From Hymenobacter psoromatis (lineage in GTDB: Bacteria > Bacteroidota > Bacteroidia > Cytophagales > Hymenobacteraceae): a stretch of DNA of 64,000 nucleotides. The stretch covers positions 2,604,001-2,668,000 of the forward strand of contig CP014771.1 in assembly GCA_001596155.1 (NCBI GenBank). Direction: 5' to 3'. Of this stretch, positions 1-64,000 are shown piece by piece (position 1 is the stretch's first letter; each line of letters opens with the position of its first letter). The translations under genes were made by a program, and so were the position numbers. The notes beneath the pieces are model-generated. The model saw nothing but the letters and a program-made list of their open reading frames with translations. It was not told where the DNA came from and did not search any database.

Positions 1-96
1 TTCCGAGAGGCAGGCGTCGGCGCAGTATTCGCAGGCGGCTACGCAGCGGGCCAGGGCATCGAGGACGGCGCGGTTTTCAACAGGGGCATTTTTCAT
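1..96 (-). CDS. Four-helix-bundle copper-binding protein, N-terminal fragment (cut by window edge)
   Basis: Reading the minus strand from the ATG at 94-96 gives 32 codons that run off the window. The peptide contains regularly spaced cysteines (ARCVAACEYCADACL). This spacing is typical of the DUF326/Csp family, small cytosolic or exported four-helix bundles that store Cu(I) through Cys pairs lining the bundle. No stop is seen before base 1, so length and C-terminus are unknown. It is divergent from the Met/His-rich exported protein at 325, which also looks metal-related, so a copper-handling pair is plausible. The family call rests only on the cysteine pattern. Confidence 0.7.
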   Translation of the reverse strand, partial: MKNAPVENRAVLDALARCVAACEYCADACLSE

Positions 97-181
97 ACGG
101 AAAAGGGAAAAGGAAGTAGCTGGCCACAGGAGCGGGCTGCTTCCTTGTACGGGAGGGGGTAGGCGAGGGTCGGTGTAAAGT

Positions 182-247
182 GCGGGCAGGTAGCGTGCAG
201 AATCCGGGGATTAGAGCAGAAAAGCCCGGATTCTGCACGCTGCCCGC
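182..247. repeat. Intergenic hairpin between divergent genes
   Basis: The arms 182-208 and 225-247 are complementary over 23 bp, with a 3-nt bulge (190-192) in the left arm and a 16-nt loop. The hairpin sits between two divergent genes, so it is unlikely to be an ordinary terminator for either. It may be a REP-type palindrome like others in the window, or a regulatory hairpin. No T-tract follows it. The rest of 97-324 shows nothing else recognisable. Confidence 0.6.
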
Positions 248-324
248 CCTAACCTTTCGCTTCTGACAGGCTACTACCCGCCTGGTTTTCTCGTTAAGTG
301 AGCAGTTGATTAACTGTGCATTAC

Positions 325-1731
325 ATGAGAATTTCTAGCTACTTGCCTCTGCTGGCCGCCGCCCTGGCGGCTACCCCCGCCCTGGCGCAACACGACCACC
401 AGGCCATGCCCGGCATGACGATGCCCGCCGACACGGCCCACCACGCCATGAGCAGCATGCCAGGCATGGGCCTGATGAGCCACGCCTACTCGCGCCACCT
501 GCCGATGTCGCGCAACGGCTCGGGCACGGCCTGGCAGCCCGACCAGACCGACATGTACATGTGGATGCAGCACAAAGGCCCCTGGATGCTGATGTACCAC
601 GGCGCGGCCTTCGGGCGCTACACCAGCCAGAACTTCAACCACGACGGCGCGCGCGGCCACGCCAATGCCGTGGACGGCCCCAACTGGTTTATGACGATGG
701 CCCAGCGCCGCGTGGGCGCGCGTGGCCTGCTGAATTTCAGCCTGATGCTGAGCCTCGACGCGCTGACCGAAACGCGCGGCGGCTACCCGCTGCTGTTTCA
801 AACCGGGGAATCTTATAAAGGCCAGCCGCTTATCGACAAGCAGCATCCGCACGACCTGTTTTCGGGGCTGAGCGTGGGCTACACGCATGCTTTTTCGCAG
901 GATGTGGACCTGACCGCCTACCTGGGCTACCCAGGGGAGCCGGCCATCGGGCCCACGGCGTTTATGCACCGGCTCTCGGCCATGCCTAACCCCGACGCGC
1001 CGCTCTCGCACCACTGGACCGACGCCACGCACATCACCTACGGGGTGGCCACGCTGGGGCTGCGCTACAAGCAGTTTAAGCTGGAAGGCAGCAACTTCAC
1101 GGGCCGCGAGCCCGACCAGTACCGCTTCGACTTCGACCGGCCCCGCGCTGACTCCTGGGCCGGCCGCCTCAACTGGAACCCTACCCCCACCCTGGCGCTG
1201 CAAGCGAGCCACGCCTACATCAAAAGCCCCGAAGACCTGCACCCCGACGAGAATGTGCACCGCACCACCGCGTCGGTGCTGCACAGCCGCAGCTGGGGCA
1301 ACCGCCACTACATCGCGTCGTCGCTGGTGTGGGGCATGAATAAAACCCTGGGCAAAGGCCCCCAGCACGCCGTGCTGGCCGAAACCAACCTCACGCTGGG
1401 CCGGCCCACGTTTTACGGCCGCTACGAGTTTGTGCAGAAGGACAGCGAGGAGCTGAATTTTTACGTGGCCGGTGCCGATAACGCGTTCCAGGGAACGGTC
1501 TTTAACGTCAATGCCCTCACGCTGGGCAGCAGCTACCGCCTCACCACGCTGGGCGGCCCGCGCGGCCCCGAGTTGAGCGTGGGCGGCCAGCTCACGGGCT
1601 ATTTTATTCCGCAGTCGCTGCAAGGCGGCAACTATCTGGGGGGCGGTTATTACGCGCCCGGCTATGGCCGCCTACCCCTCTCGGCCTCGGTGTACGTGCG
1701 CCTGAACGCGCCGTGGATGAAAGCGATGTAG
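325..1731 (+). CDS. Exported Met/His-rich protein, probably outer-membrane, metal-associated
   Basis: 468 aa from ATG 325; a GTG three codons upstream is a less likely start. Residues 1 to about 21 form a signal peptide ending ALAQ. Next comes a stretch rich in His and Met (HDHQAMPGMTM, then MSSMPGMGLMSH), a composition typical of periplasmic copper-binding tails. The remaining 400 residues are rich in aromatic and alternating residues (for example RYEFVQ, YVRLNAPW at the end), consistent with an outer-membrane beta barrel. Similar proteins often sit near copper efflux genes in Bacteroidota. The divergent neighbour at 1-96 looks copper-binding, which supports that reading. The exact function is unknown to me. 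Confidence 0.65.
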   Translation: MRISSYLPLLAAALAATPALAQHDHQAMPGMTMPADTAHHAMSSMPGMGLMSHAYSRHLPMSRNGSGTAWQPDQTDMYMWMQHKGPWMLMYHGAAFGRYTSQNFNHDGARGHANAVDGPNWFMTMAQRRVGARGLLNFSLMLSLDALTETRGGYPLLFQTGESYKGQPLIDKQHPHDLFSGLSVGYTHAFSQDVDLTAYLGYPGEPAIGPTAFMHRLSAMPNPDAPLSHHWTDATHITYGVATLGLRYKQFKLEGSNFTGREPDQYRFDFDRPRADSWAGRLNWNPTPTLALQASHAYIKSPEDLHPDENVHRTTASVLHSRSWGNRHYIASSLVWGMNKTLGKGPQHAVLAETNLTLGRPTFYGRYEFVQKDSEELNFYVAGADNAFQGTVFNVNALTLGSSYRLTTLGGPRGPELSVGGQLTGYFIPQSLQGGNYLGGGYYAPGYGRLPLSASVYVRLNAPWMKAM

Positions 1732-1839
1732 GGCAAGAGCAGGGGGTAGGGAGCCGCCTGAGCGTGGCCCTGTTGGGCATTTGGTGATACCTTGCATCGG
1801 CAAAAAAACCCTGTCTTTTGCCGGTTCCCTACCCCTCTT

Positions 1840-4173
1840 ATGCACATCTATTTTCCGGGCTTTCTAGTGGTGGCGCTCCTCGTTTCGGGGGCCGCTTCGG
1901 CCCAATCGCAGCCCGCCCTCACGGCTGCCGACTACGCGCGCGCCGAGCGCTTTATGGGTTACAATACCCAGGCCCTGATTGATGGCAGCGCCGGCCAGCC
2001 CCATTGGCTGGCCAACGACCGGCTGTGGTACCGAGTGCTGACGGCGCGGGGCAGCGAGTTTATCCTCGTGGACCCGGCCCGCAAAACCCGCACCGTGGCC
2101 TTCGACCATGCCAAGCTGGCGGCCGCGCTTTCCGCGGCCAGCGGCACCGCCTACGAGGCGGGCCGGCTGCCGTTTCGCGACCTCGATTTTTCGGATGATG
2201 AGAAGGGCTTTGCCTTCGCGGCCGGCGGCAAAAGCTGGAACTACGACATCGTGAGCGGCAAGGTGAGCCCCGGCGCCAAGCCGGCCGCTGCGCTCAGCGC
2301 CAATGCCGACAATGAAATCAACTCGCCCGATGGCCGGCTGGCGGCGTTCATAAAGGACGACAACCTGTGGGTGCGCGACACGAAAAGCGGTCAACTCACC
2401 CAGCTCACCACCGACGGGGCCAAGAACTACGGCTACGCCACCGACAACGCCGGCTGGACGCACAGCGACGCCCCCGTGCTGCGCTGGTCGCCCGACTCGC
2501 GCAAAATCGCCACCTTCCGGCAGGACCAGCGCCAAGTGAGCGATATGTACCTGGTGACCACCAACGTGGGCGCGCCCAAACTGAAAACCTGGAAATACCC
2601 GCTGCCCGGCGAAACCATCGCCACCATCGAGCGGGTAATTATCGACGTAAATCCGGCCAAAGTGGTGCGCCTGCAAGTGGCCCCCGACCCGCACCGCGGC
2701 ACGCTCTCGGATGATATTTCGAGCAGCGGCACGTTTGACGACGTGGACTGGAGCGCCGACGGCAGCCAGCTGGCGTTCGTATCTACCTCGCACGACCACA
2801 AGCAGGAGCGGCTGCGCGTGGCTGACGCCGCTACCGGCGCCGTGCGCGAGGTGATGACCGAAACCGTGCCCACGCAGTACGAGTCGGGCCAGGGCGCCAT
2901 CAATTGGCGCTATTTGCCCAAAACCAAGGAGGTCATCTGGTATTCGGAGCGCGATAACTGGGGCCATCTCTACCTCTACGACGCCACCACTGGCAAGGTC
3001 AAGCACCAGATTACCAAGGGCAACTGGGTGGTGACCAAGCTACTGCGCGTGGATGAGCAGAAGCGCCAGCTCTACTTCCTGGCCGATGGCCGCGAGCCGG
3101 CCAACCCCTACTTCACCCAGCTCTACCGCATCGGGCTCGATGGCAAGGGCCTGACCCTGCTCACGCCCGAAGCCGGCAACCACCAGGTGGCGCTATCGCC
3201 CTCGGGCCGCTACTTCGTGGACACCTACTCGCAGCCCGACAAGCCGGGCGCAACAGTGCTGCGCGCCGCCGATGGCAAGCTGCTGGCGACGCTGGAAAAG
3301 ACCGATATTTCGCGCCTTACCGCCACCGGCTGGAAAGCTCCTACCCCTATCACGGTGAAAGGTGCCGATGGGCAGACTGATTTATATGGGCTACTATTCA
3401 CGCCCACCACGCTGGAACCCGGCAAGAAGTACCCGATTATCAACTACATCTACCCCGGCCCGCAGGGCGGCGGCGTGGGCAGCTGGTCGTTTTCGGCGGC
3501 CCGCAGCGACCACCAGGCGCTGGCCGAGCTGGGCTTCGTGGTGGTGGTGATTGAAGGTAGCTGCAACCCGCTGCGCTCGAAAAGCTACCACGATGCCTGC
3601 TATGGTAATATGTATGAGAATACGCTCGCGGACCAGGTGGCCGGCATGAAGCAGCTGGCGCAACGCTACCCCTACATCGACCTGGCGCGGGCCGGTATCT
3701 GGGGGCACTCGGGCGGCGGCTACGCGGCGGCGGCGGCCATGTTCCGCTACCCCGATTTCTTCAAAGTAGGCATCTCGGAATCGGGTAACCACGAAAACCG
3801 CAACTACGAGGACGACTGGGCCGAGCGCTACCTCGGCCTGCTCAAAACCAACCCCGACGGCACCACCAACTACGATAATCAGGCCAACGCCACCTTCGCC
3901 AAAAACCTGAAAGGCAAGCTGCTGCTGGCCCACGGCCTCATGGACGACAACGTGCCGCCCGCCAATACGCTGCTCTTAGTGGAAGCCCTCACCCGCGCCA
4001 ACAAGAGCTACGACCTGGTAGTGTTTCCGAACGCCCGGCACGGCTACGGGGCCTACTCGCCCTACATGACCCGCCGCCGCTGGGACTACTTCGTGCAGAA
4101 CCTGGCCGGCGCTACCCCCCCGCCCAACTACGAGATGACGCCCCGGCCCGACCCGCGCAACGCGGCGCAGTAG
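1840..4173 (+). CDS. S9 family peptidase, dipeptidyl-peptidase IV type
   Basis: 777 aa from ATG 1840, chosen because a clean signal peptide (about 22 aa, ending GAASAQ) follows. An upstream ATG in the same frame lacks one. The N-terminal two thirds form a DPP-IV beta-propeller (repeated WSPDS/WSADGS-type blades). The C-terminal third is an alpha/beta hydrolase with the nucleophile motif WGHSGGG (Ser near residue 624), the Asp in LMDDNVPP and the His in NARHGYGAY, so the triad is complete. These enzymes remove X-Pro or other dipeptides in the periplasm. The gene stands alone, codirectional with the S41 peptidase downstream. Confidence 0.9.
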   Translation: MHIYFPGFLVVALLVSGAASAQSQPALTAADYARAERFMGYNTQALIDGSAGQPHWLANDRLWYRVLTARGSEFILVDPARKTRTVAFDHAKLAAALSAASGTAYEAGRLPFRDLDFSDDEKGFAFAAGGKSWNYDIVSGKVSPGAKPAAALSANADNEINSPDGRLAAFIKDDNLWVRDTKSGQLTQLTTDGAKNYGYATDNAGWTHSDAPVLRWSPDSRKIATFRQDQRQVSDMYLVTTNVGAPKLKTWKYPLPGETIATIERVIIDVNPAKVVRLQVAPDPHRGTLSDDISSSGTFDDVDWSADGSQLAFVSTSHDHKQERLRVADAATGAVREVMTETVPTQYESGQGAINWRYLPKTKEVIWYSERDNWGHLYLYDATTGKVKHQITKGNWVVTKLLRVDEQKRQLYFLADGREPANPYFTQLYRIGLDGKGLTLLTPEAGNHQVALSPSGRYFVDTYSQPDKPGATVLRAADGKLLATLEKTDISRLTATGWKAPTPITVKGADGQTDLYGLLFTPTTLEPGKKYPIINYIYPGPQGGGVGSWSFSAARSDHQALAELGFVVVVIEGSCNPLRSKSYHDACYGNMYENTLADQVAGMKQLAQRYPYIDLARAGIWGHSGGGYAAAAAMFRYPDFFKVGISESGNHENRNYEDDWAERYLGLLKTNPDGTTNYDNQANATFAKNLKGKLLLAHGLMDDNVPPANTLLLVEALTRANKSYDLVVFPNARHGYGAYSPYMTRRRWDYFVQNLAGATPPPNYEMTPRPDPRNAAQ

Positions 4174-4373
4174 CAGGGAGGTAGGGAACGCGAACAGGCA
4201 CTGCAAATCCGGCTGCGGCCGCCTACCCCCCTCGTCAGCGGTGGATGTGGGCCGGCACGCGGTGGGGCTGAAGGCGGGGCCGGATGCAAGCGGTTGCGCC
4301 GCCACCTGGCAACCATTATGCCCAAAAGCTACTCTATCCGAGTGCCTTGGCCCCTCCTTTTTCTTATAGCTCT

Positions 4374-6296
4374 ATGAAAACCTGCTGGCTGTTTGTGGCC
4401 TCTCTGCTCGTGCGCACTCAACTGGCCAGCTGGGTGCAGGCACTTACCCCGCCGCTCAACCTGAGCTTTGAGCAGGTGGACCAGCGCACGCACCTGCCCG
4501 CCGGGTGGTGGACCAGCCCAGGCGGCGGCAACCAGTTGGCTGCCAGCAACGGCTACCAGGTGGCCGCCGACTCGCTCACGCACCACGACGGCCGGCCGCT
4601 CGACCGGGCATCGCTCAAGCCAGTGGTGCAGTATAAAGCGGAGCAGGACACGGCTTTCCGGCGGCACTCGGGCATTGTGCTTGACCACCTGGCCGCGCAG
4701 CAGGTTGATAACCTGGCGGTGCTGGGCCGGGTGTGGGGCTTTGTGAAATACTACCACCCCGCCGTGGCCCGCGGCGACTATAACTGGGACGCCGAGCTGC
4801 TGCGCGTGCTGCCCCGCGTGCTCAGCAGCCCGACTGAAGAAGCCCGCAGCCAGGTGCTTAGCGCTTGGCTCACCAGCCTGGGGCCGGTGCCCGCCTGCCG
4901 CACCTGTCGTGAGCCCAAGCCTGAGAAAACGCGCCTGCAACCCGACCTAGCCTGGCTCACCGACGAAGCCCAGCTGGGCCCCGCCCTGCGCACACAGCTG
5001 GACTACCTGCGCCGCAACCGCAACCAGGGCCCGCACTACTACGTGAGCACTACGTCGGACGGCAACCCCATCTTTCAGCACGAAGAAGCCTACGCCGCCA
5101 CCCCTACCCCCGATGCCGGCCTGCGCCTGCTGGCCCTGTACCGCTACTGGAACATGATTGCCTATTTCTTCCCCTATCGCTACGCCATCGGGGAGGATTG
5201 GCAGCGGGTGCTGCCCGAGTTTATTCCGCAGTTTGCCGCCGCCAGCACGCCCGAGCAGTACCGGCTGGCGGCGCTGGCCCTCATTGCCCGCGTGCACGAC
5301 ACCCACGCCACTATTTTCGACACCGACCCCATCCTGGCGGCCTACCGCGGCAAGTACTACGCCCCGGTGCAGGTGCGCTTCGTCGAGGACCAAGCCGTGG
5401 TAACTGCCTACTATAACGAGGCGCTGGGCGCGAAAACCACCCTGCAAAAAGGCGACGTGGTGACGCAGGTAGATGGCGTGAAAGTGAGCGACCTGGTGCA
5501 GGCCCGCCGGCCCTTGACCCCGGCCTCCAACGACCCCACCCAGCTGCGCAACATTGCCCAGGACCTGCTGCGCGGCCCCACCGAGCAGGTGGCGCTGGTG
5601 GTGCGCCGCGACGGGCGCGAATTTCCCGTTACCGTGGCCCGCTACCCCGGCAGCCAGCTAAACCTGGCCGTGGATGGCGGCACGCCCGACCCGCAGGCCC
5701 CCGCGTGGCACCTGCTCCCCGGCAACATTGGCTACCTGTCATTGGGCACCATCAAAAACAGCCAGCTGCCCGAGATTATGGCGGCGGCCCGGCAAACTAA
5801 GGGCTTGGTGATTGATATTCGCAACTACCCTTCTGATTTCGTGGTATTTTCGCTGGCAAAATACCTGTTGGCCCGGCCCACGCAGTTCGTGAAGTTCAGC
5901 GGGCCGCAGGTAACGTACCCTGGCGTATTCGTGTTCAGCCGACCGCTGACCCTACCCTCCGGCAAGGGGCCGGCCTACGCGGGTAAAATCGTGATTCTGG
6001 TGGATGAGCTGACGCAGAGCCAGGCCGAGTTCACCACGATGGCCCTGCGCACGGCACCGCGCGCCACGGTGCTGGGCAGCACCACGGCCGGGGCCGATGG
6101 CAACGTATCGGCCATCATCCTGCCCGGCAATATCAGCACCAGGATTAGCGGCCTCGGCGTGTATTATCCCGACGGCCGCGAGACCCAGCGCATCGGCATC
6201 GTGCCCGATGTGGAGGTGAAGCCCACCATCCAGGGCATCCGCGAGGGCCGCGACGAGCTGCTCGAAAAAGCCGTGCAGCTGATTGAGGCCAACTAG
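4374..6296 (+). CDS. S41 family (C-terminal processing) peptidase, exported
   Basis: 640 aa from ATG 4374, chosen for the hydrophobic leader starting MKTCWLFVASLLV. The N-terminal half has no domain I recognise. A PDZ-like segment (LQKGDVVTQVDGVKV) is followed by the S41 fold (GNIGYLSLGTI, KGLVIDIRNYP). The likely catalytic Ser is in TQSQAEF near residue 548, followed by the conserved GSTTAGADG stretch. Family members cleave unstructured protein C-termini in the periplasm. A Lys general base is not obvious to me. About 200 nt of unremarkable spacer separates it from the DPP-IV gene. Confidence 0.85.
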   Translation: MKTCWLFVASLLVRTQLASWVQALTPPLNLSFEQVDQRTHLPAGWWTSPGGGNQLAASNGYQVAADSLTHHDGRPLDRASLKPVVQYKAEQDTAFRRHSGIVLDHLAAQQVDNLAVLGRVWGFVKYYHPAVARGDYNWDAELLRVLPRVLSSPTEEARSQVLSAWLTSLGPVPACRTCREPKPEKTRLQPDLAWLTDEAQLGPALRTQLDYLRRNRNQGPHYYVSTTSDGNPIFQHEEAYAATPTPDAGLRLLALYRYWNMIAYFFPYRYAIGEDWQRVLPEFIPQFAAASTPEQYRLAALALIARVHDTHATIFDTDPILAAYRGKYYAPVQVRFVEDQAVVTAYYNEALGAKTTLQKGDVVTQVDGVKVSDLVQARRPLTPASNDPTQLRNIAQDLLRGPTEQVALVVRRDGREFPVTVARYPGSQLNLAVDGGTPDPQAPAWHLLPGNIGYLSLGTIKNSQLPEIMAAARQTKGLVIDIRNYPSDFVVFSLAKYLLARPTQFVKFSGPQVTYPGVFVFSRPLTLPSGKGPAYAGKIVILVDELTQSQAEFTTMALRTAPRATVLGSTTAGADGNVSAIILPGNISTRISGLGVYYPDGRETQRIGIVPDVEVKPTIQGIREGRDELLEKAVQLIEAN

Positions 6297-6408
6297 CGCC
6301 GGGGGGTAATCACTTTAACAGGAGCCCTTACCCCCAACACCTGCTGGTTATGTCTTACTATTTTAGGACTTACGCACCCGCCCGTTATTGGAGTTAAATT
6401 TCAGTCCG

Positions 6409-7201
6409 ATGCTAACACAAGCTAAATACATTGATTTTTTATTAAATACGCCCAGAAATTATACTGGCACGCATTTAGCCGCGCATTTGCCAGGGGTGAG
6501 CCACGACCAGGTGTATCGTTTTCTGCGCGATAATACCGTTAGCTCCAAGCAGTTGCAGGATTTAGTAATGCCCTTGCTGGCGGACTCACCCGAAGCCTTT
6601 CTGCTGGTAGATGATAGTGTGCAGGATAAAAAATATAGCCGTTTTATTGAAGTCGCACAATGGCACTATTCGGGCAACACCCACGGCGTGGTCACGGGAA
6701 TTGGCTTGGTCAACCTCGTGCATAGCAGTGAAGAAAGTGGTGATTTTTTGCCGCTTGACTTCCGGGTATATGCTCCCAGTCAGGACGGTTTGACGAAAAA
6801 TGCCCATTTTCAGGCGCTGTTCGAGCAGGTCGTGCCGGCGGGTAAAATCCAGGTCCGCACCCTGCTCTTTGACAGGTGATAGGCCAGCAGCGAGAACCTA
6901 AAAGTGATTCAGCGAGCCGGGTGGACGTTGTTCACCACCTTGAAAATGCGCTTCAAGCATTTGGCAGCAATCGGTTAGTGAGCGTGAGCCAGGAAACGGG
7001 CTATCAGGCGCTGGATAGGTTGGAAGCGCCTGCCGAAGGCTGGAGCCGGGGCCTGGAAGTGCGGGTGCAACAGGTCCCAGTCGGGCTGAAACTCTTCAAG
7101 CTGGTTGCCACAGAGGGCAGCAGTGAAGGGGGGATTACCAATCACTTGGCAGCTCATCTGAACCGGGAAATGGTCATTGAAGCCGTGCAGGTACGCTGGC
7201 A
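6409..7201 (+). pseudogene. IS701-like transposase remnant
   Basis: ATG 6409 opens a transposase-like protein (MLTQAKYIDFLLNTPRNYTG, then LLVDDSVQDKKYSRF with the first catalytic Asp). The frame breaks at the TGA at 6877. The protein continues in other frames to about 7201 (for example LKVIQRAGW, then LEVRVQQVP and NREMVIEAVQVRW). There it stops abruptly and fuses to an alcohol dehydrogenase fragment. Upstream, GGACTTACGCA at 6366-6376 looks like the element's left terminal repeat; the right end is missing. The element is therefore frameshifted, truncated and immobile by itself. Family assignment is by motif memory only. Confidence 0.8.
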
Positions 7202-8098
7202 CTCAACTACCTCAACCTGATGATAGTGCGCGGGCACTACAACCCGCAGCTGGCCCTGCCGTACACGCCGGGGGCCGACGGTGCGGGCACAGTGCAGGCC
7301 GTGGGCGCGGGCGTGACCGACTGGCAGCCCGGCGACTGGGTGACCACCCACTTCATGCAAGACTGGCTGCAAGGCCTCCCCAAGCCCCACTCGGCCGATG
7401 CCAACCTGGGCGTGAAGCAGCCCGGCGTGCTGGCCGAGTACGTGGTGCTGCCCGCCGTCGGCGTGGTGCGCACCCCCGCCCATCTGAGCAGCGCCGAGGC
7501 CGCTACGCTGCCCATTGCCGGCCTCACCGCCTAGTCGGGGCTGATTGAGTACGGCCACCTGCGCGTGGGCCAGACGGTGCTCACGCAGGGCACCGGCGGG
7601 GTGTCCATCGCGGCGCTGCAAATCGCCAAGGCCGCCGGGGCGCGGGTCATCGCTACCACCGGCAGCGACGAGAAGGCGGGGCAGTTGCGGGCGCTGGGGG
7701 CCGACGAGGTGATTAACTACCGCACCACGCCCGACTGGCCCGCCCAGGCCAAAGCCCTCACCGGCGGCGAAGGCGTGGACCTGACCATCAACACCGTCGG
7801 CGGCGACTCCATCCAGCAGTCGCTGCAAGCCCTGCGCTTCGGGGGCCAGGTGGGCTTCGTGGGCGTGATGGGCGGCCTGGAAGCTAGCTTCAACGTGCCG
7901 CAGACCTTCGGGCAGTACGCCACGCTGAAGGGCTACTCGGTGGGCAGCCGGCAGATGTTCGAATACTACGTGCAGGCGCTGGAAATCAACGCCATCCACC
8001 CCGTCATCGACCGCACCTTTCCGCTGGCCGATACCCTGGCCGCCTTCCGCTACCTGGAAGGGGCGGCCCACATGGGCAAAATCGTCATCAGCCTGTAG
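7202..8098 (+). pseudogene. Zinc-type NAD(P)-dependent alcohol dehydrogenase, 5'-truncated with nonsense codon
   Basis: The frame starting at 7202 encodes the medium-chain dehydrogenase fold. It begins inside the GroES-like domain (LNYLNLMIVRGHYNP) and continues through the Rossmann segment (GTGGVSIAALQIAKAAGA) to the normal C-terminus (GKIVISL). About 40 N-terminal residues are missing because the IS701-like remnant abuts at 7201. An in-frame TAG at 7532-7534 interrupts the protein in LTA-stop-SGLIEYG, where relatives usually have Trp (TGG to TAG). Both lesions argue for a dead gene. It is the outermost oxidoreductase of the decaying 6-15 kb cluster. Confidence 0.88.
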
Positions 8099-8195
8099 GC
8101 TAATGGGCCGGGCGCGGCGGCCGGTAAGGGGCCGGCCCCGGCCGCTCGCCGCCGACCACTGGCCCACCGCCTGACCCCCTGGCTTGCTTTCCCAT

Positions 8196-8407
8196 TAGGG
8201 GTTGCATTAGTAAGTGGACCAAGAATTACGCCAAGCAAACAAGCCGCTGAAATACAGCGGGTTTCGAGTTCATTTCCCGCTCACCAGCGCCCCTCTTCGT
8301 GACCAGCAATTCGTTGCCCCCGAGCTTGCCACTTGGTTTTGAAGGCTGGTTTCTGGCCTTTAACTGCTTAGCATAATTCTTGGTCCACTTACTAACGCAA
8401 CCCTTAA
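8196..8407. mobile_element. MITE-like element with about 38-bp terminal inverted repeats
   Basis: The ends 8196-8234 and 8369-8407 are near-perfect inverted repeats (shared core GTAAGTGGACCAAGAATTA, outer part GGGTTGC). They enclose about 130 bp with no plausible gene. The total length of about 212 bp, the long terminal repeats and the lack of coding capacity fit a miniature inverted-repeat transposable element. The right end overlaps the stop codon of the AraC gene (8404-8406). No matching transposase is seen in this window and no clear target duplication is visible. Confidence 0.7.
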
Positions 8408-9324
8408 TTAAACGACTGCCGGAAGGCCAGCGGCGAGCGGTTGGTTTTGGCCTTGAACAAGCGGCTGAACGACTGCGGGTGCTCAAAGCCCAGCGCGTAA
8501 GCAATTTCACTCACCGACAAGTCGGTCGTGGCGAGTTGGGTCTTGGCTTTTTCCAGCACTTTCTCGTGGATGTGGTACTGGGTGCTGTGGCCGGTCAGCA
8601 CCGTGAGTAAGCTGCTCAGGTACGTGGGCGAGACGTGCAGCTGGTCGGCCACGTACTGCACGGTCGGCAGCCCAGCTTGCGGCAAGGCCCCGCCGCGAAG
8701 GTAGTCGGTCAGCACGGTGTCCAGGCGTTGCAGCAGGGCGTGGTTCGCTATTTTCCGGGTCAGGAACTGCCGCTGATAAAACCGCTCCGAATAAGTAAGT
8801 AACACCTCCAGCTGAGCGATAATGACGTCCTGGCTGAACTTGTCCGGGTTGGCCAGGTATTCGTGCGCCATGTGCTGGATAATGGCCGTAATCGTGCCCT
8901 CTTCCCGCTCGGAAAGGTGCAGGGCTTCGTTTACCGAGTAGTTAAAGTATTCGTACTGTTTTATTTTCTTCGCCAGCGGCGTATTCCACAGAAAATCGGG
9001 GTGGACCACGACTACCCAGCCCGCGTGGCGGCGCCCTTGGTCCGCGTCAAACTCCACGCTAAAGACCTGGTTGGGAGCCACGAACGACAGCATGCCTTCG
9101 TCAAAATCATACGCCTGCTGGCCGTAGCGCATCTTGGCCCCGAAGTTCTTTTTCAGGGAAATGACGTAAAAATCGGTGACGAAGCTGACCGGCTCGTGGG
9201 CGGGCAGCGGCGCCAGGGTGGCCAGGTCGATGACGCTGAGCAACGGGTGCGCGGGCGCGGGCAGGTTGGCCCGCCGGCAGTACTCCGTGATGGTTTGGAA
9301 GCGGTACGGCGGCGGGGTGGCCAT
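8404..9324 (-). CDS. AraC family transcriptional regulator
   Basis: 306 aa from the ATG at 9322-9324 (MATPPPYRFQTITEYCRR). The open frame extends further upstream but without a convincing start. Residues 1 to about 190 form a cupin-like ligand domain. The C-terminal 100 residues are a double helix-turn-helix ending DLSVSEIAYALGFEHPQSFSRLF, the classic AraC signature. It lies 13 bp downstream of the NmrA-like gene on the same strand, so the two were probably one operon before an IS split the upstream gene. A paralogue (13798-14715) follows an SDR gene in the same arrangement. It is the best candidate to bind the 21-bp-period operators at 11307, 12563 and 12715. The MITE abuts its 3' end. Confidence 0.9.
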   Translation of the reverse strand: MATPPPYRFQTITEYCRRANLPAPAHPLLSVIDLATLAPLPAHEPVSFVTDFYVISLKKNFGAKMRYGQQAYDFDEGMLSFVAPNQVFSVEFDADQGRRHAGWVVVVHPDFLWNTPLAKKIKQYEYFNYSVNEALHLSEREEGTITAIIQHMAHEYLANPDKFSQDVIIAQLEVLLTYSERFYQRQFLTRKIANHALLQRLDTVLTDYLRGGALPQAGLPTVQYVADQLHVSPTYLSSLLTVLTGHSTQYHIHEKVLEKAKTQLATTDLSVSEIAYALGFEHPQSFSRLFKAKTNRSPLAFRQSFN

Positions 9325-10031
9325 GAGCGGCGGCGGATTAGGACTGGTGATAGGCAGCGGCGAATTCTTGGGCAAAGTCGGCCATCTTGACCGTGCCCAG
9401 CACCGCGGGCCGGTGGCGGTAGTAATCAGCATCCACCAGGCCGCGGTGGATGCCGGCGTTCATTTCCACCAGGGCTTTGGCGGCCGGTTCGGGGACGTTG
9501 AATTGGGCCAGCCCGCTCAGCATCTCCTGGTCGGACACCAGCAGCCATTGCAGCTGCGGCTGGCCCACGGCCTCGCCCAGGATGCGGGCCACCTCGTGGC
9601 AGGTAAGTTCGTCGCTGGCCACGTAGCGCACGCGGCGGCCCGCGGCCGGCGTGGTGAGTTCTTCGGCCACGGCTGCCGCGATGTCGCGGGGCGACACCCA
9701 GACGGCTTGGTCCGCGCCGCCGTAATTACCGGCCATCACCCCCCGGCTTTTTATTGAGGCAAGGTGTTGGTACAGGTTGTTGTAAAAGCCCACGGGGCGC
9801 AGGTGGGTGAGGGCGATAGCGGCCGGTAACTCCCCGAAGATGGCTTCGGCCAAGTGATGAAACAGCAGCGCCCCGCTGCCGGCGGCCAAGTCGGCCCCGA
9901 CGCTGCTCAGCTGCACGACGCGCGGCACGCCCGCCTGCCGGATGGCCCCCACGTAGTTCGTGGCGAGCTGCCGCGCCGCGGCCATAAAGTCGAGGGCCGG
10001 GTCGAAGAAGTTGAACGGGGGCAGCATACAA

Positions 10032-10117
10032 TAGACTTGCTAACAACTGATTAGCAAGTTTTTACGTACATAACTAGACTTGCTAACAACTGATTAGCAA
10101 GTTTTTACGTACATAAC
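10032..10117. repeat. Tandem duplication of the IS left end (2 x 43 bp)
   Basis: Bases 10032-10074 and 10075-10117 are identical. Each unit carries the IS left terminal repeat and an internal palindrome, CTTGCTAA and TTAGCAAG separated by CAACTGA. The insertion element thus has a doubled left end. The palindrome could bind the transposase. The outer copy borders the target duplication, so the outer one was presumably used at insertion, or the duplication arose afterwards. Confidence 0.85.
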
Positions 10118-10148
10118 TAATAAATTCTACTTACAACAAGCATTTTCT

Positions 10149-11032
10149 ATGCCATCCAGCATTTATCACAACGCTATCAATGATAGGCAGTACAAAGCAG
10201 CAACTGGTCTTTCGCTAGTAGAGTTTTCGGCACTTTATGAGCATTTCGCTCCTTTATATATTCCCAAGGAACCCCCACGTTATGCCCGGCAGGTGCAACC
10301 TGTTTTAACGGACAAAAGAGAGGCACTTTTTTTTGTTTTGCACTATCATAAAGCGTATCCCACTCTTCAAAATATGGGCATGTATTTTGGTATTTCAGAC
10401 GCAGCCGCCAGCATGTATCTGGAACTCCTTAAGCCTCACTTACAAGCGGCTTTACAACAGCAAAAAGTACAAAATACTTTTATGGAAAGGAATCAGGAGG
10501 CCGTTAATGAGCAATTTGCAGGCATAACTGACCTGGTGATTGATGTAACCGAAGTGTCAATCGAACGCGCTGTTAATCAGCAAGTTCAAAAAGAGCATTA
10601 CAGTGGTAAAAAAAAATTCACACCCTAAAATGGCTAATTATTTGCACCCTTGATAAGCGAATTTTATTCATTAGCAAGGCCTACCCTGGGCATGTACATG
10701 ATTTTACTATTTTTAAAGATATTTTTGGCGGAATTGATTTGAGTGCGTATCGGCTGCATGTCGATTCTGGCTTTACAGGCATAACAAAAGCAGTCAAATG
10801 CAAAGACGTTTGGATTCCGTATAAAGCGAGCAAATATCATCCCTTAACTAAGCTACAAAAAGCAATTAATTCGCTCTTTTCACAGGTAAGAATAGCTGTT
10901 GAAAATGCCATTGCTAAGGTGAAATCATTCTTTATATTACGCATCGAAAACCGAATGAGACAAAAGGCTAAGTTTACCGATGCCATACGAATTTGCACCG
11001 CATTAGCAAATTACAAAATGACAGGTTTATAA
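10149..11032 (+). CDS. IS5-family DDE transposase, expressed by -1 frameshift
   Basis: The first frame (10149-10628) gives 159 aa with an N-terminal HTH-like region and the first catalytic Asp in LVIDVTEVS. It stops just after HYSGKKKFTP. Slipping back one base on the A9 run at 10608-10616 continues the protein as KKKIHTLKWL, through the second acidic motif PGHVHDF and the third in VENAIAKVKSF, to the stop at 11030-11032. The fused product is about 294 aa, a normal IS5-type length, with all three DDE residues. Without the slip the product lacks two catalytic residues, so frameshifting probably limits transposition. A mutation rather than programming cannot be ruled out, but A-run slippage is common in IS elements. 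Confidence 0.85.
10605..10616 (+). promoter_or_regulatory. Putative programmed -1 ribosomal frameshift site (A9)
   Basis: GGT is followed by nine A residues and then TTC. The zero frame reads AAA AAA AAA TTC and stops 12 nt later. The -1 frame opens into the rest of the transposase. An A AAA AAA heptamer is the classic slippery sequence. A downstream stimulatory structure was not identified. Confidence 0.7.
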
Positions 11033-11306
11033 GTCAAGTAATTGATAATAAGTAGTTAGTAACTCTAATACACCGCGTCGGCCCCGGCAAACGTGGCAGC
11101 GAGAAACGGCGCGTCATGTAGCGAGCCAATGGCGGCGGTGGCACCCAGGGCCGCAATGGCGGGTTGGCGGTCGGGCTGGCAGCTGATGACGGTCACGGCG
11201 TGACCTTGGTGCACCAACTCGGTGGTCAGGGGCTGGCTGATGTTGCCAAGCGAACCGGTTACGATGATTTTCATAAGGCAAAGTTCAGACCAGCTACCAC
11301 CGCTGC

Positions 11307-11337
11307 CGTAACCAACTCTCCGGTTGTTGTAGCCGAA
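11307..11337 (-). promoter_or_regulatory. Putative AraC operator A, upstream of the NmrA-like gene
   Basis: On the minus strand, TTCGGCTACA (11337-11328) and GTTGGTTACG (11316-11307) are direct half-sites with a 21-bp period. Twenty-three nucleotides after the second half-site comes CTTTG (11283-11279), part of a GAACTTTG -7-like box. The ATG follows at 11274. Half-site spacing of two helical turns and overlap with the -33 region fit activation by an AraC dimer. Confidence 0.6.
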
Positions 11338-11417
11338 TTTATCGCATCAGCCGGCCGGCCGGCGTGTCGGTCCGGGTGGAAAGCACCCCAGCTGCTAGCC
11401 CAGCCGGAGCGCCTTTT

Positions 11418-12311
11418 TTACCGGTTTACGACGGTCGGCAAGGCGAAATGAACCCCGGTCAACTGCTCGGAGACAGTCCAGAGCCGCGTGGCGAGTTCTC
11501 CGTTCTGGGCGGTTTTGGAGCTTTTGATAAGCTCAGGAGCCCCGCGCATGTGGATAAAATCCTTCGGCCCGGCAAAGCTGTTGCCCGGAATGGCGGCGAC
11601 GGCTGCGTAGAGCACCGGGAGCGCGCCCATTTCCGAACTCTGGGCCAGCAGGCGCACCATCAGGCGGGTGACGAACCCAGTTGCCTGGTCGTAAATGTTT
11701 GAGGCCACAAACCCGGGGTGCGCGGCCATCGCGAGGACGGGCGAGCCGGCGGCGCGGAGGCGGCGCTGGAGTTCGGCGGTGAACAGCAGGTTGGCTAACT
11801 TCGAGTTCGCATACGAGCGGGACTCATTATAAGGGGTCCGTTCCCAGTTGAGGTCGTCAAAGTTGAGGCGGGCCATGCGTTCGGCCTGGGAAGCCAGGGT
11901 CACCACCCGGCCAACGATAGAAGGCAGCAGCAGGTTGGTCAGGGCAAAGGGGCCGAGGTGGTTGGTACCGAATTGGAGTTCGAACCCGTCGGCCGTGCGG
12001 CGGAGGGCGGGGGCCGTGATGCCGGCGTTGTTGATGAGCAAGTCAATCGGGCCATCCCAGGCAGACGCGAAGGCGCGCACCGAATCCAGGCTGGCGAGGT
12101 CGAGTTCCCGCACCTCCGTCACGCCGGGAATGGTGGCCGCGGCCTGCGCGCCTTTGGCCGGGCTGCGGACGGCGAGCACCACGCGGGCCCCGTGCGCGGC
12201 CAGCGTTTTCGCCGTAGCGAGGCCGATGCCGCTGTTGGCCCCGGTTATGATGACGGTCTTGCCGGACATATCGGGCACGAACGCAGTGGGTGAAAGGGGC
12301 GTGGCTTCCAT
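11418..12311 (-). CDS. Short-chain dehydrogenase/reductase (retinol-dehydrogenase-like)
   Basis: 297 aa from the ATG at 12309-12311 (MEATPLSPTAF); the open frame continues upstream without a better start. It shows the SDR cofactor motif TGANSGIG, the NNAG motif in LLINNAGI, the catalytic Tyr and Lys in SYANSK, and a downstream HPGFV. Such enzymes reduce or oxidise carbonyl compounds with NAD(P)H. About 150 bp upstream lie the NmrA remnant and operator B. A transcript from that promoter would run through the remnant into this gene, placing it in the same AraC-type regulon. The substrate is unknown. Confidence 0.9.
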   Translation of the reverse strand: MEATPLSPTAFVPDMSGKTVIITGANSGIGLATAKTLAAHGARVVLAVRSPAKGAQAAATIPGVTEVRELDLASLDSVRAFASAWDGPIDLLINNAGITAPALRRTADGFELQFGTNHLGPFALTNLLLPSIVGRVVTLASQAERMARLNFDDLNWERTPYNESRSYANSKLANLLFTAELQRRLRAAGSPVLAMAAHPGFVASNIYDQATGFVTRLMVRLLAQSSEMGALPVLYAAVAAIPGNSFAGPKDFIHMRGAPELIKSSKTAQNGELATRLWTVSEQLTGVHFALPTVVNR

Positions 12312-12464
12312 TGGATAAGTTGTTTTAATAACTGGTGGGCGAAAGGTTTCCGGCTTGGGGCCGGGGTGCGTAAGCCACGGGCGGGCCAGTGCCCCCGGCA
12401 GCCGGCGCAAGCGCAAGGCAACTTACTATTCCCCGCCCTACCCATGCCCTGCCGAACGTCCGGC

Positions 12465-12530
12465 TTACCGGATGACTTCTGTCAGGGGCCGGCTGCTGGG
12501 GCCGGGCGAACCGGTTACGCTGATTTTCAT
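12465..12530 (-). pseudogene. 5' remnant of an NmrA-like gene
   Basis: A 21-codon frame starting at the ATG 12530-12528 reads MKISVTGSPGPSSRPLTEV and stops. It matches the first residues of the NmrA-like protein at 11274 (MKIIVTGSLGNISQPL). The DNA just upstream is also closely similar, including the operator. This is the surviving front of a duplicated operator-plus-NmrA module whose body was lost, leaving its promoter pointing at the SDR gene at 12311. Confidence 0.75.
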
Positions 12531-12562
12531 ACCGCAAAGTTCCCCTGCATCAGCCCAGTCGC

Positions 12563-12593
12563 CGTAACCAAATCTCCGGTTGTTGTAACCGAA
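12563..12593 (-). promoter_or_regulatory. Putative AraC operator B, upstream of the NmrA remnant and SDR
   Basis: On the minus strand, TTCGGTTACA (12593-12584) and TTTGGTTACG (12572-12563) are half-sites with a 21-bp period. Twenty-three nucleotides later comes CTTTG (12539-12535) in a GAACTTTG box. The layout is identical to operator A. Part of the similarity reflects duplication of the module. Confidence 0.6.
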
Positions 12594-12598
12594 TCTGG

Positions 12599-12684
12599 GT
12601 GATGTTAAACGAATAGGGCAAAACCTCCGAGTCGGAGGTTTTGCCCTATTAGGTCCCTCTCAGAAAACGGAAAATATAGCATGT
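12599..12684. repeat. Left copy of an inverted repeat bounding 12.6-14.85 kb, with internal palindrome
   Basis: GTGATGTTAAACGAATAGGG (12599-12618) and GGTCCCTCTCAGAAAACGGA onward (12652-12684) together match the reverse complement of 14795-14846. Between the two halves this copy carries a roughly 33-bp insert. With its flanks the insert forms a perfect 39-bp palindrome (12612-12650) around CCTCCGAGTCGGAGG. The repeat pair encloses an SDR gene, its operator and a broken AraC gene. Confidence 0.8.
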
Positions 12685-12714
12685 CAAAGGAGTGAGTCGG
12701 GTAAATCGCCTTGG

Positions 12715-12745
12715 TTTGGCTACAAAAAACCGTGGTTAGGCTACA
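12715..12745 (+). promoter_or_regulatory. Putative AraC operator C, upstream of SDR 12798
   Basis: TTTGGCTACA (12715-12724) and TTAGGCTACA (12736-12745) are direct half-sites with a 21-bp period. CTTTG (12769-12773, in GACCTTTG) follows after 23 nt and the ATG is at 12798. The spacing equals that of operators A and B, but the surrounding DNA is unrelated. This makes it independent support for a real regulatory element. Confidence 0.65.
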
Positions 12746-12797
12746 GGCCCCAAATGGCGGCCGGAGACCTTTGTGGGGTCACTAACTTACTACCATC

Positions 12798-13637
12798 ATG
12801 ACCCCTAAGCAGGAAACTTCCCGCGCTGGCGCTACGCCAACGTCAACGCCCGTCCCCACCGCTAGCCCAACGGCGCACCCCACGTCGGCCAGACCCGTCG
12901 CCCTAGTCACGGGGGCCAATCAAGGCATCGGCCTACAGATAGCCAAAGACCTCGTCACCCACGGCTTCACGGTGCTGGTCGGCTCGCGCAACCTCGAGCG
13001 CGGCCAGGCGGCCGCCCAGGAGATTGGGGCGGACGCTATCGCGCTCCAACTCGACGTGACGGACCGCGGGTCCATCGCCGCCGCCGCCGCCCGCATCCGC
13101 CGCGAGTTGGGCCGCCTCGACGTGCTGATTCAGAACGCGGCTATCTCCAATACGCGCAAGGGCCAGCTGTCCCTCCAGGAGTATGCGCAAATATCCCAGC
13201 CCAGCAATGCCTCCCTGGATGAGGTGCGGGCCGTGTGGGAAACTAACGTGTTCGGCGTGCTGGCCGTGTACCAGGCGCTGCTGCCCCTGCTGCGCGAGGC
13301 CCCGGCCGGCCGCATCGTCAACGTGTCGAGCGGCGCGGGCTCGCTGACCTGGATGGGGGACCCGGCTAACCCCTACCACAAGGCCTTCGGCCCCGTCTAC
13401 CCAGCCTCCAAGACGGCGCTCAACGCCCTGACGGTGGCGATGGCCATCGAACTCGAATCGACCGGCATCAAGGTCAACGCCGTCTCTCCGGGCTTCACCA
13501 AGACGGCCCTCAACGGCTACGAGGGCACGGAAACGGTGGAGGAAGGAGCCCGTGAGGCCGTGCGCGTGGCCCTGCTCGGCCCGGACGGTCCGACCGGCAC
13601 GTTTACGCACGCTACCCTCGGAACGCTCCCCTGGTAG
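12798..13637 (+). CDS. Short-chain dehydrogenase/reductase
   Basis: 279 aa from ATG 12798. A Pro/Thr/Ser-rich N-terminal tail of about 32 residues precedes the SDR domain, so a later start is possible. The motifs are TGANQGIG (cofactor), IQNAAIS in place of the usual NNAG, VNVSSGAG with the catalytic Ser, and YPASK with Tyr and Lys. A VNAVSPGFTKT stretch follows, typical of classical SDRs that use NADPH. The gene follows operator C directly and is followed by a broken AraC paralogue. This mirrors the NmrA-AraC arrangement at 8404-11274. The substrate is not known. Confidence 0.9.
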   Translation: MTPKQETSRAGATPTSTPVPTASPTAHPTSARPVALVTGANQGIGLQIAKDLVTHGFTVLVGSRNLERGQAAAQEIGADAIALQLDVTDRGSIAAAAARIRRELGRLDVLIQNAAISNTRKGQLSLQEYAQISQPSNASLDEVRAVWETNVFGVLAVYQALLPLLREAPAGRIVNVSSGAGSLTWMGDPANPYHKAFGPVYPASKTALNALTVAMAIELESTGIKVNAVSPGFTKTALNGYEGTETVEEGAREAVRVALLGPDGPTGTFTHATLGTLPW

Positions 13638-13662
13638 CTGCTGCTCTTAAAAAAGCCTGGCA

Positions 13663-13740
13663 AACGGCGGAGCAATCATTCCCGCCCGGCGGCCTAAGCG
13701 CCGCTGGGGCCTAACGGGCGGGGATGATTGTTCCGCCGTT
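13663..13740. terminator. Long hairpin after the SDR gene
   Basis: Arms AACGGCGG...CCCGCCC (13663-13687) and its complement (13716-13740) pair over 25 bp with two mismatches and about a 28-nt loop. The loop itself has a GGCGGC/GCCGCT mini-stem. It lies between the SDR stop and the AraC start. It could end SDR transcription or be a REP-like palindrome; no T-tract is seen. Confidence 0.5.
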
Positions 13741-13797
13741 AGGCGTAAATTCAACCGACTGGCCGGTGGCTTTTGACGTACTGTTGCCTTTGGAATA

Positions 13798-14715
13798 ATG
13801 AAAAAACAAGGAGAGGCCGTGCATAAATTTGAATCGCTATCCGAGTTACACCGGGCATTGGGCTTGCCGAAACCCCTGCACCCGCTCGTAAGCCTGGTGG
13901 ACAACCGGGATAATAAACTGGTGCCCAACTAATTACCCAGCTCGTTTAGCCTGAATTTTTACAAGATTGCGTACAAGCCTAATTTAGAGGGAAGATTCAA
14001 GTACGGGCAACATTTTTATGACTTTGACGAAGGGGGCTTGTTTTTCATCGCTCCTAATCAAGTAAGCGGGGGCCACCCGACGAACGGGGACCATTCGGGC
14101 TACACGCTGCTCATTCACCCGGATTTCTTTTTGCCTTACTCCCTGGCCAAGCGCCTGGCGCACTACGGCTTCTTCTCTTACGCCGCCAACGAAGCCCTGC
14201 ATCTATCGGAGCAGGAAAAAACGACCATCCTGGCCATTTTCAACCTCATGGGGGAAGAATTGAACAGCCGGATAGATGAGTTTAGTCAGGATGTCTTGAT
14301 TTCCCAAATTGAGCTGCTGCTGAATTGCGCCAATCGCTTTTACAAGCGCCAATTTATTACCCGCAAAGCCGTGAGCCATGACTTGTTGCAGCAAGTGGAG
14401 GAGGTATTAGCGGCCTGCCTAACCAGCGAAAACCCCGTGCACCACGGGATACCGACCGTGCATTACCTGGCGAGCTGCGTCCATTTTTCGCCCAATTATT
14501 TAAGTGATATGCTGCGCGCGCTCACCGGGCAAAATGCGCAGCAATACATCCATCAGAAGCTCATCGAGAAGGCGAAGGAAAAATTAGCCACGACCCACTT
14601 GACCGTCAGCGAAGTGGCGTATGCGTTGGGCTTCGAACATCCCCAATCCTTCAGTAAATTATTCAAACTAAAAACAAACCTTTCGCCCTTGGCATTCAGA
14701 CGCTCTTTTAATTAA
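13798..14715 (+). pseudogene. AraC family regulator with an in-frame nonsense codon
   Basis: ATG 13798 opens MKKQGEAVHKFESLSELHRA and the frame runs to 14715 with one interruption, TAA at 13930-13932 (codon 45, in LVPN-stop-LPSSF), probably a CAA to TAA change. After the stop the protein continues through a cupin-like domain to a double HTH ending LTVSEVAYALGFEHPQSF. It is closely related to the AraC at 8404-9324. Re-initiation downstream (for example TTG 14038) could still yield an HTH-containing fragment, which might bind DNA without ligand control. The intact length would be 305 aa. Confidence 0.85.
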
Positions 14716-14794
14716 GCCCGCCGTGGCCGGCATCCTGGGGCACTATGGAGGTACGCCAAGTGAGCGAGGTAGCAGGAAATGATTGACTTCCTTA

Positions 14795-14846
14795 ACGTGC
14801 TATATCTTCCGTTTTCTGAGAGGACCCCCTATTCGTTTAACATCAC
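14795..14846. repeat. Right copy of the inverted repeat
   Basis: This 52-bp segment is the reverse complement of the left copy at 12599-12684 minus its 33-bp palindromic insert, with only a few mismatches. Outside it no matching target-site duplication is visible. The rest of 14716-14942 contains nothing I recognise. Confidence 0.8.
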
Positions 14847-14942
14847 TCTACCGTTGAGGTGCAGCCCAACGGCTTTCACCCTCTCCGTAATCCCTCCCAA
14901 CCACCGGGGCCAAGAGCTTAGAGTAATTTTATCCCCCCGCCA

Positions 14943-15155
14943 CTACGAAAAGGCCTAATAGGCATCGATTGGCAAGCGCTGACCCATGCCTGGTGGCAGT
15001 TGTTGCTGCACTTTCCGCTTCCCGATGCGGCTTACTATGGTCTGATGGGCCTGCTTTTTTTGTGGGTGCGCGAGCGCACGGGCTCATTATGGGCTGCCAT
15101 AGCCTCGCACTGCCTAATGAATACTGTCCTCACCATTGGCCACGCGATAGGCTGA
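14943..15155 (+). pseudogene. C-terminal fragment of a CPBP (CAAX-type) intramembrane protease
   Basis: The frame ending at TGA 15153-15155 encodes YYGLMGLLFLWVRERTGSLW, followed by AAIASHCLMN and a short tail. It matches the last motif block of CPBP/ABI membrane proteases, in which an Arg-Thr-Gly-Ser-Leu stretch is followed by a conserved His and Asn. No start and no upstream Glu-Glu motif are present, so only about 65-70 residues survive. It marks the right edge of the decaying accessory region. Confidence 0.65.
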
Positions 15156-15171
15156 TAGCCAAGCAAAAAAA

Positions 15172-16311
15172 TCAGTCGCCCGGCACCTCGGCCCACAGCA
15201 GCAGCGCTTCGGAAAGCGGGCTCACGTCCAAGTCAATAAACCGCACGCCGTAGCGCAGCTCGTCTTTTTCCACGATTTCGCGGCTACCCAGCCTGATGAC
15301 GCGGCGCAGGCGCTGGGCGTTGCGCCAGTCGCCCAGCGCCACGGCATCGGCGCAGGCAAAGGCCATGGCCGGAATGCCGTAGCCCAGGATGAGCGGCCCA
15401 CTATCGACGTCGCCCGCGCTGGTGGCATAGCGGCTGGGCCACTTGCGGTAGAGGCGCAGCACGCCCAGGTTGGTGCTGCCGCTGGCCTGGTAGCGCTGGT
15501 ACTGCTGCCGGGCAAACGCCGAATCGACCCCCGCCAGAAACCAGATGCTCCAGCCCAGCATGGAGCCGCGCGGGCCTTCGCTGGCCCTACCCCCCTCATC
15601 AACCCGCGAGGCCAGCAGGCCGGTTTCGGGCGCGAGCCAGTGGGCTTGCGCCCACGCTGCCCAGCGCCGGCCCGCCGCCGCGTAGGGGCTGCCCGTGAGG
15701 CGGCTGTGTAGCGCCAGCGAGGCCAGGGCCACGGTGTTGTCGGGCAGCCAGCGCAGGCCGGGGTAAGATTCCAGGTTGCCGGCCGGCTCGCGGCCGTAAC
15801 GCCGGTAGAGCGCCGCCGATAGCGAGTCGTGCAGCGGGCCGTAGGGCGAGGCGGGCATCAGTTGCCGGTGGCAGCCCAGCATCAGGTTGAGGTGGCCCAG
15901 GTACAGCACCGAGGGGGGTAGGGAATCGAGACCCGCCGGCTGGCCCGACGGCGGCCAGCCGGCGGCGAAGGGCTGGCAGATGGGAGCCGCTAGCACTTGC
16001 CTGATAGCCAGCTCCGTATAGCGGGCAGCTTCGGGCCGCAGGCTGGAGTTTTGCCGCGCCAGGTTGGCCAGCGCATAGGTGGTGAACGCGAGGGTGAACA
16101 GGCCCCATTCCGGGTTTTGCTGCGTCAGCTCGCCCAGCGCCGTGCCCCGCCCGCCGCCCGCCCGAATAACGCGCTCCAGGTAGTTGAGCCGCAGGCGCAC
16201 ATTGGCCGGGGGCGGCGGGGCGTAGGTCGGCCAACTGAAGCTGAGCCAGACCAACGCCAGCAAAGCCAGGGGTAGGAGCCAGCGGGCAAGTCGTTTCACG
16301 AGAGAATTCAT
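15172..16311 (-). CDS. Membrane-anchored protein of unknown function, possible alpha/alpha toroid
   Basis: 379 aa from ATG 16311. Residues 8-26 form one hydrophobic signal-anchor segment. The rest should lie outside the cytoplasmic membrane. It contains repeated Trp/Leu/Ala-rich helices (LYLGHLNLMLGCHRQ, GLRWLPDNTVALASLALH, GSMLGWSIWFLAGVDSAFA, LILGYGIPAMAFACADAVA) suggestive of an alpha/alpha barrel as in linalool dehydratase-isomerase-like or glycan-processing proteins. I do not recognise a catalytic motif with certainty. It is convergent with the CPBP fragment and divergent from the hydrolase at 16435. Confidence 0.7.
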   Translation of the reverse strand: MNSLVKRLARWLLPLALLALVWLSFSWPTYAPPPPANVRLRLNYLERVIRAGGGRGTALGELTQQNPEWGLFTLAFTTYALANLARQNSSLRPEAARYTELAIRQVLAAPICQPFAAGWPPSGQPAGLDSLPPSVLYLGHLNLMLGCHRQLMPASPYGPLHDSLSAALYRRYGREPAGNLESYPGLRWLPDNTVALASLALHSRLTGSPYAAAGRRWAAWAQAHWLAPETGLLASRVDEGGRASEGPRGSMLGWSIWFLAGVDSAFARQQYQRYQASGSTNLGVLRLYRKWPSRYATSAGDVDSGPLILGYGIPAMAFACADAVALGDWRNAQRLRRVIRLGSREIVEKDELRYGVRFIDLDVSPLSEALLLWAEVPGD

Positions 16312-16434
16312 AGCAGCGCAATTCTAGGGGCAGCAGCTGTTCCTTACGTCGGGGCGGGGCGGCGGAATTTTGCTGAAAGTAATTCACTAGTAGCACATAG
16401 TCAGGCCCTGCTTTACGCGCTTACCTTCAGCCCT

Positions 16435-17853
16435 ATGAAAACCGCTATCCTCCTGCGCACCGCTGCCGCCTGGCTGCTTACTTCAGCCGCCGCCGCCCAA
16501 ACCCCTGCCGCGCCGGTCGGCCTTTGGCAGGGTAGCCTGAAAGCAGGGGCCGGCACCGAGCTGGCATTATTTTTTGACCTGAAAGGCCAGGCCCCTACCC
16601 TGACCGGCACGCTGAGTGCGCCCCAGCAAACCGCTAAGATATTGCCGCTGAGCAGCGTAGTGGTGCGCCACGACAGCCTGCTGCTGGGGACCGACGTGCT
16701 GCACGCCCGCTTCGCCGGTCAGTTTTCCGGCGACGGGCAGCAGATTACCGGCACCTGGTTTCAGAGCGGCAGGCAATTTCCACTGGTGCTGCGCCGCGGC
16801 ACCGCCGCAGCCGAGGCGGCGGCTGTGCCCCGCCGCCCGCAGGAGCCGCACGCCCCCTACCCCTACCGCAGCCAGGAGCTGACTTTTCCGAACAAAACGG
16901 GCGGCTTCGACCTGGCCGGCACCCTCACGCTGCCCGCCGGCAAGGGGCCGTTTCCGGCCGTGGTGCTGGTGACGGGCTCGGGGCCGGAAGACCGCGACGA
17001 AACCTTGTTTGGGCACAAGCCCTTCCTGGTGCTGGCCGACTACCTCACGCGCCGGGGCTTCGCGGTGCTGCGCTACGACGACCGGGGCGTGGGCCAGTCG
17101 AAAGGCACGTACAAGGGCGCGACCACAACCGATTTCACCACCGACGCCCTGGCCGCGCTGGCTTACCTGCGCACCCGCCCCGACATCCGGCCCCGCCAAG
17201 TGGCGCTGATGGGCCACAGCGAGGGTGGCCTCATTGCCTGGGAGGCCGCGGCCCAGCCCGGCGGCCCCGACCTAGTGGTGTCGTTGGCTGGCCCCGGCGT
17301 GCCCGGCGATGCCATCCTGCTGCGCCAGCAGGCCGATATGGCCCGCGCCAGGGGGGCCGACTCGGCCAGCATCGGTACCAACTTCCGGCTGCACCGGGCG
17401 CTGTTTGCGGAGCTACGCAGCCAGCCGGCCTACCTGCCCGCCGACCAGCTCATCACCAAGCTTACCCCCAGCATAAAGCAGCAGCTGCCCGGCCTCAGCG
17501 CCGAGCAAACCCAGCAGCAGATAACCCAGGCCGCCCGCGTTTTCACTGACCCGTGGATGCGTTCCTTTTTGCGCACCGACCCCGCTACGTATCTGGTAAA
17601 GGTGAAATGCCCCGTGCTGGCCCTCAACGGGGCCAACGACCTGCAAGTGGCCGCCGACCAAAACTTGCCCGCCATCGCCCGCGGCCTGCGGGCGGCCCAC
17701 AACCGCGACGTAACTACCCGCACCCTACCCCAGCTCAACCACCTCTTCCAGACTGACCCTACGGCCAAGAGTCAATATGCCAGTATTGAGGAGACGTTTG
17801 CGCCCAGCGCGCTGCAACTTATCTGCGACTGGCTGAGCTCCCATACCAAGTAG
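16435..17853 (+). CDS. Exported alpha/beta hydrolase (serine aminopeptidase-like)
   Basis: 472 aa. Residues 1-22 are a signal peptide (ending AAAAQ). Residues 23 to about 130 form a small beta-rich domain often seen before such hydrolases. The hydrolase core starts near residue 150, with VTGSGPEDRDE as the oxyanion region and GHSEGG carrying the nucleophile Ser near residue 261. The Asp is in LNGANDLQV and the His in LPQLNHLFQ. The likely substrates are esters or peptides in the periplasm; the exact reaction is unknown. It is convergent with asd, with a long hairpin between. Confidence 0.85.
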   Translation: MKTAILLRTAAAWLLTSAAAAQTPAAPVGLWQGSLKAGAGTELALFFDLKGQAPTLTGTLSAPQQTAKILPLSSVVVRHDSLLLGTDVLHARFAGQFSGDGQQITGTWFQSGRQFPLVLRRGTAAAEAAAVPRRPQEPHAPYPYRSQELTFPNKTGGFDLAGTLTLPAGKGPFPAVVLVTGSGPEDRDETLFGHKPFLVLADYLTRRGFAVLRYDDRGVGQSKGTYKGATTTDFTTDALAALAYLRTRPDIRPRQVALMGHSEGGLIAWEAAAQPGGPDLVVSLAGPGVPGDAILLRQQADMARARGADSASIGTNFRLHRALFAELRSQPAYLPADQLITKLTPSIKQQLPGLSAEQTQQQITQAARVFTDPWMRSFLRTDPATYLVKVKCPVLALNGANDLQVAADQNLPAIARGLRAAHNRDVTTRTLPQLNHLFQTDPTAKSQYASIEETFAPSALQLICDWLSSHTK

Positions 17854-17973
17854 GGTGCGGGGCTTGCCCCGCCCGGCGCTGAACGAAATGGGATGAGGCT
17901 TACCCTACCCGTCGTTAGACGAAACAGATGCGAATCGTTCAACGACGGGCGGGGGCAAGCCCCGCACCCTACA
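17851..17973. terminator. Long stem between convergent genes
   Basis: TAGGGTGCGGGGCTTGCCCC (from 17851, starting at the hydrolase stop codon) pairs with its complement ending at 17973, which overlaps the asd stop. The loop is about 70 nt and contains a further GTTGAACG-like pairing. It is symmetric, so it can act in both directions between the convergent genes. Confidence 0.6.
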
Positions 17974-18961
17974 CCAGTTTTTTCTCCACCAGATACTCCG
18001 CAATCTGCACGGCATTCGTCGCCGCGCCTTTGCGCAGGTTATCGGCTACTATCCACATATTGAGGGTGTTGGGCTGCGTATCGTCGCGGCGTAGGCGGCC
18101 TACCAGCACGGCGTCGCGGCCGTGGCTATCCTTGGGCATGGGGTAGCGATTGTTCTGCACGTCGTCCACCAGCTCTACCCCTTCGGTGCGGCGCAGGATG
18201 TCGCGCACTTCTGCCAGGTCGAAGTCGTGGGCAAACTCCACGTTCACCGCCTCCGAGTGGCCGCCCAGCACGGGCACGCGCACGCAGGTGGCGGTGACGC
18301 GGATGCCGTCGTCGCCCATGATTTTCTTGGTCTCGTTCACCATTTTCAGCTCCTCCTTGGTGTAGCCGTCGGGCTGAAACACGTCGATGTGGGGCAGCAC
18401 GTTCAGGTCGATGGCGTGGGGGTAGGCGGCGTTGGTCACGGGCTGGCCGGCGCGCTCCTGCAGGAGCTGGTCCACGGCTTTTTTGCCGGTGCCGGTCACG
18501 CTCTGGTAGGTGCTGATGACGAGGCGCTGGACTTGGTATTTTTTGTGTAAATCATTGAGCGCCACTACCAATTGAATGGTCGAGCAGTTGGGGTTGGCGA
18601 TAATTTTATCGTCCTTGGTCAGCACGTTGGCGTTCACTTCGGGCACCACCAGCTTCTTGCCGGGGTCCATGCGCCAGGCCGAGGAATTGTCCACCACCGT
18701 GGTGCCGACTTCGGCAAACCGGGGCGCGAACTCCAGCGACACGCTGCCGCCGGCCGAAAAAATGGCAATGGCCGGGCGCGCCGCGATGGCGGCTTCCATG
18801 CTCACCACGGGGTAGTCTTTGCCCTGAAAATGAACCAGCTGGCCCACCGATTTGGCCGAGGCTACGGGCAGTAATTCGGTTACCGGAAACCGGCGCTCGG
18901 CTAGTACTTTCAGCATTTCGGTGCCCACCAGCCCGGTGGCACCCACAACGGCAATTTTCAT
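17969..18961 (-). CDS. asd: Aspartate-semialdehyde dehydrogenase
   Basis: 330 aa, the normal length. The N-terminal NADP-binding motif is VVGATGLVG (residues 5-13). The active-site Cys is in NPNCSTIQ (Cys126). Conserved later segments include YQSVTGTGK and the VPVLGGHSE stretch with the catalytic His region. It converts aspartyl phosphate to aspartate semialdehyde, the branch point to lysine/diaminopimelate, threonine and methionine, so it feeds the metX/metY steps encoded at 61-64 kb. It stands alone in the minus orientation. Confidence 0.97.
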   Translation of the reverse strand: MKIAVVGATGLVGTEMLKVLAERRFPVTELLPVASAKSVGQLVHFQGKDYPVVSMEAAIAARPAIAIFSAGGSVSLEFAPRFAEVGTTVVDNSSAWRMDPGKKLVVPEVNANVLTKDDKIIANPNCSTIQLVVALNDLHKKYQVQRLVISTYQSVTGTGKKAVDQLLQERAGQPVTNAAYPHAIDLNVLPHIDVFQPDGYTKEELKMVNETKKIMGDDGIRVTATCVRVPVLGGHSEAVNVEFAHDFDLAEVRDILRRTEGVELVDDVQNNRYPMPKDSHGRDAVLVGRLRRDDTQPNTLNMWIVADNLRKGAATNAVQIAEYLVEKKLV

Positions 18962-19519
18962 GAGAGTAGGAGATTGCAGCGCAGCGATTCAGCAGCTACC
19001 GCGCGGGGCAAAGGTCGTTGGAATCCGGCTAATCCCCTAAACGGCCCGCGGCGGCGGTTGCGGCGGCCCGCGCAGCTGCCCGCGCTACCCCACTCCGGCC
19101 CCAGCCGGCGGCAACAGCGACGGCTGGGCCACCACCGCAACCAGGTGGGTAACCGAAATTAAACTTTTCCCTTGTGGCGCGGTGCCATCGCCGGATGCCA
19201 GCGGCCGAGGTTAAGGTCCGCGCCGCGCCACCCACCGCCGGCGTGCTTTAGACAAGAAAGCCGAATGGCCACCTGTTTTGCAGGCCGCGCCGCATCATCG
19301 AGCAAAAAAATTGACAGTCTCCTCTTAGTCAAATTATACTATTTAAAGCGCTGGTAGTGCCATAATTAGCCAATAAATCATGATTATTTTTATAAATTTT
19401 AGAATTTTCAACATGCGAAGCGGCCGTTCTTTCCGCTTGCTATCCCTATTTTGCGCGCAGGATGTTGCCTGGGCAGCTAGCCTACCCACCCGTTACCAGG
19501 CTCCTCCTCCGCAAGCACC
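18962..19519. other. Gene-free stretch upstream of asd
   Basis: The first 250 bp are GC-rich and may hold the asd promoter. The region from about 19290 to 19420 is AT-rich. Short open frames are present but have no recognisable protein features. I see no hairpin, repeat or RNA gene here. Confidence 0.5.
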
Positions 19520-20470
19520 TTGCTACCCCTACCCCAGTCACTCGCTTCTAAATTGCACTTTCGCGCCGCCAGCCGCCAGCCGTTGCGTTGGCTGGGCTGG
19601 CGCGTGAGCTGGCTGCGGGCAGCCTTGGTTACGGCCCTGACCGTGCGCCTGTCGGGGCTGGGCCGGCTACTGGCGCTGGCGGTGCTGCTGGGGCCACTCA
19701 GCCTCTATTGCTACGTGGCTGGCACGCGGGCCGCGCACCAGCCTACCGAGTGGATGCGCACGGGCGGCAACGCCTTGCACCTGGGCCAGGAGCTGCGACT
19801 CTCCGCCATTGACCCAGCCAATGCGCGGGCGGGCGGGCAGCCTGGCGCACGCGCGGCCGGCTCCTACCCCATCGCGGCGCTCTCTTTAGAGCCTTCCACT
19901 TCCTGCCCCACGCTGCCGCGCCTCGTGACGGCGCTGGCCGAGCAGCAACGCCTGCCGCTGCTTAGCTGGACGGTGGCCGTGGGTTCGGGCCGGCGCCGGG
20001 CCTATTGGCATAGTTTGGCCGTTCAGCTCAAGCGGGTGCCGGGCCCGGTGTTGCTGCGCCCGCTGCTGGATGCGCCAACGGCCGCGGCCTACCGCCGCGA
20101 CTGGCGCTACATGGTGGACGAGCTAACGCAAGCCGGGGTCGAAAATGCCATCTGGGTCTGGACGCCCACGGCGGCCGACTCCACCTTTCAGCGCTTTCCG
20201 GGCCCGGCTTACGCTAGCTGGCTGGCTAACCCGCTGGTCTCCCGTGACAATGCCCTCAGCTACCCGGCCCTGCGCGCGCGGGCGGCGCGGGCCCTACCCC
20301 TCCCCCAACTGCCAGTGCTGCTGCTGGCACCTTGCCCAAGCGGCAGCCCCCTGCGGGCCGCGCAGCGCCTGGCCCAGGCTTACCCGCGGGTAAAAGCCAT
20401 CGTTTTTGATGCCACTGCCCGCCAGAGCCTGCTCACCGCCAGCCTCACGCCGCCCCAAAACCAACTGTAA
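19520..20470 (+). CDS. Membrane-anchored GH26-like (degenerate glycosidase fold) protein
   Basis: Up to 316 aa. The only upstream starts are TTG 19520 or a GTG near 19603; the first ATG (19754) would remove the membrane segment. A hydrophobic helix (LLALAVLLGPLSLYCYVAG) anchors it. The rest resembles a GH26/mannanase-type TIM barrel: LPLLSWTVAVG, a RPLLDAP strand, WRYMVDELTQAGVENAIWVW, and near the end KAIVFDAT. The usual catalytic Glu residues are not evident, so it may be a non-catalytic or very divergent member. The start site and function are uncertain. Confidence 0.6.
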   Translation: MLPLPQSLASKLHFRAASRQPLRWLGWRVSWLRAALVTALTVRLSGLGRLLALAVLLGPLSLYCYVAGTRAAHQPTEWMRTGGNALHLGQELRLSAIDPANARAGGQPGARAAGSYPIAALSLEPSTSCPTLPRLVTALAEQQRLPLLSWTVAVGSGRRRAYWHSLAVQLKRVPGPVLLRPLLDAPTAAAYRRDWRYMVDELTQAGVENAIWVWTPTAADSTFQRFPGPAYASWLANPLVSRDNALSYPALRARAARALPLPQLPVLLLAPCPSGSPLRAAQRLAQAYPRVKAIVFDATARQSLLTASLTPPQNQL

Positions 20471-20573
20471 TAGCTTCCTGGGGTTTTGCTACTTATGGTG
20501 GTGGCTTTAGCTGAAGCTATTTAACTCTATTTTGGCAAGTACAAACTACTGCTTTCAACGGCTATCAGTACAA

Positions 20574-20678
20574 GTGTTTTCACCGCAGAAGACGCAGCGG
20601 GCTTCGCGGAAGAGTCGCAGAGGTCGTTCTTCTGCGACTCTTCCGCGAAGCCCGCTGCGTCTTCTGCGGTGAAAACAC
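20574..20678. repeat. Perfect 48-bp-arm palindrome, family 1
   Basis: Arms 20574-20621 and 20631-20678 are exact reverse complements with a 9-nt loop. The outer part, TTTTCACCGCAGAAGACGCA, recurs in the metX-metY gap at 62312. It lies downstream of the GH26-like gene and could act as a terminator. The recurrence points to a dispersed palindromic repeat family. Confidence 0.85.
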
Positions 20679-20698
20679 GTTAACCTACCAAAGTGGAG

Positions 20699-20838
20699 TT
20701 AAGAAGTAAAAAATATTCGACAGTCATTGCGAGCTTGCCAAGGAATCTCGCGTGCGTCGTTGAACGATACTCAAACGGCCCGAGCGAGATTTCTCGGCAA
20801 GCTCGCAATGACCGTCGAATATTTTTTTACTACTTAAA
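20699..20838. repeat. Large imperfect palindrome carrying a TCATTGCGAGC core, family 2
   Basis: Arms of roughly 54 bp (20699-20752 and 20783-20838) are nearly complementary with a roughly 30-nt loop. The inner part contains TCATTGCGAGC and GCTCGCAATGA, shared with 32863, 34184 and 46949. The outer AT-rich ends (AAAAATATTCGAC / GTCGAATATTTTT) extend the stem. It is directly adjacent to the family 1 palindrome. Nothing else is recognisable in 20471-21021. Confidence 0.8.
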
Positions 20839-21021
20839 ATAATTTCATCAAAAATTCACATAATTAACTGACAGTAAATTTTTTATAAAGCCCACGGCCC
20901 GGCAGTACTACCCATATGGCGCGGCCGGGCCGTTGATTTTGCTGCTGTTCGGCCAGGCAACTAGCCTATATTCTCGCTACTACGTGCTTACTTGAGGCTG
21001 GCTAACACTGCCAGTATACTC

Positions 21022-23625
21022 ATGAAATACGTATTATTCTTGCTGCTGTGGTGTCCGCAGCTGGCAACAGCCCAGCTGGCCGACACGTTTGCCGACGGCG
21101 ACTTCACCAAAAACCCGGCCTGGACCGGCGACGTAGGCAGCTTCGTGGTGGCCAGCCAGGTGCTGCGCAGCAACGGCCCGGCCACCACGGGCACCCGGCT
21201 GCAGCTCGTGACGCCCTGCCAGGCCAGCACCGGCACCATCTGGGAGTTTTGGGCCAATCTCAAGCTGGCCACCTCGGCCAGCAACCTGGCCGACGTGTGG
21301 CTGCTGGCCTCGCGGCCCGACCTCAAAAGCGCGGCCACCAAGGGCTATTTCGTGCGCCTGGGCGGCACCGACGACGAGGTGAGTCTCTTCCGCAAAGACT
21401 CGGCCCGCAGCCCGGTGCTGGTGATTGATGGGCTGAACGGCACGCTCAAATCAACTACCAACAACCTCGTGCGGGTACGCGTAACGCGCTCGTTGCAAGG
21501 CCGGTGGACGCTGACCCGCGACCTCACTGGCGGCCGCAATTTCGTGGCCGAAATCCCTACCCCCCTCGACAACACCCACCAGCGCGGCAGCGTGGTGGGC
21601 GTGTCGCTGCTGTATTCATCGGCCAATAGCAAGAACTTTTACTTCGATGATTTCCTGGTGACCGACGCCACCGCGCCGCTGCTGCTGCGCGCCACGGCCG
21701 TGGACAGCCGCACGCTCGATGTGGTGTTTAACGAAGCCGTGGACGCCGCCTCGGCCACCGACCCCGGCCGCTACCGGCTGGCCACGGGGGTAGGGCCGGC
21801 CACGGCGGCCGGGTCGGCTGGCAATCCGGCCGTGGTACGGTTGACTTTCACGCAGGATTTTTTGGGTGCTAATGTGCTGGAAGTGCGGCAGTTGGCCGAC
21901 CTCTACGGCAACGTGGCGGCGGGGCCACTCACGGCGGCGTTTGGCGGGGTGCCGGTGGCACCGGGGGTAGGCGAGCTGCTCATTACCGAGATTATGGCCG
22001 ATGAAACGCCGGTGGTGGGTTTGCCGGCTTCGGAGTTTATCGAGCTATTCAACAACACCGCTAAAACGCTGAGCCTGCGCGGCGTGCGCCTGCTGAAGCC
22101 GGGCAGCCCGGCCGCCGTGCTGCCCGACACGGCCCAGCTGCTGCCCGGCCAGTACGCCGTGGTGTGCGGCAGCACGCGCGCGGCGCAGTTCGCGCAGTAT
22201 GGTAAAGTGTACGGCGTCAGCAACTTCCCTTCGCTCACCAACGCCGGCGACCAGCTGGTGTTGCGCGGGCGCACCGGCCCTACCCTCTTCGAAATAACTT
22301 ATGCTGACACCTGGTACCGCGACCTGCGCAAGCGGGCCGGCGGCTGGACCCTCGAAATGCGCGACCCGGCCAACTACTGCGGCGGGGCCGACAACTGGCA
22401 GGCCAGCCAGGACCCCAGCGGCGGCACGCCCGGCCGCCGCAACAGCGTGGCCGCCCCCAACCCCGACCGCACGCCGCCTACCCTGCTGCGCGCCATCGCC
22501 CTCACGCCCAACACTATCCGGCTCTATTTTGGCGAAAAGCTGGACAGCGCGGCGGCGGCCAGCGCGGCGCTTTATGCGTTGCGAGGCAGCACCGGCCCTA
22601 CCCCCACTATTAGCCGCGCCGCGCCCGTGGGGCCTGATTTTCGAGCCGTGGACCTGGCCGTGAGCCCGGCTCTGCTGCCCAGCCAGCCGCTGACCGTGGC
22701 CGTGGCCCGCGCCACCGACTGCACCGGCAATGCCAGCGGCGCGCTGGCCGCGGCCGGCGTGGCCCTGCCCGAGCCCGCTCAGCCCGGCGACGTGGTGGTG
22801 AACGAGGTGCTGTTCAACCACGCCACGGGCGGCGTGTACTTCGTGGAAATTCTTAACCGCTCGCTGCGCTACGTCAATTTGCAAGGCTATCAGCTTGGTG
22901 CTCAGAAGGCCAGCGGTGGCGGCGCGGCCATCATCAGCCCCGGCGCGCCCTACGTGCTGGCCCCCGGCCAACTGGTGGCGCTGACTTCGGACGCGGGCAT
23001 TTTGCAGGCGCAGTATCTCACCAGTAGTGACCCGGCGGCGCTGCTGGCCGTGGCCGGCTTTCCGGCCCTGAATAACAGCGCGGGCTCGGTGTATCTCTAC
23101 AATTCAACCAGCGCGGAGCTGGACCATTATGATTATGATAAAACCCAGCAGCTTAGCTTACTAAGTACTCAGGCGGGCGTGTCGCTGGAGCGCATTCGAG
23201 CGCAGGGGCCGAGCGCGGCCAGCAACTTCCATTCGGCGGCCGGCACGGTGGGCTACGCCACGCCCGGCCGGCCCAACTCGCAGGCCCAGGATGCGGTGGG
23301 CAACGGCCAGGAGCTGAGCATGGTACCCGAGCTATTCACGCCCGACGACGATGGCCAGCAGGACTTTACCACTCTCAATTACCAGCTCGACCAGCCCGGC
23401 TACGTGGGCTCCGTGACGGTGTACGACGCCCTGGGCCAGCTCACGCGCCGCCTGCTGCGCAACGAGAGCCTGCCCATCAGCGGCTTCGTGCAGTGGGACG
23501 GCCTGGATGAGCACGGCCGCAAGGCCGCCGTGGGCTACTACATCGTGCACATCGAGCTGTTTCGGCCCAGCGGCGGCGAGCGCCGCGAGTACCGGAAAAC
23601 GGTGGTGGTGGGCGCGCGGCTCTAA
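21022..23625 (+). CDS. Exported lamin-tail-domain protein with T9SS/FlgD-like C-terminus
   Basis: 867 aa from ATG 21022, chosen for the signal peptide that follows (ending LATAQ). The order is: an N-terminal beta-sandwich (residues about 20-215); an SbsA-like Ig domain (LRATAVDSRTLDVVFNEAV); a lamin-tail domain (LLITEIMADETP, then FIELFN); a second Ig-like domain (LRAIALTPNTIRLYF); a second lamin-tail-like domain (VVVNEVLFNHATGG); and a C-terminal FlgD-like/T9SS module (LFTPDDDGQQDF, then VGYYIVHIELF). Such proteins are exported to the cell surface in Bacteroidota. The role is unknown, possibly adhesion or nucleic-acid/phosphate acquisition. Confidence 0.85.
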   Translation: MKYVLFLLLWCPQLATAQLADTFADGDFTKNPAWTGDVGSFVVASQVLRSNGPATTGTRLQLVTPCQASTGTIWEFWANLKLATSASNLADVWLLASRPDLKSAATKGYFVRLGGTDDEVSLFRKDSARSPVLVIDGLNGTLKSTTNNLVRVRVTRSLQGRWTLTRDLTGGRNFVAEIPTPLDNTHQRGSVVGVSLLYSSANSKNFYFDDFLVTDATAPLLLRATAVDSRTLDVVFNEAVDAASATDPGRYRLATGVGPATAAGSAGNPAVVRLTFTQDFLGANVLEVRQLADLYGNVAAGPLTAAFGGVPVAPGVGELLITEIMADETPVVGLPASEFIELFNNTAKTLSLRGVRLLKPGSPAAVLPDTAQLLPGQYAVVCGSTRAAQFAQYGKVYGVSNFPSLTNAGDQLVLRGRTGPTLFEITYADTWYRDLRKRAGGWTLEMRDPANYCGGADNWQASQDPSGGTPGRRNSVAAPNPDRTPPTLLRAIALTPNTIRLYFGEKLDSAAAASAALYALRGSTGPTPTISRAAPVGPDFRAVDLAVSPALLPSQPLTVAVARATDCTGNASGALAAAGVALPEPAQPGDVVVNEVLFNHATGGVYFVEILNRSLRYVNLQGYQLGAQKASGGGAAIISPGAPYVLAPGQLVALTSDAGILQAQYLTSSDPAALLAVAGFPALNNSAGSVYLYNSTSAELDHYDYDKTQQLSLLSTQAGVSLERIRAQGPSAASNFHSAAGTVGYATPGRPNSQAQDAVGNGQELSMVPELFTPDDDGQQDFTTLNYQLDQPGYVGSVTVYDALGQLTRRLLRNESLPISGFVQWDGLDEHGRKAAVGYYIVHIELFRPSGGERREYRKTVVVGARL

Positions 23626-24073
23626 GTTCCGGTTTTAATGCTGCGGGGCGGGCTTTTTCATTAGTTATAATTTCAGACTTATGACACATCAAATCTCAGA
23701 CTAACAAGCATTTATCTCTTAATCAGGCACTGAATTGATGTCAGACCAATTGACATTCTCAGTTGCTACCAAGTCAGGTAATTCTTTGCTTTGCCGATAA
23801 TATTTGGCTGCCTTTTAGCCAGCAAGCCGACTACTGAATCTGAGTTAGGTAGTTTCCGGCTGTTACCGCAACAGCACGCGGGGGCTTTTATACTTAAAAA
23901 AAACCGTAAAAACCAACTTCGTTTTTAAAGACGAAATATTTCCATTACATTTAACTTAAGAACTTCTGGTAATAGACCACTACTTCTCAACGCAGCAGTG
24001 TTAAAGCGTATTTCTGAGTAAAAAGTAAGCGGCTAGCTAGTTGGTTTGATGTATCATCTTCCACTTTTTCACT
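23626..24073. other. AT-richer gene-free spacer
   Basis: About 450 bp with markedly lower GC than its neighbours. It probably holds the promoter of the large gene at 24074. I see no open frame of note, no long hairpin and no RNA gene. The composition shift is the only visible property. Confidence 0.5.
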
Positions 24074-27000
24074 ATGAAGATTACGTTACTTTTTCTGCTA
24101 CTCCTGCTAGGGCTGGGTAGCACGCTAGGGTGGGGACAAACGCCAGCCGCTGACGTAGGTAATCCGTTGAAGGAGCTACGAGCCGCGTTGAGCGGGCTTG
24201 ACCCCGGCCGCATTCCTACGGGGGTGTTGCTCGACCGGACGATGATTTTCACCAATCCGCACCGGTTCGCGGGTCAGGGCGATACGACTATCAGCTATCG
24301 TGGGTTTGAACAACAATACTGGGAGTTTTACCATGCCGCGCTTGACAGTAGCCAACTGCTCACCCTGGATGCGTTGCGGAGCCGAACCACGCAGAAAATG
24401 CAGCAGGGCGTAGTACCCCTACTCATGTTGCAGTACCAGTACAATGAGTTTTTGACCACGGCGGCCCATGACCAGCTTATCACTATTGATTCGACTAACG
24501 AGCGGGTGTACGATGGGCCGAATTTTAGCCGCAGTCCCTACAGTACGGGGCAGTTATTTTCGGTGGTGCTACCCGCTCCTACTACACAGACTACTTTATC
24601 CGTGTATGTGGGCCCGGATTATTGGCTGGGCAATACGGCAGCACCCAGTGGCCTGCAAATAGACTTTGGCGATGGGCTGGGCACCCGTTACGTGAGCATG
24701 GGTAGCACCGTACAAGTGCAGGTGGCTAACTTGGCCGCCCGGACGACCGGCGGCGGGCAGCTAATAAAGGTAACCAATCCGGCTACCGGACTAAGTGGAG
24801 CCACTACCTTACAAACGCTGGCACTGGCCACTATTCCGCCTGATGTAGCCCTGGGGGTACTCGCCAGCCGAAGCTGGCCCGGTTTTACGCCAACCAGGGG
24901 CGTTTACGGGCCGAACGGGCGCGCCACCGCGATTGCTTGGATAAAGTACGCGGACAGTAACCGCGCTTTGCCCGATGGAACTCACCGGCTGCGCCGCCCG
25001 CTGGTTTTTGTGGAGGGTATTGATTTTGAACCCGCTCGCGGTGGCAATGACCACTCCGGGGCCGGGACCTATGTAAATTATAATGTAGACCACACTGGTC
25101 CGATTAGTCTGACAGAATTTACATCGGGCGCTATTGCCCAGCGTGGCGGCTACCGCAACGGCTCGGCGGGCTGGAACGAGATGGTAGACTACAACTCGGA
25201 CTACCGCAGCCTGGAGAAATTTCCTGACCTGCGGATGCAGCTGCAAGCTTCCCGCACCCAAAGCTTTCCGAATGGCGGCACGGGTGGCGACTACGATATT
25301 ATCTACTTCGACTTTTCGGATGGGGCCACGCTGATTCAGCAGAATGCGATGGCGCTGGTAGAGCTGCTCCAATGGGTTAACCAGCCGGCCAACCGCACCG
25401 CCGACGCGGAGGAAACCGTAGTGGTGGCGGCCAGCATGGGCGGGCAGGTAGCCCGCTTCGCGTTGGCCTGGATGGAGCAGCAGGGCCTGTGCCACAATAG
25501 CAAACTCTATGTCTCATTTGACTCGCCGCACCGCGGGGCCAACGTGCCGCTGGGCCTGCAATACCTATTTGACCGGCTGCAAGCTGTGCTGATTGGGTCG
25601 GCCGGGGCGCAGGGAGTCGTGCAGAACCAGCTCCTGCGCGAAGCAACCATGCAAATGGTGCTGTTCCACTTTGCTGATGCCGCGACCAGCTACCGCAACC
25701 AGTGGCAAGCCTGGCAGGCGTCGCCGGGCAGCTATCCCTCGCTGCTGCGCAAGGTGGCCATTGCCAATGGCAGCGGGCAGGCGGTGCTACAACTAGGTAT
25801 GTACCCAGGGATGCAACTAACGCATACCGTTGGGCTTAAAGCGGGCCTGGGAGCCGGCCTCAACTACGCCAACGCGCTGCCGGGCACCAGCAGCCGGGGG
25901 CACGACAACGTGGTGTTTCGCTACCTGCGGCCATTCGCGCTAACCGGTAACTGGCACTATAGCTACGCCAACCCTGGCTGGAGCTACTTCGACACCGCCC
26001 CCGGCTCCAGCGAGCGCACAGTGGCCGACGCGCACGACCAGTCCGGCTCACTGGCCATCGACTGGCCTACCAATACCTTCATGGCTACTGTTAGCTCCCT
26101 TGACATTCAGGATGCCGGCTCCTACAACAGCCCGAATCTGGGATACGATGCAAGGCAAATTGCCAATGATAAACCTAACCGCGCCAAGTACGCTTTCGAT
26201 GCCTATTTTGCAGCGGGTAGTGTCAACGAGCCGCACGTCCAGATTACCAACGGGCAGCCGACGGCCTACAACTACAACACGTCGTACTACACCGACAACA
26301 GCACCTGGATTCAGAATGAGCTGCGCGAGTCGGCGCACCTGATGCCCGCCGTGCTGACAGTCACCTACAACTACGGCAGCCCCTACCGGCACCTGCTGCC
26401 CTCGGTGCAGGTGAACGGCGGCGGGCAGCTCTACTTCAACAATGGTAGCCTGCCCGTGAGCGGTGGCACGTCGGCTACTCAGGGTGCCCCGCCGCAAGGC
26501 AACTTTGAGGTATACACCTCTAATTGCCCGACCGTGGTGCAGGTAAACAGCGGCGGGCAAGTGAGTGTGGGCGTGAGCACCAGCTACACGGCCGCGCTGC
26601 AAATCTCGGCCAACAGCCTGCTCGATTTGCGCACCGGGGGCCAGACCACCGTGAATGCCGGCTCGGTGCTGCACATCGCGGCGGGGGGCACACTGGTGGT
26701 GCGCCAGGGCACCACGCTCACGGTGGCCGGGCAACTCATCGTGGATGCCGGGGCCTACCTGTGCCTGGAAAACGGGCAGAGCATCGCCACTACCGGCGCG
26801 GGTCAGGTCAGCATCAGCTCCAGCGCCTACCGCTACGCCAATCCGGCGCTGGGCCTGAGTGGGCTAAGCTGCCAGCCGGGCACGTGCCCGAGCAGCGTCC
26901 GCCTGTTGGCGCAGTGCCGGCCCGTGACGGTACCCGGCGGCTGCTCCACTACGTCGGTCGTCACGGCCAGCGGCAGCAGCCTGGGCGTGGACTACCGCTG

Positions 27001-27487
27001 GACGGTAGATGGCGTGGCGGTAGCCTCGGCCAACGGCCAGGCCAGCATCTCGGTCTTCACGTCGCAGTCCTCCAACCGGCACACGGTGAGCGTGCAGGTC
27101 AGTAGCACCTGCCCCGGCGGCTCCCCCGTTACGGCCAGCGCGGTGGTCGGATGCAGCTTTCCCGACTGCGGTCCTCGCCCTCACGGCGCGGTGGCCATGT
27201 ACCCCAACCCGGCTACCAGCAGCGTGGATTTCAGTACGCAGCCCGACAACGCCGCGCCGGCCAGCAACGCCGCAATGACCAGCATGGCCGCCATGACCAG
27301 CACGGCCGCGAACGAACCCACCGAGTACGAGGTGAGCCTCTACGATGGGCAAGGCGCGCTGCGCTGGCAGGGTAGCTCGCGGGCGGGCCGCCTGCGCCTG
27401 GACAGCAGCCGCCTGCCGCGGGGCCTCTATGGCGTGGTCATCACCCAGGGCAAAACCATCAGCCGGCAAAATCTGAGTCTGGAATAG
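24074..27487 (+). CDS. Very large exported alpha/beta-hydrolase-like protein with T9SS C-terminal domain
   Basis: 1137 aa. Residues 1-22 are a signal peptide. Residues about 310-560 resemble a PGAP1/lipase-type alpha/beta hydrolase: LVFVEGIDF as the first strand, YDIIYFDFSDGA, and VVAASMGGQVARFAL with the nucleophile Ser near residue 455. A beta-rich repetitive region (VQVNSGGQVSVG, LTVAGQLIVDAGA) follows, like a small right-handed helix. A C-terminal T9SS sorting domain (YPNPATSSVDF ... LPRGLYGVVITQGK) ends the protein. A MTSMAAMTSTAAN stretch just after the start of that domain is an unusual low-complexity insert. It is predicted to be surface-exposed or secreted; the substrate is unknown. 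Confidence 0.8.
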   Translation: MKITLLFLLLLLGLGSTLGWGQTPAADVGNPLKELRAALSGLDPGRIPTGVLLDRTMIFTNPHRFAGQGDTTISYRGFEQQYWEFYHAALDSSQLLTLDALRSRTTQKMQQGVVPLLMLQYQYNEFLTTAAHDQLITIDSTNERVYDGPNFSRSPYSTGQLFSVVLPAPTTQTTLSVYVGPDYWLGNTAAPSGLQIDFGDGLGTRYVSMGSTVQVQVANLAARTTGGGQLIKVTNPATGLSGATTLQTLALATIPPDVALGVLASRSWPGFTPTRGVYGPNGRATAIAWIKYADSNRALPDGTHRLRRPLVFVEGIDFEPARGGNDHSGAGTYVNYNVDHTGPISLTEFTSGAIAQRGGYRNGSAGWNEMVDYNSDYRSLEKFPDLRMQLQASRTQSFPNGGTGGDYDIIYFDFSDGATLIQQNAMALVELLQWVNQPANRTADAEETVVVAASMGGQVARFALAWMEQQGLCHNSKLYVSFDSPHRGANVPLGLQYLFDRLQAVLIGSAGAQGVVQNQLLREATMQMVLFHFADAATSYRNQWQAWQASPGSYPSLLRKVAIANGSGQAVLQLGMYPGMQLTHTVGLKAGLGAGLNYANALPGTSSRGHDNVVFRYLRPFALTGNWHYSYANPGWSYFDTAPGSSERTVADAHDQSGSLAIDWPTNTFMATVSSLDIQDAGSYNSPNLGYDARQIANDKPNRAKYAFDAYFAAGSVNEPHVQITNGQPTAYNYNTSYYTDNSTWIQNELRESAHLMPAVLTVTYNYGSPYRHLLPSVQVNGGGQLYFNNGSLPVSGGTSATQGAPPQGNFEVYTSNCPTVVQVNSGGQVSVGVSTSYTAALQISANSLLDLRTGGQTTVNAGSVLHIAAGGTLVVRQGTTLTVAGQLIVDAGAYLCLENGQSIATTGAGQVSISSSAYRYANPALGLSGLSCQPGTCPSSVRLLAQCRPVTVPGGCSTTSVVTASGSSLGVDYRWTVDGVAVASANGQASISVFTSQSSNRHTVSVQVSSTCPGGSPVTASAVVGCSFPDCGPRPHGAVAMYPNPATSSVDFSTQPDNAAPASNAAMTSMAAMTSTAANEPTEYEVSLYDGQGALRWQGSSRAGRLRLDSSRLPRGLYGVVITQGKTISRQNLSLE

Positions 27488-27565
27488 TCTAATCACCGGG
27501 CGCTGGCAACGCGAGAAGCGCCTGCCAGCGCCCGGCTCATTCCTTTTATCAACCAACTTATTATC

Positions 27566-28177
27566 ATGAAAAACCGACTTATCCTCCTGCTAATCAGCAC
27601 CTGCTTCTTGGCCAGTTGCCACTCCACGAACCCCACGACGGGCACGACGACGGTAAGCGGGCAGGTGGTGCAGTACCAGACAACTAAAGGCGTGCCCAAC
27701 GCCACGGTGCAGGTCTACCACGCCAGCAGTGGCGGCGGCTACGTGCCGGTGGGCAGCGGCTACCCCGCCGATGCTACCGGCCACTTCGCCTTTGCCTTCG
27801 CGGCCGACAGCAAAACCGGCTACCTGCTACTGGCTAACGCCCCGCCCGGCTACTCCACCGATTGGGCCCTGGCTCCTAGTTTAACGGCCGGACGCAGCAA
27901 TGACAATATTATCATCCCCACCTACGCCCCCGCCTGGGTTAAGCTTCAACTCGTAGATGAACCGCCGAAGAGTCGAGTAGTGATTCACACGCAAGGGTAT
28001 GACGGACCTGGTGACACCTTCTATTATCCTCGCGATACAGCTGTGGTCAGACCATTATTGACTGGGTTTAAGTCCGCAGTATTTTGGTGGGTTAGGGAAC
28101 AAGGCACTGAACAACCATATTCCCAGAAGATTAACCCTGCAGCTTTAGATACGGTTATAGTTCGCATTCCCTTTTAA
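27566..28177 (+). CDS. Tandem lipoprotein family, copy 1
   Basis: 203 aa with a lipoprotein signal (lipobox LASC, Cys18). Residues about 27-130 form a carboxypeptidase-regulatory/transthyretin-like beta-sandwich (TTVSGQVVQYQTTKGVPNAT, then a GYPADATGHF turn). The last third is unrelated in sequence to copies 2 and 3 and is more AT-rich. The first copy of a head-to-tail array of three full genes and one truncated gene, all on the plus strand with 2-4 nt gaps, so it is surely co-transcribed. Function unknown; it is probably exposed on the outer membrane. Confidence 0.8.
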   Translation: MKNRLILLLISTCFLASCHSTNPTTGTTTVSGQVVQYQTTKGVPNATVQVYHASSGGGYVPVGSGYPADATGHFAFAFAADSKTGYLLLANAPPGYSTDWALAPSLTAGRSNDNIIIPTYAPAWVKLQLVDEPPKSRVVIHTQGYDGPGDTFYYPRDTAVVRPLLTGFKSAVFWWVREQGTEQPYSQKINPAALDTVIVRIPF

Positions 28178-28181
28178 TACT

Positions 28182-28796
28182 GTGCGCAACCTGTCATTAT
28201 TTTTATTTAGCACCTGCTTCTTGGCCAGTTGCCACTCCACGAACCCCACGACGGGCACGACGACGGTAAGCGGGCAGGTGGTGCAGTACCAGACAACCAA
28301 GGGCGTACCCAACGCCACGGTGCAGGTCTACCACGCCAGCAGTGGCGGCGGCTACGTGCCAGTGGGCAGCGGCTACCCCGCCGATGCCACTGGCCACTTC
28401 GCATTTGCCTTCGCGGCTGACAGCAAAACTGGCTACCTCGTGCGAGCCGATGCCCCGCCCGGCTACTCCACCGATTGGGCCCTGGCCCCGCTACTCACCG
28501 CCGGGCGTAGCAATGACAATATCATCATCCCCACCTACGCCCCCGCCTGGGTTAAGCTTCAACTCGTCAATACTTCACACAAGAAACGATACTCGTTAAT
28601 TATTCAAGGCTATTCGGGCTCCGGTGAGCTTATCTATAATCCCAAAGATACCACGCTGGTTCGCCCTCTCTTAGCCAACCTCAAAACAACTATCTCTTGG
28701 GGCATTGTAGACCAAGCAACCGGCGCTTTATCTCAAGACTATCAGTATGTGCAGCCTAATGCCCTAGATACGGTCACAGTCCGCATTCCTTTTTAG
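28182..28796 (+). CDS. Tandem lipoprotein family, copy 2
   Basis: 204 aa starting at GTG 28182, four bases after the stop of copy 1. The lipobox is LASC (Cys17). Bases 28209-28567 are nearly identical at DNA level to 27596-27954 of copy 1, then the sequences part abruptly after KLQLV. The abrupt end of similarity suggests recent duplication or gene conversion of the front part with a different tail. The tail shares the NTSHKK start with copy 3. Confidence 0.8.
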   Translation: MRNLSLFLFSTCFLASCHSTNPTTGTTTVSGQVVQYQTTKGVPNATVQVYHASSGGGYVPVGSGYPADATGHFAFAFAADSKTGYLVRADAPPGYSTDWALAPLLTAGRSNDNIIIPTYAPAWVKLQLVNTSHKKRYSLIIQGYSGSGELIYNPKDTTLVRPLLANLKTTISWGIVDQATGALSQDYQYVQPNALDTVTVRIPF

Positions 28797-28799
28797 CAA

Positions 28800-29423
28800 A
28801 TGCGTCTACCTACTTGCTTGCTCGTCTTGCTCTTAGCTTCCTGCCACGCCACGGACCCAACGACGGGCACTACCACGGTGAGCGGGCAGGTGGTGCAGTA
28901 CCAAACCACTAAGGGCGTACCCAATGCCATAGTGCAAGTCTACCACGCCAGCTCCGGCGGGGGCTACCTGCCCGTGGGCAGCGGCTACCCCGCCGATGCC
29001 ACTGGCCACTTCACTTTCAACTTTGACGCTGACAGCAAGACCGGCTATCTGCTACTAGCTAACGCCCCGCCCGGCTACTCTACCGATTGGGCCTTAGCTC
29101 CCAGCTTAACGGCCGGACGCAAAAACGAGGGCCTTGTCATTCCTACCTACGCTCCAACTTGGCTTAAGCTCCGTCTTATTAATACTTCACATAAGAAACA
29201 GTATTCTATTTCTATTCAAGGCTATGCTGGTGCAGCAATAGGAGGGCAAGGTGATTTCTTTTATGACCCCAGAGACACCACCTTGATACGAACAACGCAA
29301 GCAATCTACTACCCAACAAGCGTCTCCTGGTTCATAACTGGACGAGATGGTAGTACATCGCAAAATTACCAGTCTATTAATCCTGGCCCCCTGGATACAA
29401 CAACCGTGCGCATTCCCTTTTAG
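28800..29423 (+). CDS. Tandem lipoprotein family, copy 3
   Basis: 207 aa from ATG 28800, three bases after copy 2. The lipobox is LASC (Cys15). The front domain matches copies 1 and 2 (GQVVQYQTTKGVPNA, then YPADATGHFTFNFDADSKTG) but with more substitutions. The tail (INTSHKKQYSISIQGYAG) resembles copy 2 over a short distance and then diverges. All copies end in a TVRIPF-like motif (TVIVRIPF, TVTVRIPF, TTVRIPF), so the extreme C-terminus is conserved although the region before it is not. Confidence 0.8.
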   Translation: MRLPTCLLVLLLASCHATDPTTGTTTVSGQVVQYQTTKGVPNAIVQVYHASSGGGYLPVGSGYPADATGHFTFNFDADSKTGYLLLANAPPGYSTDWALAPSLTAGRKNEGLVIPTYAPTWLKLRLINTSHKKQYSISIQGYAGAAIGGQGDFFYDPRDTTLIRTTQAIYYPTSVSWFITGRDGSTSQNYQSINPGPLDTTTVRIPF

Positions 29424-29425
29424 CT

Positions 29426-29569
29426 ATGCGCAGACTACTATTTATAGCCCTGCTCAACGCTTGGCTCTTAGCTTCCTGCCACCCCACGGACCCGACGACG
29501 GGCACCACCACGGTGAGTGGGCAGGTGGTACAGTACCAAACGACTAAGAGCCTATCAATAGTTGTGTAG
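29426..29569 (+). pseudogene. Tandem lipoprotein family, truncated copy 4
   Basis: ATG 29426 gives MRRLLFIALLNAWLLASCHP, then the family sequence VSGQVVQYQTTK. It then switches to unrelated sequence (SLSIVV) and stops at 29567-29569 after 47 codons. The break falls inside the conserved domain, so the array was cut by a deletion or insertion. Bases 29570-29728 hold nothing recognisable. Confidence 0.85.
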
Positions 29570-29728
29570 CGTTGGTTACCGCCACTCTGTAATTTCTGCT
29601 CAGTTGGGGTAGTGTTTTCAGGTTAATGCACAGTTTTTATTCAGCTGGCTCCCCCTCTTCCGCTTGAAAATAGGGCTGGGGAATAAGGCAAACCGTTGCG
29701 CGTAAACCGCCCAGAAGACTGCTTTACC

Positions 29729-30979
29729 TCACCACTCCCTGAATTCCAGCTGCTTATTCACGTAGTCAATAGTAGTACGATACTGGCTGAGCAGCGGGTA
29801 GCCGACCAGGCCCTGCAAGCGGGCGCGGCGCGGGTTTTGGTTGAGGTGAGAAATGTCGGCGAACACGGTTTGCTGGTGGTGGAACACCAGCGGGCCGGCC
29901 AGGCGCACGGCGCGAAGCTCGCCGCTGACCACGGGGCGGCTGGCGGCATCAGCCCCGCTCACGCGGCTGGTGGCGGGCTGGCTCAGCTGCGGGGCCAGGG
30001 CGGCGGCGTATTGCTGGTCGAGCAGGTTAGTTTGGGCCCCGCAGTCCACGCCCACGGCGAAGGTCTGGCCGGCCACCGTGAGCGCCACCACGGGCAGGTG
30101 GCCGGCCAGCGTGAAGGGCACTCGCATGAGCGGCGCGGGCGCGGCGGGCGCGTCAGTGCCCGGCTGCCGCAGCTGCACCAGTCCGCCGCGGTAGTCGAGG
30201 GTAAGGGCATACTGGCTGAACACGTTGTAGCCGATGATGCCCAGCAGCGGCGCGCTCCCCAGCCGGCCTTCGAGGCTGGCGAGGTCGAGGGTGGGCACTT
30301 CTTTGTTTTGGAAGCTGATACCCTGCCAGTTGAAACTTTGGGTGACGTGGTACGACGCGCCGGCCATGCGCCCGTTCACGCCCTGCCCACTGCTCGCGGC
30401 TGGCGGGGCTTCGGGGGCCGGGGCCGGAAACTCGCGCTGATTGAGCACCAGCGTTGGCGCGCCCGAATCGAGCAGGAACGCGCCGCGCCGGCCGTCTATT
30501 TCAGCGTCCACCAGGATGAGGCCGTGCACCAACCGCAGGGAGGCATCTACGCTGGGGGGCGTAGTAAAATCCTGCGGACCAAGGGTATTGATTAGTTTGC
30601 GAACGCCGGGCGGCGGTAGGTTCAGCTCGGCAAACTGGCCGGCGGGCGTCAGCACGAATGAATATTCCTGCTCGGCCCCGCGCTGAGCAATGGCGCACAC
30701 GTAGCGCGTGTTGGCCCCGGCCGGCTCCTGGCGCACCACGCGCAGGCCCTCGACCGGCCCAAACTGCGGCACGAGCTGCGCCAGTATCCGCGCCGTGTAG
30801 GCGGGTGGCAGGCTGCCCACGCGGGTTTCGGAAGTCAGGTAGGGTTGCAGCGGAGCCACGGAGCCGCTATCGAGGGCCACCACCAGCTGGTCGAGGGCGG
30901 GAATACCAGTGGCCGGCTGCGCCCCGGCGGCCCCAGCGGCGGCCAGCAATAAGAGCACCACAGTTAGCAAACGACGCAT
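29729..30979 (-). CDS. Exported retropepsin-like aspartyl protease family protein
   Basis: 416 aa with a signal peptide (ending AGAQ). Two aspartyl-protease-like lobes are visible. Lobe 1 contains GAFLLDSGAPTLVLN, with a canonical D-S-G. Lobe 2 contains FAVGVDCGAQTNLLD, with D-C-G in place of D-[ST]-G. The lobes are separated by a linker with LGIIGYNVFSQYALTLDY, and a matching LVGYPLLSQYRTTIDY ends lobe 2. The Cys substitution may alter activity. It is convergent with the tandem lipoproteins. The substrate is unknown. Confidence 0.8.
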   Translation of the reverse strand: MRRLLTVVLLLLAAAGAAGAQPATGIPALDQLVVALDSGSVAPLQPYLTSETRVGSLPPAYTARILAQLVPQFGPVEGLRVVRQEPAGANTRYVCAIAQRGAEQEYSFVLTPAGQFAELNLPPPGVRKLINTLGPQDFTTPPSVDASLRLVHGLILVDAEIDGRRGAFLLDSGAPTLVLNQREFPAPAPEAPPAASSGQGVNGRMAGASYHVTQSFNWQGISFQNKEVPTLDLASLEGRLGSAPLLGIIGYNVFSQYALTLDYRGGLVQLRQPGTDAPAAPAPLMRVPFTLAGHLPVVALTVAGQTFAVGVDCGAQTNLLDQQYAAALAPQLSQPATSRVSGADAASRPVVSGELRAVRLAGPLVFHHQQTVFADISHLNQNPRRARLQGLVGYPLLSQYRTTIDYVNKQLEFREW

Positions 30980-31013
30980 AAAACAGCTGCGAAAGAATTA
31001 TTTTCTGACGTTA

Positions 31014-31120
31014 CGCAGTGCGCAGTAGCGCGATTTTTGTAAATCGCGTCCCCGCGCCGTTACAGCCATTCTAACGGCGCGGGGACGCGATTTACAAAAA
31101 TCGCGCTACTGCGCACTGCG
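31014..31120. repeat. Perfect 49-bp-arm palindrome
   Basis: Arms 31014-31062 and 31072-31120 are exact reverse complements with a 9-nt loop. The outermost part repeats CGCAGTGCGCAGTAGCGCGA. It lies between divergent genes, so it is not a simple terminator. It belongs to neither the TTTTCACCGCAG nor the TCATTGCGAGC family. Confidence 0.85.
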
Positions 31121-31240
31121 GCGCTTTTAACGCAGGAACCGCGTAACAGCAGTTATTCCCCCCAGCTATCAACGCTTGGCTGACGTGCCAGTTGCGCGGG
31201 CGCTTATTAAACCCTACCCCCCGCCCGCCGTCCAACCACC

Positions 31241-32854
31241 ATGAACACCCAGCAACAGCTCCAGCATTTGTATTGGCGGGCCGGCTTTGGGCCGCGCCCG
31301 CAAGACGTGGCCGCCGGCCTCAGCCCCGGCAAGGCCCTGCGCCAGCTGTTGCACGAGGCCCGCGCCTACAAGCCCATTCCCAGCGCCTCAATGGCCGCTT
31401 TCCAGGACCCAATGGGCGCGGTGATGGCCGTGCCGGCCGGCGCGCCTACCCCCCCGCCGGGCAGCATGGCGGCGGGGCCGGCCGCCGCGCCGCCCGCGCC
31501 CGCCAGCTCGGCCCAGCCGGGCACCGCCGACCCGGCCAGCCCTACCCCCCCCCTAGCGGCCGTGGAGGCACTGCGGCCGCGCGCCATGCTGGCCCCGCGC
31601 CGCCAGGGCCTGCCCCAACTGCGCCGCGCCGACCTCACGCCCGAGCAGCGCAAGGCGCAGAATATGGGCATTCGGGACGCTTTTATGGGGATGAGCACGG
31701 CTTGGATGGAACGAATGGCGACCTCGCCGGCCCAGCTGCGCGAGAAGGTGGCGCTGTTCTGGCACGGGCATTTTGCCTGCCGCACGCGCCGGCCCGACGA
31801 CTCGCTGGCGCTGCTCAATACCATTCGGGAAAAGGCGCTGGGCAAATTCCCGGACCTGCTGCTGGCCGTGAGCCAGGAGCCGGCCATGCTGCAATTTCTT
31901 AATAATCAGCAAAATCGCAAGGAGCACCCCAACGAAAACTTCGCCCGCGAGGTGATGGAGTTGTTCACGCTGGGCCGGGGAAATTATACCGAGAATGATG
32001 TGAAAGAGGCCGCCCGCGCCTTCACCGGCTGGGGCTACGACGGGCAGAGCCGGTTCGTGTTTCGGGAGCGGCAGCACGATGCGGGCAGCAAAACCCTGCT
32101 GGGCCAGACCGGCAATTTTGGCGGGGCCGACGCGTTGCGCATCATCATGCAACAGCCAGCGGCGAGCACGTTTTTGGTGACGAAAATGTACCGCTTTTTC
32201 GTGAATGACGTGCCCGACCCGGCCCACATCGCGCCGCTGGCCGTGGCTTTCCAAAAAAGTGGCTACGACGTGAGCGACCTGCTGGAGCGGCTGTTTTCGG
32301 CCGACTGGTTCTACGCGCCGGCCAACACGGGCAGCCTCATCAAGTCGCCGGTGGCGCTGGTGGCGGGCCTGCGCCGCACGCTTAACCTGAGAATTGACAA
32401 CGACAAGCAGCTGCTGGGCTACCAGAAAGCGTTGGGCCAGACGCTGTTCATGCCGCCCAACGTGGCCGGCTGGCCGGGGGGTAGGGCCTGGATTGACTCG
32501 TCGTCGCTGCTGCTACGCTTGCAGCTGCCGAGCATTCTGTTCAAAAACGCCGAGTTCGCGGTGCGCCTCAAAGACGACGAAAACGACATCACGCCCCAAA
32601 CTACGGGCAAGGAGCGGCTCGTCAAAAACACCCAAACCACGCACCTGCCGCTGCTGCCCGTGCAACAGCTGCTGGGCGCCGCGCCGCCTGAACAACAGCC
32701 GCAACTGCTGGCTAACTTCCTGTTGCAAACCTCCTTGCGCGCCGAAAACCTGGCCCTGGTGCAGCAAGCCGCCGCTAAGGCCGCGACGCCCGAGGACCGC
32801 CTGAAGAATACGCTGGTGAGTTTGTTGAGCCTACCGGAATATCAGCTGGCGTAG
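31241..32854 (+). CDS. DUF1800 family protein
   Basis: 537 aa. It begins MNTQQQLQHLYWRAGFGPRP, the typical start of DUF1800. Conserved blocks include FWHGHFACR, NENFAREVMELFTLG, AARAFTGWGY and PPNVAGWPGG. A Pro/Ala-rich insert occupies residues about 60-105. It contains a CTACCCC motif with nine C residues (31554-31562), a potential slippage site, here in frame. The family is always paired with DUF1501 and is thought to act at the cell envelope, but its activity is not known. No clear signal peptide is seen. Confidence 0.93.
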   Translation: MNTQQQLQHLYWRAGFGPRPQDVAAGLSPGKALRQLLHEARAYKPIPSASMAAFQDPMGAVMAVPAGAPTPPPGSMAAGPAAAPPAPASSAQPGTADPASPTPPLAAVEALRPRAMLAPRRQGLPQLRRADLTPEQRKAQNMGIRDAFMGMSTAWMERMATSPAQLREKVALFWHGHFACRTRRPDDSLALLNTIREKALGKFPDLLLAVSQEPAMLQFLNNQQNRKEHPNENFAREVMELFTLGRGNYTENDVKEAARAFTGWGYDGQSRFVFRERQHDAGSKTLLGQTGNFGGADALRIIMQQPAASTFLVTKMYRFFVNDVPDPAHIAPLAVAFQKSGYDVSDLLERLFSADWFYAPANTGSLIKSPVALVAGLRRTLNLRIDNDKQLLGYQKALGQTLFMPPNVAGWPGGRAWIDSSSLLLRLQLPSILFKNAEFAVRLKDDENDITPQTTGKERLVKNTQTTHLPLLPVQQLLGAAPPEQQPQLLANFLLQTSLRAENLALVQQAAAKAATPEDRLKNTLVSLLSLPEYQLA

Positions 32855-32862
32855 GGGCGTTT

Positions 32863-32909
32863 GTCATTGCCTCGCCTGTCATTGCTTCGCAGGCTCGCAA
32901 TGACAGACG
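32863..32909. repeat. Short TCATTGC palindrome between DUF1800 and DUF1501
   Basis: TTTGTCATTGC and its partner GCAATGACAGA, with CCTG/CAGG inside, form an imperfect stem of family 2. It lies in the 90-bp gap of a two-gene operon and could form a hairpin in the mRNA. Confidence 0.6.
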
Positions 32910-32944
32910 AATTTTTGTGTTATATTATTAATAATCAAAGCTAT

Positions 32945-34171
32945 ATGCAACGCCGCCAATTCATCCAAGCCTCGGCCCTGGCCAGCACGTTGCTGCTGGT
33001 ACCCAAGTTTTTGCACGCCCTCGACCGGCCCGAAAACCGGCTGGCGGCCCGCCTGCGCGACGCGCCCGGCGGGGCGGCCAAGCGCCTCATCGTGGTGCAG
33101 CTGGGCGGCGGCAACGACGGCCTGAACACCCTCGTGCCGTATCGCAACGACTTGTATTACAAGGCCCGGCCCACGCTGGCGCTGCGGGAGGCCGACGGCC
33201 TCCTACCCCTCGGCGATGAGCTGGCGCTGCACCCAAGTATGAAGGGGCTGAAAGGGCTGTTTGACCAGGGCCAGGTGGCCATTTGCAATGCCGTAGGCTA
33301 CCCCAACCCCGACCGCTCGCACTTCCGGTCGATGGATATCTGGCAGACCGGCTCCGGCTCGGAGCAGCTGCTGAGCACCGGCTGGCTGGGCCGCTACCTC
33401 GACAGCACCTGCGCCGCCGGCGCGCCCGCCTACCAGGCCCTCGAAATAGACGATACGCTGAGCCTGGCCCTGAAAGGCGGGCAGCGCAACGGCCTGGCCC
33501 TCAAGAATCCCGGCAAGTTTCACCAGCTTACGCAGAGCCGCTACCTCAACGCGCTGAGCCAGGAGCAGGGGGTAGGCGCACCCGGCTCGGAGCTGGATTA
33601 CCTGTATAAAACGCTGGCCGAAACGGCGTCGTCGGCCGATTATCTCTACGAGAAATCGAAGATTCACAGCAGCGCGGCTGCCTATCCCAACACCGACTTT
33701 GGCCACAACCTGAAAACCACCGCCGAGCTGATTACCTCGGGCGTGGAATCGCGGGTGTACTACCTGGCTCTCAGTGGCTTCGATACCCACGTGCGGCAGC
33801 ACGAGCAGCAGGGCCGCCTGTTAGGCGAGCTATCCGATGGCCTCGCCGCGCTAGCCGCCGACCTGCAAAAAAGCAACGAGTGGAACAACACCTTGGTGAT
33901 GGTTTTCAGCGAGTTTGGCCGGCGCGTGGGCCAGAACGCCAGCAACGGCACCGACCACGGCACCGCCAACAACGTGTTCCTGCTCAGCGGCGCGCTGCGC
34001 AAGCCCGGCCTGCTCAACCAGGCCGCCAGCCTGGCCGACCTCGACCAGGGCGACCTGCGCTACCAGCTCGACTTCCGCAGCCTCTACGCCAGCATTTTAA
34101 CCGACTGGCTCGGCGCCGACGGCCAGCTCGTGCTCGGGCCGGGGATAGAAAAGCTGGCGGGGCTGGTGTAA
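32945..34171 (+). CDS. DUF1501 family protein, Tat-type leader
   Basis: 408 aa from ATG 32945, chosen because MQRRQFIQASALASTLLLVP is a twin-arginine-like leader. The frame is open further upstream through the palindrome. Conserved family features are LIVVQLGGGNDGLNTLVPY, FRSMDIWQTGS, LSGFDTHVRQHEQQG, VFSEFGRRVGQNASNGTDHG and a C-terminal LYASILTDWLG. The fold is alkaline-phosphatase-like and the partner is DUF1800 upstream. It is probably exported folded. Confidence 0.93.
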   Translation: MQRRQFIQASALASTLLLVPKFLHALDRPENRLAARLRDAPGGAAKRLIVVQLGGGNDGLNTLVPYRNDLYYKARPTLALREADGLLPLGDELALHPSMKGLKGLFDQGQVAICNAVGYPNPDRSHFRSMDIWQTGSGSEQLLSTGWLGRYLDSTCAAGAPAYQALEIDDTLSLALKGGQRNGLALKNPGKFHQLTQSRYLNALSQEQGVGAPGSELDYLYKTLAETASSADYLYEKSKIHSSAAAYPNTDFGHNLKTTAELITSGVESRVYYLALSGFDTHVRQHEQQGRLLGELSDGLAALAADLQKSNEWNNTLVMVFSEFGRRVGQNASNGTDHGTANNVFLLSGALRKPGLLNQAASLADLDQGDLRYQLDFRSLYASILTDWLGADGQLVLGPGIEKLAGLV

Positions 34172-34183
34172 ATATGCACCGTC

Positions 34184-34223
34184 TGTCCTTGCGAGCATGT
34201 TGCGCAACATGCTCGCAAGGACA
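34184..34223. terminator. Perfect 40-bp loop-less palindrome between convergent genes
   Basis: TGTCCTTGCGAGCATGTTGC is followed immediately by its exact reverse complement, with no loop. It contains the CTTGCGAGC/GCTCGCAAGG core seen in other family 2 palindromes. It lies between convergent genes, where it can serve as a two-way terminator. Confidence 0.65.
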
Positions 34224-34231
34224 AACTGGCT

Positions 34232-35068
34232 TTACAGCGGCACCATAAACCCGAACCCGTAGAGCCATTGGGCCGAGCCGAAGTGCTGCGTGACGCGGCC
34301 CAGGCGGTCGGCACCGATGTAGCTGTTGGTGTAGCGGGCGTAAGCTCCTTGAAAATCAGAGCTTAGGAAGAAGTACTTGTACAACTCCAGGCGCAGGCCG
34401 CCGCTGGCCCCGGCCACCCAGCCCTCGTAGTGAAACGGCCCTTCAGCGTGGCTGGTGAAGATGGACGAGATGGTGTAGGAAATCATGGGGCCGCCGCCCA
34501 CCTTGCCAATGGCGCTGAGCGTGACGTGGCGGCCGGCGCGCAGCTGCCAGCGCTTCACCAGGTTGGTCATCAGGTAGTTGTTGCCGTTGGTGTGCTGCAA
34601 ATGCACGAAGTCGGGCGTTACCACGGTGTCGCGGTCAAATTTATAGCCCCGGATTTCGCCCGATACGCGCATGGTCTGGAAGTCATCGACCACGTACTTG
34701 AGGTGGTTCCAGCTCACCTCGATACCCAAGTCGTGCTTGTCGTGGAACATGTAGCCCACCGTGAGGTCATACTGCGGCACGGTCAGGTTATCGAGCTTCC
34801 AGAAATCGCTCATGCTGGGGTGGTCGTGGGCTATCGCATCGTGAAACGTGAAGTCGTAGTCATCCGACTTATTGTTCTTGAAGTGGATGTCCGACTTGGT
34901 GTACCAGTCGCGGTTGTAGCTCCAGTTGAGGTACACGGCACCGTGGTCGCGGGGGGTAATGGGCACGCCGGCGATGGTGGTTGCGGGGGTAGCAATCGGC
35001 GGCGCTAGCTGCGCCCGGCTCACGCTAGCCAGGCCCAGCAGGCCCGCCAGCAGCAGATAATTCTTCAT
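34232..35068 (-). CDS. Outer-membrane beta-barrel protein, unknown function
   Basis: 278 aa with a signal peptide (ending SRAQ). The remaining sequence alternates aromatic and polar residues (GAVYLNWSYNRDWYTKSD, YDLTVGYMFHDKHDLGIEV) and ends in a strand finishing FGFMVPL, as outer-membrane barrels do. A His/Asp-rich segment (FHDAIAHDHPS) occurs near residue 80. I do not recognise a named family. Confidence 0.7.
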   Translation of the reverse strand: MKNYLLLAGLLGLASVSRAQLAPPIATPATTIAGVPITPRDHGAVYLNWSYNRDWYTKSDIHFKNNKSDDYDFTFHDAIAHDHPSMSDFWKLDNLTVPQYDLTVGYMFHDKHDLGIEVSWNHLKYVVDDFQTMRVSGEIRGYKFDRDTVVTPDFVHLQHTNGNNYLMTNLVKRWQLRAGRHVTLSAIGKVGGGPMISYTISSIFTSHAEGPFHYEGWVAGASGGLRLELYKYFFLSSDFQGAYARYTNSYIGADRLGRVTQHFGSAQWLYGFGFMVPL

Positions 35069-35268
35069 TATAAAATATAAAATCCCTAACCCCTCCAGGG
35101 TGCGGCACTACGAAAATACTGCCGCGGTAGCAATGCGGCCGAATTCCTGCAAAAAGATAGGGTAGCGGGCTTTTTATTTTCATAATTAGTTCATAGTTTT
35201 GCCTGTTCAATCTAAACTCAAAAGTATTTAAAACTTCAAAAAATTCTTTCTTTTTTACCTTTTTTCTC

Positions 35269-35775
35269 ATGAAATCACTTTTACCTTCTTTCCTGCTGGC
35301 TAGTGGCCTGCTACTCAGTTCCTGCGCCTCCATCGTGAGCCATAGCCGCTGGCCCGTGGCCATTGCCAGCTCGCCCATCGGGGCCACCGTGAGCATCGTA
35401 AACAGCCGCGGCGAGGAAGTATTTACGGGCGTGACTCCCCTTGCCACCAGCCTCAAATCGGGGGCGGGCTTTTTTGCGGGCGAGCACTACACCGTCAACT
35501 TTTCGATGCCCGGCTACGACACCAAAACGGCCGCGCTCGGCACTAGCATTAATGGTTGGTATTTTGGTAACCTCTTCATCGGCGGCTTCATTGGCATGCT
35601 CATCGTGGACCCCGCCACGGGCGCCATGTACCGCCTCGACCAGCAACAGATGCAGGCTACCCTCACCCAGTCGCGGGCGATGGTGGTGCCCGCGGCCAGT
35701 CCCAATGGCCTGCAAGTAGTGTCCATCGACCAGGTGTCCGAGAACCTGCGCGACAAGCTGGTGCTGGTGAAATAA
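35269..35775 (+). CDS. PEGA-like domain lipoprotein
   Basis: 168 aa with a lipoprotein signal (Cys19, in LLLSSCAS). A PEGA-like beta domain follows (SPIGATVSIVNSRGEEVFTGVTP). A short hydrophobic segment (FGNLFIGGFIGMLIVDPATG) comes next, as in several small Bacteroidota lipoproteins that begin CASIVS. It is monocistronic and followed by a strong terminator. Confidence 0.8.
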   Translation: MKSLLPSFLLASGLLLSSCASIVSHSRWPVAIASSPIGATVSIVNSRGEEVFTGVTPLATSLKSGAGFFAGEHYTVNFSMPGYDTKTAALGTSINGWYFGNLFIGGFIGMLIVDPATGAMYRLDQQQMQATLTQSRAMVVPAASPNGLQVVSIDQVSENLRDKLVLVK

Positions 35776-35807
35776 TGCCGGGCACTACCCGCCACCTAAT
35801 TCTTTGC

Positions 35808-35845
35808 AAACAAAAAGCGCCGGCTATGTCCAGCGCTTTTTGTTT
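35808..35845 (+). terminator. Rho-independent terminator
   Basis: AAACAAAAAGCGC (35808-35820) pairs with GCGCTTTTTGTTT (35833-35845) around a 12-nt loop, with a T-tract inside the right arm. It follows the PEGA lipoprotein stop by 32 nt. Confidence 0.85.
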
Positions 35846-35924
35846 ACCGAAAGTTTACGCAGCCTGACTCCAGGCTGCCGGCAGGCAGACCATAAGCTGA
35901 CAAACCGCAAAATATTTATACCTC

Positions 35925-36732
35925 ATGCAAACATCCCCTACCCCCCTTCTGCGGCGGCACCAGCAGGCAGCAACTGTTTTTTGGGCACTGGCGCTCAGTC
36001 TCACCGCCCTTGTTTCTCAGGCTCAGAAGTCGCCGCCCGCGTTTACGATGGCACTCGTGGGCAGCGACCCCACTCTTACTGCCTACACCGGCCCGCGCTA
36101 CCCCGGTGGCCCCGACTCGCTGCAAGCAGTGCTGGCGCGCCAGTTGCGGCCGGCTAGCCCGACGCTGGTCGGGCAGGTGTTTCTTCATTTAGAACTCGAT
36201 AAGACTGGCGGGGTGCAGAAAGCCGACCTGCTAACGCCACCCCGCGCTACCCCCGCCGCTGCCCTGGCCTACACCAAAGAGGTGCAAGCCCTGGCGAAGT
36301 AGCTAGGGCAGCACCTGGGGCCCTGGCAACCAGGGCCGGGTGCCCCCGACCAATACAAAGCCACGCTTAATACCTTAACGCTACCGCTCACTTTTGGCCC
36401 CGCCCTCGCCGCCCCGGCCCGGCTCTACAGCGACGAAAACCCGACTTTTCCGGCGGAGCGGGGCGACCAGCACTCCGGCGTAACCGGCTTCTTGCAAAAG
36501 CAGATACGCTACCCGGTCGAGGACCTGCGCAACCAGGTACAGGGCATTGTGTACGCATACTTTGAGGTAAGCGAAACGGGCGCGGTAGAGCAGCGCCGCA
36601 TTGTGGGCACCGTGAGCCTCACCCTCGCTACGCGTACTTCAGACCCTGCCCGATGCCCGCACGCCCCCGCTTCTGGCGGGCCGCCCGGTGCGGGTAGCCT
36701 ACGTGCTGCCCCTCAATTTCAGGATACAGTAA
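35925..36732 (+). pseudogene. TonB-like C-terminal-domain protein, broken twice
   Basis: ATG 35925 opens a protein with a hydrophobic leader that ends at TAG 36300-36302. The same frame continues with LGQHLGPWQPG and the TonB C-terminal hallmark QKQIRYPVEDLRNQVQGIVY. Near 36640 the frame shifts by +1, and the remaining conserved end (LPDARTPPLLAGRPVRVAYV, then LPLNFRIQ) stops at 36730-36732. One nonsense codon and one frameshift mean it is very likely dead. Intact relatives are periplasmic proteins with two TonB-like domains. Confidence 0.85.
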
Positions 36733-36741
36733 TCCCTCTCC

Positions 36742-37506
36742 CTACCCCCCAAACACCGCGCCCGCCAGCGCCAGCACGGCCCGGCGCGTGGGTTCGGGCT
36801 GCTCCAGGTACGCCTGGTGGCCGCTGCCTTCCAGGAAGAGCGCCGCGCCGAGGGGGGGTAGGGCGGCCTGGGCCACCGAGTCAGCCAGGGGCACGGCCAC
36901 GTCGTGCTTGCCGGCCACCAGCAGCACCGGAAAGGGCGCGGCGCGCAGCACGGCGGTGCGGTCGGGGCGGGCGGCCATGCCGCGCAGCGCGCCCGCGATG
37001 GTGGCCTCGGGCGTGGCCTTGCCGATGTCTTCGAGCAGGGCCAGGGCCTCGGGCAGGCGGTCGCGGTTGGCGGGGGCGAAAAGCGGGCGTACGAAGCTGC
37101 CCATGAACTTTTCGAGGCCGTGGCGCTCGACGAAGCTGATGTTTTTTTCGCGGTTCTGGCGCTTCTCGTCAGTGTCGGGGTAGGCCGTGGAGTTGAGCAG
37201 CGCCAGGCCGGCCAGGCGGTCGGGGTAGCGCTCGGCCAGGGCCAGCGCCACGTAGCCGCCCATGCTATGGCCCACCACCAGCACGGGGGCGGTGGCACCT
37301 TTCTGGTCGAGGTAGCCGGCCACGTGGCGTGCTTGCGCCTCCATCGAAAAATCGGGCACCAGGTTGCGGTTGGTGCCGTGGCCCAGCAGGTTGGGCGTCA
37401 GCAGGCGATAGCTGGCCGGGAAGGGCCGCGTGAATTCGGTCCAGACTTCGCGGCTTTCGGCAAAGCCGTGGAGAAAGAGAATGGTGGGCAACGGAGCGGT
37501 GGACAT
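36742..37506 (-). CDS. Alpha/beta hydrolase
   Basis: 254 aa from the ATG at 37504-37506 (MSTAPLPTILFLHGFAESRE). The motifs are LHGF (oxyanion region), VVGHSMGGYVAL with the nucleophile Ser, AGKHDVAVP with the Asp, and EGSGHQAYLEQP with the His. It is a small cytosolic esterase or lipase-like enzyme of unknown substrate. Its first 96 bp are duplicated at 39844-39939. The DNA immediately upstream of the start is now the ATPase/TOPRIM island, so its original promoter was displaced. Confidence 0.88.
   Translation of the reverse strand: MSTAPLPTILFLHGFAESREVWTEFTRPFPASYRLLTPNLLGHGTNRNLVPDFSMEAQARHVAGYLDQKGATAPVLVVGHSMGGYVALALAERYPDRLAGLALLNSTAYPDTDEKRQNREKNISFVERHGLEKFMGSFVRPLFAPANRDRLPEALALLEDIGKATPEATIAGALRGMAARPDRTAVLRAAPFPVLLVAGKHDVAVPLADSVAQAALPPLGAALFLEGSGHQAYLEQPEPTRRAVLALAGAVFGG
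37411..37506. repeat. Left 96-bp direct repeat flanking the ATPase/TOPRIM island
   Basis: This segment is the start of the hydrolase gene (its first 32 codons, minus strand). It is repeated in the same orientation at 39844-39939 with only two mismatches that I can see. The distance between repeats is 2433 bp. Recombination between them would delete the two-gene island and leave the hydrolase intact. Confidence 0.92.
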
Positions 37507-37601
37507 AGTTTGGGCAAAACTAACAGCGCCCGGCAAAGCCCTTCACGAATGCGTACTTTTGAACAGCTCACAGATTTACCCAATTCTTCCTTACCGAAGC
37601 T

Positions 37602-39188
37602 ATGCTTACCCGGCTCGAAGTTACCAATTTTAAGAATTTGGTGGGCATCGATGTCCGCTTTGGCGCTTTCACCTGCATCGCGGGGGCCAATGGAGTAGGC
37701 AAATCCAACCTGTTTGATGCCATTCGCTTTCTTAGCTTACTCACCGACCTGCCGATACTGGACGCGGTAATGTCGATGCGAGACGAGGGCAACCGGTCAT
37801 CGGACCTACGCACTCTTTTTCACAAAGCCGGCGACTATTACGCTGATACAATGACGTTTGCGGCCGAAATGATTATCCCGCAGGATGGCGTTGATGATTT
37901 GGGCCAGGTAGCGCGGGCCGCCATTACGTTTGTGCGCTACGAGTTGCACATCCGCTACCGGGAGGCTGACGCATACAATCCATCCGGCAGCTTAGAAATC
38001 ATTCGGGAAGAATTACGACCGCTGGGTATTGCGGAGGCCCGTAAAAACCTTGCTTTCCCACATTCGGTTGCTTTCCGCAAATCAGCAGTTACCGGGTTGC
38101 GACGCAATGGTACAGCGTTTATTTCTACCGTTATGGAGGATGACCAGTGTACCATCCAGATTCACCAGGATGGCGGCAGCAGCGGCCGGCCCCAGCGCCG
38201 TCTTGCCACTAAGCTTCCCCGCACGGTATTATCGGTTACCAACGCGACGGAACATCCAACGGCCCTATTAGCTAAGCGCGAGATGCAATCCTGGCAGTTT
38301 TTGCAAATGGAACCAACCGCACTCCGAAGACCCGATGAGCTGAACCTGAGCGCGGCCTCTCACATCGCAGCCAATGGGGGGCACCTGCCAGCTACCCTTT
38401 TTCGACTGGCTAGCCAGGAATTAGTGCAGGAAGACTCCTTTGATGGCACTCGACTCGCGCTGGATGGGCCGGTGCAGGCGGGGGTTTTTAGCCGCATCGC
38501 CCGCCGGTTGAACGAATTGATTGAAGATGTGCGGGAGATTTTCGTGGACCGCGACGATAAGCGGCAGCTGCTGGTCCTGAAGGTCAAGTTGAAGGATGGC
38601 ACCGAACTCCCGGCGCGTTCCCTCTCGGACGGCACCCTTCGCTTTTTAGCTTTGGCCGTGCTGGAACAGGACAGCCAGGCGCAAGGGCTTTTATGCTTGG
38701 AAGAGCCGGAGAATGGCATTCATCCGGCTCGGATTGCGGCGATGCTTCGACTGCTTAATGATATTGCCTGCGACACTACCCTAGCCATTGGTCCCGATAA
38801 TCCTTTGCGACAAGTCATTATTAATACCCATGCCCCCGCAGTGGTGCAGGAGGTGGATGACGACAGCCTGGTTCTAGCCGATACGGTAGGCGTGCATCAG
38901 GCGGCCACCGCTACCCAGCCGGCTAGTTCCTATCGCATCCTAAGTCTTAGCTGCCTCAGCGATACGTGGCGAGGCAATGAGGCCCGGCGGGAAGCTACCC
39001 CGGCTGAAAAGCCGATGGCTACGCTTGCCCGTGGGAAACTCGTGCGTTATCTGGACCCGGTATTGCCCGAAACAGCAACCCCGCAGTTGGCCGATAGTAT
39101 GTCAGCTGCTGCGCGGCGGCGGGTGCGCGTTATTGACCGGCCCGATATACAGGCGCTGAAAGGCACCCAAACTATCCTGGCACTTTAG
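37602..39188 (+). CDS. AAA/ABC-type (AAA_21-like) ATPase, candidate defence component
   Basis: 528 aa. It opens MLTRLEVTNFKNLVG, typical of RecF/OLD-like ATPases, with Walker A GANGVGKSN (residues 28-36). It carries an ABC-signature-like SLSDGTLRF near 340, Walker B LLCLEEPENG near 362-371, and an H-loop NTHAP near 406. The region between about 100 and 330 is the family's variable insert. No nuclease domain is fused. The next gene, 18 nt downstream, encodes a TOPRIM-like protein. Together they resemble an OLD/GajA enzyme split in two. The gene lies inside the 96-bp-repeat-flanked island. A role in phage defence is inferred from architecture and context only. Confidence 0.85.
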   Translation: MLTRLEVTNFKNLVGIDVRFGAFTCIAGANGVGKSNLFDAIRFLSLLTDLPILDAVMSMRDEGNRSSDLRTLFHKAGDYYADTMTFAAEMIIPQDGVDDLGQVARAAITFVRYELHIRYREADAYNPSGSLEIIREELRPLGIAEARKNLAFPHSVAFRKSAVTGLRRNGTAFISTVMEDDQCTIQIHQDGGSSGRPQRRLATKLPRTVLSVTNATEHPTALLAKREMQSWQFLQMEPTALRRPDELNLSAASHIAANGGHLPATLFRLASQELVQEDSFDGTRLALDGPVQAGVFSRIARRLNELIEDVREIFVDRDDKRQLLVLKVKLKDGTELPARSLSDGTLRFLALAVLEQDSQAQGLLCLEEPENGIHPARIAAMLRLLNDIACDTTLAIGPDNPLRQVIINTHAPAVVQEVDDDSLVLADTVGVHQAATATQPASSYRILSLSCLSDTWRGNEARREATPAEKPMATLARGKLVRYLDPVLPETATPQLADSMSAAARRRVRVIDRPDIQALKGTQTILAL

Positions 39189-39206
39189 TTTTGCTATTTG
39201 CCCGCT

Positions 39207-39848
39207 ATGCGCCGTATCACCTTTACGCTGCTCACCGATGGCTCGTCAGACCGGTGTTTATTACCCCACATTCAATGGGCGATAGCCGAAGCCCTGGCTG
39301 GCGAATCGTACCAGCTGGATGCTCAATGGGCTGATTTGCGCGGCCTGCCACAAGCAAGCACTGAGCTAGCCGACCGGATTCGGCTGGCTGTCGAGCTATA
39401 TCCCTGCGACCTGCTTCTTATTCACCGGGATAGCGAAAGCCAGCCATATGCCAAACGTGAAACGGAAATAACAGCGGCCCTGGGTGAGCTATCAGCGTCG
39501 GCGCTGCCGGTTAGCGCGCGGCTGGTTCCGGTTCGGATGCAGGAAACGTGGCTTTTAGTCGATGAGCAGGCCATTCGGGTCGCGGCTGGTAACCCGAAAG
39601 GGCGGGTTGCCTTAGCTATTCCTCGAATTGGCACCCTAGAAACATTGCCTAATCCAAAAGTCATCCTGCATACGGCCCTGCGAGCCGCCTCGGAGCTAAG
39701 TGCTCGCCGACTTCATCGCTTCAATCCAGAAGCCCGGGCTTTTCAGGTGGGCGATAGCATAACTGACTTTACGCCTTTGCGGCAGCTGCCTTCCTTTCAG
39801 CGTTTTAGCGTCGAGCTTCGGCAAGCCCTTGCCGCTGTGAAGCGCTAG
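39207..39848 (+). CDS. DUF4276/TOPRIM-like partner of the ATPase
   Basis: 213 aa from ATG 39207; a TTG three codons upstream is possible. It starts MRRITFTLLTDGSSDRCLLP, where the acidic turn (D11, D15) takes the place of the TOPRIM Glu motif. It then has a strand ending LLLIHRDSES (residues 69-78), giving the D-x-[ED] metal site, and QETWLLVDEQAIR. This pattern fits DUF4276/RloB-like TOPRIM folds that pair with AAA ATPases. Its stop codon lies within the right 96-bp repeat. A nuclease activity is plausible but unproven. Confidence 0.75.
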   Translation: MRRITFTLLTDGSSDRCLLPHIQWAIAEALAGESYQLDAQWADLRGLPQASTELADRIRLAVELYPCDLLLIHRDSESQPYAKRETEITAALGELSASALPVSARLVPVRMQETWLLVDEQAIRVAAGNPKGRVALAIPRIGTLETLPNPKVILHTALRAASELSARRLHRFNPEARAFQVGDSITDFTPLRQLPSFQRFSVELRQALAAVKR

Positions 39849-39939
39849 CCGGGAAGGGCCGCGTGAATTCGGTCCAGACTTCGCGGCTTTCGGCAAAGCC
39901 GTGGAGAAAGAGAATGGTGGGCAACGGAGCGGCGGACAT
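39844..39939. repeat. Right 96-bp direct repeat flanking the ATPase/TOPRIM island
   Basis: A second copy of the hydrolase 5' end, in the same orientation as 37411-37506. Its first bases provide the stop codon (TAG 39846-39848) of the TOPRIM-like gene. It ends exactly at the duplicated start codon. Beyond it lies what was presumably the original promoter region between the hydrolase and the divergent gene at 39988. Confidence 0.92.
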
Positions 39940-39987
39940 GGCAGCTACTACCTTGCGGGCGGCAAGTATAGAGGCCAAAACTACGGT

Positions 39988-40965
39988 ATGATTGCACGGC
40001 AGCGTTACCCTTTCTTACTCGCTATCGGTCTAGGTTTGGCCTACGCGTTGGCTACCCGCTTCTTGTTTGACGCTGATGGTTTTTTCCAACTCTTCAACAG
40101 CAGCCTCCTCAGCCTGGCTTTTCTAGTGGTGATGCCGCTGGGGCTGGGAGCCATCACCGCCCACTTCACTCCCCAAACCGCCTCCGCGTGGTGGCGGCTG
40201 GCCTGGGCTCCTTTGCTGGCGGTGCTATGCTTTCTACTAGCAGCGCTGCTATTTCATCTGGAAGGGCTTATCTGCGTGCTCATTATAAGTCCGCTATTTT
40301 TATTTGTATCCTGGCTGGGCGCGATAATTTATGCCCGAATCGCGGACCCTTTGCCCCAAAAGCGCGATAAGGCGCTGGTCGTGGCCGCCTTCGCGCTGCT
40401 GCCTTTTATCGCCGGCCCGCTCGAAAACTACCTGAACAACCCCGACGATTTTCGGCGCGTCGAAAACTCGGTGGAGATAAACGCGCCGGCCGCCGTGGTG
40501 TGGCAGCACATCATTCGGGTGGCTCCCATTCGGGCCGCCGATTTGGGGCCTAGCATCATTGATGACATCGGCTTTCCGCGGCCCGTGGAGGCTACGCTCA
40601 GCCACGAGGGGGTAGGCGGCGTGCGCCACGCCACCTTCGAGCGCGGCGTCGAGTTTATCGAGACCGTGGACGACTGGCAGCCGCTGCGGCGCCTCTCGTT
40701 CAGCATCGTGCCCAATACGGCCACCATTCCGCCCACTACATTTGATGAGCACGTTATCGTGGGCGGGCGGTTTTTCGACGTGCTGCGCGGCACCTACGAG
40801 CTGCACCCCGCTGGCCCTGGGCGCACCCGGCTGGTGCTGCACAGTCAGCAGCGCCTCAGCACGCACCTCAACTGGTACGCGGGCCTTTGGACGAGCTTCG
40901 TGATGCGTGAGATTCAGCAGCGCATCCTGGTGGTGCTCAAGCAGCGCTGCGAAAACGTGGGCTAA
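39988..40965 (+). CDS. Membrane protein with C-terminal SRPBCC domain
   Basis: 325 aa from ATG 39988; the frame is open further upstream only because it reads through the duplicated hydrolase repeat. Four hydrophobic helices occupy residues about 8-140 (LLAIGLGLAYALATRFL, LLSLAFLVVMPLGLGAI, LLAVLCFLLAALLF, LLFLFVSWLG-like). They are followed by an SRPBCC/START-like ligand-binding domain (VENSVEINAPAAVVWQHIIR) to the end. The domain binds hydrophobic ligands in other proteins. The function here is unknown. Confidence 0.8.
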   Translation: MIARQRYPFLLAIGLGLAYALATRFLFDADGFFQLFNSSLLSLAFLVVMPLGLGAITAHFTPQTASAWWRLAWAPLLAVLCFLLAALLFHLEGLICVLIISPLFLFVSWLGAIIYARIADPLPQKRDKALVVAAFALLPFIAGPLENYLNNPDDFRRVENSVEINAPAAVVWQHIIRVAPIRAADLGPSIIDDIGFPRPVEATLSHEGVGGVRHATFERGVEFIETVDDWQPLRRLSFSIVPNTATIPPTTFDEHVIVGGRFFDVLRGTYELHPAGPGRTRLVLHSQQRLSTHLNWYAGLWTSFVMREIQQRILVVLKQRCENVG

Positions 40966-41124
40966 CGCCGGCAAACTCAGGGACCGCGGCAACTTCGGCG
41001 GGGCGGGCGCGTCTGTTGCTACCCCCCCTGCGCAGCCTGAAGCTGCAACCTTCGTCCGGCATTCGCAGTTGGGGCATTAACTTGCTTTCGGTTTATTTAG
41101 TCCCGGCATCTTTCTATTTTCCGC

Positions 41125-42411
41125 ATGATTTCTTTTTCTCCCCGTCTGCTGCTGGCCGTGCCCGTTCTCGCCGGCAGCCTGGCGCTGGTTGCCAGCCACC
41201 CCACCGGCGTGCGCGTCGCGCCCGACCCCAACAATGCCGGCCTCAAGCTGCCCGCCGGCTTTGGCGCGCTGGTAGCCGCCGAAACCGGCGGCAAAGCCCG
41301 CCACATCACCGTCACGCCCCAGGGCGTTATCTACGTGAAGCTCAATAAGGTGAAAGACGGCAAGGGCATCCTGGAGCTGCACAGCCAGCCGGGCGGCAAG
41401 GCGACCGTTACGGGCGGCTTTGGCGACTACGGCGGCACGGGCATGTACGAGAAAAATGGCTACCTCTACGCCTCCTCCGACCACGCGGTGTACCGCTACA
41501 AGCTCGATGGCAAGGGCGAGGTCATCGACCGCAGCAAGCCCGAGCTGCTGGTGCGCGGCCTGAAAGTGGGCAGCCAGCACGAGTCGAAATCCATCGTGCT
41601 CGACAACGCCGACAACCTCTACGTGAACATCGGGGCCTACGCCAACGCCTGCCAGGAGCAGGACCGCACGCGCGGCTCAAAAGGCATCCCAAACTGCCCC
41701 ATTCTGGATTCGGCGGGCGGCATCTGGCAGTTTAAGGCCGATAAGCTTAACCAGCGCTACCCCGACGGCACGCGCTTCGCCACCGGCCTGCGCAACGTGG
41801 TGGGCCTCGACTGGAACTCGCAGGACAAGCAACTCTTTGTGATGCAGCACGGCCGCGACCAGCTGCACGACAACTGGCCCGAGCTTTACGGCGATAAGGA
41901 GTCGGCCGCGCTGCCGGCCGAGTGCATGTATGCGCTCACCAAGGGCTCGAACGCCGGCTGGCCCTACATCTATTATGACCAGCAGAAAAAGGAGCTGATG
42001 AAAGGCCCCGAATACGGCGGCGATGGCAAAACGCCCTCCACCGCTGATTACCTCCAGCCTGCCGCCGCCTACCCCGGCCACATGGCCCCCAACGCGCTGC
42101 TCTTCTACACCGGCACCATGTTTCCGGCCAAGTACCGCAACGGCGCGTTCATCGCCTTCCACGGCTCCTGGAACCGCGCTCCCGAGCCGCAAAAGGGCTA
42201 TTTCGTGGTCTTCCAGCCCTTCAAGGATGGCAAGCCCGCTGGGGAGTGGGAGGTTTTTGCCGACAACTTCGCCGGCTCGCCCGAGAAGGCCGCCAGTGGC
42301 CGCGCCGACCACCGCCCCTGCGGCCTCGCCCAGGGCCCCGATGGCTCGCTCTACGTGAGCGACGACCAGAAGGGCACCATCTACCGCATCGTGTATAACG
42401 CTAAGAACTAA
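41125..42411 (+). CDS. PQQ-dependent sugar (sorbosone-type) dehydrogenase
   Basis: 428 aa with a signal peptide (MISFSPRLLLAVPVLAGSLA). It folds as a six-bladed propeller: FATGLRNVVGLDWNSQDKQL, DQLHDNWPELYGDKESAALP, GWPYIYYD, FIAFHGSWNRAP, SLYVSDDQKGTIYRI. These blocks are typical of the glucose/sorbosone dehydrogenase family, which oxidises sugars in the periplasm and passes electrons to a cytochrome. The downstream cytochrome c gene overlaps by one base (TAATG), so the pair is translationally coupled and likely a functional unit. Confidence 0.88.
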   Translation: MISFSPRLLLAVPVLAGSLALVASHPTGVRVAPDPNNAGLKLPAGFGALVAAETGGKARHITVTPQGVIYVKLNKVKDGKGILELHSQPGGKATVTGGFGDYGGTGMYEKNGYLYASSDHAVYRYKLDGKGEVIDRSKPELLVRGLKVGSQHESKSIVLDNADNLYVNIGAYANACQEQDRTRGSKGIPNCPILDSAGGIWQFKADKLNQRYPDGTRFATGLRNVVGLDWNSQDKQLFVMQHGRDQLHDNWPELYGDKESAALPAECMYALTKGSNAGWPYIYYDQQKKELMKGPEYGGDGKTPSTADYLQPAAAYPGHMAPNALLFYTGTMFPAKYRNGAFIAFHGSWNRAPEPQKGYFVVFQPFKDGKPAGEWEVFADNFAGSPEKAASGRADHRPCGLAQGPDGSLYVSDDQKGTIYRIVYNAKN

Positions 42412-42866
42412 TGACTTCTAAGCAAGCTCTCCTGACCCTGGCGCTGGTGGGCGGCGCGCTGTCGCTGCACGCGCAGCACCGCCCTACCCCCGCCGCCAAG
42501 GCCAAAGCCGCCACCAAGGCCGACCCGGCCCTGGCCGCTTCCCTCACGCGCGGCGCGGTGGTGTATAAGAATGTGTGCATCACCTGCCACATGGCCGACG
42601 GCGGCGGCGTGCCCAACATGAACCCGCCGCTCATCAAAACCGAGTACGTGCTGGGCGACAAAGCCCGCCTGGCCCACATCGTGCTGGCCGGCCTCGCCGA
42701 GCCCCTCGAAATCGACGGCAACGACTACAAGCAGCATATGCCCGCCCAGGCCTACCTCACCGACCAGCAGGTGGCCGACGTGCTCACCTACGTGCGCAAT
42801 AAATTCGGCAACAAAGCCAGCGCCGTACAGGTGGCCGAAGTAAAAGCCGTGCGCGCCAAGCTGTAG
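42411..42866 (+). CDS. Periplasmic c-type cytochrome
   Basis: 151 aa with a signal peptide (ending LHAQ). An Ala/Lys/Pro-rich linker leads to a single haem c site CITCH (Cys56, Cys59, His60). The likely axial Met is in KQHMPAQAYLTDQQ. The mono-haem cytochrome c fold is complete. It overlaps the sugar dehydrogenase gene by one base and is its probable electron acceptor. Confidence 0.92.
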   Translation: MTSKQALLTLALVGGALSLHAQHRPTPAAKAKAATKADPALAASLTRGAVVYKNVCITCHMADGGGVPNMNPPLIKTEYVLGDKARLAHIVLAGLAEPLEIDGNDYKQHMPAQAYLTDQQVADVLTYVRNKFGNKASAVQVAEVKAVRAKL

Positions 42867-42951
42867 CCCTACCCCCCTATTTTGCACGCGGCGGTTCCGG
42901 CAACGGGGCCGCCGCGTTGTAGTTTTGAATCCTCCCTATTTGCCCCTTATT

Positions 42952-44175
42952 ATGAACGAGCAACTGATTGTCAAAAACTTCGGACCTATTAAAGACGCCA
43001 CGGTGGACTTTAAGCGCGTCACGGTTTTCATTGGCCCGACGGGCGGGGGCAAGAGCACGCTGGCGAAGCTAGCGGCGATTATGCGAGAAAGAGTACTATT
43101 TTCAAATGACAGCAAAAAGCAGTATGGGGTATTAAATGAATTTTTATATAATTATGAAATAAATAATTATTCGCACACTGGCAGTGAATTTCACTGGCGG
43201 GTTGAAGATAGCGGTCGATTCGACAGATTAGATGCGAGTGAGGAAGCTGTTATTGTACACTTAGACTTATTTCCTCAGCTAGGAAGCGAAGAGGAGTATG
43301 TAACAAATAAACTCAAAGATATTATTGATAATAGCAAGGCTGATAATAGCAATGAATTAGAAGCCTCTGCAATATATAATTTCACACAAAAATTTTCTAC
43401 CGAATTTGATAGGTTAACAGTAAGCTGGTACAATCGAAGGTTTCCAAAGACGATATATGTACCGGCTGACCGTATGTTCGTTTCCGCTGCCCTAAAAGGC
43501 TTATCATCTGTAGGATTTCAAAATACTTCTCTTAGTAAACCAATCCTAGATTTTTTAGAAGCATTTTCAGCATCAAAACAACGTATCATTAAATTCCCCA
43601 TCAAATTTTTAGATATTCTTTATGAGTCTGATGGGGGTGATGGTAAAGTTAAAACTCCTGATGCGACTCTCTATTTACACGAAAGCGCGAGCGGTATTCA
43701 ATCAGTAGTACCAATGCTTTCAGTAATATTAGACAAGCTGTATTGGAATAGTATCTCGTTTAATCCGGATACCTTTAACTTCATTATTGAAGAGCCGGAG
43801 CTAAACCTCTACCCCACCGCGCAGCAGGGGCTGCTGAACTGGCTGGTGGAGAAATGTACGAAGGGCGACAACGACCTGACTATCACCACGCACAGCCCCT
43901 ATATTCTCTCGCACCTCAACCTGCTGCTCTACGCCTACCAAGTGGCCGAGAAGCATCCCGACCGCAAGGAAGCCGTGGCAGCCATTGTGCCCGAGGCTAG
44001 TTGGATTAATCCGAAAAAATTTGCCTGCTACCACGTAGGCGGCGGTGGCGTAAAATCGTTGGTTGATGAGGAGATGGGGCTGATTGATACCAACGAACTA
44101 GACGGGCTTTCCGGAGATGCTGCCGATGCGTTCGACAATCTCATTCGTTTATCCAAGGGGTTTGCCATCAAATGA
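42952..44175 (+). CDS. AAA/ABC-type ATPase, candidate defence component with mosaic composition
   Basis: 407 aa from ATG 42952 (MNEQLIVKNFGPIKDATVDF). The motifs are Walker A GPTGGGKST (residues 28-36), signature-like SASGIQSVV near 245, Walker B IIEEPELNLYP near 276-286, and an H-loop THSPYIL near 313. Bases 43081-43795, encoding the insert between Walker A and Walker B, are strongly AT-rich with different codon use. The two ends match the GC-rich genome. The stop overlaps the next start (ATGA), so the two genes are co-translated. Defence or DNA-processing function is inferred from the architecture. Confidence 0.85.
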   Translation: MNEQLIVKNFGPIKDATVDFKRVTVFIGPTGGGKSTLAKLAAIMRERVLFSNDSKKQYGVLNEFLYNYEINNYSHTGSEFHWRVEDSGRFDRLDASEEAVIVHLDLFPQLGSEEEYVTNKLKDIIDNSKADNSNELEASAIYNFTQKFSTEFDRLTVSWYNRRFPKTIYVPADRMFVSAALKGLSSVGFQNTSLSKPILDFLEAFSASKQRIIKFPIKFLDILYESDGGDGKVKTPDATLYLHESASGIQSVVPMLSVILDKLYWNSISFNPDTFNFIIEEPELNLYPTAQQGLLNWLVEKCTKGDNDLTITTHSPYILSHLNLLLYAYQVAEKHPDRKEAVAAIVPEASWINPKKFACYHVGGGGVKSLVDEEMGLIDTNELDGLSGDAADAFDNLIRLSKGFAIK

Positions 44176-44756
44176 TTGACCGCATCGTGGCAGCTTATCC
44201 GCGGAAAGAACAGGCAGTTTGCATTACAGCACTTTCTCACCCAGTTTTTCACGTTTACGACCCGCTTTCTTCGGATGAAAGCGGGGCCGCCGAACGGCTT
44301 CCCTCCACTTTCCGCCTGGGGCCAGACAAAGAAGACCGCGAGCTGACCGTGCGCAATGAAACCAGCCAGCCCGTTCATTTGGTGGCTATCGATTGTTGCT
44401 TGTTTACCTCCGATGACCCCAGCCGCTGCGACTGCGCCTTGGTGCAGGACGAAACTATCCATTTCGTGGAATTCAAGCATGGCAAATACGCGCGTCGGAC
44501 CGAGCGCATCAGGGACTGCATCAGGCAGTTGGCTAATTCCATAAATGACTTCTACAACGCGGGCATTTTACCGCCGCAGCATACTGTTTTAGCTATTGCC
44601 TGCGTCGGCTTTACAGAAGGTTCTCCGCCACAAAACGCTTCCTTAGAAGCGCTACAGGCGCGCATCAACTTGCGGGTACCAGATGATATTGTGGTAGAGT
44701 TGCGCGTGACGGATACCACACTGTTTGGACCTTCAGCGGCAGCCGAAGCACAGTAA
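44172..44756 (+). CDS. PD-(D/E)XK-like nuclease, partner of the ATPase
   Basis: 194 aa, starting within the ATPase stop codon (4-bp overlap). The core reads CDCALVQDETIHFVEFKHGK. Asp87, then Glu100-Phe-Lys102 on the next strand, match the D...ExK metal-binding site of PD-(D/E)XK nucleases. A helix with QLANSINDFY follows, as in many such nucleases. I do not recognise a named family for the N-terminal 80 residues. The obligatory coupling to an SMC/ABC-like ATPase suggests an effector nuclease controlled by that ATPase. Confidence 0.7.
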   Translation: MIDRIVAAYPRKEQAVCITALSHPVFHVYDPLSSDESGAAERLPSTFRLGPDKEDRELTVRNETSQPVHLVAIDCCLFTSDDPSRCDCALVQDETIHFVEFKHGKYARRTERIRDCIRQLANSINDFYNAGILPPQHTVLAIACVGFTEGSPPQNASLEALQARINLRVPDDIVVELRVTDTTLFGPSAAAEAQ

Positions 44757-44812
44757 CTCATACCCTTTTGCCCCACCCCGGCTTATAAAGACTGTACCTA
44801 CACTGTTTCTCT

Positions 44813-44974
44813 ATGCGCGCTGGCTGCTGCCGATTTTCGCCGCATTTTCAGGTTATTGATGGCAACAAGAAGGCCGTGGGCGACGGCTTCGACGTGACCA
44901 GTCCCATGCCGGGGCCGTGCATCCGGCAGTTGAGCCCCTGCCTGCTCATCGACCACATCGGGCCAGGGGGGTAG
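44813..44974 (+). pseudogene. Pirin family N-terminal fragment
   Basis: A 53-codon frame from ATG 44813 contains VIDGNKKAVGDGFDVTSPMP, then RQLSPCLLIDHIGPGG and stops. The RQLSPFLLLDH-like block followed by GP is the N-terminal cupin signature of pirins (normally about 230-290 aa). The metal-binding His residues that follow are missing. The body of the gene is deleted at the edge of the second ATPase pair, which suggests that rearrangement accompanied its arrival. Confidence 0.7.
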
Positions 44975-45020
44975 GATAGGCACGTTCCCAGAGGATGAGT
45001 AGGGCGGCTTGTTACCGCGC

Positions 45021-45066
45021 AAAAAAAAGGGACGTCACACTGGTTAGCGTGACGTCCCTTTTTTTT
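45021..45066. terminator. Bidirectional Rho-independent terminator
   Basis: A8 GGGACGTCAC (45021-45038) pairs with GTGACGTCCC T8 (45049-45066) around a 10-nt loop. The A-tract on one side and T-tract on the other allow termination in both directions, for ogt on the minus strand and for plus-strand transcripts from the ATPase pair. Confidence 0.9.
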
Positions 45067-45076
45067 GCTGGATATT

Positions 45077-45568
45077 TTATCCAAAGAGCGCGCCTTGGTG
45101 CTCGGGCCGCTCGAAGTCCAGCAGCCAGCGCTTGCGCAGCAGCCCGCCGGCGTAGCCGGTGAGCGAGCCATCGGCGCCGATGACGCGGTGGCAGGGCCAC
45201 ACAATGGCCAGCGGGTTCTGGCCATTGGCCGCGCCCACGGCCCGCACCGATTTCGGATTATTCAGCAGCTTGGCCACGTCGAGGTACGAGGCCGTGCGGC
45301 CGTGGCTGATGCCCACCAGCGCCGCCCACACCTGCCGTTGAAATGCGGTGCCTTCCAGCGGCGCGCAGGCCAGGTCGAAGTCGCGCAGCTCGCGGCTGAA
45401 ATAGGCCTTTAGCTGCCGATGGGGCTCGCGCAGGCACTCGGGCAGGTCGGCCGGCGCGGTGGGGGTAGGCGCCTCGTGGTCACTAAACTGCACGGCGTGC
45501 AGCCCGGCATCGGAGCCGTGCAGGGCCATCATGCCAATGGGCGAATAGAGGTGAGCAGTGGCTGGCAT
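45077..45568 (-). CDS. ogt: Methylated-DNA--protein-cysteine methyltransferase
   Basis: 163 aa. The active-site motif IVWPCHRVIG is present, with the methyl-accepting Cys126. The preceding helix-turn-helix region (FQRQVWAALVGISHGRTASY) and the NPLAIVW stretch are typical. The enzyme removes O6-alkyl groups from guanine by suicide transfer to Cys. It is monocistronic, ending at a bidirectional terminator. Confidence 0.95.
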   Translation of the reverse strand: MPATAHLYSPIGMMALHGSDAGLHAVQFSDHEAPTPTAPADLPECLREPHRQLKAYFSRELRDFDLACAPLEGTAFQRQVWAALVGISHGRTASYLDVAKLLNNPKSVRAVGAANGQNPLAIVWPCHRVIGADGSLTGYAGGLLRKRWLLDFERPEHQGALFG

Positions 45569-45573
45569 AGGAG

Positions 45574-45650
45574 GGGGTAGGGTAAGTTTTAGCTTGCCGT
45601 GGGTTGCTTATTTTTTCAATAATACGGCAAGCTAAAGCTTACCCTACCCT
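45574..45650. repeat. Long inverted repeat between ogt and the GH1-like gene
   Basis: The 27-bp arms 45574-45600 and 45624-45650 pair with one mismatch around a 23-nt AT-rich loop. The outer part carries GGGTAGGGTAAG and CTTACCCTACCC, so the CTACCCC-like motif forms the base of the stem. It lies just upstream of ogt and downstream of the GH1-like gene, both minus strand, so it could end the GH1 transcript. Confidence 0.8.
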
Positions 45651-45668
45651 ATTGGCTGCCCGCCCGGC

Positions 45669-46871
45669 TTAGCTCACCAGCAGGCGCTGGCGGCGCGGCT
45701 TCACCTGGGCTTGCGCCTGCCGCACCATCGTTTGCGCTTGCAGCAGGGCTTCGGCGCTGGCATGGTGCAGGTGGCGGCGGGGCGGGCCGCCGGCCACGAG
45801 CTCGGCATCCCAGAGGCCCGAGCGGTGCCACTGGTCGAGGTGGTCCCAGTCGGGGCGGTCGATGATGGGATAGAGGCACACGCCGAGCAGCGGCAGGCCG
45901 GCGCTCAGCGCCTGGGCACATTCGCGGCCAATCATCTGCCACCACAGTGGCCGGTCCTCGCCGGGGTGGCTGGTTTCGGTGATTACGAAGGGGCGCTTGT
46001 AGCGCTTGTGAGCCTGGGCCAGCAGCTCGTGCAGGGGCACCCAGCGGGGGTCCATCGCGGGGTCGTTCCAGCCCAGGTGGCGGTGCGGGTGCAGCTGCCA
46101 CTGGTTGTCGTAGTAGTAGTTGAAGCCCACGATGTCGAGCAGGCTTTCGTGGCCGCCCAGCTCGGGGCACAGGCGGCCCGAGAGAATGTCGGTGGCCTGA
46201 AACTGATTGCGGTGCGCCCGGCGGGCTTCGCGCTGGTGGCTCACCCAGGGGTTGGGCGGCGCCACGATATTGACGAGCGGCTCGGTGCTGAGCAAGCGAA
46301 TGCTCGGGTCGGCCTCGCGCAGGGCCCAGCTGCCCTCGATGTAGGCGCGCATCAGGCCCAGCTTTACTTCCCAGCCCTGGCCCACACAGTAGGGCGAAGT
46401 GCCGCGGGCGTCGCCGCCGAGCCACGACATAAAGCTCACCTCATTGATGGGCGTGACGATGAGCGTGCCCTCGGGCCGCTCGGCGCGGTAAAAATCCACG
46501 AACGCGCGGCAGAGCGCCGCAAAGCGCCGGGCAAACATGGGGTGCAGCGGCGTGAGGTCGTCGGGGTAGCCGAAATGGCATAGGTCCCACACCTGCTGAA
46601 TGCCGTGGCGCTGCCCGGCCTTCAGCATCGTTTTCACGGTGCTGAAGTCGTAGTGATAGGGCGTTTTCTCAATCTGGGCCCAGCGAATGCCCTCGCGCAC
46701 GGTCTTGATGTTGAACTGCTTGAGGCCGGTGTAGTCTTCGTCGAGCAGCTGCAGGTGGCCGGTGAGGGGCAGGAAATCGACGCGGTTGCCAAAGGCGTTG
46801 AGCTGGTCGGTGCATTCGTAGCCGCCCCACCAGAAAGAGTCGAACGGATTGTCAGTTACGGGGTTTTTCAT
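45669..46871 (-). CDS. Glycoside hydrolase family 1-like protein
   Basis: 400 aa. It has a TIM-barrel pattern with GGYECTDQ near the start and VREGIRWAQIEKTP. The candidate acid/base is in IVTPINEVSF (Asn-Glu), followed by VGFNYYYDNQWQ. The candidate nucleophile is in PFVITETSHPG (Glu), followed by GVCLYPIIDRPDW. These match the N-E and E-positions of GH1/clan A enzymes, although the family is divergent. No signal peptide is seen, so it is probably cytosolic. The substrate is unknown; relatives can be fused to or located near sugar nucleotide genes. Confidence 0.8.
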   Translation of the reverse strand: MKNPVTDNPFDSFWWGGYECTDQLNAFGNRVDFLPLTGHLQLLDEDYTGLKQFNIKTVREGIRWAQIEKTPYHYDFSTVKTMLKAGQRHGIQQVWDLCHFGYPDDLTPLHPMFARRFAALCRAFVDFYRAERPEGTLIVTPINEVSFMSWLGGDARGTSPYCVGQGWEVKLGLMRAYIEGSWALREADPSIRLLSTEPLVNIVAPPNPWVSHQREARRAHRNQFQATDILSGRLCPELGGHESLLDIVGFNYYYDNQWQLHPHRHLGWNDPAMDPRWVPLHELLAQAHKRYKRPFVITETSHPGEDRPLWWQMIGRECAQALSAGLPLLGVCLYPIIDRPDWDHLDQWHRSGLWDAELVAGGPPRRHLHHASAEALLQAQTMVRQAQAQVKPRRQRLLVS

Positions 46872-46948
46872 GTTTTTTATTTATCAATTACTGATTGAAA
46901 TCAGTTGGCAGGGCGAGCGCAGCGCGGCAATCGCACCTGATTCTTATC

Positions 46949-47079
46949 GGACTTACGCAAAAGATGTTTGTCATTGCGAGCGAAGCGCGGCAATCGCACC
47001 CGAACGATGCCCGAACGATTTCGTTCTGGTGCGATTGCTTCGCTTTGCTCGCAATGACAAACGGCTTTTGCGTAAGTCC
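46949..47079. mobile_element. MITE with 4-bp target duplication
   Basis: The 131-bp element starts GGACTTACGCAAAAG and ends with the exact complement CTTTTGCGTAAGTCC. It is flanked by TATC at 46945-46948 and 47080-47083, a 4-bp target-site duplication. The inner arms carry TTTGTCATTGCGAGCGAAGC and complement, so the whole element folds as one long stem. The outer 11 bp equal the left terminal repeat of the IS701-like remnant at 6366-6376. It has no coding capacity. Confidence 0.85.
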
Positions 47080-47087
47080 TATCTTAT

Positions 47088-47297
47088 TCAGAAACTCTCT
47101 TCGGCGGGGCGCTGGCTGCGGGGCAGGCCGTAGCGCGGCCGCCCGCCGTTGCCGGTATCGACCAGCGAGTGAATGCCCTCGGCGAGCCTGGCCGACGAGC
47201 CAGTGAAATAAGCCGCCACGAGCTTGCGGCTGGCAAGGGCCACATTGGCCGCCATGCCGCCACAGCGCGCGAGTTTAGAAGAAGAGGATGCTGCCAT
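47088..47297 (-). pseudogene. Cation diffusion facilitator transporter, N-terminal fragment
   Basis: A 69-aa frame from the ATG at 47295-47297. Residues 17-50 read VALASRKLVAAYFTGSSARL, then AEGIHSLVDTGNG, matching the first transmembrane segment and the His-containing metal-binding motif (HSxxD) of CDF metal-efflux proteins. After VDTGNG the sequence becomes unrelated and stops, whereas real members are about 300 aa. The truncation ends 5 bp from the MITE duplication. Confidence 0.75.
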
Positions 47298-47377
47298 ACG
47301 AAGCCAGGGTTTACGCGCCCGGCCGGGCGGGGTTGGCTAAGCCGCGCCGCCGCGAGGGGGTAGGGCCGCTCAAAATC

Positions 47378-47393
47378 TACCTAGAACTAGGTA
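47378..47393 (+). promoter_or_regulatory. Palindromic operator upstream of the sensor kinase gene
   Basis: TACCTAGAACTAGGTA is a 16-bp palindrome followed at once by TTGC. Twenty-two nucleotides later comes CTTTTGC, fitting a -7 box (GACTTTTG). A near-copy with the same downstream spacing lies at 50323. NarL/LuxR-type response regulators bind comparable inverted TACC repeats, and one is encoded by this operon. Confidence 0.6.
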
Positions 47394-47549
47394 TTGCCTG
47401 GCGTGCCTGCCCGGATGGACTTTTGCTCAAGCGCCTTTCAATAAGCTAATCCTGCCGCAGGGTAAGAATTTGAGGATTAGTCCGTTGTTTTTAAAGATGA
47501 ATAGCTTAGCCGTTGGTCTGCCGCCGGCCTCACCCCCCCGCCCTGCCCT

Positions 47550-49495
47550 ATGCGCTACCCCCTGCTTTTTGGCTGGCTCTGGCCTCTGGCACTGGGGGCC
47601 GCGCTGGCCCGCCCGCCTGCCCCCCCACCCGACACCCTGCGGCTGCGCGCCACCAACGACGGCCCTGGCTTCCTTACATTACCTATTGCTTTGACCCCGC
47701 CGCGCAGCCCCTGAGCGGCGGCCGGGCGGCGGCGCTGTGGGCGGCGGGCAGCTTCCGGCCCATGCCCACGGGGCGGGTGTTTCAGGCGGGCTTCACGCGC
47801 GACCGGCTGTGGCTGCGCGCCACGGTGGTGAACACGCTGCCCCAGCGCACGCGCTTCGTGTGGAGCCTCTATGCGTTCGTGGACAGCGCGGCGCTGTTCG
47901 TGCAGCCCGGCGGCCGGGGGCCGGCGCATTTTGTGGCGGGCACCAGCGGCCGGGTGGTGGCGGTGGCGCGGGGCTTTCCGGCGCGGGCCAGTTGCTTGCC
48001 CTTTTGGCTGGAAGCCCACGAGCGGGCCGTGGTGTACGTGGCCGTCGAAAACCGCACCGGTGCCACCTACCTGCCCACCGACCTCACCACGGCCGAAGAC
48101 TTTCTGGCCTATGAGCAGGCGTTTTTCTTCACCAAGCGCTGGACCTGGCTACTGGGCCTGTACCTGGGCAGCGCCCTTTTGAGCGTGGTGCTGTTCGCGT
48201 TTCTGCGCGACCGCCTGTACCTGTGGTACGGGGCATATATCTTGTTCGCCACCTGGTTTTTAGTGATGGAGGACGGCCTCGATGCCTGGCTGGTGCCGCA
48301 GCCGCTCTACACGCTGGGCTGGCGGCTGGGGCAATATAGCCTGCTGCTGCTGGCGCTGGCCTGCCAGCTGCGGGTGCTGAGCCGCTTTATGCGTCTGCGC
48401 CAGAGCTGGCCGCGCCTGCATCGCCTCAGCTGGGGGCTGAGCGGCCTGGCTGCCTGTGCGGCGCTGGCCTACGGGCTGCTGGCGAGGCCGGCGGCGCGGG
48501 CCGGCGAGGGCTCGATGGCGGCTCTCAACAGCAGCCGCGAGGTCGTGCTGTGGGTGGTGCTGGTGGGCGGCGGCCTGCTGCTGCTAGCCATCGGCTGGCG
48601 GGGCCGCCGGGTGCAGCGGCGGCTGGCGGGCTACTACGGCCTCACCTACGCGTGCTTCTTTTTGGGCAGTCTCAATTTTCTGCTTAATCGCTCGGGGATG
48701 GTCAACATTCACGTGGTGAATCCCAACGCCCTGGCCTGGGGCCTGGCCCTGGAATTGCTGCTGCTGAGCGTGCTCCTCACGGCGCGCTTCCGGCAGGCGC
48801 AGCGCCAAAACACCGACCAGCGCCTGCGCCGCCTGCACGAGCGCGCCGCCGCCGGCCAGCACCTCATTGGGGCGCAGGATGAGGAGCGCGAGGCCCTGGC
48901 CCGCGAGCTGCACGATGCCCTGGCCCCCGGCCTCACGGCCCTGCACCTGGCCTGGCAGGGCCGGGCCGTGCGCGAGGCGCTGGCCCACGGCCCGCCCGCC
49001 CTCGCCGAGGCCCACGCCCACAGCGCGGCCCTGCTGCGCCAGCTGCGCTACGACGTGCGCACCCTCAGCCACGCGCTGCTGCCGGCCCCGCCCGGCGCGC
49101 CCCTACCCCTGCCCGCCGCCGTGACGCTGCTGGCCGACACCCTGAGCCTGACCGACGACGGCCCGCACATCAGCTGCCACTGCGATGCCGCCGCCGCCGC
49201 CCTGCCGCCGGCCGTGCAGCAGGCCGCCTACCGCATCGTGGCCGAGCTGCTCCATAATGCCCTGCGCCACGCCCAGGCCCGCCACGTGCAAGTAGCCGTG
49301 CGCCGCCTACCCACTACTCTGCGCCTCACCGTGGAGGACGATGGCCGGGGCTTCGACCCGCTGGTGCCCCTACCCCCCCGCGGCGGGCTGGGCCTGCGCG
49401 GCGTGCAGGCCCGCACGGGCTACCTGCGCGGCCAGGTGCAGGTGCGCAGCCAGCCCGGCCAGGGCACGAGCATTATGGTAGAGTTACCGATTTGA
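47550..49495 (+). CDS. 7TMR-DISM-type sensor histidine kinase (NarL group), apparent N-terminal frameshift
   Basis: The ATG at 47550 begins a good signal peptide (MRYPLLFGWLWPLALGAALA), but that frame stops soon after. The kinase continues in another frame, where PWLPYITYCFDPAAQP follows. A frameshift therefore lies around 47655-47680. After the exported sensor domain come seven hydrophobic helices (about 48130-48790). Next is a HisKA_3 dimerisation domain, EREALARELHDALAPGLTAL, with the phospho-accepting His. An HATPase domain follows, with N-box ELLHNALRHA, G1 DDGRGFDP and G2 GGLGLRGV. The response regulator follows 111 bp later. The frameshift may be real or an assembly error; if real, the kinase needs an alternative start. 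Confidence 0.75.
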
Positions 49496-49606
49496 GTTTT
49501 TGTAAGTAGTTGATTATGAACTAATGTTACGCAGTCAGCACTGCCCTCCGCGTAATAGCTCTTGCTGCCCTTCCCGCTTTTTATCAAATTAACCCCCTAC
49601 CCCCCC

Positions 49607-50269
49607 ATGCCGTGCCGCTTGCTACTCGTCGATGACCACCCGGCCCTCACGCGGGGGCTGGCCGCGCTTTTCAGCCAGGAGCCCGACCTGGAAGTGTGCG
49701 GGCAGTTTGCCAGCGGCGAGGCGCTGCTGGCGCACCTGGAGGCCGGCCCTACCCCCACTGCCAACCTGTTGCTGCTCGACCTGCACCTGCCCCCGCCCCA
49801 CGATGGCCTGAGCCTGCTGCCGCAGCTGCGCCGCCAGTGGCCGGGGCTGCGGGTGCTGGTGTTCAGCAGCGCCACTTCGCCCATGCTGGTGGCGCAGGTG
49901 GCGGCGGCTGGCGTGCAGGGCTTCCTGGATAAGTCGGCCGAGGCGGGGGCGCTGCTGGCCGCCATTCGAGCGGTGCACACGGGGCAGCTGGTGTTTCCGG
50001 CGCGGGTGCGGCTGCGCGCGCCGCTGCCCGGCCCGCCCGCCGGGCCGGGGCAGGTCGATGCCGAAGCGCTGCTGCGCCTGCGCCAGCTTTCGGCGCGCGA
50101 ACGCGAGATAATCGGCCTGGTGCGCGAGGGCCTCTCGACCCGCGCCATCGCCGCCCGGCTATCGTTGGCCGAACTCACGGTGAGCACCCACCGCCGCAAC
50201 CTGATGCACAAGCTGAGCGTGCACGGCCTGGCCGAGCTGGTGCGCTTTGCCCACGAGCATGGGCTGTGA
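49607..50269 (+). CDS. LuxR/NarL-type response regulator
   Basis: 220 aa from ATG 49607. The receiver domain has the acidic pair LLVDDHP, phospho-acceptor Asp58 in LLLLDLHLP and the conserved Lys109 in FLDKS. A LuxR-type HTH ends the protein (ARERIIGL-like ALSAREREIIGLVREGLSTR region, then LTVSTHRRNLMHKLSV). It is the cognate partner of the kinase upstream. It probably controls its own operon and the outer-membrane gene at 50427 through the TACCTA palindromes. Confidence 0.93.
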   Translation: MPCRLLLVDDHPALTRGLAALFSQEPDLEVCGQFASGEALLAHLEAGPTPTANLLLLDLHLPPPHDGLSLLPQLRRQWPGLRVLVFSSATSPMLVAQVAAAGVQGFLDKSAEAGALLAAIRAVHTGQLVFPARVRLRAPLPGPPAGPGQVDAEALLRLRQLSAREREIIGLVREGLSTRAIAARLSLAELTVSTHRRNLMHKLSVHGLAELVRFAHEHGL

Positions 50270-50322
50270 AAGCGCTGCCCGGCAGCCTACCTTTTCGCTA
50301 TAGAATAATTATCAGAAAAAAT

Positions 50323-50338
50323 TACCTAAAACTGGGTA
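50323..50338 (+). promoter_or_regulatory. Palindromic operator upstream of the DUF5723-type gene
   Basis: TACCTAAAACTGGGTA is a near-palindrome that differs from 47378-47393 at two positions. It is also followed by TTGC, then 22 nt, then CTTTGC (a GAGCTTTG -7-like box). Operator and promoter geometry are the same as in front of the kinase gene. Confidence 0.6.
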
Positions 50339-50426
50339 TTGCAGCTAGTTAAAGCGTGAGGGAGCTTTGCAGTGGTGGTTGGGCTAGCGCATAGCCGGCC
50401 ACCACCCACGCTCTCTTTCCTGAACT

Positions 50427-52175
50427 ATGAAAACAAACAATACCCCCCGCCGGGGCCGGGTAGCGGCGTGCCTGCTACCTGGCCTTTGGCTACTGGCGGG
50501 CGCGGCGCAGCCAGCGGCGGCGCAGGGCTGGCTGGGCCTGGCCCAGAGCAATTACGGCGGCACCAACAGCGCCTACCTCAACCCCAGCGCCCTGGCCGAC
50601 TCGCGCCTGCGTGCCTACCTGAATCTGGGCGGGGCCGACGCCAGCTTCTACAACACCTACCTGCGGCTAAACCTGCCCCAGAAGCCTTGGGAATCGGGTT
50701 TTTCCTTCAAAAAGGACTACTTGGTTGAGCAAGACGGCCGCAGCGGGCCGCAGTTTGCCAGCGCCACCGCCGAGGTGCGCCTACCCGCGTTCATGCTGAC
50801 GTTGGGGCCGCGCTCGGCCATCGCTTTCAGCAGCCGGGTGCGGGGCTTCGCGCAGGCCAGCGGCGTGAGCTACAGCCTGGCGCAGCTGGCGCGCTACGGC
50901 TTGGGCCAGGCCGACCAGCTGGGCCTGGCCAACCAGCTGCTCACCGACAACAGCTTCAACCTGGAGGCCAGCGCCTACCACGAGTTTGCCCTCACCTACG
51001 CCCGCACGTTTACTCTCAACACCACCCATTTCTTCAAGGGCGGCCTCACGCTGAAATACCTGGTGGGGCTGGGCGGCGGCTACGTGCGCAACGATGGCGT
51101 GCAGTTTAAGGTGCTGGATAAGAACAGCATCGAGCTGCAAAGCAGCCAGCTCAGCTATGGCCTCACCGACTATAAGCTATATGGGCAAAACGGCTTTACG
51201 GCGGGCTCGCTCTACGGCGACCAGCAGCTGGGCCGCGGCTACGGGGCCGACCTTGGCCTGACCTATGAATGGCGGCCCGATTACCGGCGCTACAACTACC
51301 ACATGGACGGGCAGGACCGCCCCGACAACAGCCGGAACAAGTACCGCCTGCGCCTGGGCCTGGCCCTCACCGACCTCGGGGCAATTGTTTACAACGACGG
51401 CCAGCACGTGCGCCAGGGCCAGCTGGCCAACACTGCCACGGTGCGCCTGACGCAGCTTGACACCCTGAAATTCAGGACTCTGCAATCGGTCGAGAACACG
51501 GCGAGAAGCCTGGTGGGCCTCAGCAGCACGAGCCGTGAATTCACGACCTACCTGCCGGCGGCCCTGCGCTTCACGGCCGACTACCAGGTGGCTGGCCACT
51601 TCTACGCCGGCCTGCTCTGGACCCAAAGCCTGCTGCCGGCGCGCAGCCTCGGCAGCCACACGGCCAGCCTGCTGGCCCTCACGCCGCGTTTCGAATTCAG
51701 CCGGGCCGAGCTGGCGCTGCCGGTGGTGTGGGCCAATGGCTACCGGCAGCTGCAAGTGGGCGCGATGGTGCGGCTGGGGCCGCTGGTGCTGGGCTCCGAC
51801 AACCTGGGCGGCCTGCTGGGCCTGAGCACGGCCACCGGGGCCGATGTGTATTTCGGGCTGGCCCTGGCCCTGCGCCGCCACCGCCGCTCCGACAAGGATG
51901 GCGATGGCGTAAGCAACCGCTACGACAAGTGCCCCAAAGAGAAAGGCACCTGGGCCACCCACGGCTGCCCCGCGCCCGCGCCACCCCCCACGCCGGCCGA
52001 GGCCGCGCCGCCTACCCCCCCTGTGCCAGCCGAAGCTCCCGCGCCTACCGAAACGCCCACTCCCGCACCTACCGAAACGCCCACTCCCGCGCCCACCGAA
52101 ACGCCCGCCCCTGCGCCCAGCACAGCGCCCGCGCCCGCCGAAGTGCCGCCTACCCCCCTGCCTAGCCCCAACTAG
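50427..52175 (+). CDS. DUF5723-type outer-membrane protein with C-terminal thrombospondin-3-like and Pro-rich tail
   Basis: 582 aa with a signal peptide (ending PAAAQG). The body starts WLGLAQSNYGGTNSAYLNPS, typical of DUF5723 proteins, and is a predicted beta barrel. Near residue 490 a calcium-binding TSP3-like motif (DKDGDGVSNRYDKCP) appears, usually followed by OmpA. Here it is followed only by about 70 residues of Pro/Thr/Ala/Glu repeats (PTPAPTE units), so the OmpA peptidoglycan-binding domain is absent. The upstream operator suggests control by the adjacent two-component system. Confidence 0.8.
   Translation: MKTNNTPRRGRVAACLLPGLWLLAGAAQPAAAQGWLGLAQSNYGGTNSAYLNPSALADSRLRAYLNLGGADASFYNTYLRLNLPQKPWESGFSFKKDYLVEQDGRSGPQFASATAEVRLPAFMLTLGPRSAIAFSSRVRGFAQASGVSYSLAQLARYGLGQADQLGLANQLLTDNSFNLEASAYHEFALTYARTFTLNTTHFFKGGLTLKYLVGLGGGYVRNDGVQFKVLDKNSIELQSSQLSYGLTDYKLYGQNGFTAGSLYGDQQLGRGYGADLGLTYEWRPDYRRYNYHMDGQDRPDNSRNKYRLRLGLALTDLGAIVYNDGQHVRQGQLANTATVRLTQLDTLKFRTLQSVENTARSLVGLSSTSREFTTYLPAALRFTADYQVAGHFYAGLLWTQSLLPARSLGSHTASLLALTPRFEFSRAELALPVVWANGYRQLQVGAMVRLGPLVLGSDNLGGLLGLSTATGADVYFGLALALRRHRRSDKDGDGVSNRYDKCPKEKGTWATHGCPAPAPPPTPAEAAPPTPPVPAEAPAPTETPTPAPTETPTPAPTETPAPAPSTAPAPAEVPPTPLPSPN
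52045..52115 (+). repeat. In-frame tandem repeat encoding PAPTETPT units
   Basis: A roughly 24-bp unit (CCTACCGAAACGCCCACTCC) repeats two to three times inside the Pro-rich tail of the DUF5723-type gene. The unit contains a CCTAC motif. Copy number could vary by slippage without breaking the frame. Confidence 0.7.
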
Positions 52176-52230
52176 ATGACTACCACTGCGCTGCCTTTCC
52201 CGCTCTCTACACTCTTTTCTCTATTTTGCT

Positions 52231-52434
52231 ATGAACAAGTTTCTGACGCTCGTTTTTCTTGGTCTGCTGCTGGTTATCCTCCACTTCTCGACCCAAACTA
52301 CCCGCCGTGCGGCGACGGCCCGCCGCGCGGTGCCCGCCAGCTACGCCGGCCTGCCCGCCACTGCCTTTCCCAAGGGCCACAAAACGCTGGATAGCTATAG
52401 GAGCCGCCGCGTGCTGGTTGCCAACCAGCGGTAG
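52231..52434 (+). CDS. Small membrane-anchored protein, unknown
   Basis: 67 aa. One N-terminal hydrophobic segment (residues 4-20, TLVFLGLLLVILHFST) is followed by a basic tail rich in Arg and Ala. It lies 55 bp after the DUF5723-type gene in the same orientation, so it may share its transcript. I do not recognise a family. The coding status rests on the plausible leader and spacing only. Confidence 0.5.
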   Translation: MNKFLTLVFLGLLLVILHFSTQTTRRAATARRAVPASYAGLPATAFPKGHKTLDSYRSRRVLVANQR

Positions 52435-52576
52435 CCAGCCGTGCCGGGGGGCGGCGGCTGGCTGATGGCTGCCTATAGCGTTGCCACGGCGATTTCGCAG
52501 GTGGTGCAGAGGACGAAAAAACCCGCTTCTCCTTCGGCTTTACGTCGGAAACTACTAATTCCCCCAGACGAGAAAA

Positions 52577-52620
52577 ACCCGGAAAACTGCTTTCACGACG
52601 TGAGAAGCGGTTTTCCGGGT
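52577..52620. terminator. Hairpin downstream of tRNA-Thr
   Basis: ACCCGGAAAACTGCTT (52577-52592) pairs with AAGCGGTTTTCCGGGT (52605-52620) around a 12-nt loop with one mismatch. In the minus orientation it follows the tRNA 3' end by about 20 nt and is then followed by T-rich sequence, fitting a terminator. Confidence 0.7.
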
Positions 52621-52640
52621 ACTCCGGGTATTCAAGTATG

Positions 52641-52713
52641 AGCCGATTATTGGACTCGAACCAACGACCTGCTCATTACGAATGAGCTGCTCTACCAGCT
52701 GAGCTAAATCGGC
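52641..52713 (-). tRNA. tRNA-Thr (anticodon CGT)
   Basis: The minus strand folds into a complete 73-nt cloverleaf. The acceptor GCCGATT pairs with AATCGGC. The D-arm is GCTC/GAGC. The anticodon stem GCTCA/TGAGC holds the loop TTCGTAA with anticodon CGT. The T-arm GTTGG/CCAAT has loop TTCGAGT. CCA is not encoded. It reads ACG threonine codons. Confidence 0.95.
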
Positions 52714-52843
52714 ATTTTCCCAACGCTTGGTGGCGTTGGGGGTGCAAATATACGATGCCGCGCCACTTCGCGCAACATTTTGCGCAACCCCACCGGGCGG
52801 GCTACGTCTGAGAGCGGACAACCATTGTTTTTACGAAGCGCTC

Positions 52844-53299
52844 ATGAAAATTCTTCCTTCCCTCGCCGCTGGCTTTGCCGGGGCCATCGCGCTCACCGCG
52901 CTGCACGAAACAGCCCGCCGCCTGCGCCCCCAGGACGCGCCCCGCATGGACGTGCTCGGCGAGCGCGGCCTGCGCAAAATTCTGCGGCTCGAAGACCTGC
53001 CCCAGCCCGACCACACCACAATTTATTCGGCCACCATGCTGGGCGACGTGCTCAGTAATACCTTGTACTACACGCTGGCAGGCAGTGGCAAGCACAGCCT
53101 GGGGCGGGGTATCGCGCTGGGGGCGTTGGCCGGCGTAGGGGGGGTAGTGCTGCCCGGCCCGATGGGCCTGGGCACCGCGCCCAGCAACCGCACGCCCCAA
53201 ACGCAGGCCATGACCGTGGCCTGGTACACGGTGGGCGGCCTGGTAGCTGGCCTGGTGGCCCAGGGCCTGCGCCAGCGCCGCCAGAAGCGGCGCAAATAG
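52844..53299 (+). CDS. Small integral membrane protein, unknown
   Basis: 151 aa from ATG 52844, chosen for the hydrophobic start (MKILPSLAAGFAGAIALTAL). The open frame extends upstream into non-coding DNA. It contains two or three hydrophobic segments, a central RLEDLPQPDHTTIYSATM stretch, and a Gly-rich third (IALGALAGVGGVVLPGPMG). It ends in a basic QRRQKRRK tail. I do not recognise a named family. It is convergent with the LD-carboxypeptidase gene, the stops being only a few bases apart. Confidence 0.65.
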   Translation: MKILPSLAAGFAGAIALTALHETARRLRPQDAPRMDVLGERGLRKILRLEDLPQPDHTTIYSATMLGDVLSNTLYYTLAGSGKHSLGRGIALGALAGVGGVVLPGPMGLGTAPSNRTPQTQAMTVAWYTVGGLVAGLVAQGLRQRRQKRRK

Positions 53300-53301
53300 C
53301 C

Positions 53302-54204
53302 TTACTGGCTGAGGCTGCCACCCCCCTTATCGACGGTGAAGGTGGCCGGGCGGCCCACCACCAGCGCCTGGTTATCAGCCTCGTGGCCCACCGGGAAGCC
53401 GTAGCCCACCGGAAAGCTGTAGCGCTGGGCGTAGTGGTTGATAATCTCGTGGGCCGTTTGGCCGAAGGGCACGGCGTTGTCTTTAATAGCCGAAAAATGG
53501 CCCACTACCAGTCCGGCCAGGCCCACCAGCTGCCCGCTGCGGTGCAGGTGCAGCAGCATGCGGTCGAGGTGGTAGAGGTACTCGTCCAGGTCTTCCAGAA
53601 ACAGGATGCGCCCCGCGAAGCTGGCCTGCGAGGTGGTGCCGGTGCTGGTGTGCAGCAGGCTTAGGTTGCCGCCCACCAGCTCGCCAGTGGCCGTGCCGGG
53701 CCGGTTGAGGGGGTAGGGCGGGGCCTGGCAGGCCAGGGCTTCGCCAAACAGCGCGCGACGCAGGCTCTCGACCGCCGCCTCGCCGCCGGCCTGGCCATAA
53801 AGCACCGGCATCACGCCGTGGATACTCTGGTAGCCCAGGCGCAGCAAGTGGCTGTTGAGCACGGTGATATCCGAAAAGCCCGCTATCCATTTGGGGTGCT
53901 CGGCAAAGTGGCGGAAGTCCAACTCATCGACCAGGCGGGCGGTGCCGTAGCCGCCCCGCGCGCACAAAATGGCCCGCACGGCCGGGTCGTCGAGCTGGCG
54001 CTGGAAGTCGCGGCGGCGCAGCTCATCGTCGCCGGCAAACTGGTGGTGCGCCGCGCCGATGCTCTCGCCCAGCACCACGTCGAGGCCCCAGCCGCGCAGG
54101 GTTTGCACGGCCAGCTCGACTTCGGCGGCGCTGATTTTGCGGGCCGGGGCCACCAGCGCCACGCGCTGGCCGGGCCGGAGAAAGGGAGGAGCGATGGCAG
54201 ACAT
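53302..54204 (-). CDS. LD-carboxypeptidase (MccF/LdcA family, S66)
   Basis: 300 aa from the ATG at 54202-54204. Family blocks are LVAPARKISAAEVE, CARGGYGTARLVDELDF, and AGFSDITVLN with the nucleophile Ser111. A later ETGELVGGN-like GELVGGNLSLLHT and a C-terminal His region complete the expected triad. The enzyme cleaves L,D-tetrapeptides in peptidoglycan recycling, or detoxifies peptide-nucleotide antibiotics in the MccF branch. No signal peptide is present, so it acts in the cytosol. Confidence 0.9.
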   Translation of the reverse strand: MSAIAPPFLRPGQRVALVAPARKISAAEVELAVQTLRGWGLDVVLGESIGAAHHQFAGDDELRRRDFQRQLDDPAVRAILCARGGYGTARLVDELDFRHFAEHPKWIAGFSDITVLNSHLLRLGYQSIHGVMPVLYGQAGGEAAVESLRRALFGEALACQAPPYPLNRPGTATGELVGGNLSLLHTSTGTTSQASFAGRILFLEDLDEYLYHLDRMLLHLHRSGQLVGLAGLVVGHFSAIKDNAVPFGQTAHEIINHYAQRYSFPVGYGFPVGHEADNQALVVGRPATFTVDKGGGSLSQ

Positions 54205-54347
54205 GCGGCAGGTCGGCCAGGGGCCGGGATTGGTTGATTTTTCACAAAGAAACCACCGCCCGCGCACTAACCTTGCGCCCCGGCTGCTGTTGATAAATGC
54301 TGACGAGTGCCATATTTTATTCCATCTTAAATTAACCTTTACTACCT

Positions 54348-55592
54348 ATGAAGCCACTTTTCCGCATCCTGGTCGCCTTGCTCGTGCTGGCGGCCCCCGG
54401 CCTGGCCTCGGCGCAGCTGGCGCCCATCGACACCACCGGCGGGCGCTACTACCAGCCCGTTTTTGCCAATGTCACGGTCACGAGCAACGTGGCCTACGGC
54501 TCGGCTACCACCTACGCCGGCACTACCCAGCAGCTGCTGCTCGATATTTATCAGCCCACCGGCGACACCGTGAAGCGCCGGCCGCTTATCATTTTTGCGC
54601 ACCAGGGCGGTTTCCTGGTCGGCTCGCGGACTGATGCTTACATGGTGAATATCTGCACCCGCATGGCCCGGCTGGGCTACGTCACGGCCAGCATCGAGTA
54701 CCGGCTGGGCTTTCCGCTCACCGGCGTTGCCGCGCCGGCCGATACGGCAGGGTTAGCCCAGGCCGCCATCCGCGGGATGCAGGACATGCGCGCCGCCGTG
54801 CGCTTCTTCCGCAACGACGCGGCCACCGCCCAAACCTACCGCGTGTTTAGTAGCTACATCATCGTGGGTGGCTCGTCGGCCGGGGCCTTTGCCGCGCTCG
54901 AAACCGGCTACCTCGACAAACCCAGCGAAGTACCCGCCTACGTGGGCCTGGCCGCGCTGGGCGGCATTGAGGGCACCGGCGGCAACGCTGCCTACAGCAG
55001 CGCCGTGGCCGCCGTGCTCAGCCTGAGCGGTGCCACCGAAAGCCCCAGCATCATTGAGGCCGGCAACGCGCCGCTGTGCAGCGTGCACGGCACCGCCGAC
55101 CGCACGGTGCCTTACTTCCAGGGCAAAATCGGCTCCTTCCTACCCCCCAAATACGTGTATGGCAGCGGCCGCCTCAACCCCCGCGCCACGGCCGTGGGCA
55201 TCCGCAACACGCTGCGCACGCTCAAGGGTGCCGGCCACATTCCCTTCGAAAGCAACGCCACCTACGCCGACACCACCTTCTGGACCATCCGCGATTTTCT
55301 GCGGCCGATTTTGCGGCTCACCGGCACCGCGCTGGCGGCGCGCCCGGCCAGCGCGGCCACGCTGCCCATTGCCCAGGCTTATCCCATTCCGGCCCGCGAG
55401 TTTGTGCAACTGGCCCTACCCCCCACCTGGCGCGAGCTGGGCGATGCCGACCTGCTCGACATGACGGGCCGCGTGGTGCGCCGCCTCACGCCCACCGCCC
55501 AAAGCTGGCAGGTGCCGCGCGGGGCGCTGGCCGCCGGCATCTACTCGCTGCGTTTTGCCGGGCAGGTGCCAGTGCGGGTAGTTTTTGAATAG
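54348..55592 (+). CDS. Exported esterase-like alpha/beta hydrolase with T9SS C-terminal domain
   Basis: 414 aa with a signal peptide (ending LASAQ). The hydrolase core has PLIIFAHQGGFLVGS as the oxyanion region and IIVGGSSAGAFAAL with the nucleophile Ser near residue 178. SVHGTADRTVPY (Asp) and AGHIPFE (His) complete the triad. About 80 C-terminal residues (YPIPAREFVQLALP ... AAGIYSLRFAGQ) form a type IX secretion sorting domain, so it is exported to the surface. It resembles feruloyl/acetyl-esterase-like enzymes; the substrate is unknown. Confidence 0.85.
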   Translation: MKPLFRILVALLVLAAPGLASAQLAPIDTTGGRYYQPVFANVTVTSNVAYGSATTYAGTTQQLLLDIYQPTGDTVKRRPLIIFAHQGGFLVGSRTDAYMVNICTRMARLGYVTASIEYRLGFPLTGVAAPADTAGLAQAAIRGMQDMRAAVRFFRNDAATAQTYRVFSSYIIVGGSSAGAFAALETGYLDKPSEVPAYVGLAALGGIEGTGGNAAYSSAVAAVLSLSGATESPSIIEAGNAPLCSVHGTADRTVPYFQGKIGSFLPPKYVYGSGRLNPRATAVGIRNTLRTLKGAGHIPFESNATYADTTFWTIRDFLRPILRLTGTALAARPASAATLPIAQAYPIPAREFVQLALPPTWRELGDADLLDMTGRVVRRLTPTAQSWQVPRGALAAGIYSLRFAGQVPVRVVFE

Positions 55593-55741
55593 GGATAACG
55601 CAAAAAGCTGCTCTTTTTTCGGCGCGAGGGTTGCGATAAAAGGGGGGTGTCGTAGAAAAAGCAGAATAAAATGCGAGAGTGAGTATTAATCAAAGGGTAG
55701 TTCAAAATTAAAGTCAAAATTACTGTGAATGAGGATTTTAT

Positions 55742-55783
55742 ACAAAAGCTACCGCCGAGTTGGTGGTAGCTTTTGTGTTTTAA
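55742..55783 (+). terminator. Rho-independent terminator upstream of the Sus operon
   Basis: ACAAAAGCTACC (55742-55753) pairs with GGTAGCTTTTGT (55765-55776), followed by T-rich sequence. It isolates the SusC promoter from the esterase. The rest of 55593-55898 is AT-richer and presumably holds the SusC promoter; a TTTTGG with TACTTTAG about 15 nt later (55824-55849) is only a weak candidate. Confidence 0.8.
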
Positions 55784-55898
55784 TACTAAAAACTAGCAGA
55801 AAATACGGCCAGATTATGCGCGATTTTGGCAAACGGCCAGCTACTTTAGGGGCTTCGATTTTTTGTTAGGCTACTCACTTTAACCAATTCACAGTTTC

Positions 55899-58800
55899 AT
55901 GAAAAGAAATCTACTCATGACCTTCCTGTTCATGGTAACGTTGTTCCAAGTGGTGCTGGCCCAAACGCGGGCCGTGTCGGGGCGGGTAACGGACCAGAAA
56001 ACCGGTGAGGGTCTACCGGGGGTTACGGTGCTCGTGAAGGGCACCACGAATGGTACTTCTACCGATGCCGAGGGCTCGTTTAAGTTGACCGTGCCGCAGG
56101 CCGGGGCTACGTTGGTATTCTCCTCGATTGGCATGAACAGCGTGGAGCGGCCCGTGGGCAGCGAAACCACGTTTAAGGTGCAGCTGAGCGCCAATGCCCG
56201 CGAGCTGAGCGAGGTGGTCGTGACGGCCCTCGGCATTCAGAAAGACAAGCGCACGCTCGGCTACGCGACCCAGGAGATTCAGGGCGGCGCGGTGGCGCAG
56301 AAATCGGAACCCAACGTGCTGAATGCCTTGCAGGGCAAGGTTTCGGGCGTGAACATTACCGGGGCCAGCGGCCTGGCCGGCACATCGACCAACATCAACA
56401 TCCGGGGCATTACCTCGCTCACGGGCAACAACCAGCCGCTGTTCGTGGTCGATGGCATTCCGGTGAGCAACGACACCGACCGCACCAACGGCGGCGCGGC
56501 CGGCACGCTCTACGGTGCCCAAACCGCCAACCGCGCCGCCGACATCGACCCCAACAACATCGCCAACATCAGCATCCTGAAGGGGCCGGCCGCCGCCGCG
56601 CTCTACGGCTCGCGCGCTTCGTCGGGGGCCATTCTAATTACGACCAAATCGGGCGCTGACGTGAATAAGAAGCTGGAAGTGGTGCTGACTACCGGCTACA
56701 ACTTTCAGCACGTGATGGGCTTGCCGGCTTTTCAGAATGACTACGGCCAGGGCACCAACGGGGTAATCACTACCGCCAGCGGCGCCGGCAACATCCTGAC
56801 GGGCAGCACCAACTCGTGGGGCCCGCGCTTCGGCACCACGCCCACCTTCGCCAACGGCCTGCTGCTGGCCAACAACACCAACCTACCCTACCAGTCCTAC
56901 TCGGATAACATCAGTAGCTTCTACAAGCTGGGTAGCCTTTGGACCAACGGCGTGCAGCTGGCCGGCAACAACGGCACGTCGAACTTCTCGCTCAACGTGA
57001 ACAGCACGGCCCAGAAGGGCATCGTTGAGTCGTCGAACCTCCAGCGCACCAACGTGCAGCTGGGCGGCGGCACCACGCTGCAAAATAAAATCCGGCTGCG
57101 GGGCTCGGTCAACTTCTCGCAAACCAACCAACTGGCCCCGCAAACCGGCAACGGGGGTAGCGCCTTTGGCTCGCTCTCGTCGGTGCCGCGCAGCTTTGAC
57201 CTGCAAAACCAGGTTTTCCAGACCGCGACCGGGGGCAACCTGTTTTTCGCAGGCCTCGATAACCCTACCTGGAACCTGGAGAACAACAACACGTCCAGCA
57301 ATGTCACGCGCTTTATCAACGTGGTCAGCATTGGCTACGACTTCTTTCCGTGGCTGAGCGTGACGTATCGGGCGGGCCTCGATGCGTACACCGACCGCCG
57401 CAAGCAAATTGCGGCCATCACGTCGTCGCGCAACCCGACGGGCCTGATTTTCCAGGATAATATCCAGTACGCCGAGTTTACCGGCGACCTGCTGGTGACG
57501 GCCAAGAAGGAAAATATCTTCGTGAACAAGCTGAATGCCAACCTGCTCGTGGGCCAGCAAACCAACCAGCGCCGCCGCAACGAGCAGTACGTGTCGGCGG
57601 CCACGCTCTCGCAGCCGGGCTTTTACAACACCATCAACGCGGCCAATTTCACGGGCAGCGGCGAAACCAACTACACGCGCCGCCTGCTGGGCTACTACGC
57701 CGACCTGTCGCTGGCCTACAACAACTACCTGTTTCTGGAAGGCACGGCGCGCGTGGACCGCTCTTCGACGCTGCCCACCGCCAACAACACGTATCTCTAC
57801 CCCTCCATATCGGCCGGCTTCGTATTTACGGATGCGTTTAACATCAGCTCGGACTTTTTCTCCTACGGCAAGCTTCGGGGCAACGTGGCCAGGGTGGGGC
57901 GCGACGCCGACCCCTACGTGCTCGACACCTACTACGTGTCGGGTGGCCAGGGCAACAACGTGGCCAACGTGACTTTTCCCTTCAACGGGGTGGTCGGCTT
58001 CAAGCCCAGCGCCACCCTCGGCGGCGGCCAAACGCTGAAGCCGGAGTTTACCAAGTCGGCCGAGGTGGGCATGAACCTGGGCTTCTTCAACAACCGCCTG
58101 ACCCTGGACGCTACCTACTTCAAAACGGTTAGCTCGAACCAGATTCTACCCGTGACGCTGGCCGGCTCGACTGGCTACACCAGCTTCTACACCAACGCCG
58201 GCGAGCTCGACAACAAAGGCATCGAATTGTTGGGTATGCTGTCGGCGGTGCGCTCCACTTCGGGCTTCACCTGGGACATCTCGGCCAACTACACCCGCAT
58301 TCGCAACGTAGTGGTATCGATTTATCCGGGGGTAAAAAGCTCCTCCATTCTGGGTAGCTCGTTTATCGGCTCGGTGCCTTCCTACGTGGTGGGCCAGCCC
58401 TACGGCGTTATTCTGGGCCAGAAGAAGGCGACTGCGCCCGATGGTCAGTATATCATCAACCCCAAAACCGGCCTCTGGGCAACTGAGCAGAGCGCGCAGG
58501 TGACGGCCAACCCCAACGTGAACTGGCAGGGCGGCATCACCAACACGCTGGCCTACAAGGGCGTTACGCTCTCGTTTTTGATTGATGCCATCGTGGGCGG
58601 CGACATTCTGTCCTTCACTCAGGCGGCGTATAAGTCGGCCGGCATGCTGAAAGAAACGGGGGTAGCCCGCGACCAGCCCCGCGTTATTCCGGGCGTGATT
58701 CAGAACGCCGACGGCACGTTCCGCCCCAATAACATCCAGGTGGACGCCCAGAGCTACTGGAGCAACCAGGGCCTGCAAAGCGACCTCAACATCTTCGACG

Positions 58801-59042
58801 GCACGCACTATACTCTGCGGGAGGTTTCGCTGAGCTACGCCCTGCCCAAAAGCCTGCTGGGCAACTCGCCCTTCGGCAGCGCCTCCCTCACGCTGTCGGG
58901 CCGCAACCTCTTCTACTACGCCCCCAACGCCAACTTCTTTCCCGAAGTGAACACCCAGGGTGCCGGCAACATCCGCAGCCTCGACCTGCAAGGCCCGCCC
59001 AGCGTGCGCAGCTACGGGGCTTATTTGCGGTTCTCCTTCTAA
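55899..59042 (+). CDS. SusC/RagA family TonB-linked outer-membrane protein
   Basis: 1047 aa with a signal peptide (ending VLAQ). It has a carboxypeptidase-like N-terminal domain (AVSGRVTDQKTGEGLPGVTV), a TonB box/plug region (LSEVVVTALGIQKDKRTLGY, then NIRGITSLTGNNQPLFVVDG), and a 22-strand barrel to a terminal aromatic (YLRFSF). It imports oligosaccharides or peptides with its SusD lid. It is the first gene of a three-gene operon (SusC, SusD, lipoprotein). The adjacent exported esterase may supply substrate. Confidence 0.95.
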   Translation: MKRNLLMTFLFMVTLFQVVLAQTRAVSGRVTDQKTGEGLPGVTVLVKGTTNGTSTDAEGSFKLTVPQAGATLVFSSIGMNSVERPVGSETTFKVQLSANARELSEVVVTALGIQKDKRTLGYATQEIQGGAVAQKSEPNVLNALQGKVSGVNITGASGLAGTSTNINIRGITSLTGNNQPLFVVDGIPVSNDTDRTNGGAAGTLYGAQTANRAADIDPNNIANISILKGPAAAALYGSRASSGAILITTKSGADVNKKLEVVLTTGYNFQHVMGLPAFQNDYGQGTNGVITTASGAGNILTGSTNSWGPRFGTTPTFANGLLLANNTNLPYQSYSDNISSFYKLGSLWTNGVQLAGNNGTSNFSLNVNSTAQKGIVESSNLQRTNVQLGGGTTLQNKIRLRGSVNFSQTNQLAPQTGNGGSAFGSLSSVPRSFDLQNQVFQTATGGNLFFAGLDNPTWNLENNNTSSNVTRFINVVSIGYDFFPWLSVTYRAGLDAYTDRRKQIAAITSSRNPTGLIFQDNIQYAEFTGDLLVTAKKENIFVNKLNANLLVGQQTNQRRRNEQYVSAATLSQPGFYNTINAANFTGSGETNYTRRLLGYYADLSLAYNNYLFLEGTARVDRSSTLPTANNTYLYPSISAGFVFTDAFNISSDFFSYGKLRGNVARVGRDADPYVLDTYYVSGGQGNNVANVTFPFNGVVGFKPSATLGGGQTLKPEFTKSAEVGMNLGFFNNRLTLDATYFKTVSSNQILPVTLAGSTGYTSFYTNAGELDNKGIELLGMLSAVRSTSGFTWDISANYTRIRNVVVSIYPGVKSSSILGSSFIGSVPSYVVGQPYGVILGQKKATAPDGQYIINPKTGLWATEQSAQVTANPNVNWQGGITNTLAYKGVTLSFLIDAIVGGDILSFTQAAYKSAGMLKETGVARDQPRVIPGVIQNADGTFRPNNIQVDAQSYWSNQGLQSDLNIFDGTHYTLREVSLSYALPKSLLGNSPFGSASLTLSGRNLFYYAPNANFFPEVNTQGAGNIRSLDLQGPPSVRSYGAYLRFSF

Positions 59043-59062
59043 CGGCTTTAGCGATACTTTCC

Positions 59063-60586
59063 ATGCAGAATTTTACCCGCTTCCGGTTTGCCGCGCTGGC
59101 GGCCGTGGCTGTGGCCGCCGCCGGCTGCTCCAAGTTTCTGGACGTCAACGCCAGTCCAAACAACCCCACTGTGGTGCAGCCCGCCGTGCAGCTGCCTACC
59201 ATTGCCATCGGCACCGGCTTCGTGTTGGGCAACACGCTGGGCCGCGACGGCGACCTGTTTATTCAGCACTACGCCGGCATTGCCAACCAGCCCTTTACGG
59301 AGGATAAATATGCCATCAGCGGCAACTACGACAACGAGTGGCGCAACGACCTCTACGGCAACAACCTAATCGGTGCCCAGACGCTTATTGCCAGCACCCA
59401 GGGCACCAGCCCGGCCTACTCGGGCATTGCCAAGCTCCTCAAAGCCTACAATTTTGCGCTGGCAACGGATATGTGGGGCGACGTGCCCTACTCGCAGGCC
59501 CTGCAAGGCCTGGGGTCTATCCAACCGGCTTTCGACAAGCAGCAGGATATCTACGAAGGTGCTACTGGCATCCAGAGCCTGTTTGACCTGGTGCGCGAAG
59601 GCCTGGCCGACCTCGACAAGCCCGGCACGCTGGCCCCTGGTGGCGACGACTTCGTGTATAAAGGCGACCTCACCAAGTGGAAAAAAGCGGGCAATATGCT
59701 GCTACTGAAGTTTGCCAACACCGTCAGCAAGAAAGACCCGGTGCTGGCCGCCAAAGTGATAAACGAAGTGCTGACCAAGGGGGCCGACGGCAGCGCGGCC
59801 ATCTACGCCAATACCGAAGACCTTGCGGTGCCCTTCGGCACGGCCGTGGGCAATACCAACCCGTTTTACTCCTACAACGTCACAAACCGGCCCAACGACC
59901 AGATGGCCAGTACGCGCTTCCTCGACTCGCTGGCGGCGTACAAGGACCCCCGGATGCCAAAGTATTTTACCACTACCCCTACCTACACCGCCCCAACCGA
60001 AGTCACGCCTTTCGGCAAGTTTACGGGTTTCGAAAATGGCAGCAATGCTACGGCTCCCAGCCGAACAGCTGCGGTAAACAACCGCTCGGTCTATAACACT
60101 TACGTGCTGGGCAACGCGGGCGAGGCGCCGGTGCGCCTGCTCACCAATTTTCAGCGGTGCTTTATTCTGGCCGAGGCGGTTATCACGCTCAAAACGCCGG
60201 GCGTTGCCGACTCGCTCTACAAGCAGGGCATTCGGGCGTCGATGCAGGAAACCGGTCTGAGCCAGAACGATATCAACTCTTATTTCAAGGCTAACCCGGC
60301 TATCGTGACCCTCAGCGGCACCGATGCCCACAAGGTCAACCAGATTATCCGCCAGAAGTGGACGGCCTGGGTCGGCAACGGCTACGAGGCCTGGAACGAC
60401 TACCGCCGCACCGGCTACCCCCGCCTGCAGCCCGCCCTCAACGTGTCGTTCACACCCAACATCCCGCAGCGCCTGCTCTACCCCCCTTCCGAAGTAGCGG
60501 CCAACGGCGGCAACATGCCGACGGTAACTATCGCTACCCCCGTGTGGTGGACGAGCACTCCCAATCCACTTTATTATGCCAATTAA
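59063..60586 (+). CDS. SusD/RagB family nutrient-binding lipoprotein
   Basis: 507 aa. The lipoprotein signal ends AAAGCSKFLDV, with acylated Cys22. SusD hallmarks follow: ELRDFL-like NDEWRNDLYGNNLIGAQ, KAYNFALATDMWGDVPYSQA, and later RCFILAEAVITLKTP and EAWNDYRRTGYP. It forms the lid of the SusC transporter. It starts 21 bp after SusC and is followed by a small lipoprotein with 1 bp between them. Confidence 0.95.
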   Translation: MQNFTRFRFAALAAVAVAAAGCSKFLDVNASPNNPTVVQPAVQLPTIAIGTGFVLGNTLGRDGDLFIQHYAGIANQPFTEDKYAISGNYDNEWRNDLYGNNLIGAQTLIASTQGTSPAYSGIAKLLKAYNFALATDMWGDVPYSQALQGLGSIQPAFDKQQDIYEGATGIQSLFDLVREGLADLDKPGTLAPGGDDFVYKGDLTKWKKAGNMLLLKFANTVSKKDPVLAAKVINEVLTKGADGSAAIYANTEDLAVPFGTAVGNTNPFYSYNVTNRPNDQMASTRFLDSLAAYKDPRMPKYFTTTPTYTAPTEVTPFGKFTGFENGSNATAPSRTAAVNNRSVYNTYVLGNAGEAPVRLLTNFQRCFILAEAVITLKTPGVADSLYKQGIRASMQETGLSQNDINSYFKANPAIVTLSGTDAHKVNQIIRQKWTAWVGNGYEAWNDYRRTGYPRLQPALNVSFTPNIPQRLLYPPSEVAANGGNMPTVTIATPVWWTSTPNPLYYAN

Positions 60587-60587
60587 C

Positions 60588-61187
60588 ATGAAAAAAATAG
60601 CTACTCAGCTCGCGTTACTGCTCGTGCTGGTCGTCGGTTTTTCGGCTTGTAAGAAGGAATACGGTAACCACCTGGGCCCGCTGCAAGACAGCCTCGCGCC
60701 CATTCCGGTCACGGTCACCAACCAGGTGTATTTCGAGCGCTTTCCCGTCGTCACGACCACCGTGGGGGCCGATGGCAATGGCACGTTTTCGATTGCCTTC
60801 AGCATTCCGGCTGATAAAGGTAAAATCAAGGAAATCACCAAGGTAGCCACCGGCAACAGCGGCGTGGAATACTTGCAGAGCAATCTGTATCCGAACTACC
60901 TGGCCACCCCGGTAGCCGGAAGTGGCACGAACACCATCACGTTCAGCTCGGACCTGAACGCGGTGCGCAGCTACGTTACGCGCCTCAACGCGGTATTTCC
61001 GACCCTGCCCGCCGGCTCTACCAAATCGGCTGCGTTTGCCTTCACCGGCACCTCAACCGGCGGTGCGGGCACCCTCACGCCCAACGCCAACCCGCAGACA
61101 CCCAATCAGCTACGCTTCTTCTTCCTCATCACCCTGGAAGATGGCACGCAGCTTATTACCACCGAAGTGGACGTGCGCCTGCTGTAA
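60588..61187 (+). CDS. Operon-associated lipoprotein, unknown family
   Basis: 199 aa from ATG 60588, one base after the SusD stop (TAACATG). The lipobox is GFSACKK (Cys21). The remaining 175 residues are a beta-rich domain (YFERFPVVTTTVGADGNGTF, TNTITFSSDLNAVRSYV) resembling cell-surface glycan-binding modules. In Sus-like loci such lipoproteins often bind the substrate; this role is inferred from position. Confidence 0.8.
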   Translation: MKKIATQLALLLVLVVGFSACKKEYGNHLGPLQDSLAPIPVTVTNQVYFERFPVVTTTVGADGNGTFSIAFSIPADKGKIKEITKVATGNSGVEYLQSNLYPNYLATPVAGSGTNTITFSSDLNAVRSYVTRLNAVFPTLPAGSTKSAAFAFTGTSTGGAGTLTPNANPQTPNQLRFFFLITLEDGTQLITTEVDVRLL

Positions 61188-61212
61188 AACGGCCCGCAAC
61201 CGCGAACTACAA

Positions 61213-61246
61213 AAAAGAGCCCTGGCAACACTGCTGGGGCTCTTTT
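61213..61246. terminator. Rho-independent terminator between Sus operon and metX
   Basis: AAAAGAGCCC (61213-61222) pairs with GGGCTCTTTT (61237-61246), with additional TGG/CTG-like pairing inside. The T-tract on one side and A-tract on the other allow use by both convergent transcripts. Confidence 0.85.
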
Positions 61247-61269
61247 GGTGGAAACGAGGGGGTAGGGAA

Positions 61270-62300
61270 CTACGCGGCCAGAGCGGCCGCGTAAAACCGC
61301 TCCAGCTGTTTGCTTATCTGCTTTATTTCCAGCAAAAAACCATCGTGGCCGTAGCCCGATTCCAGCTCGGCATAGGTGGCACCCGCGATGCCCTGGGCCA
61401 ACTCACGCTGTTCGCTGAGCGGAAAAAGTATATCGGAAGTGATGCCCAGCACCAGCGTACGCGCCCGGATGCGGGCCAGCGCCGGCCCTACCCCCCCCGG
61501 CCGCGCCCCAGGTGGTGGGTGTCCATCGCGCGGCTCAGGGTTACGTAGCTATACGCGTTGAAGCGGGCCACGAGCTTGTCGCCCTGGTAGCGCTGGTAGC
61601 TGCTGGCGCGGTAGTCGCGCAGGCGCGGGTCGGCCTCGTCGTCGGTTTGGGTGGCGTGGTAGGCCGCGTAGCCGCGGTAGCTGAGCAGGGCCACGGCGCG
61701 GGCGGCGCGCAGGCCCGCCCTACCCCCCTCCGGCGCGTGGGCGTGGTAGGTAGGGTCGGCCTCGATGGCCAGCCGCTGCGCCTCATTAAAGGCAATGCCC
61801 CAGGCCGAGTGCCGGGCATTGGTGGCAATAACCACCAGGTGCTGAATAGTTCCTGATTTCATCACCGCCCATTCCAGCGCCTGCTGCCCACCCAGCGAAC
61901 CGCCAATAAGGGTGTGAATGCTGGCCAGCCCCAAATGCTGCCGCAGCGCCTCGTGCGCGGCGGCCAGGTCGCGGATGGTGAGCAGCGGAAACGCCTCGTA
62001 GCGGGGCGCGCCGGTGGCGGGGTCGGCATCGAGCGGGCTGGTGCTGCCGTAGCACGAGCCCAGCACGTTGGCGCACACGATGTACCAGTCGGCCGGGTCA
62101 AAGAAGCAGCCCGGCCCAAACAAGCCCGCCCACCAATCCAGCACGTCGGCATTGGCCGTGAGGGCGTGGCACACCCACACCACGTTGTCGCGCGCGGCGT
62201 TGAGCCGGCCCCAGGTGCGGTAAGCCACCTGCGCACCGGCCAGCGCGGCCCCGCTCTCCAGCGGAAAGGGGGTAGGGAGGGTGAAAAACTGGTCTTGCAT
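61270..62300 (-). CDS. metX: Homoserine O-acetyltransferase, with a frameshift in a G8 tract
   Basis: The first frame (62300 to 61488, 270 aa) has the MetX blocks YRTWGRLNAARDNVVWVCHAL and GGSLGGQQALEW with the nucleophile Ser135. It ends GRGRGG then TAG. In the next frame the rest of the enzyme resumes as LVLGITSDILFPLSEQRE and ELESGYGHDGFL to the stop at 61270. One extra G in the G8 tract (61491-61498) would join the frames. The truncated form lacks the catalytic Asp and His, which lie in the second part. Either a sequencing error or a real slippage exists. It acylates homoserine for metY, the adjacent gene. Confidence 0.85.
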
Positions 62301-62311
62301 AACGTTAGTGA

Positions 62312-62413
62312 TTTCACCGCAGAAGACGCAGAGGTTTTCGCAGAAGATTCGCGGAAGATTATCCCCCCTCTGCGTCTCTTCTGCGAAAACCTCTGCGTAT
62401 TCTGCGATGAAAA
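62312..62413. repeat. Palindrome of family 1 between metX and metY
   Basis: TTTCACCGCAGAAGACGCAGAGG (62312-) and its complement ending at 62413 form arms of about 36 bp with a few mismatches and a 29-nt loop. The outer part matches the palindrome at 20574. It lies within the metY-metX operon, upstream of metX, so it may influence metX expression. Confidence 0.85.
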
Positions 62414-62422
62414 CGTAAAAGC

Positions 62423-63841
<1,419 letters not shown>

Positions 63842-63865
63842 TCAAGTAGAAAAAGAGGCGGCCCT

Positions 63866-64000
63866 CTAAGCTGGAATAGCCACCGGCAGCCGCGCCAGCG
63901 CGGCCAGCAGGGCCGCCGGGTCGGGCCGCTGCTTGAAGTTGGCCGCCACCTGCGCCCAGGCAATCACGCCATCGGTGCCGATGAGAAAGGTGGCCGTGAG
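63866..64000 (-). CDS. AhpC/TSA-type peroxiredoxin or redoxin, C-terminal fragment (cut by window edge)
   Basis: 45 codons of minus-strand frame enter from base 64000 and stop at 63866-63868. The peptide begins LTATFLIGTDGVIAWAQVAA, then KQRPDP and a leucine-rich tail. The T-F-L-I-x-x-D-G-x-I-x-W block is the C-terminal signature of AhpC/TSA thiol peroxidases. The peroxidatic Cys would lie outside the window. It may share a transcript with metY. Confidence 0.7.
   Translation of the reverse strand, partial: LTATFLIGTDGVIAWAQVAANFKQRPDPAALLAALARLPVAIPA

Follow-up and report, generated by a model that had tools for sequence, protein, structure and literature searches.

A HEC-01 gene pair inserted at the start of an intact hydrolase gene in Hymenobacter psoromatis, between two copies of that gene's first 32 codons

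It is still to be explained how small defence modules without a transposase or integrase move between genomes. For restriction-modification genes, Nobusato (2000) and Furuta (2010) reportedly described insertion with long target duplication, and the portions of the literature examined here give no settled mechanism for it. Precedents for related footprints include gene-end duplications of 109-950 bp in E. coli, ascribed to a single crossover of a shortened circle (PMC3240628, in the part available), and one-sided recombination as proposed for T6SS modules (PMC5361080, likewise in part). As for defence proteins, GajA and OLD each consist of one polypeptide, and the Gabija system includes an adjacent helicase gene, according to the available portion of PMC10568477. 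PADLOC lists HEC-01, a pair of adjacent genes, as a candidate defence class; our literature search returned no papers on HEC-01 with PADLOC, nor on DUF4276. To our knowledge, HEC-01 has no tested function.

Here we describe a HEC-01 pair in the window, the stretch of 64,000 nucleotides of Hymenobacter psoromatis contig CP014771.1 that was analysed (Table 1). A repeat search found two direct repeats of 96 nt, starting 2433 nt apart and identical at 94 positions (98%). The left repeat corresponds to codons 1-32 of an alpha/beta-hydrolase gene (start codon at 37506) whose product matches Abhydrolase_1 (E 6.8e-25) and which is matched in 115 of 120 same-genus genomes, and the outer border of the repeat lies exactly at the start codon. 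Only two ORFs, the ATPase and its partner, are found between the repeats, with no recombinase gene among them. The preliminary description had correctly reported near-identical copies of the first 32 hydrolase codons, and had rightly placed the stop codon of the TOPRIM-like gene inside the right repeat (TAG, 39846-39848). The A of this stop is the first of the two mismatches (position 4 of 96), the second (position 90) falls in hydrolase codon 3, ACC versus GCC, and one of the two is synonymous. Exact excision by recombination between the repeats is possible in principle.

Table 1. Features of the HEC-01 insertion and its surroundings (positions in the window)
Feature	Position	Strand	Basis or remark
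alpha/beta-hydrolase, core gene, whole; first 32 codons form the left repeat	36742..37506	-	ORF and Pfam
Left repeat, functional gene start joined to gene body	37411..37506	-	Repeat search
New intergenic region, 47% GC	37507..37601	strand-neutral	Unmatched in the hydrolase loci of 29 relatives
HEC-01A, SMC/Rad50/OLD-type ABC ATPase, 528 aa, intact	37602..39188	+	Profile match
HEC-01B, DUF4276-type, TOPRIM-like partner, 213 aa, intact	39207..39848	+	Profile match, alignment
Right repeat, displaced 32-codon gene start attached to ancestral upstream DNA; contains the HEC-01B stop	39844..39939	-	
Ancestral hydrolase upstream region, promoter-like TAnnTTTG 36 nt from ATG	39940..40000	strand-neutral	Now faces the HEC-01B 3' end

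The two proteins of the insert match the PADLOC profiles HEC-01A (4e-95) and HEC-01B (6e-24), and their genes are adjacent and in the same order as in that class. In the ATPase we take GANGVGKS to be the Walker A motif, LSDGT the signature, LLCLEEPENG the Walker B motif and His410 the H-loop. The preliminary description had likened the pair to GajA split in two, which does not hold as a family assignment, as the ATPase scores 317 bits with HEC-01A compared with 93 with AriA and 46 with GajA. The architecture differs from Gabija and OLD in that the ATPase and TOPRIM-like parts are in separate genes with no helicase gene adjacent; the pair is flanked by the hydrolase and by a 354-aa ORF that was judged by its translation only. 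PARIS (AriA/AriB) differs as well, by the ATPase scores and by the partner, which no AriB model matched at E up to 0.1; HEC-01B models were its sole matches up to that threshold. The pair is not unlisted, because PADLOC has models matching both proteins. The earlier proposal of an uncharacterised defence module is supported in part, by the match to this candidate class, and the novelty relative to HEC-01 is the insertion footprint only.

The reading of the partner as DUF4276-type and TOPRIM-like stands in part. It has no Pfam match of its own, and DUF4276 is matched at E up to 1 (best 8e-12) by 56 of the 61 sequences aligned with it. The TOPRIM acidic motif consists of an E or D after strand 1 and DxD or DxE after strand 3. 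This pattern is present in the partner, judging from the 61-sequence alignment and the strand positions (2-9 and 69-73), with conserved acidic residues D11, D75, E77 and E113: position 11 is D in 53 sequences, E in seven and a gap in one, position 75 is D in all 61, position 77 is E in 54 and D in seven, and E113 is found in all 61. The match of its fold to known TOPRIM structures is only middling, a Foldseek comparison with the PDB gave nothing at E 0.001 or better, and a profile search of the PDB returned three rows (best E 0.82). By analogy with PARIS, the pair would most likely work as a phage sensor and nuclease in two parts, in which the ATPase retains its TOPRIM-like partner and then lets it go.

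We inspected 11 of the 12 relatives closest by hydrolase, excluding the twelfth (G107) whose contig ends at the gene, and all 11, which belong to the same genus, have a single copy of the gene start and no insert. Six of the 11 retain the right-hand flank, from 39940 on, as their ancestral upstream region; in L005-L008, L011 and L013, 39940-40000 aligns as one stretch with the start of the hydrolase. The HEC-01 DNA has no match in the shorter hydrolase loci of 29 relatives (L003-L031). Because all 11 relatives lack the insert and six keep the right-hand flank, we conclude that the pair inserted and the hydrolase stayed whole. This agrees with the earlier claim that the pair had inserted at the hydrolase start with the gene rebuilt; the suggestion that it did so by 'carrying or generating a copy of its 5' end' comes near the reading we prefer, and the gene-end pattern recurs elsewhere.

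The hydrolase start adjoins the new flank, which has no match in the hydrolase loci of the 29 relatives. Read on the minus strand, this flank has a TAnnTTTG element 8 nt ahead of the hydrolase start codon; another on the plus strand begins at 37554, before the ATPase gene. We take TAnnTTTG to be the Bacteroidota -7 element. Native hydrolase loci have it within 60 nt of the ATG in 24 of 28 relatives, and its background rate is 0.9% of the window's 60-nt stretches. In addition, GTTAGTTTTGCCC in the new flank is similar to GTTACTTTTGCCC of L023, L024, L026 and L031.

The same anatomy is found at other loci. Our same-genus survey covered 112 regions (2.26 Mb), comprising 60 centred on AAA_21 hits and 20 on N6/N4 methylase hits, all picked by hand, 12 hydrolase loci including the window and 20 arbitrary positions. 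Twenty-five repeat pairs passed the filter and one (L241) was added by hand. Eight of these 26 were assigned, by eye and not blind, to a gene-end class (the window, L239, L241, L252, L263, L264, L281 and L295), the remaining 18 being repeats within one ORF, short intergenic repeats, paralogs or unclear. Five of the seven other same-genus gene-end pairs stop at a start or stop codon, and their cargo includes another HEC-01, an AbiL-like pair beside polA, a DUF433/DUF5615 pair and a SUKH-type gene, among others. With L111, a HEC-01 locus at the nuoN 3' end, there are nine gene-end cases, and in seven of them the outer border is at most 3 bp from a start or stop codon. The exceptions are L241, where it lies 14 bp beyond, and L295, where it lies 24 bp beyond; at L263 the repeat as detected falls 7 bp short, but the match continues to the stop codon. 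The host gene is different in each of the nine cases, and no shared core sequence was seen by eye at their inner borders. L295 was no longer counted as clean evidence, its gene-end repeat being older than the split from its nearest relative. The surroundings of AAA_21 genes have 13 repeat pairs in 1.18 Mb, a density no higher than the 5 in 0.4 Mb of the arbitrary positions.

Whether a repeat is a native duplication or an imported gene end can be tested cheaply by comparing its two copies codon by codon. At mfd (L263) they differ by 14 bases, at polA (L281) by 10 and at a gene of 573 aa (L264) by seven, with zero amino-acid changes, and in L264 and L281 even the stop codons differ as TAA/TAG. 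For single random changes, the probability that all would be synonymous is 4e-9 for L263, 9e-5 for L264 and 3e-6 for L281. Because the differences change no amino acid, the copies at these three loci appear to have evolved as working gene ends in different lineages. All differences in L263 and L264 lie in the outer part (the first 122 of 243 and 95 of 144 bases are identical), a pattern that a crossover within the gene end would give and that the window mismatches, at positions 4 and 90 of 96, share. The L281 copies differ along their whole length. At L314, L315 and L317, the polA gene end is followed within 1-3 bp by the flank that follows the displaced copy in L281, and at the nine variable polA sites tested relatives agree sometimes with one copy and sometimes with the other. 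The remaining loci are less uniform: L252 has six amino-acid changes in 52 codons, among them an in-frame stop that falls in its displaced copy, there are six such changes in the 27 codons of L241, and the differences are non-synonymous in six of eight cases in L111 and one of two in L239.

We consider it slightly better than an even chance that the module was imported by homologous recombination in the gene end together with an illegitimate far joint, a reading that for the window is partly by analogy. In the donor, a related bacterium, the HEC-01 pair would have been a divergent neighbour of that bacterium's own version of this hydrolase gene, and a piece of the donor's DNA would have brought the pair in. 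Homologous recombination at one end of the incoming piece, within the opening codons of the resident hydrolase, would have introduced a foreign promoter and perhaps the opening codons as well. At the other end, a little beyond the HEC-01B stop, an illegitimate joint with the resident gene would have been made at its codon 32. A whole hydrolase and a native start left as a displaced fragment would therefore both result from a homologous joint at one end and an illegitimate one at the other, which the anatomy of the window fits. The piece may have been linear and anchored by homology (homology-facilitated illegitimate recombination), or it may have been closed illegitimately into a circle and integrated by one crossover. 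The T6SS modules (PMC5361080, in the portion available) share the homologous anchor, the illegitimate joint and the displaced native remnant; there the old effector is displaced, whereas in the window the core gene is kept whole and only its end is displaced. We infer that the window event used this homology-anchored route. Counted against import are the two window mismatches, the lack of a donor, the misfits at L252, L241, L111, L239, L281 and L295, and the deletions that homology-facilitated illegitimate recombination usually leaves (PMC3240628, in the part available).

A plain insertion, in which a transposition-like or repair process copied some 96 bp so that both copies are native, is unlikely in our judgement, though it is the alternative to be taken most seriously. 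The window copies are 98% identical, compared with about 82-92% for relatives at the same hydrolase segment, and target duplications that are long and variable, around 100 bp in size, accompany the insertion of restriction-modification systems (PMC3874152, in the part available). The window shares with these insertions direct repeats of about 100 bp, a small module without mobility genes and an empty site in relatives; it differs in its ATPase-TOPRIM cargo and in its border at a gene end, and the copies at the three sister loci look like orthologous gene ends of different lineages. With just two mismatches between its copies, the window alone cannot separate import from plain duplication. The purely synonymous copy differences at three other loci, however, are not predicted by plain target duplication, which is also at odds with an outer border exactly at the start codon, with gene ends in most other cases, and with a new flank that already has a hydrolase-like promoter.

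Site-specific elements restore their target gene using their own copy of its end, so the borders at gene ends would also fit a module that carries a gene-start mimic as attachment site and is served by an integrase in trans. We regard such an element as very improbable, and no site-specific integration habit was seen: the host genes differ in all nine cases and the window insert has no recombinase. In addition, a crossover at the inner border would not give copies whose inner half is identical and whose outer part differs, as in L263 and L264. Least probable of all is that the pair was there beforehand and that the repeats are left over from a segmental duplication or rearrangement; L295 indicates that some gene-end repeats are old and complex, but the empty site is clean in all 11 relatives and the right repeat joins ancestral upstream DNA.

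The import reading can be extended to a tentative and rather doubtful generalisation, that conflict modules free of mobility genes may spread among related bacteria as gene-end hitchhikers, through host recombination at the end of an adjoining core gene that is kept whole while its native end is displaced. If so, 'insertion with long target duplication' would be the footprint of that route, not of transposition. It would also explain how modules land beside unbroken housekeeping genes, and would provide a footprint for finding new ones.

To see HEC-01 at large, we examined 83 loci, namely the best 80 of 369 relatives from a cross-phyla genome scan, the window and two same-genus loci; the two genes are adjacent in 75. 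Flanking repeats of at least 28 nt and at least 85% identity were found at six of the 83 loci and at none of 93 shifted control placements, compared with 11 and seven, respectively, at laxer settings, where no control combines 40 or more nt with 85% or more identity. Judged by these controls, the repeat of the window exceeds what chance would give. On inspection, only the window and L111 are clean among the six. We viewed L078, L111 and L116 gene by gene, and L097 and L058 from repeat tables. L058 has several repeats of one family, the repeats of L078 and L097 (same genus) are start fragments of a gene with what we take to be the motif of DUF4058, and the repeat of L116 is an antitoxin-like fragment, with HEC-01B cut after about 10 codons. 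Because only two loci are clean and there is no clear excess at lax settings, an enrichment of flanking repeats at HEC-01 loci in general is not shown.

Including the window's own genome, HEC-01A is present in five of 120 same-genus genomes (E up to 1e-30; two only 38% identical) and in five of 350 genomes of the order (E up to 1e-80). None of the other four same-genus carriers, which are draft assemblies, has HEC-01A and the hydrolase on one contig, and no donor with the pair beside the hydrolase was found among the 120 and 350 genomes. A pattern scan of IMG/VR confirmed no relative of either protein. The ATPase is found in three plasmid records (E limit 1e-30) and one phage record (1e-20), all below 60% identity.

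The repeat-flanked gene pair reported for the window is real: a repeat search found 94 of 96 positions identical between 37411-37506 and 39844-39939, which confirms the near-identical 96-bp repeats of the preliminary description as copies of the first 32 codons of the hydrolase, and the coordinates of the partner gene likewise bear out that its stop codon lies in the right copy. The copies enclose just two genes, and the module that these form is an already known candidate class of PADLOC, HEC-01, with an ATPase (HEC-01A) and a TOPRIM-like partner (HEC-01B). Their GC contents are 56.6 and 57.5%, that of the hydrolase body is 71.9%, and that of the new 95-bp flank is 47.4%.

Features of the window and of compared loci from other genomes or regions (L numbers)
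Locus	Position	Strand	Feature
window	36742-37506	minus	alpha/beta-hydrolase gene, intact; first 32 codons form the left copy
window	37602-39188		first gene of inserted pair (HEC-01A)
window	39207-39848		partner gene (HEC-01B); stop codon inside right copy
window	42955-44756		second ATPase pair, PADLOC PDC-M29A/B match (2e-50, 1e-11)
window	27591-29554		repeat in three to four copies, spacing 612-635 bp
window	10032-10117		43-bp tandem duplication, perfect
window, L111			cargo: HEC-01
L241	8577-10826		cargo: different HEC-01 subtype (1e-82 and 6e-43), same genus, enclosed by duplicated gene 3' end
L281	8607-13494		cargo: AbiL-like ATPase (4e-56) and DUF3226 partner at polA 3' end; displaced, synonymously diverged polA end
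L252			cargo: DUF433/DUF5615
L264			cargo: SUKH-type gene
L263, L295			cargo: single genes without assigned family
L239			cargo: protein with secretion-tail match below Pfam cut-off
L295	312-1252		permease-like gene end with 165-aa insert; functional and displaced end types exchanged between the window's genome and nearest relative
L116	4655-14157		HEC-01A between 1407-aa ATPase-like gene and methyltransferase-like gene (functions read from sequence)

The hydrolase is a core gene, matched in 115 of 120 same-genus genomes. In the comparison with genomes lacking the pair that the preliminary description had proposed, all 11 relatives whose loci were read (about 20 kb each) have one clean hydrolase start and lack 37507-39843. 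Six of them carry the sequence found here from 39940 onward immediately upstream of their hydrolase; right flank and gene body are therefore ancestral, and the new DNA begins at 37507 and reaches up to the right repeat. The native hydrolase promoter, now displaced from its gene (39940-40000), is directed into HEC-01B at its 3' end, where antisense RNA could arise. The second ATPase pair of the window looks like an old resident and no part of the insertion, because segments of it can be aligned at the corresponding position in several relatives (L041, L042, L044, L045, L047 and L050).

The new flank carries TAnnTTTG 8 nt ahead of the hydrolase ATG, a motif found within 60 nt of that ATG in 24 of 28 relatives (a 29th locus did not extend far enough); around it, GTTAGTTTTGCCC is similar to the promoter that the hydrolase has in four other genomes. 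A donor DNA piece may thus have brought in a hydrolase promoter of its own, perhaps along with the first codons, with a crossover just inside the gene. Such an import would fit both the flank and the positions of the mismatches, one at position 4, at the joint and in the partner's stop codon, and one at position 90, six bases short of the hydrolase gene terminus, with the copies identical in between; two mismatches are too few to prove it. Among the HEC-01A and hydrolase hits sampled, in 120 same-genus genomes, we know of no genome with HEC-01 adjoining the hydrolase.

We scanned non-tandem direct repeats in 112 same-genus regions and sorted gene-end cases from other repeats by eye, which gave eight cases including the window; a ninth, L111 at nuoN, comes from another phylum. 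Because the survey was weighted to AAA_21 genes, the proportion of ATPase pairs in the cargo is biased. For HEC-01 loci taken across all phyla, flanking repeats were not firmly shown to be enriched. The displaced copy has its inner border no more than about 16 bp from the stop codon of the partner in the window, L241 and L281. The outer border is within 3 bp of a start or stop codon in seven of the nine cases, counting L263, whose detected repeat ends 7 bp short while the match continues to the stop codon; it lies 14 bp beyond the gene end in L241 and 24 bp in L295.

This gene-end border counts against plain target duplication, since a random duplication would continue into the intergenic region. 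The copies differ by 14 bases in L263 (mfd), 7 in L264 and 10 in L281 (polA) with no amino-acid change in any of them, and in L264 and L281 the two stop codons differ yet are both valid. As displaced copies need not keep their amino-acid sequence, these copies probably evolved apart, each as a functional gene end in a genome of its own, and border and synonymous-only differences both speak against plain duplication at the sister loci. At polA, where three relatives have an empty site, 29 other polA ends agree at the nine variable sites tested now with one copy, now with the other, so that neither is simply a decayed form of its counterpart. All differences in L263 and L264 are confined to the outer part of the repeat, for which uniform placement gives about 6e-5 and 5e-4, respectively, by hand, rough values because conservation varies along a gene. 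This pattern appears to be the trace of homologous crossing-over inside the gene end, with a native inner and a foreign outer part; which of the L263 copies is foreign did not emerge when they were compared with 29 other mfd ends. The L281 copies differ over their full length and so show no internal crossover, and the numerous non-synonymous differences in L252, L241 and L111 are as would be expected for older decayed fragments or for plain duplication. In L295, the differences within the repeat are all synonymous, and the arrangement is shared with the nearest relative (L373), from which it differs by an in-frame 18-bp deletion and by gene-end types in swapped roles; we dropped it as a clean insertion on these grounds, but it does show recombination between gene ends.

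Insertion with target duplication is a known kind of event, from which the window differs in its gene-end border. Restriction-modification genes are on record as inserting with duplication of roughly 100 bp of target (PMC3874152, PMC3031569, PMC1643837), and one-end-homologous DNA in E. coli yields mostly gene-end duplications (109-950 bp in 14 sequenced clones), for which the authors propose that a circle was shortened and then integrated by a single crossover (PMC3240628). For T6SS immunity genes that have been displaced, one-sided recombination has been put forward (PMC5361080). The open-access literature searched, in part restriction-modification papers only, yielded no ATPase-TOPRIM module bearing this kind of footprint. 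The gene-end border, together with the gene ends that we infer to have been imported at sister loci, sets the insertion apart from those on record and makes the mechanism testable.

In the close genomes L110 and L111, HEC-01 lies downstream of nuoN in both and the DNA just past it differs, so the nuoN site may be a hot spot; the nuoN end copy downstream of HEC-01 is present in L111 only. The HEC-01 of L116, whose HEC-01B is cut after about ten codons, is, judged by sequence reading, a putative defence module within a larger defence-like operon.
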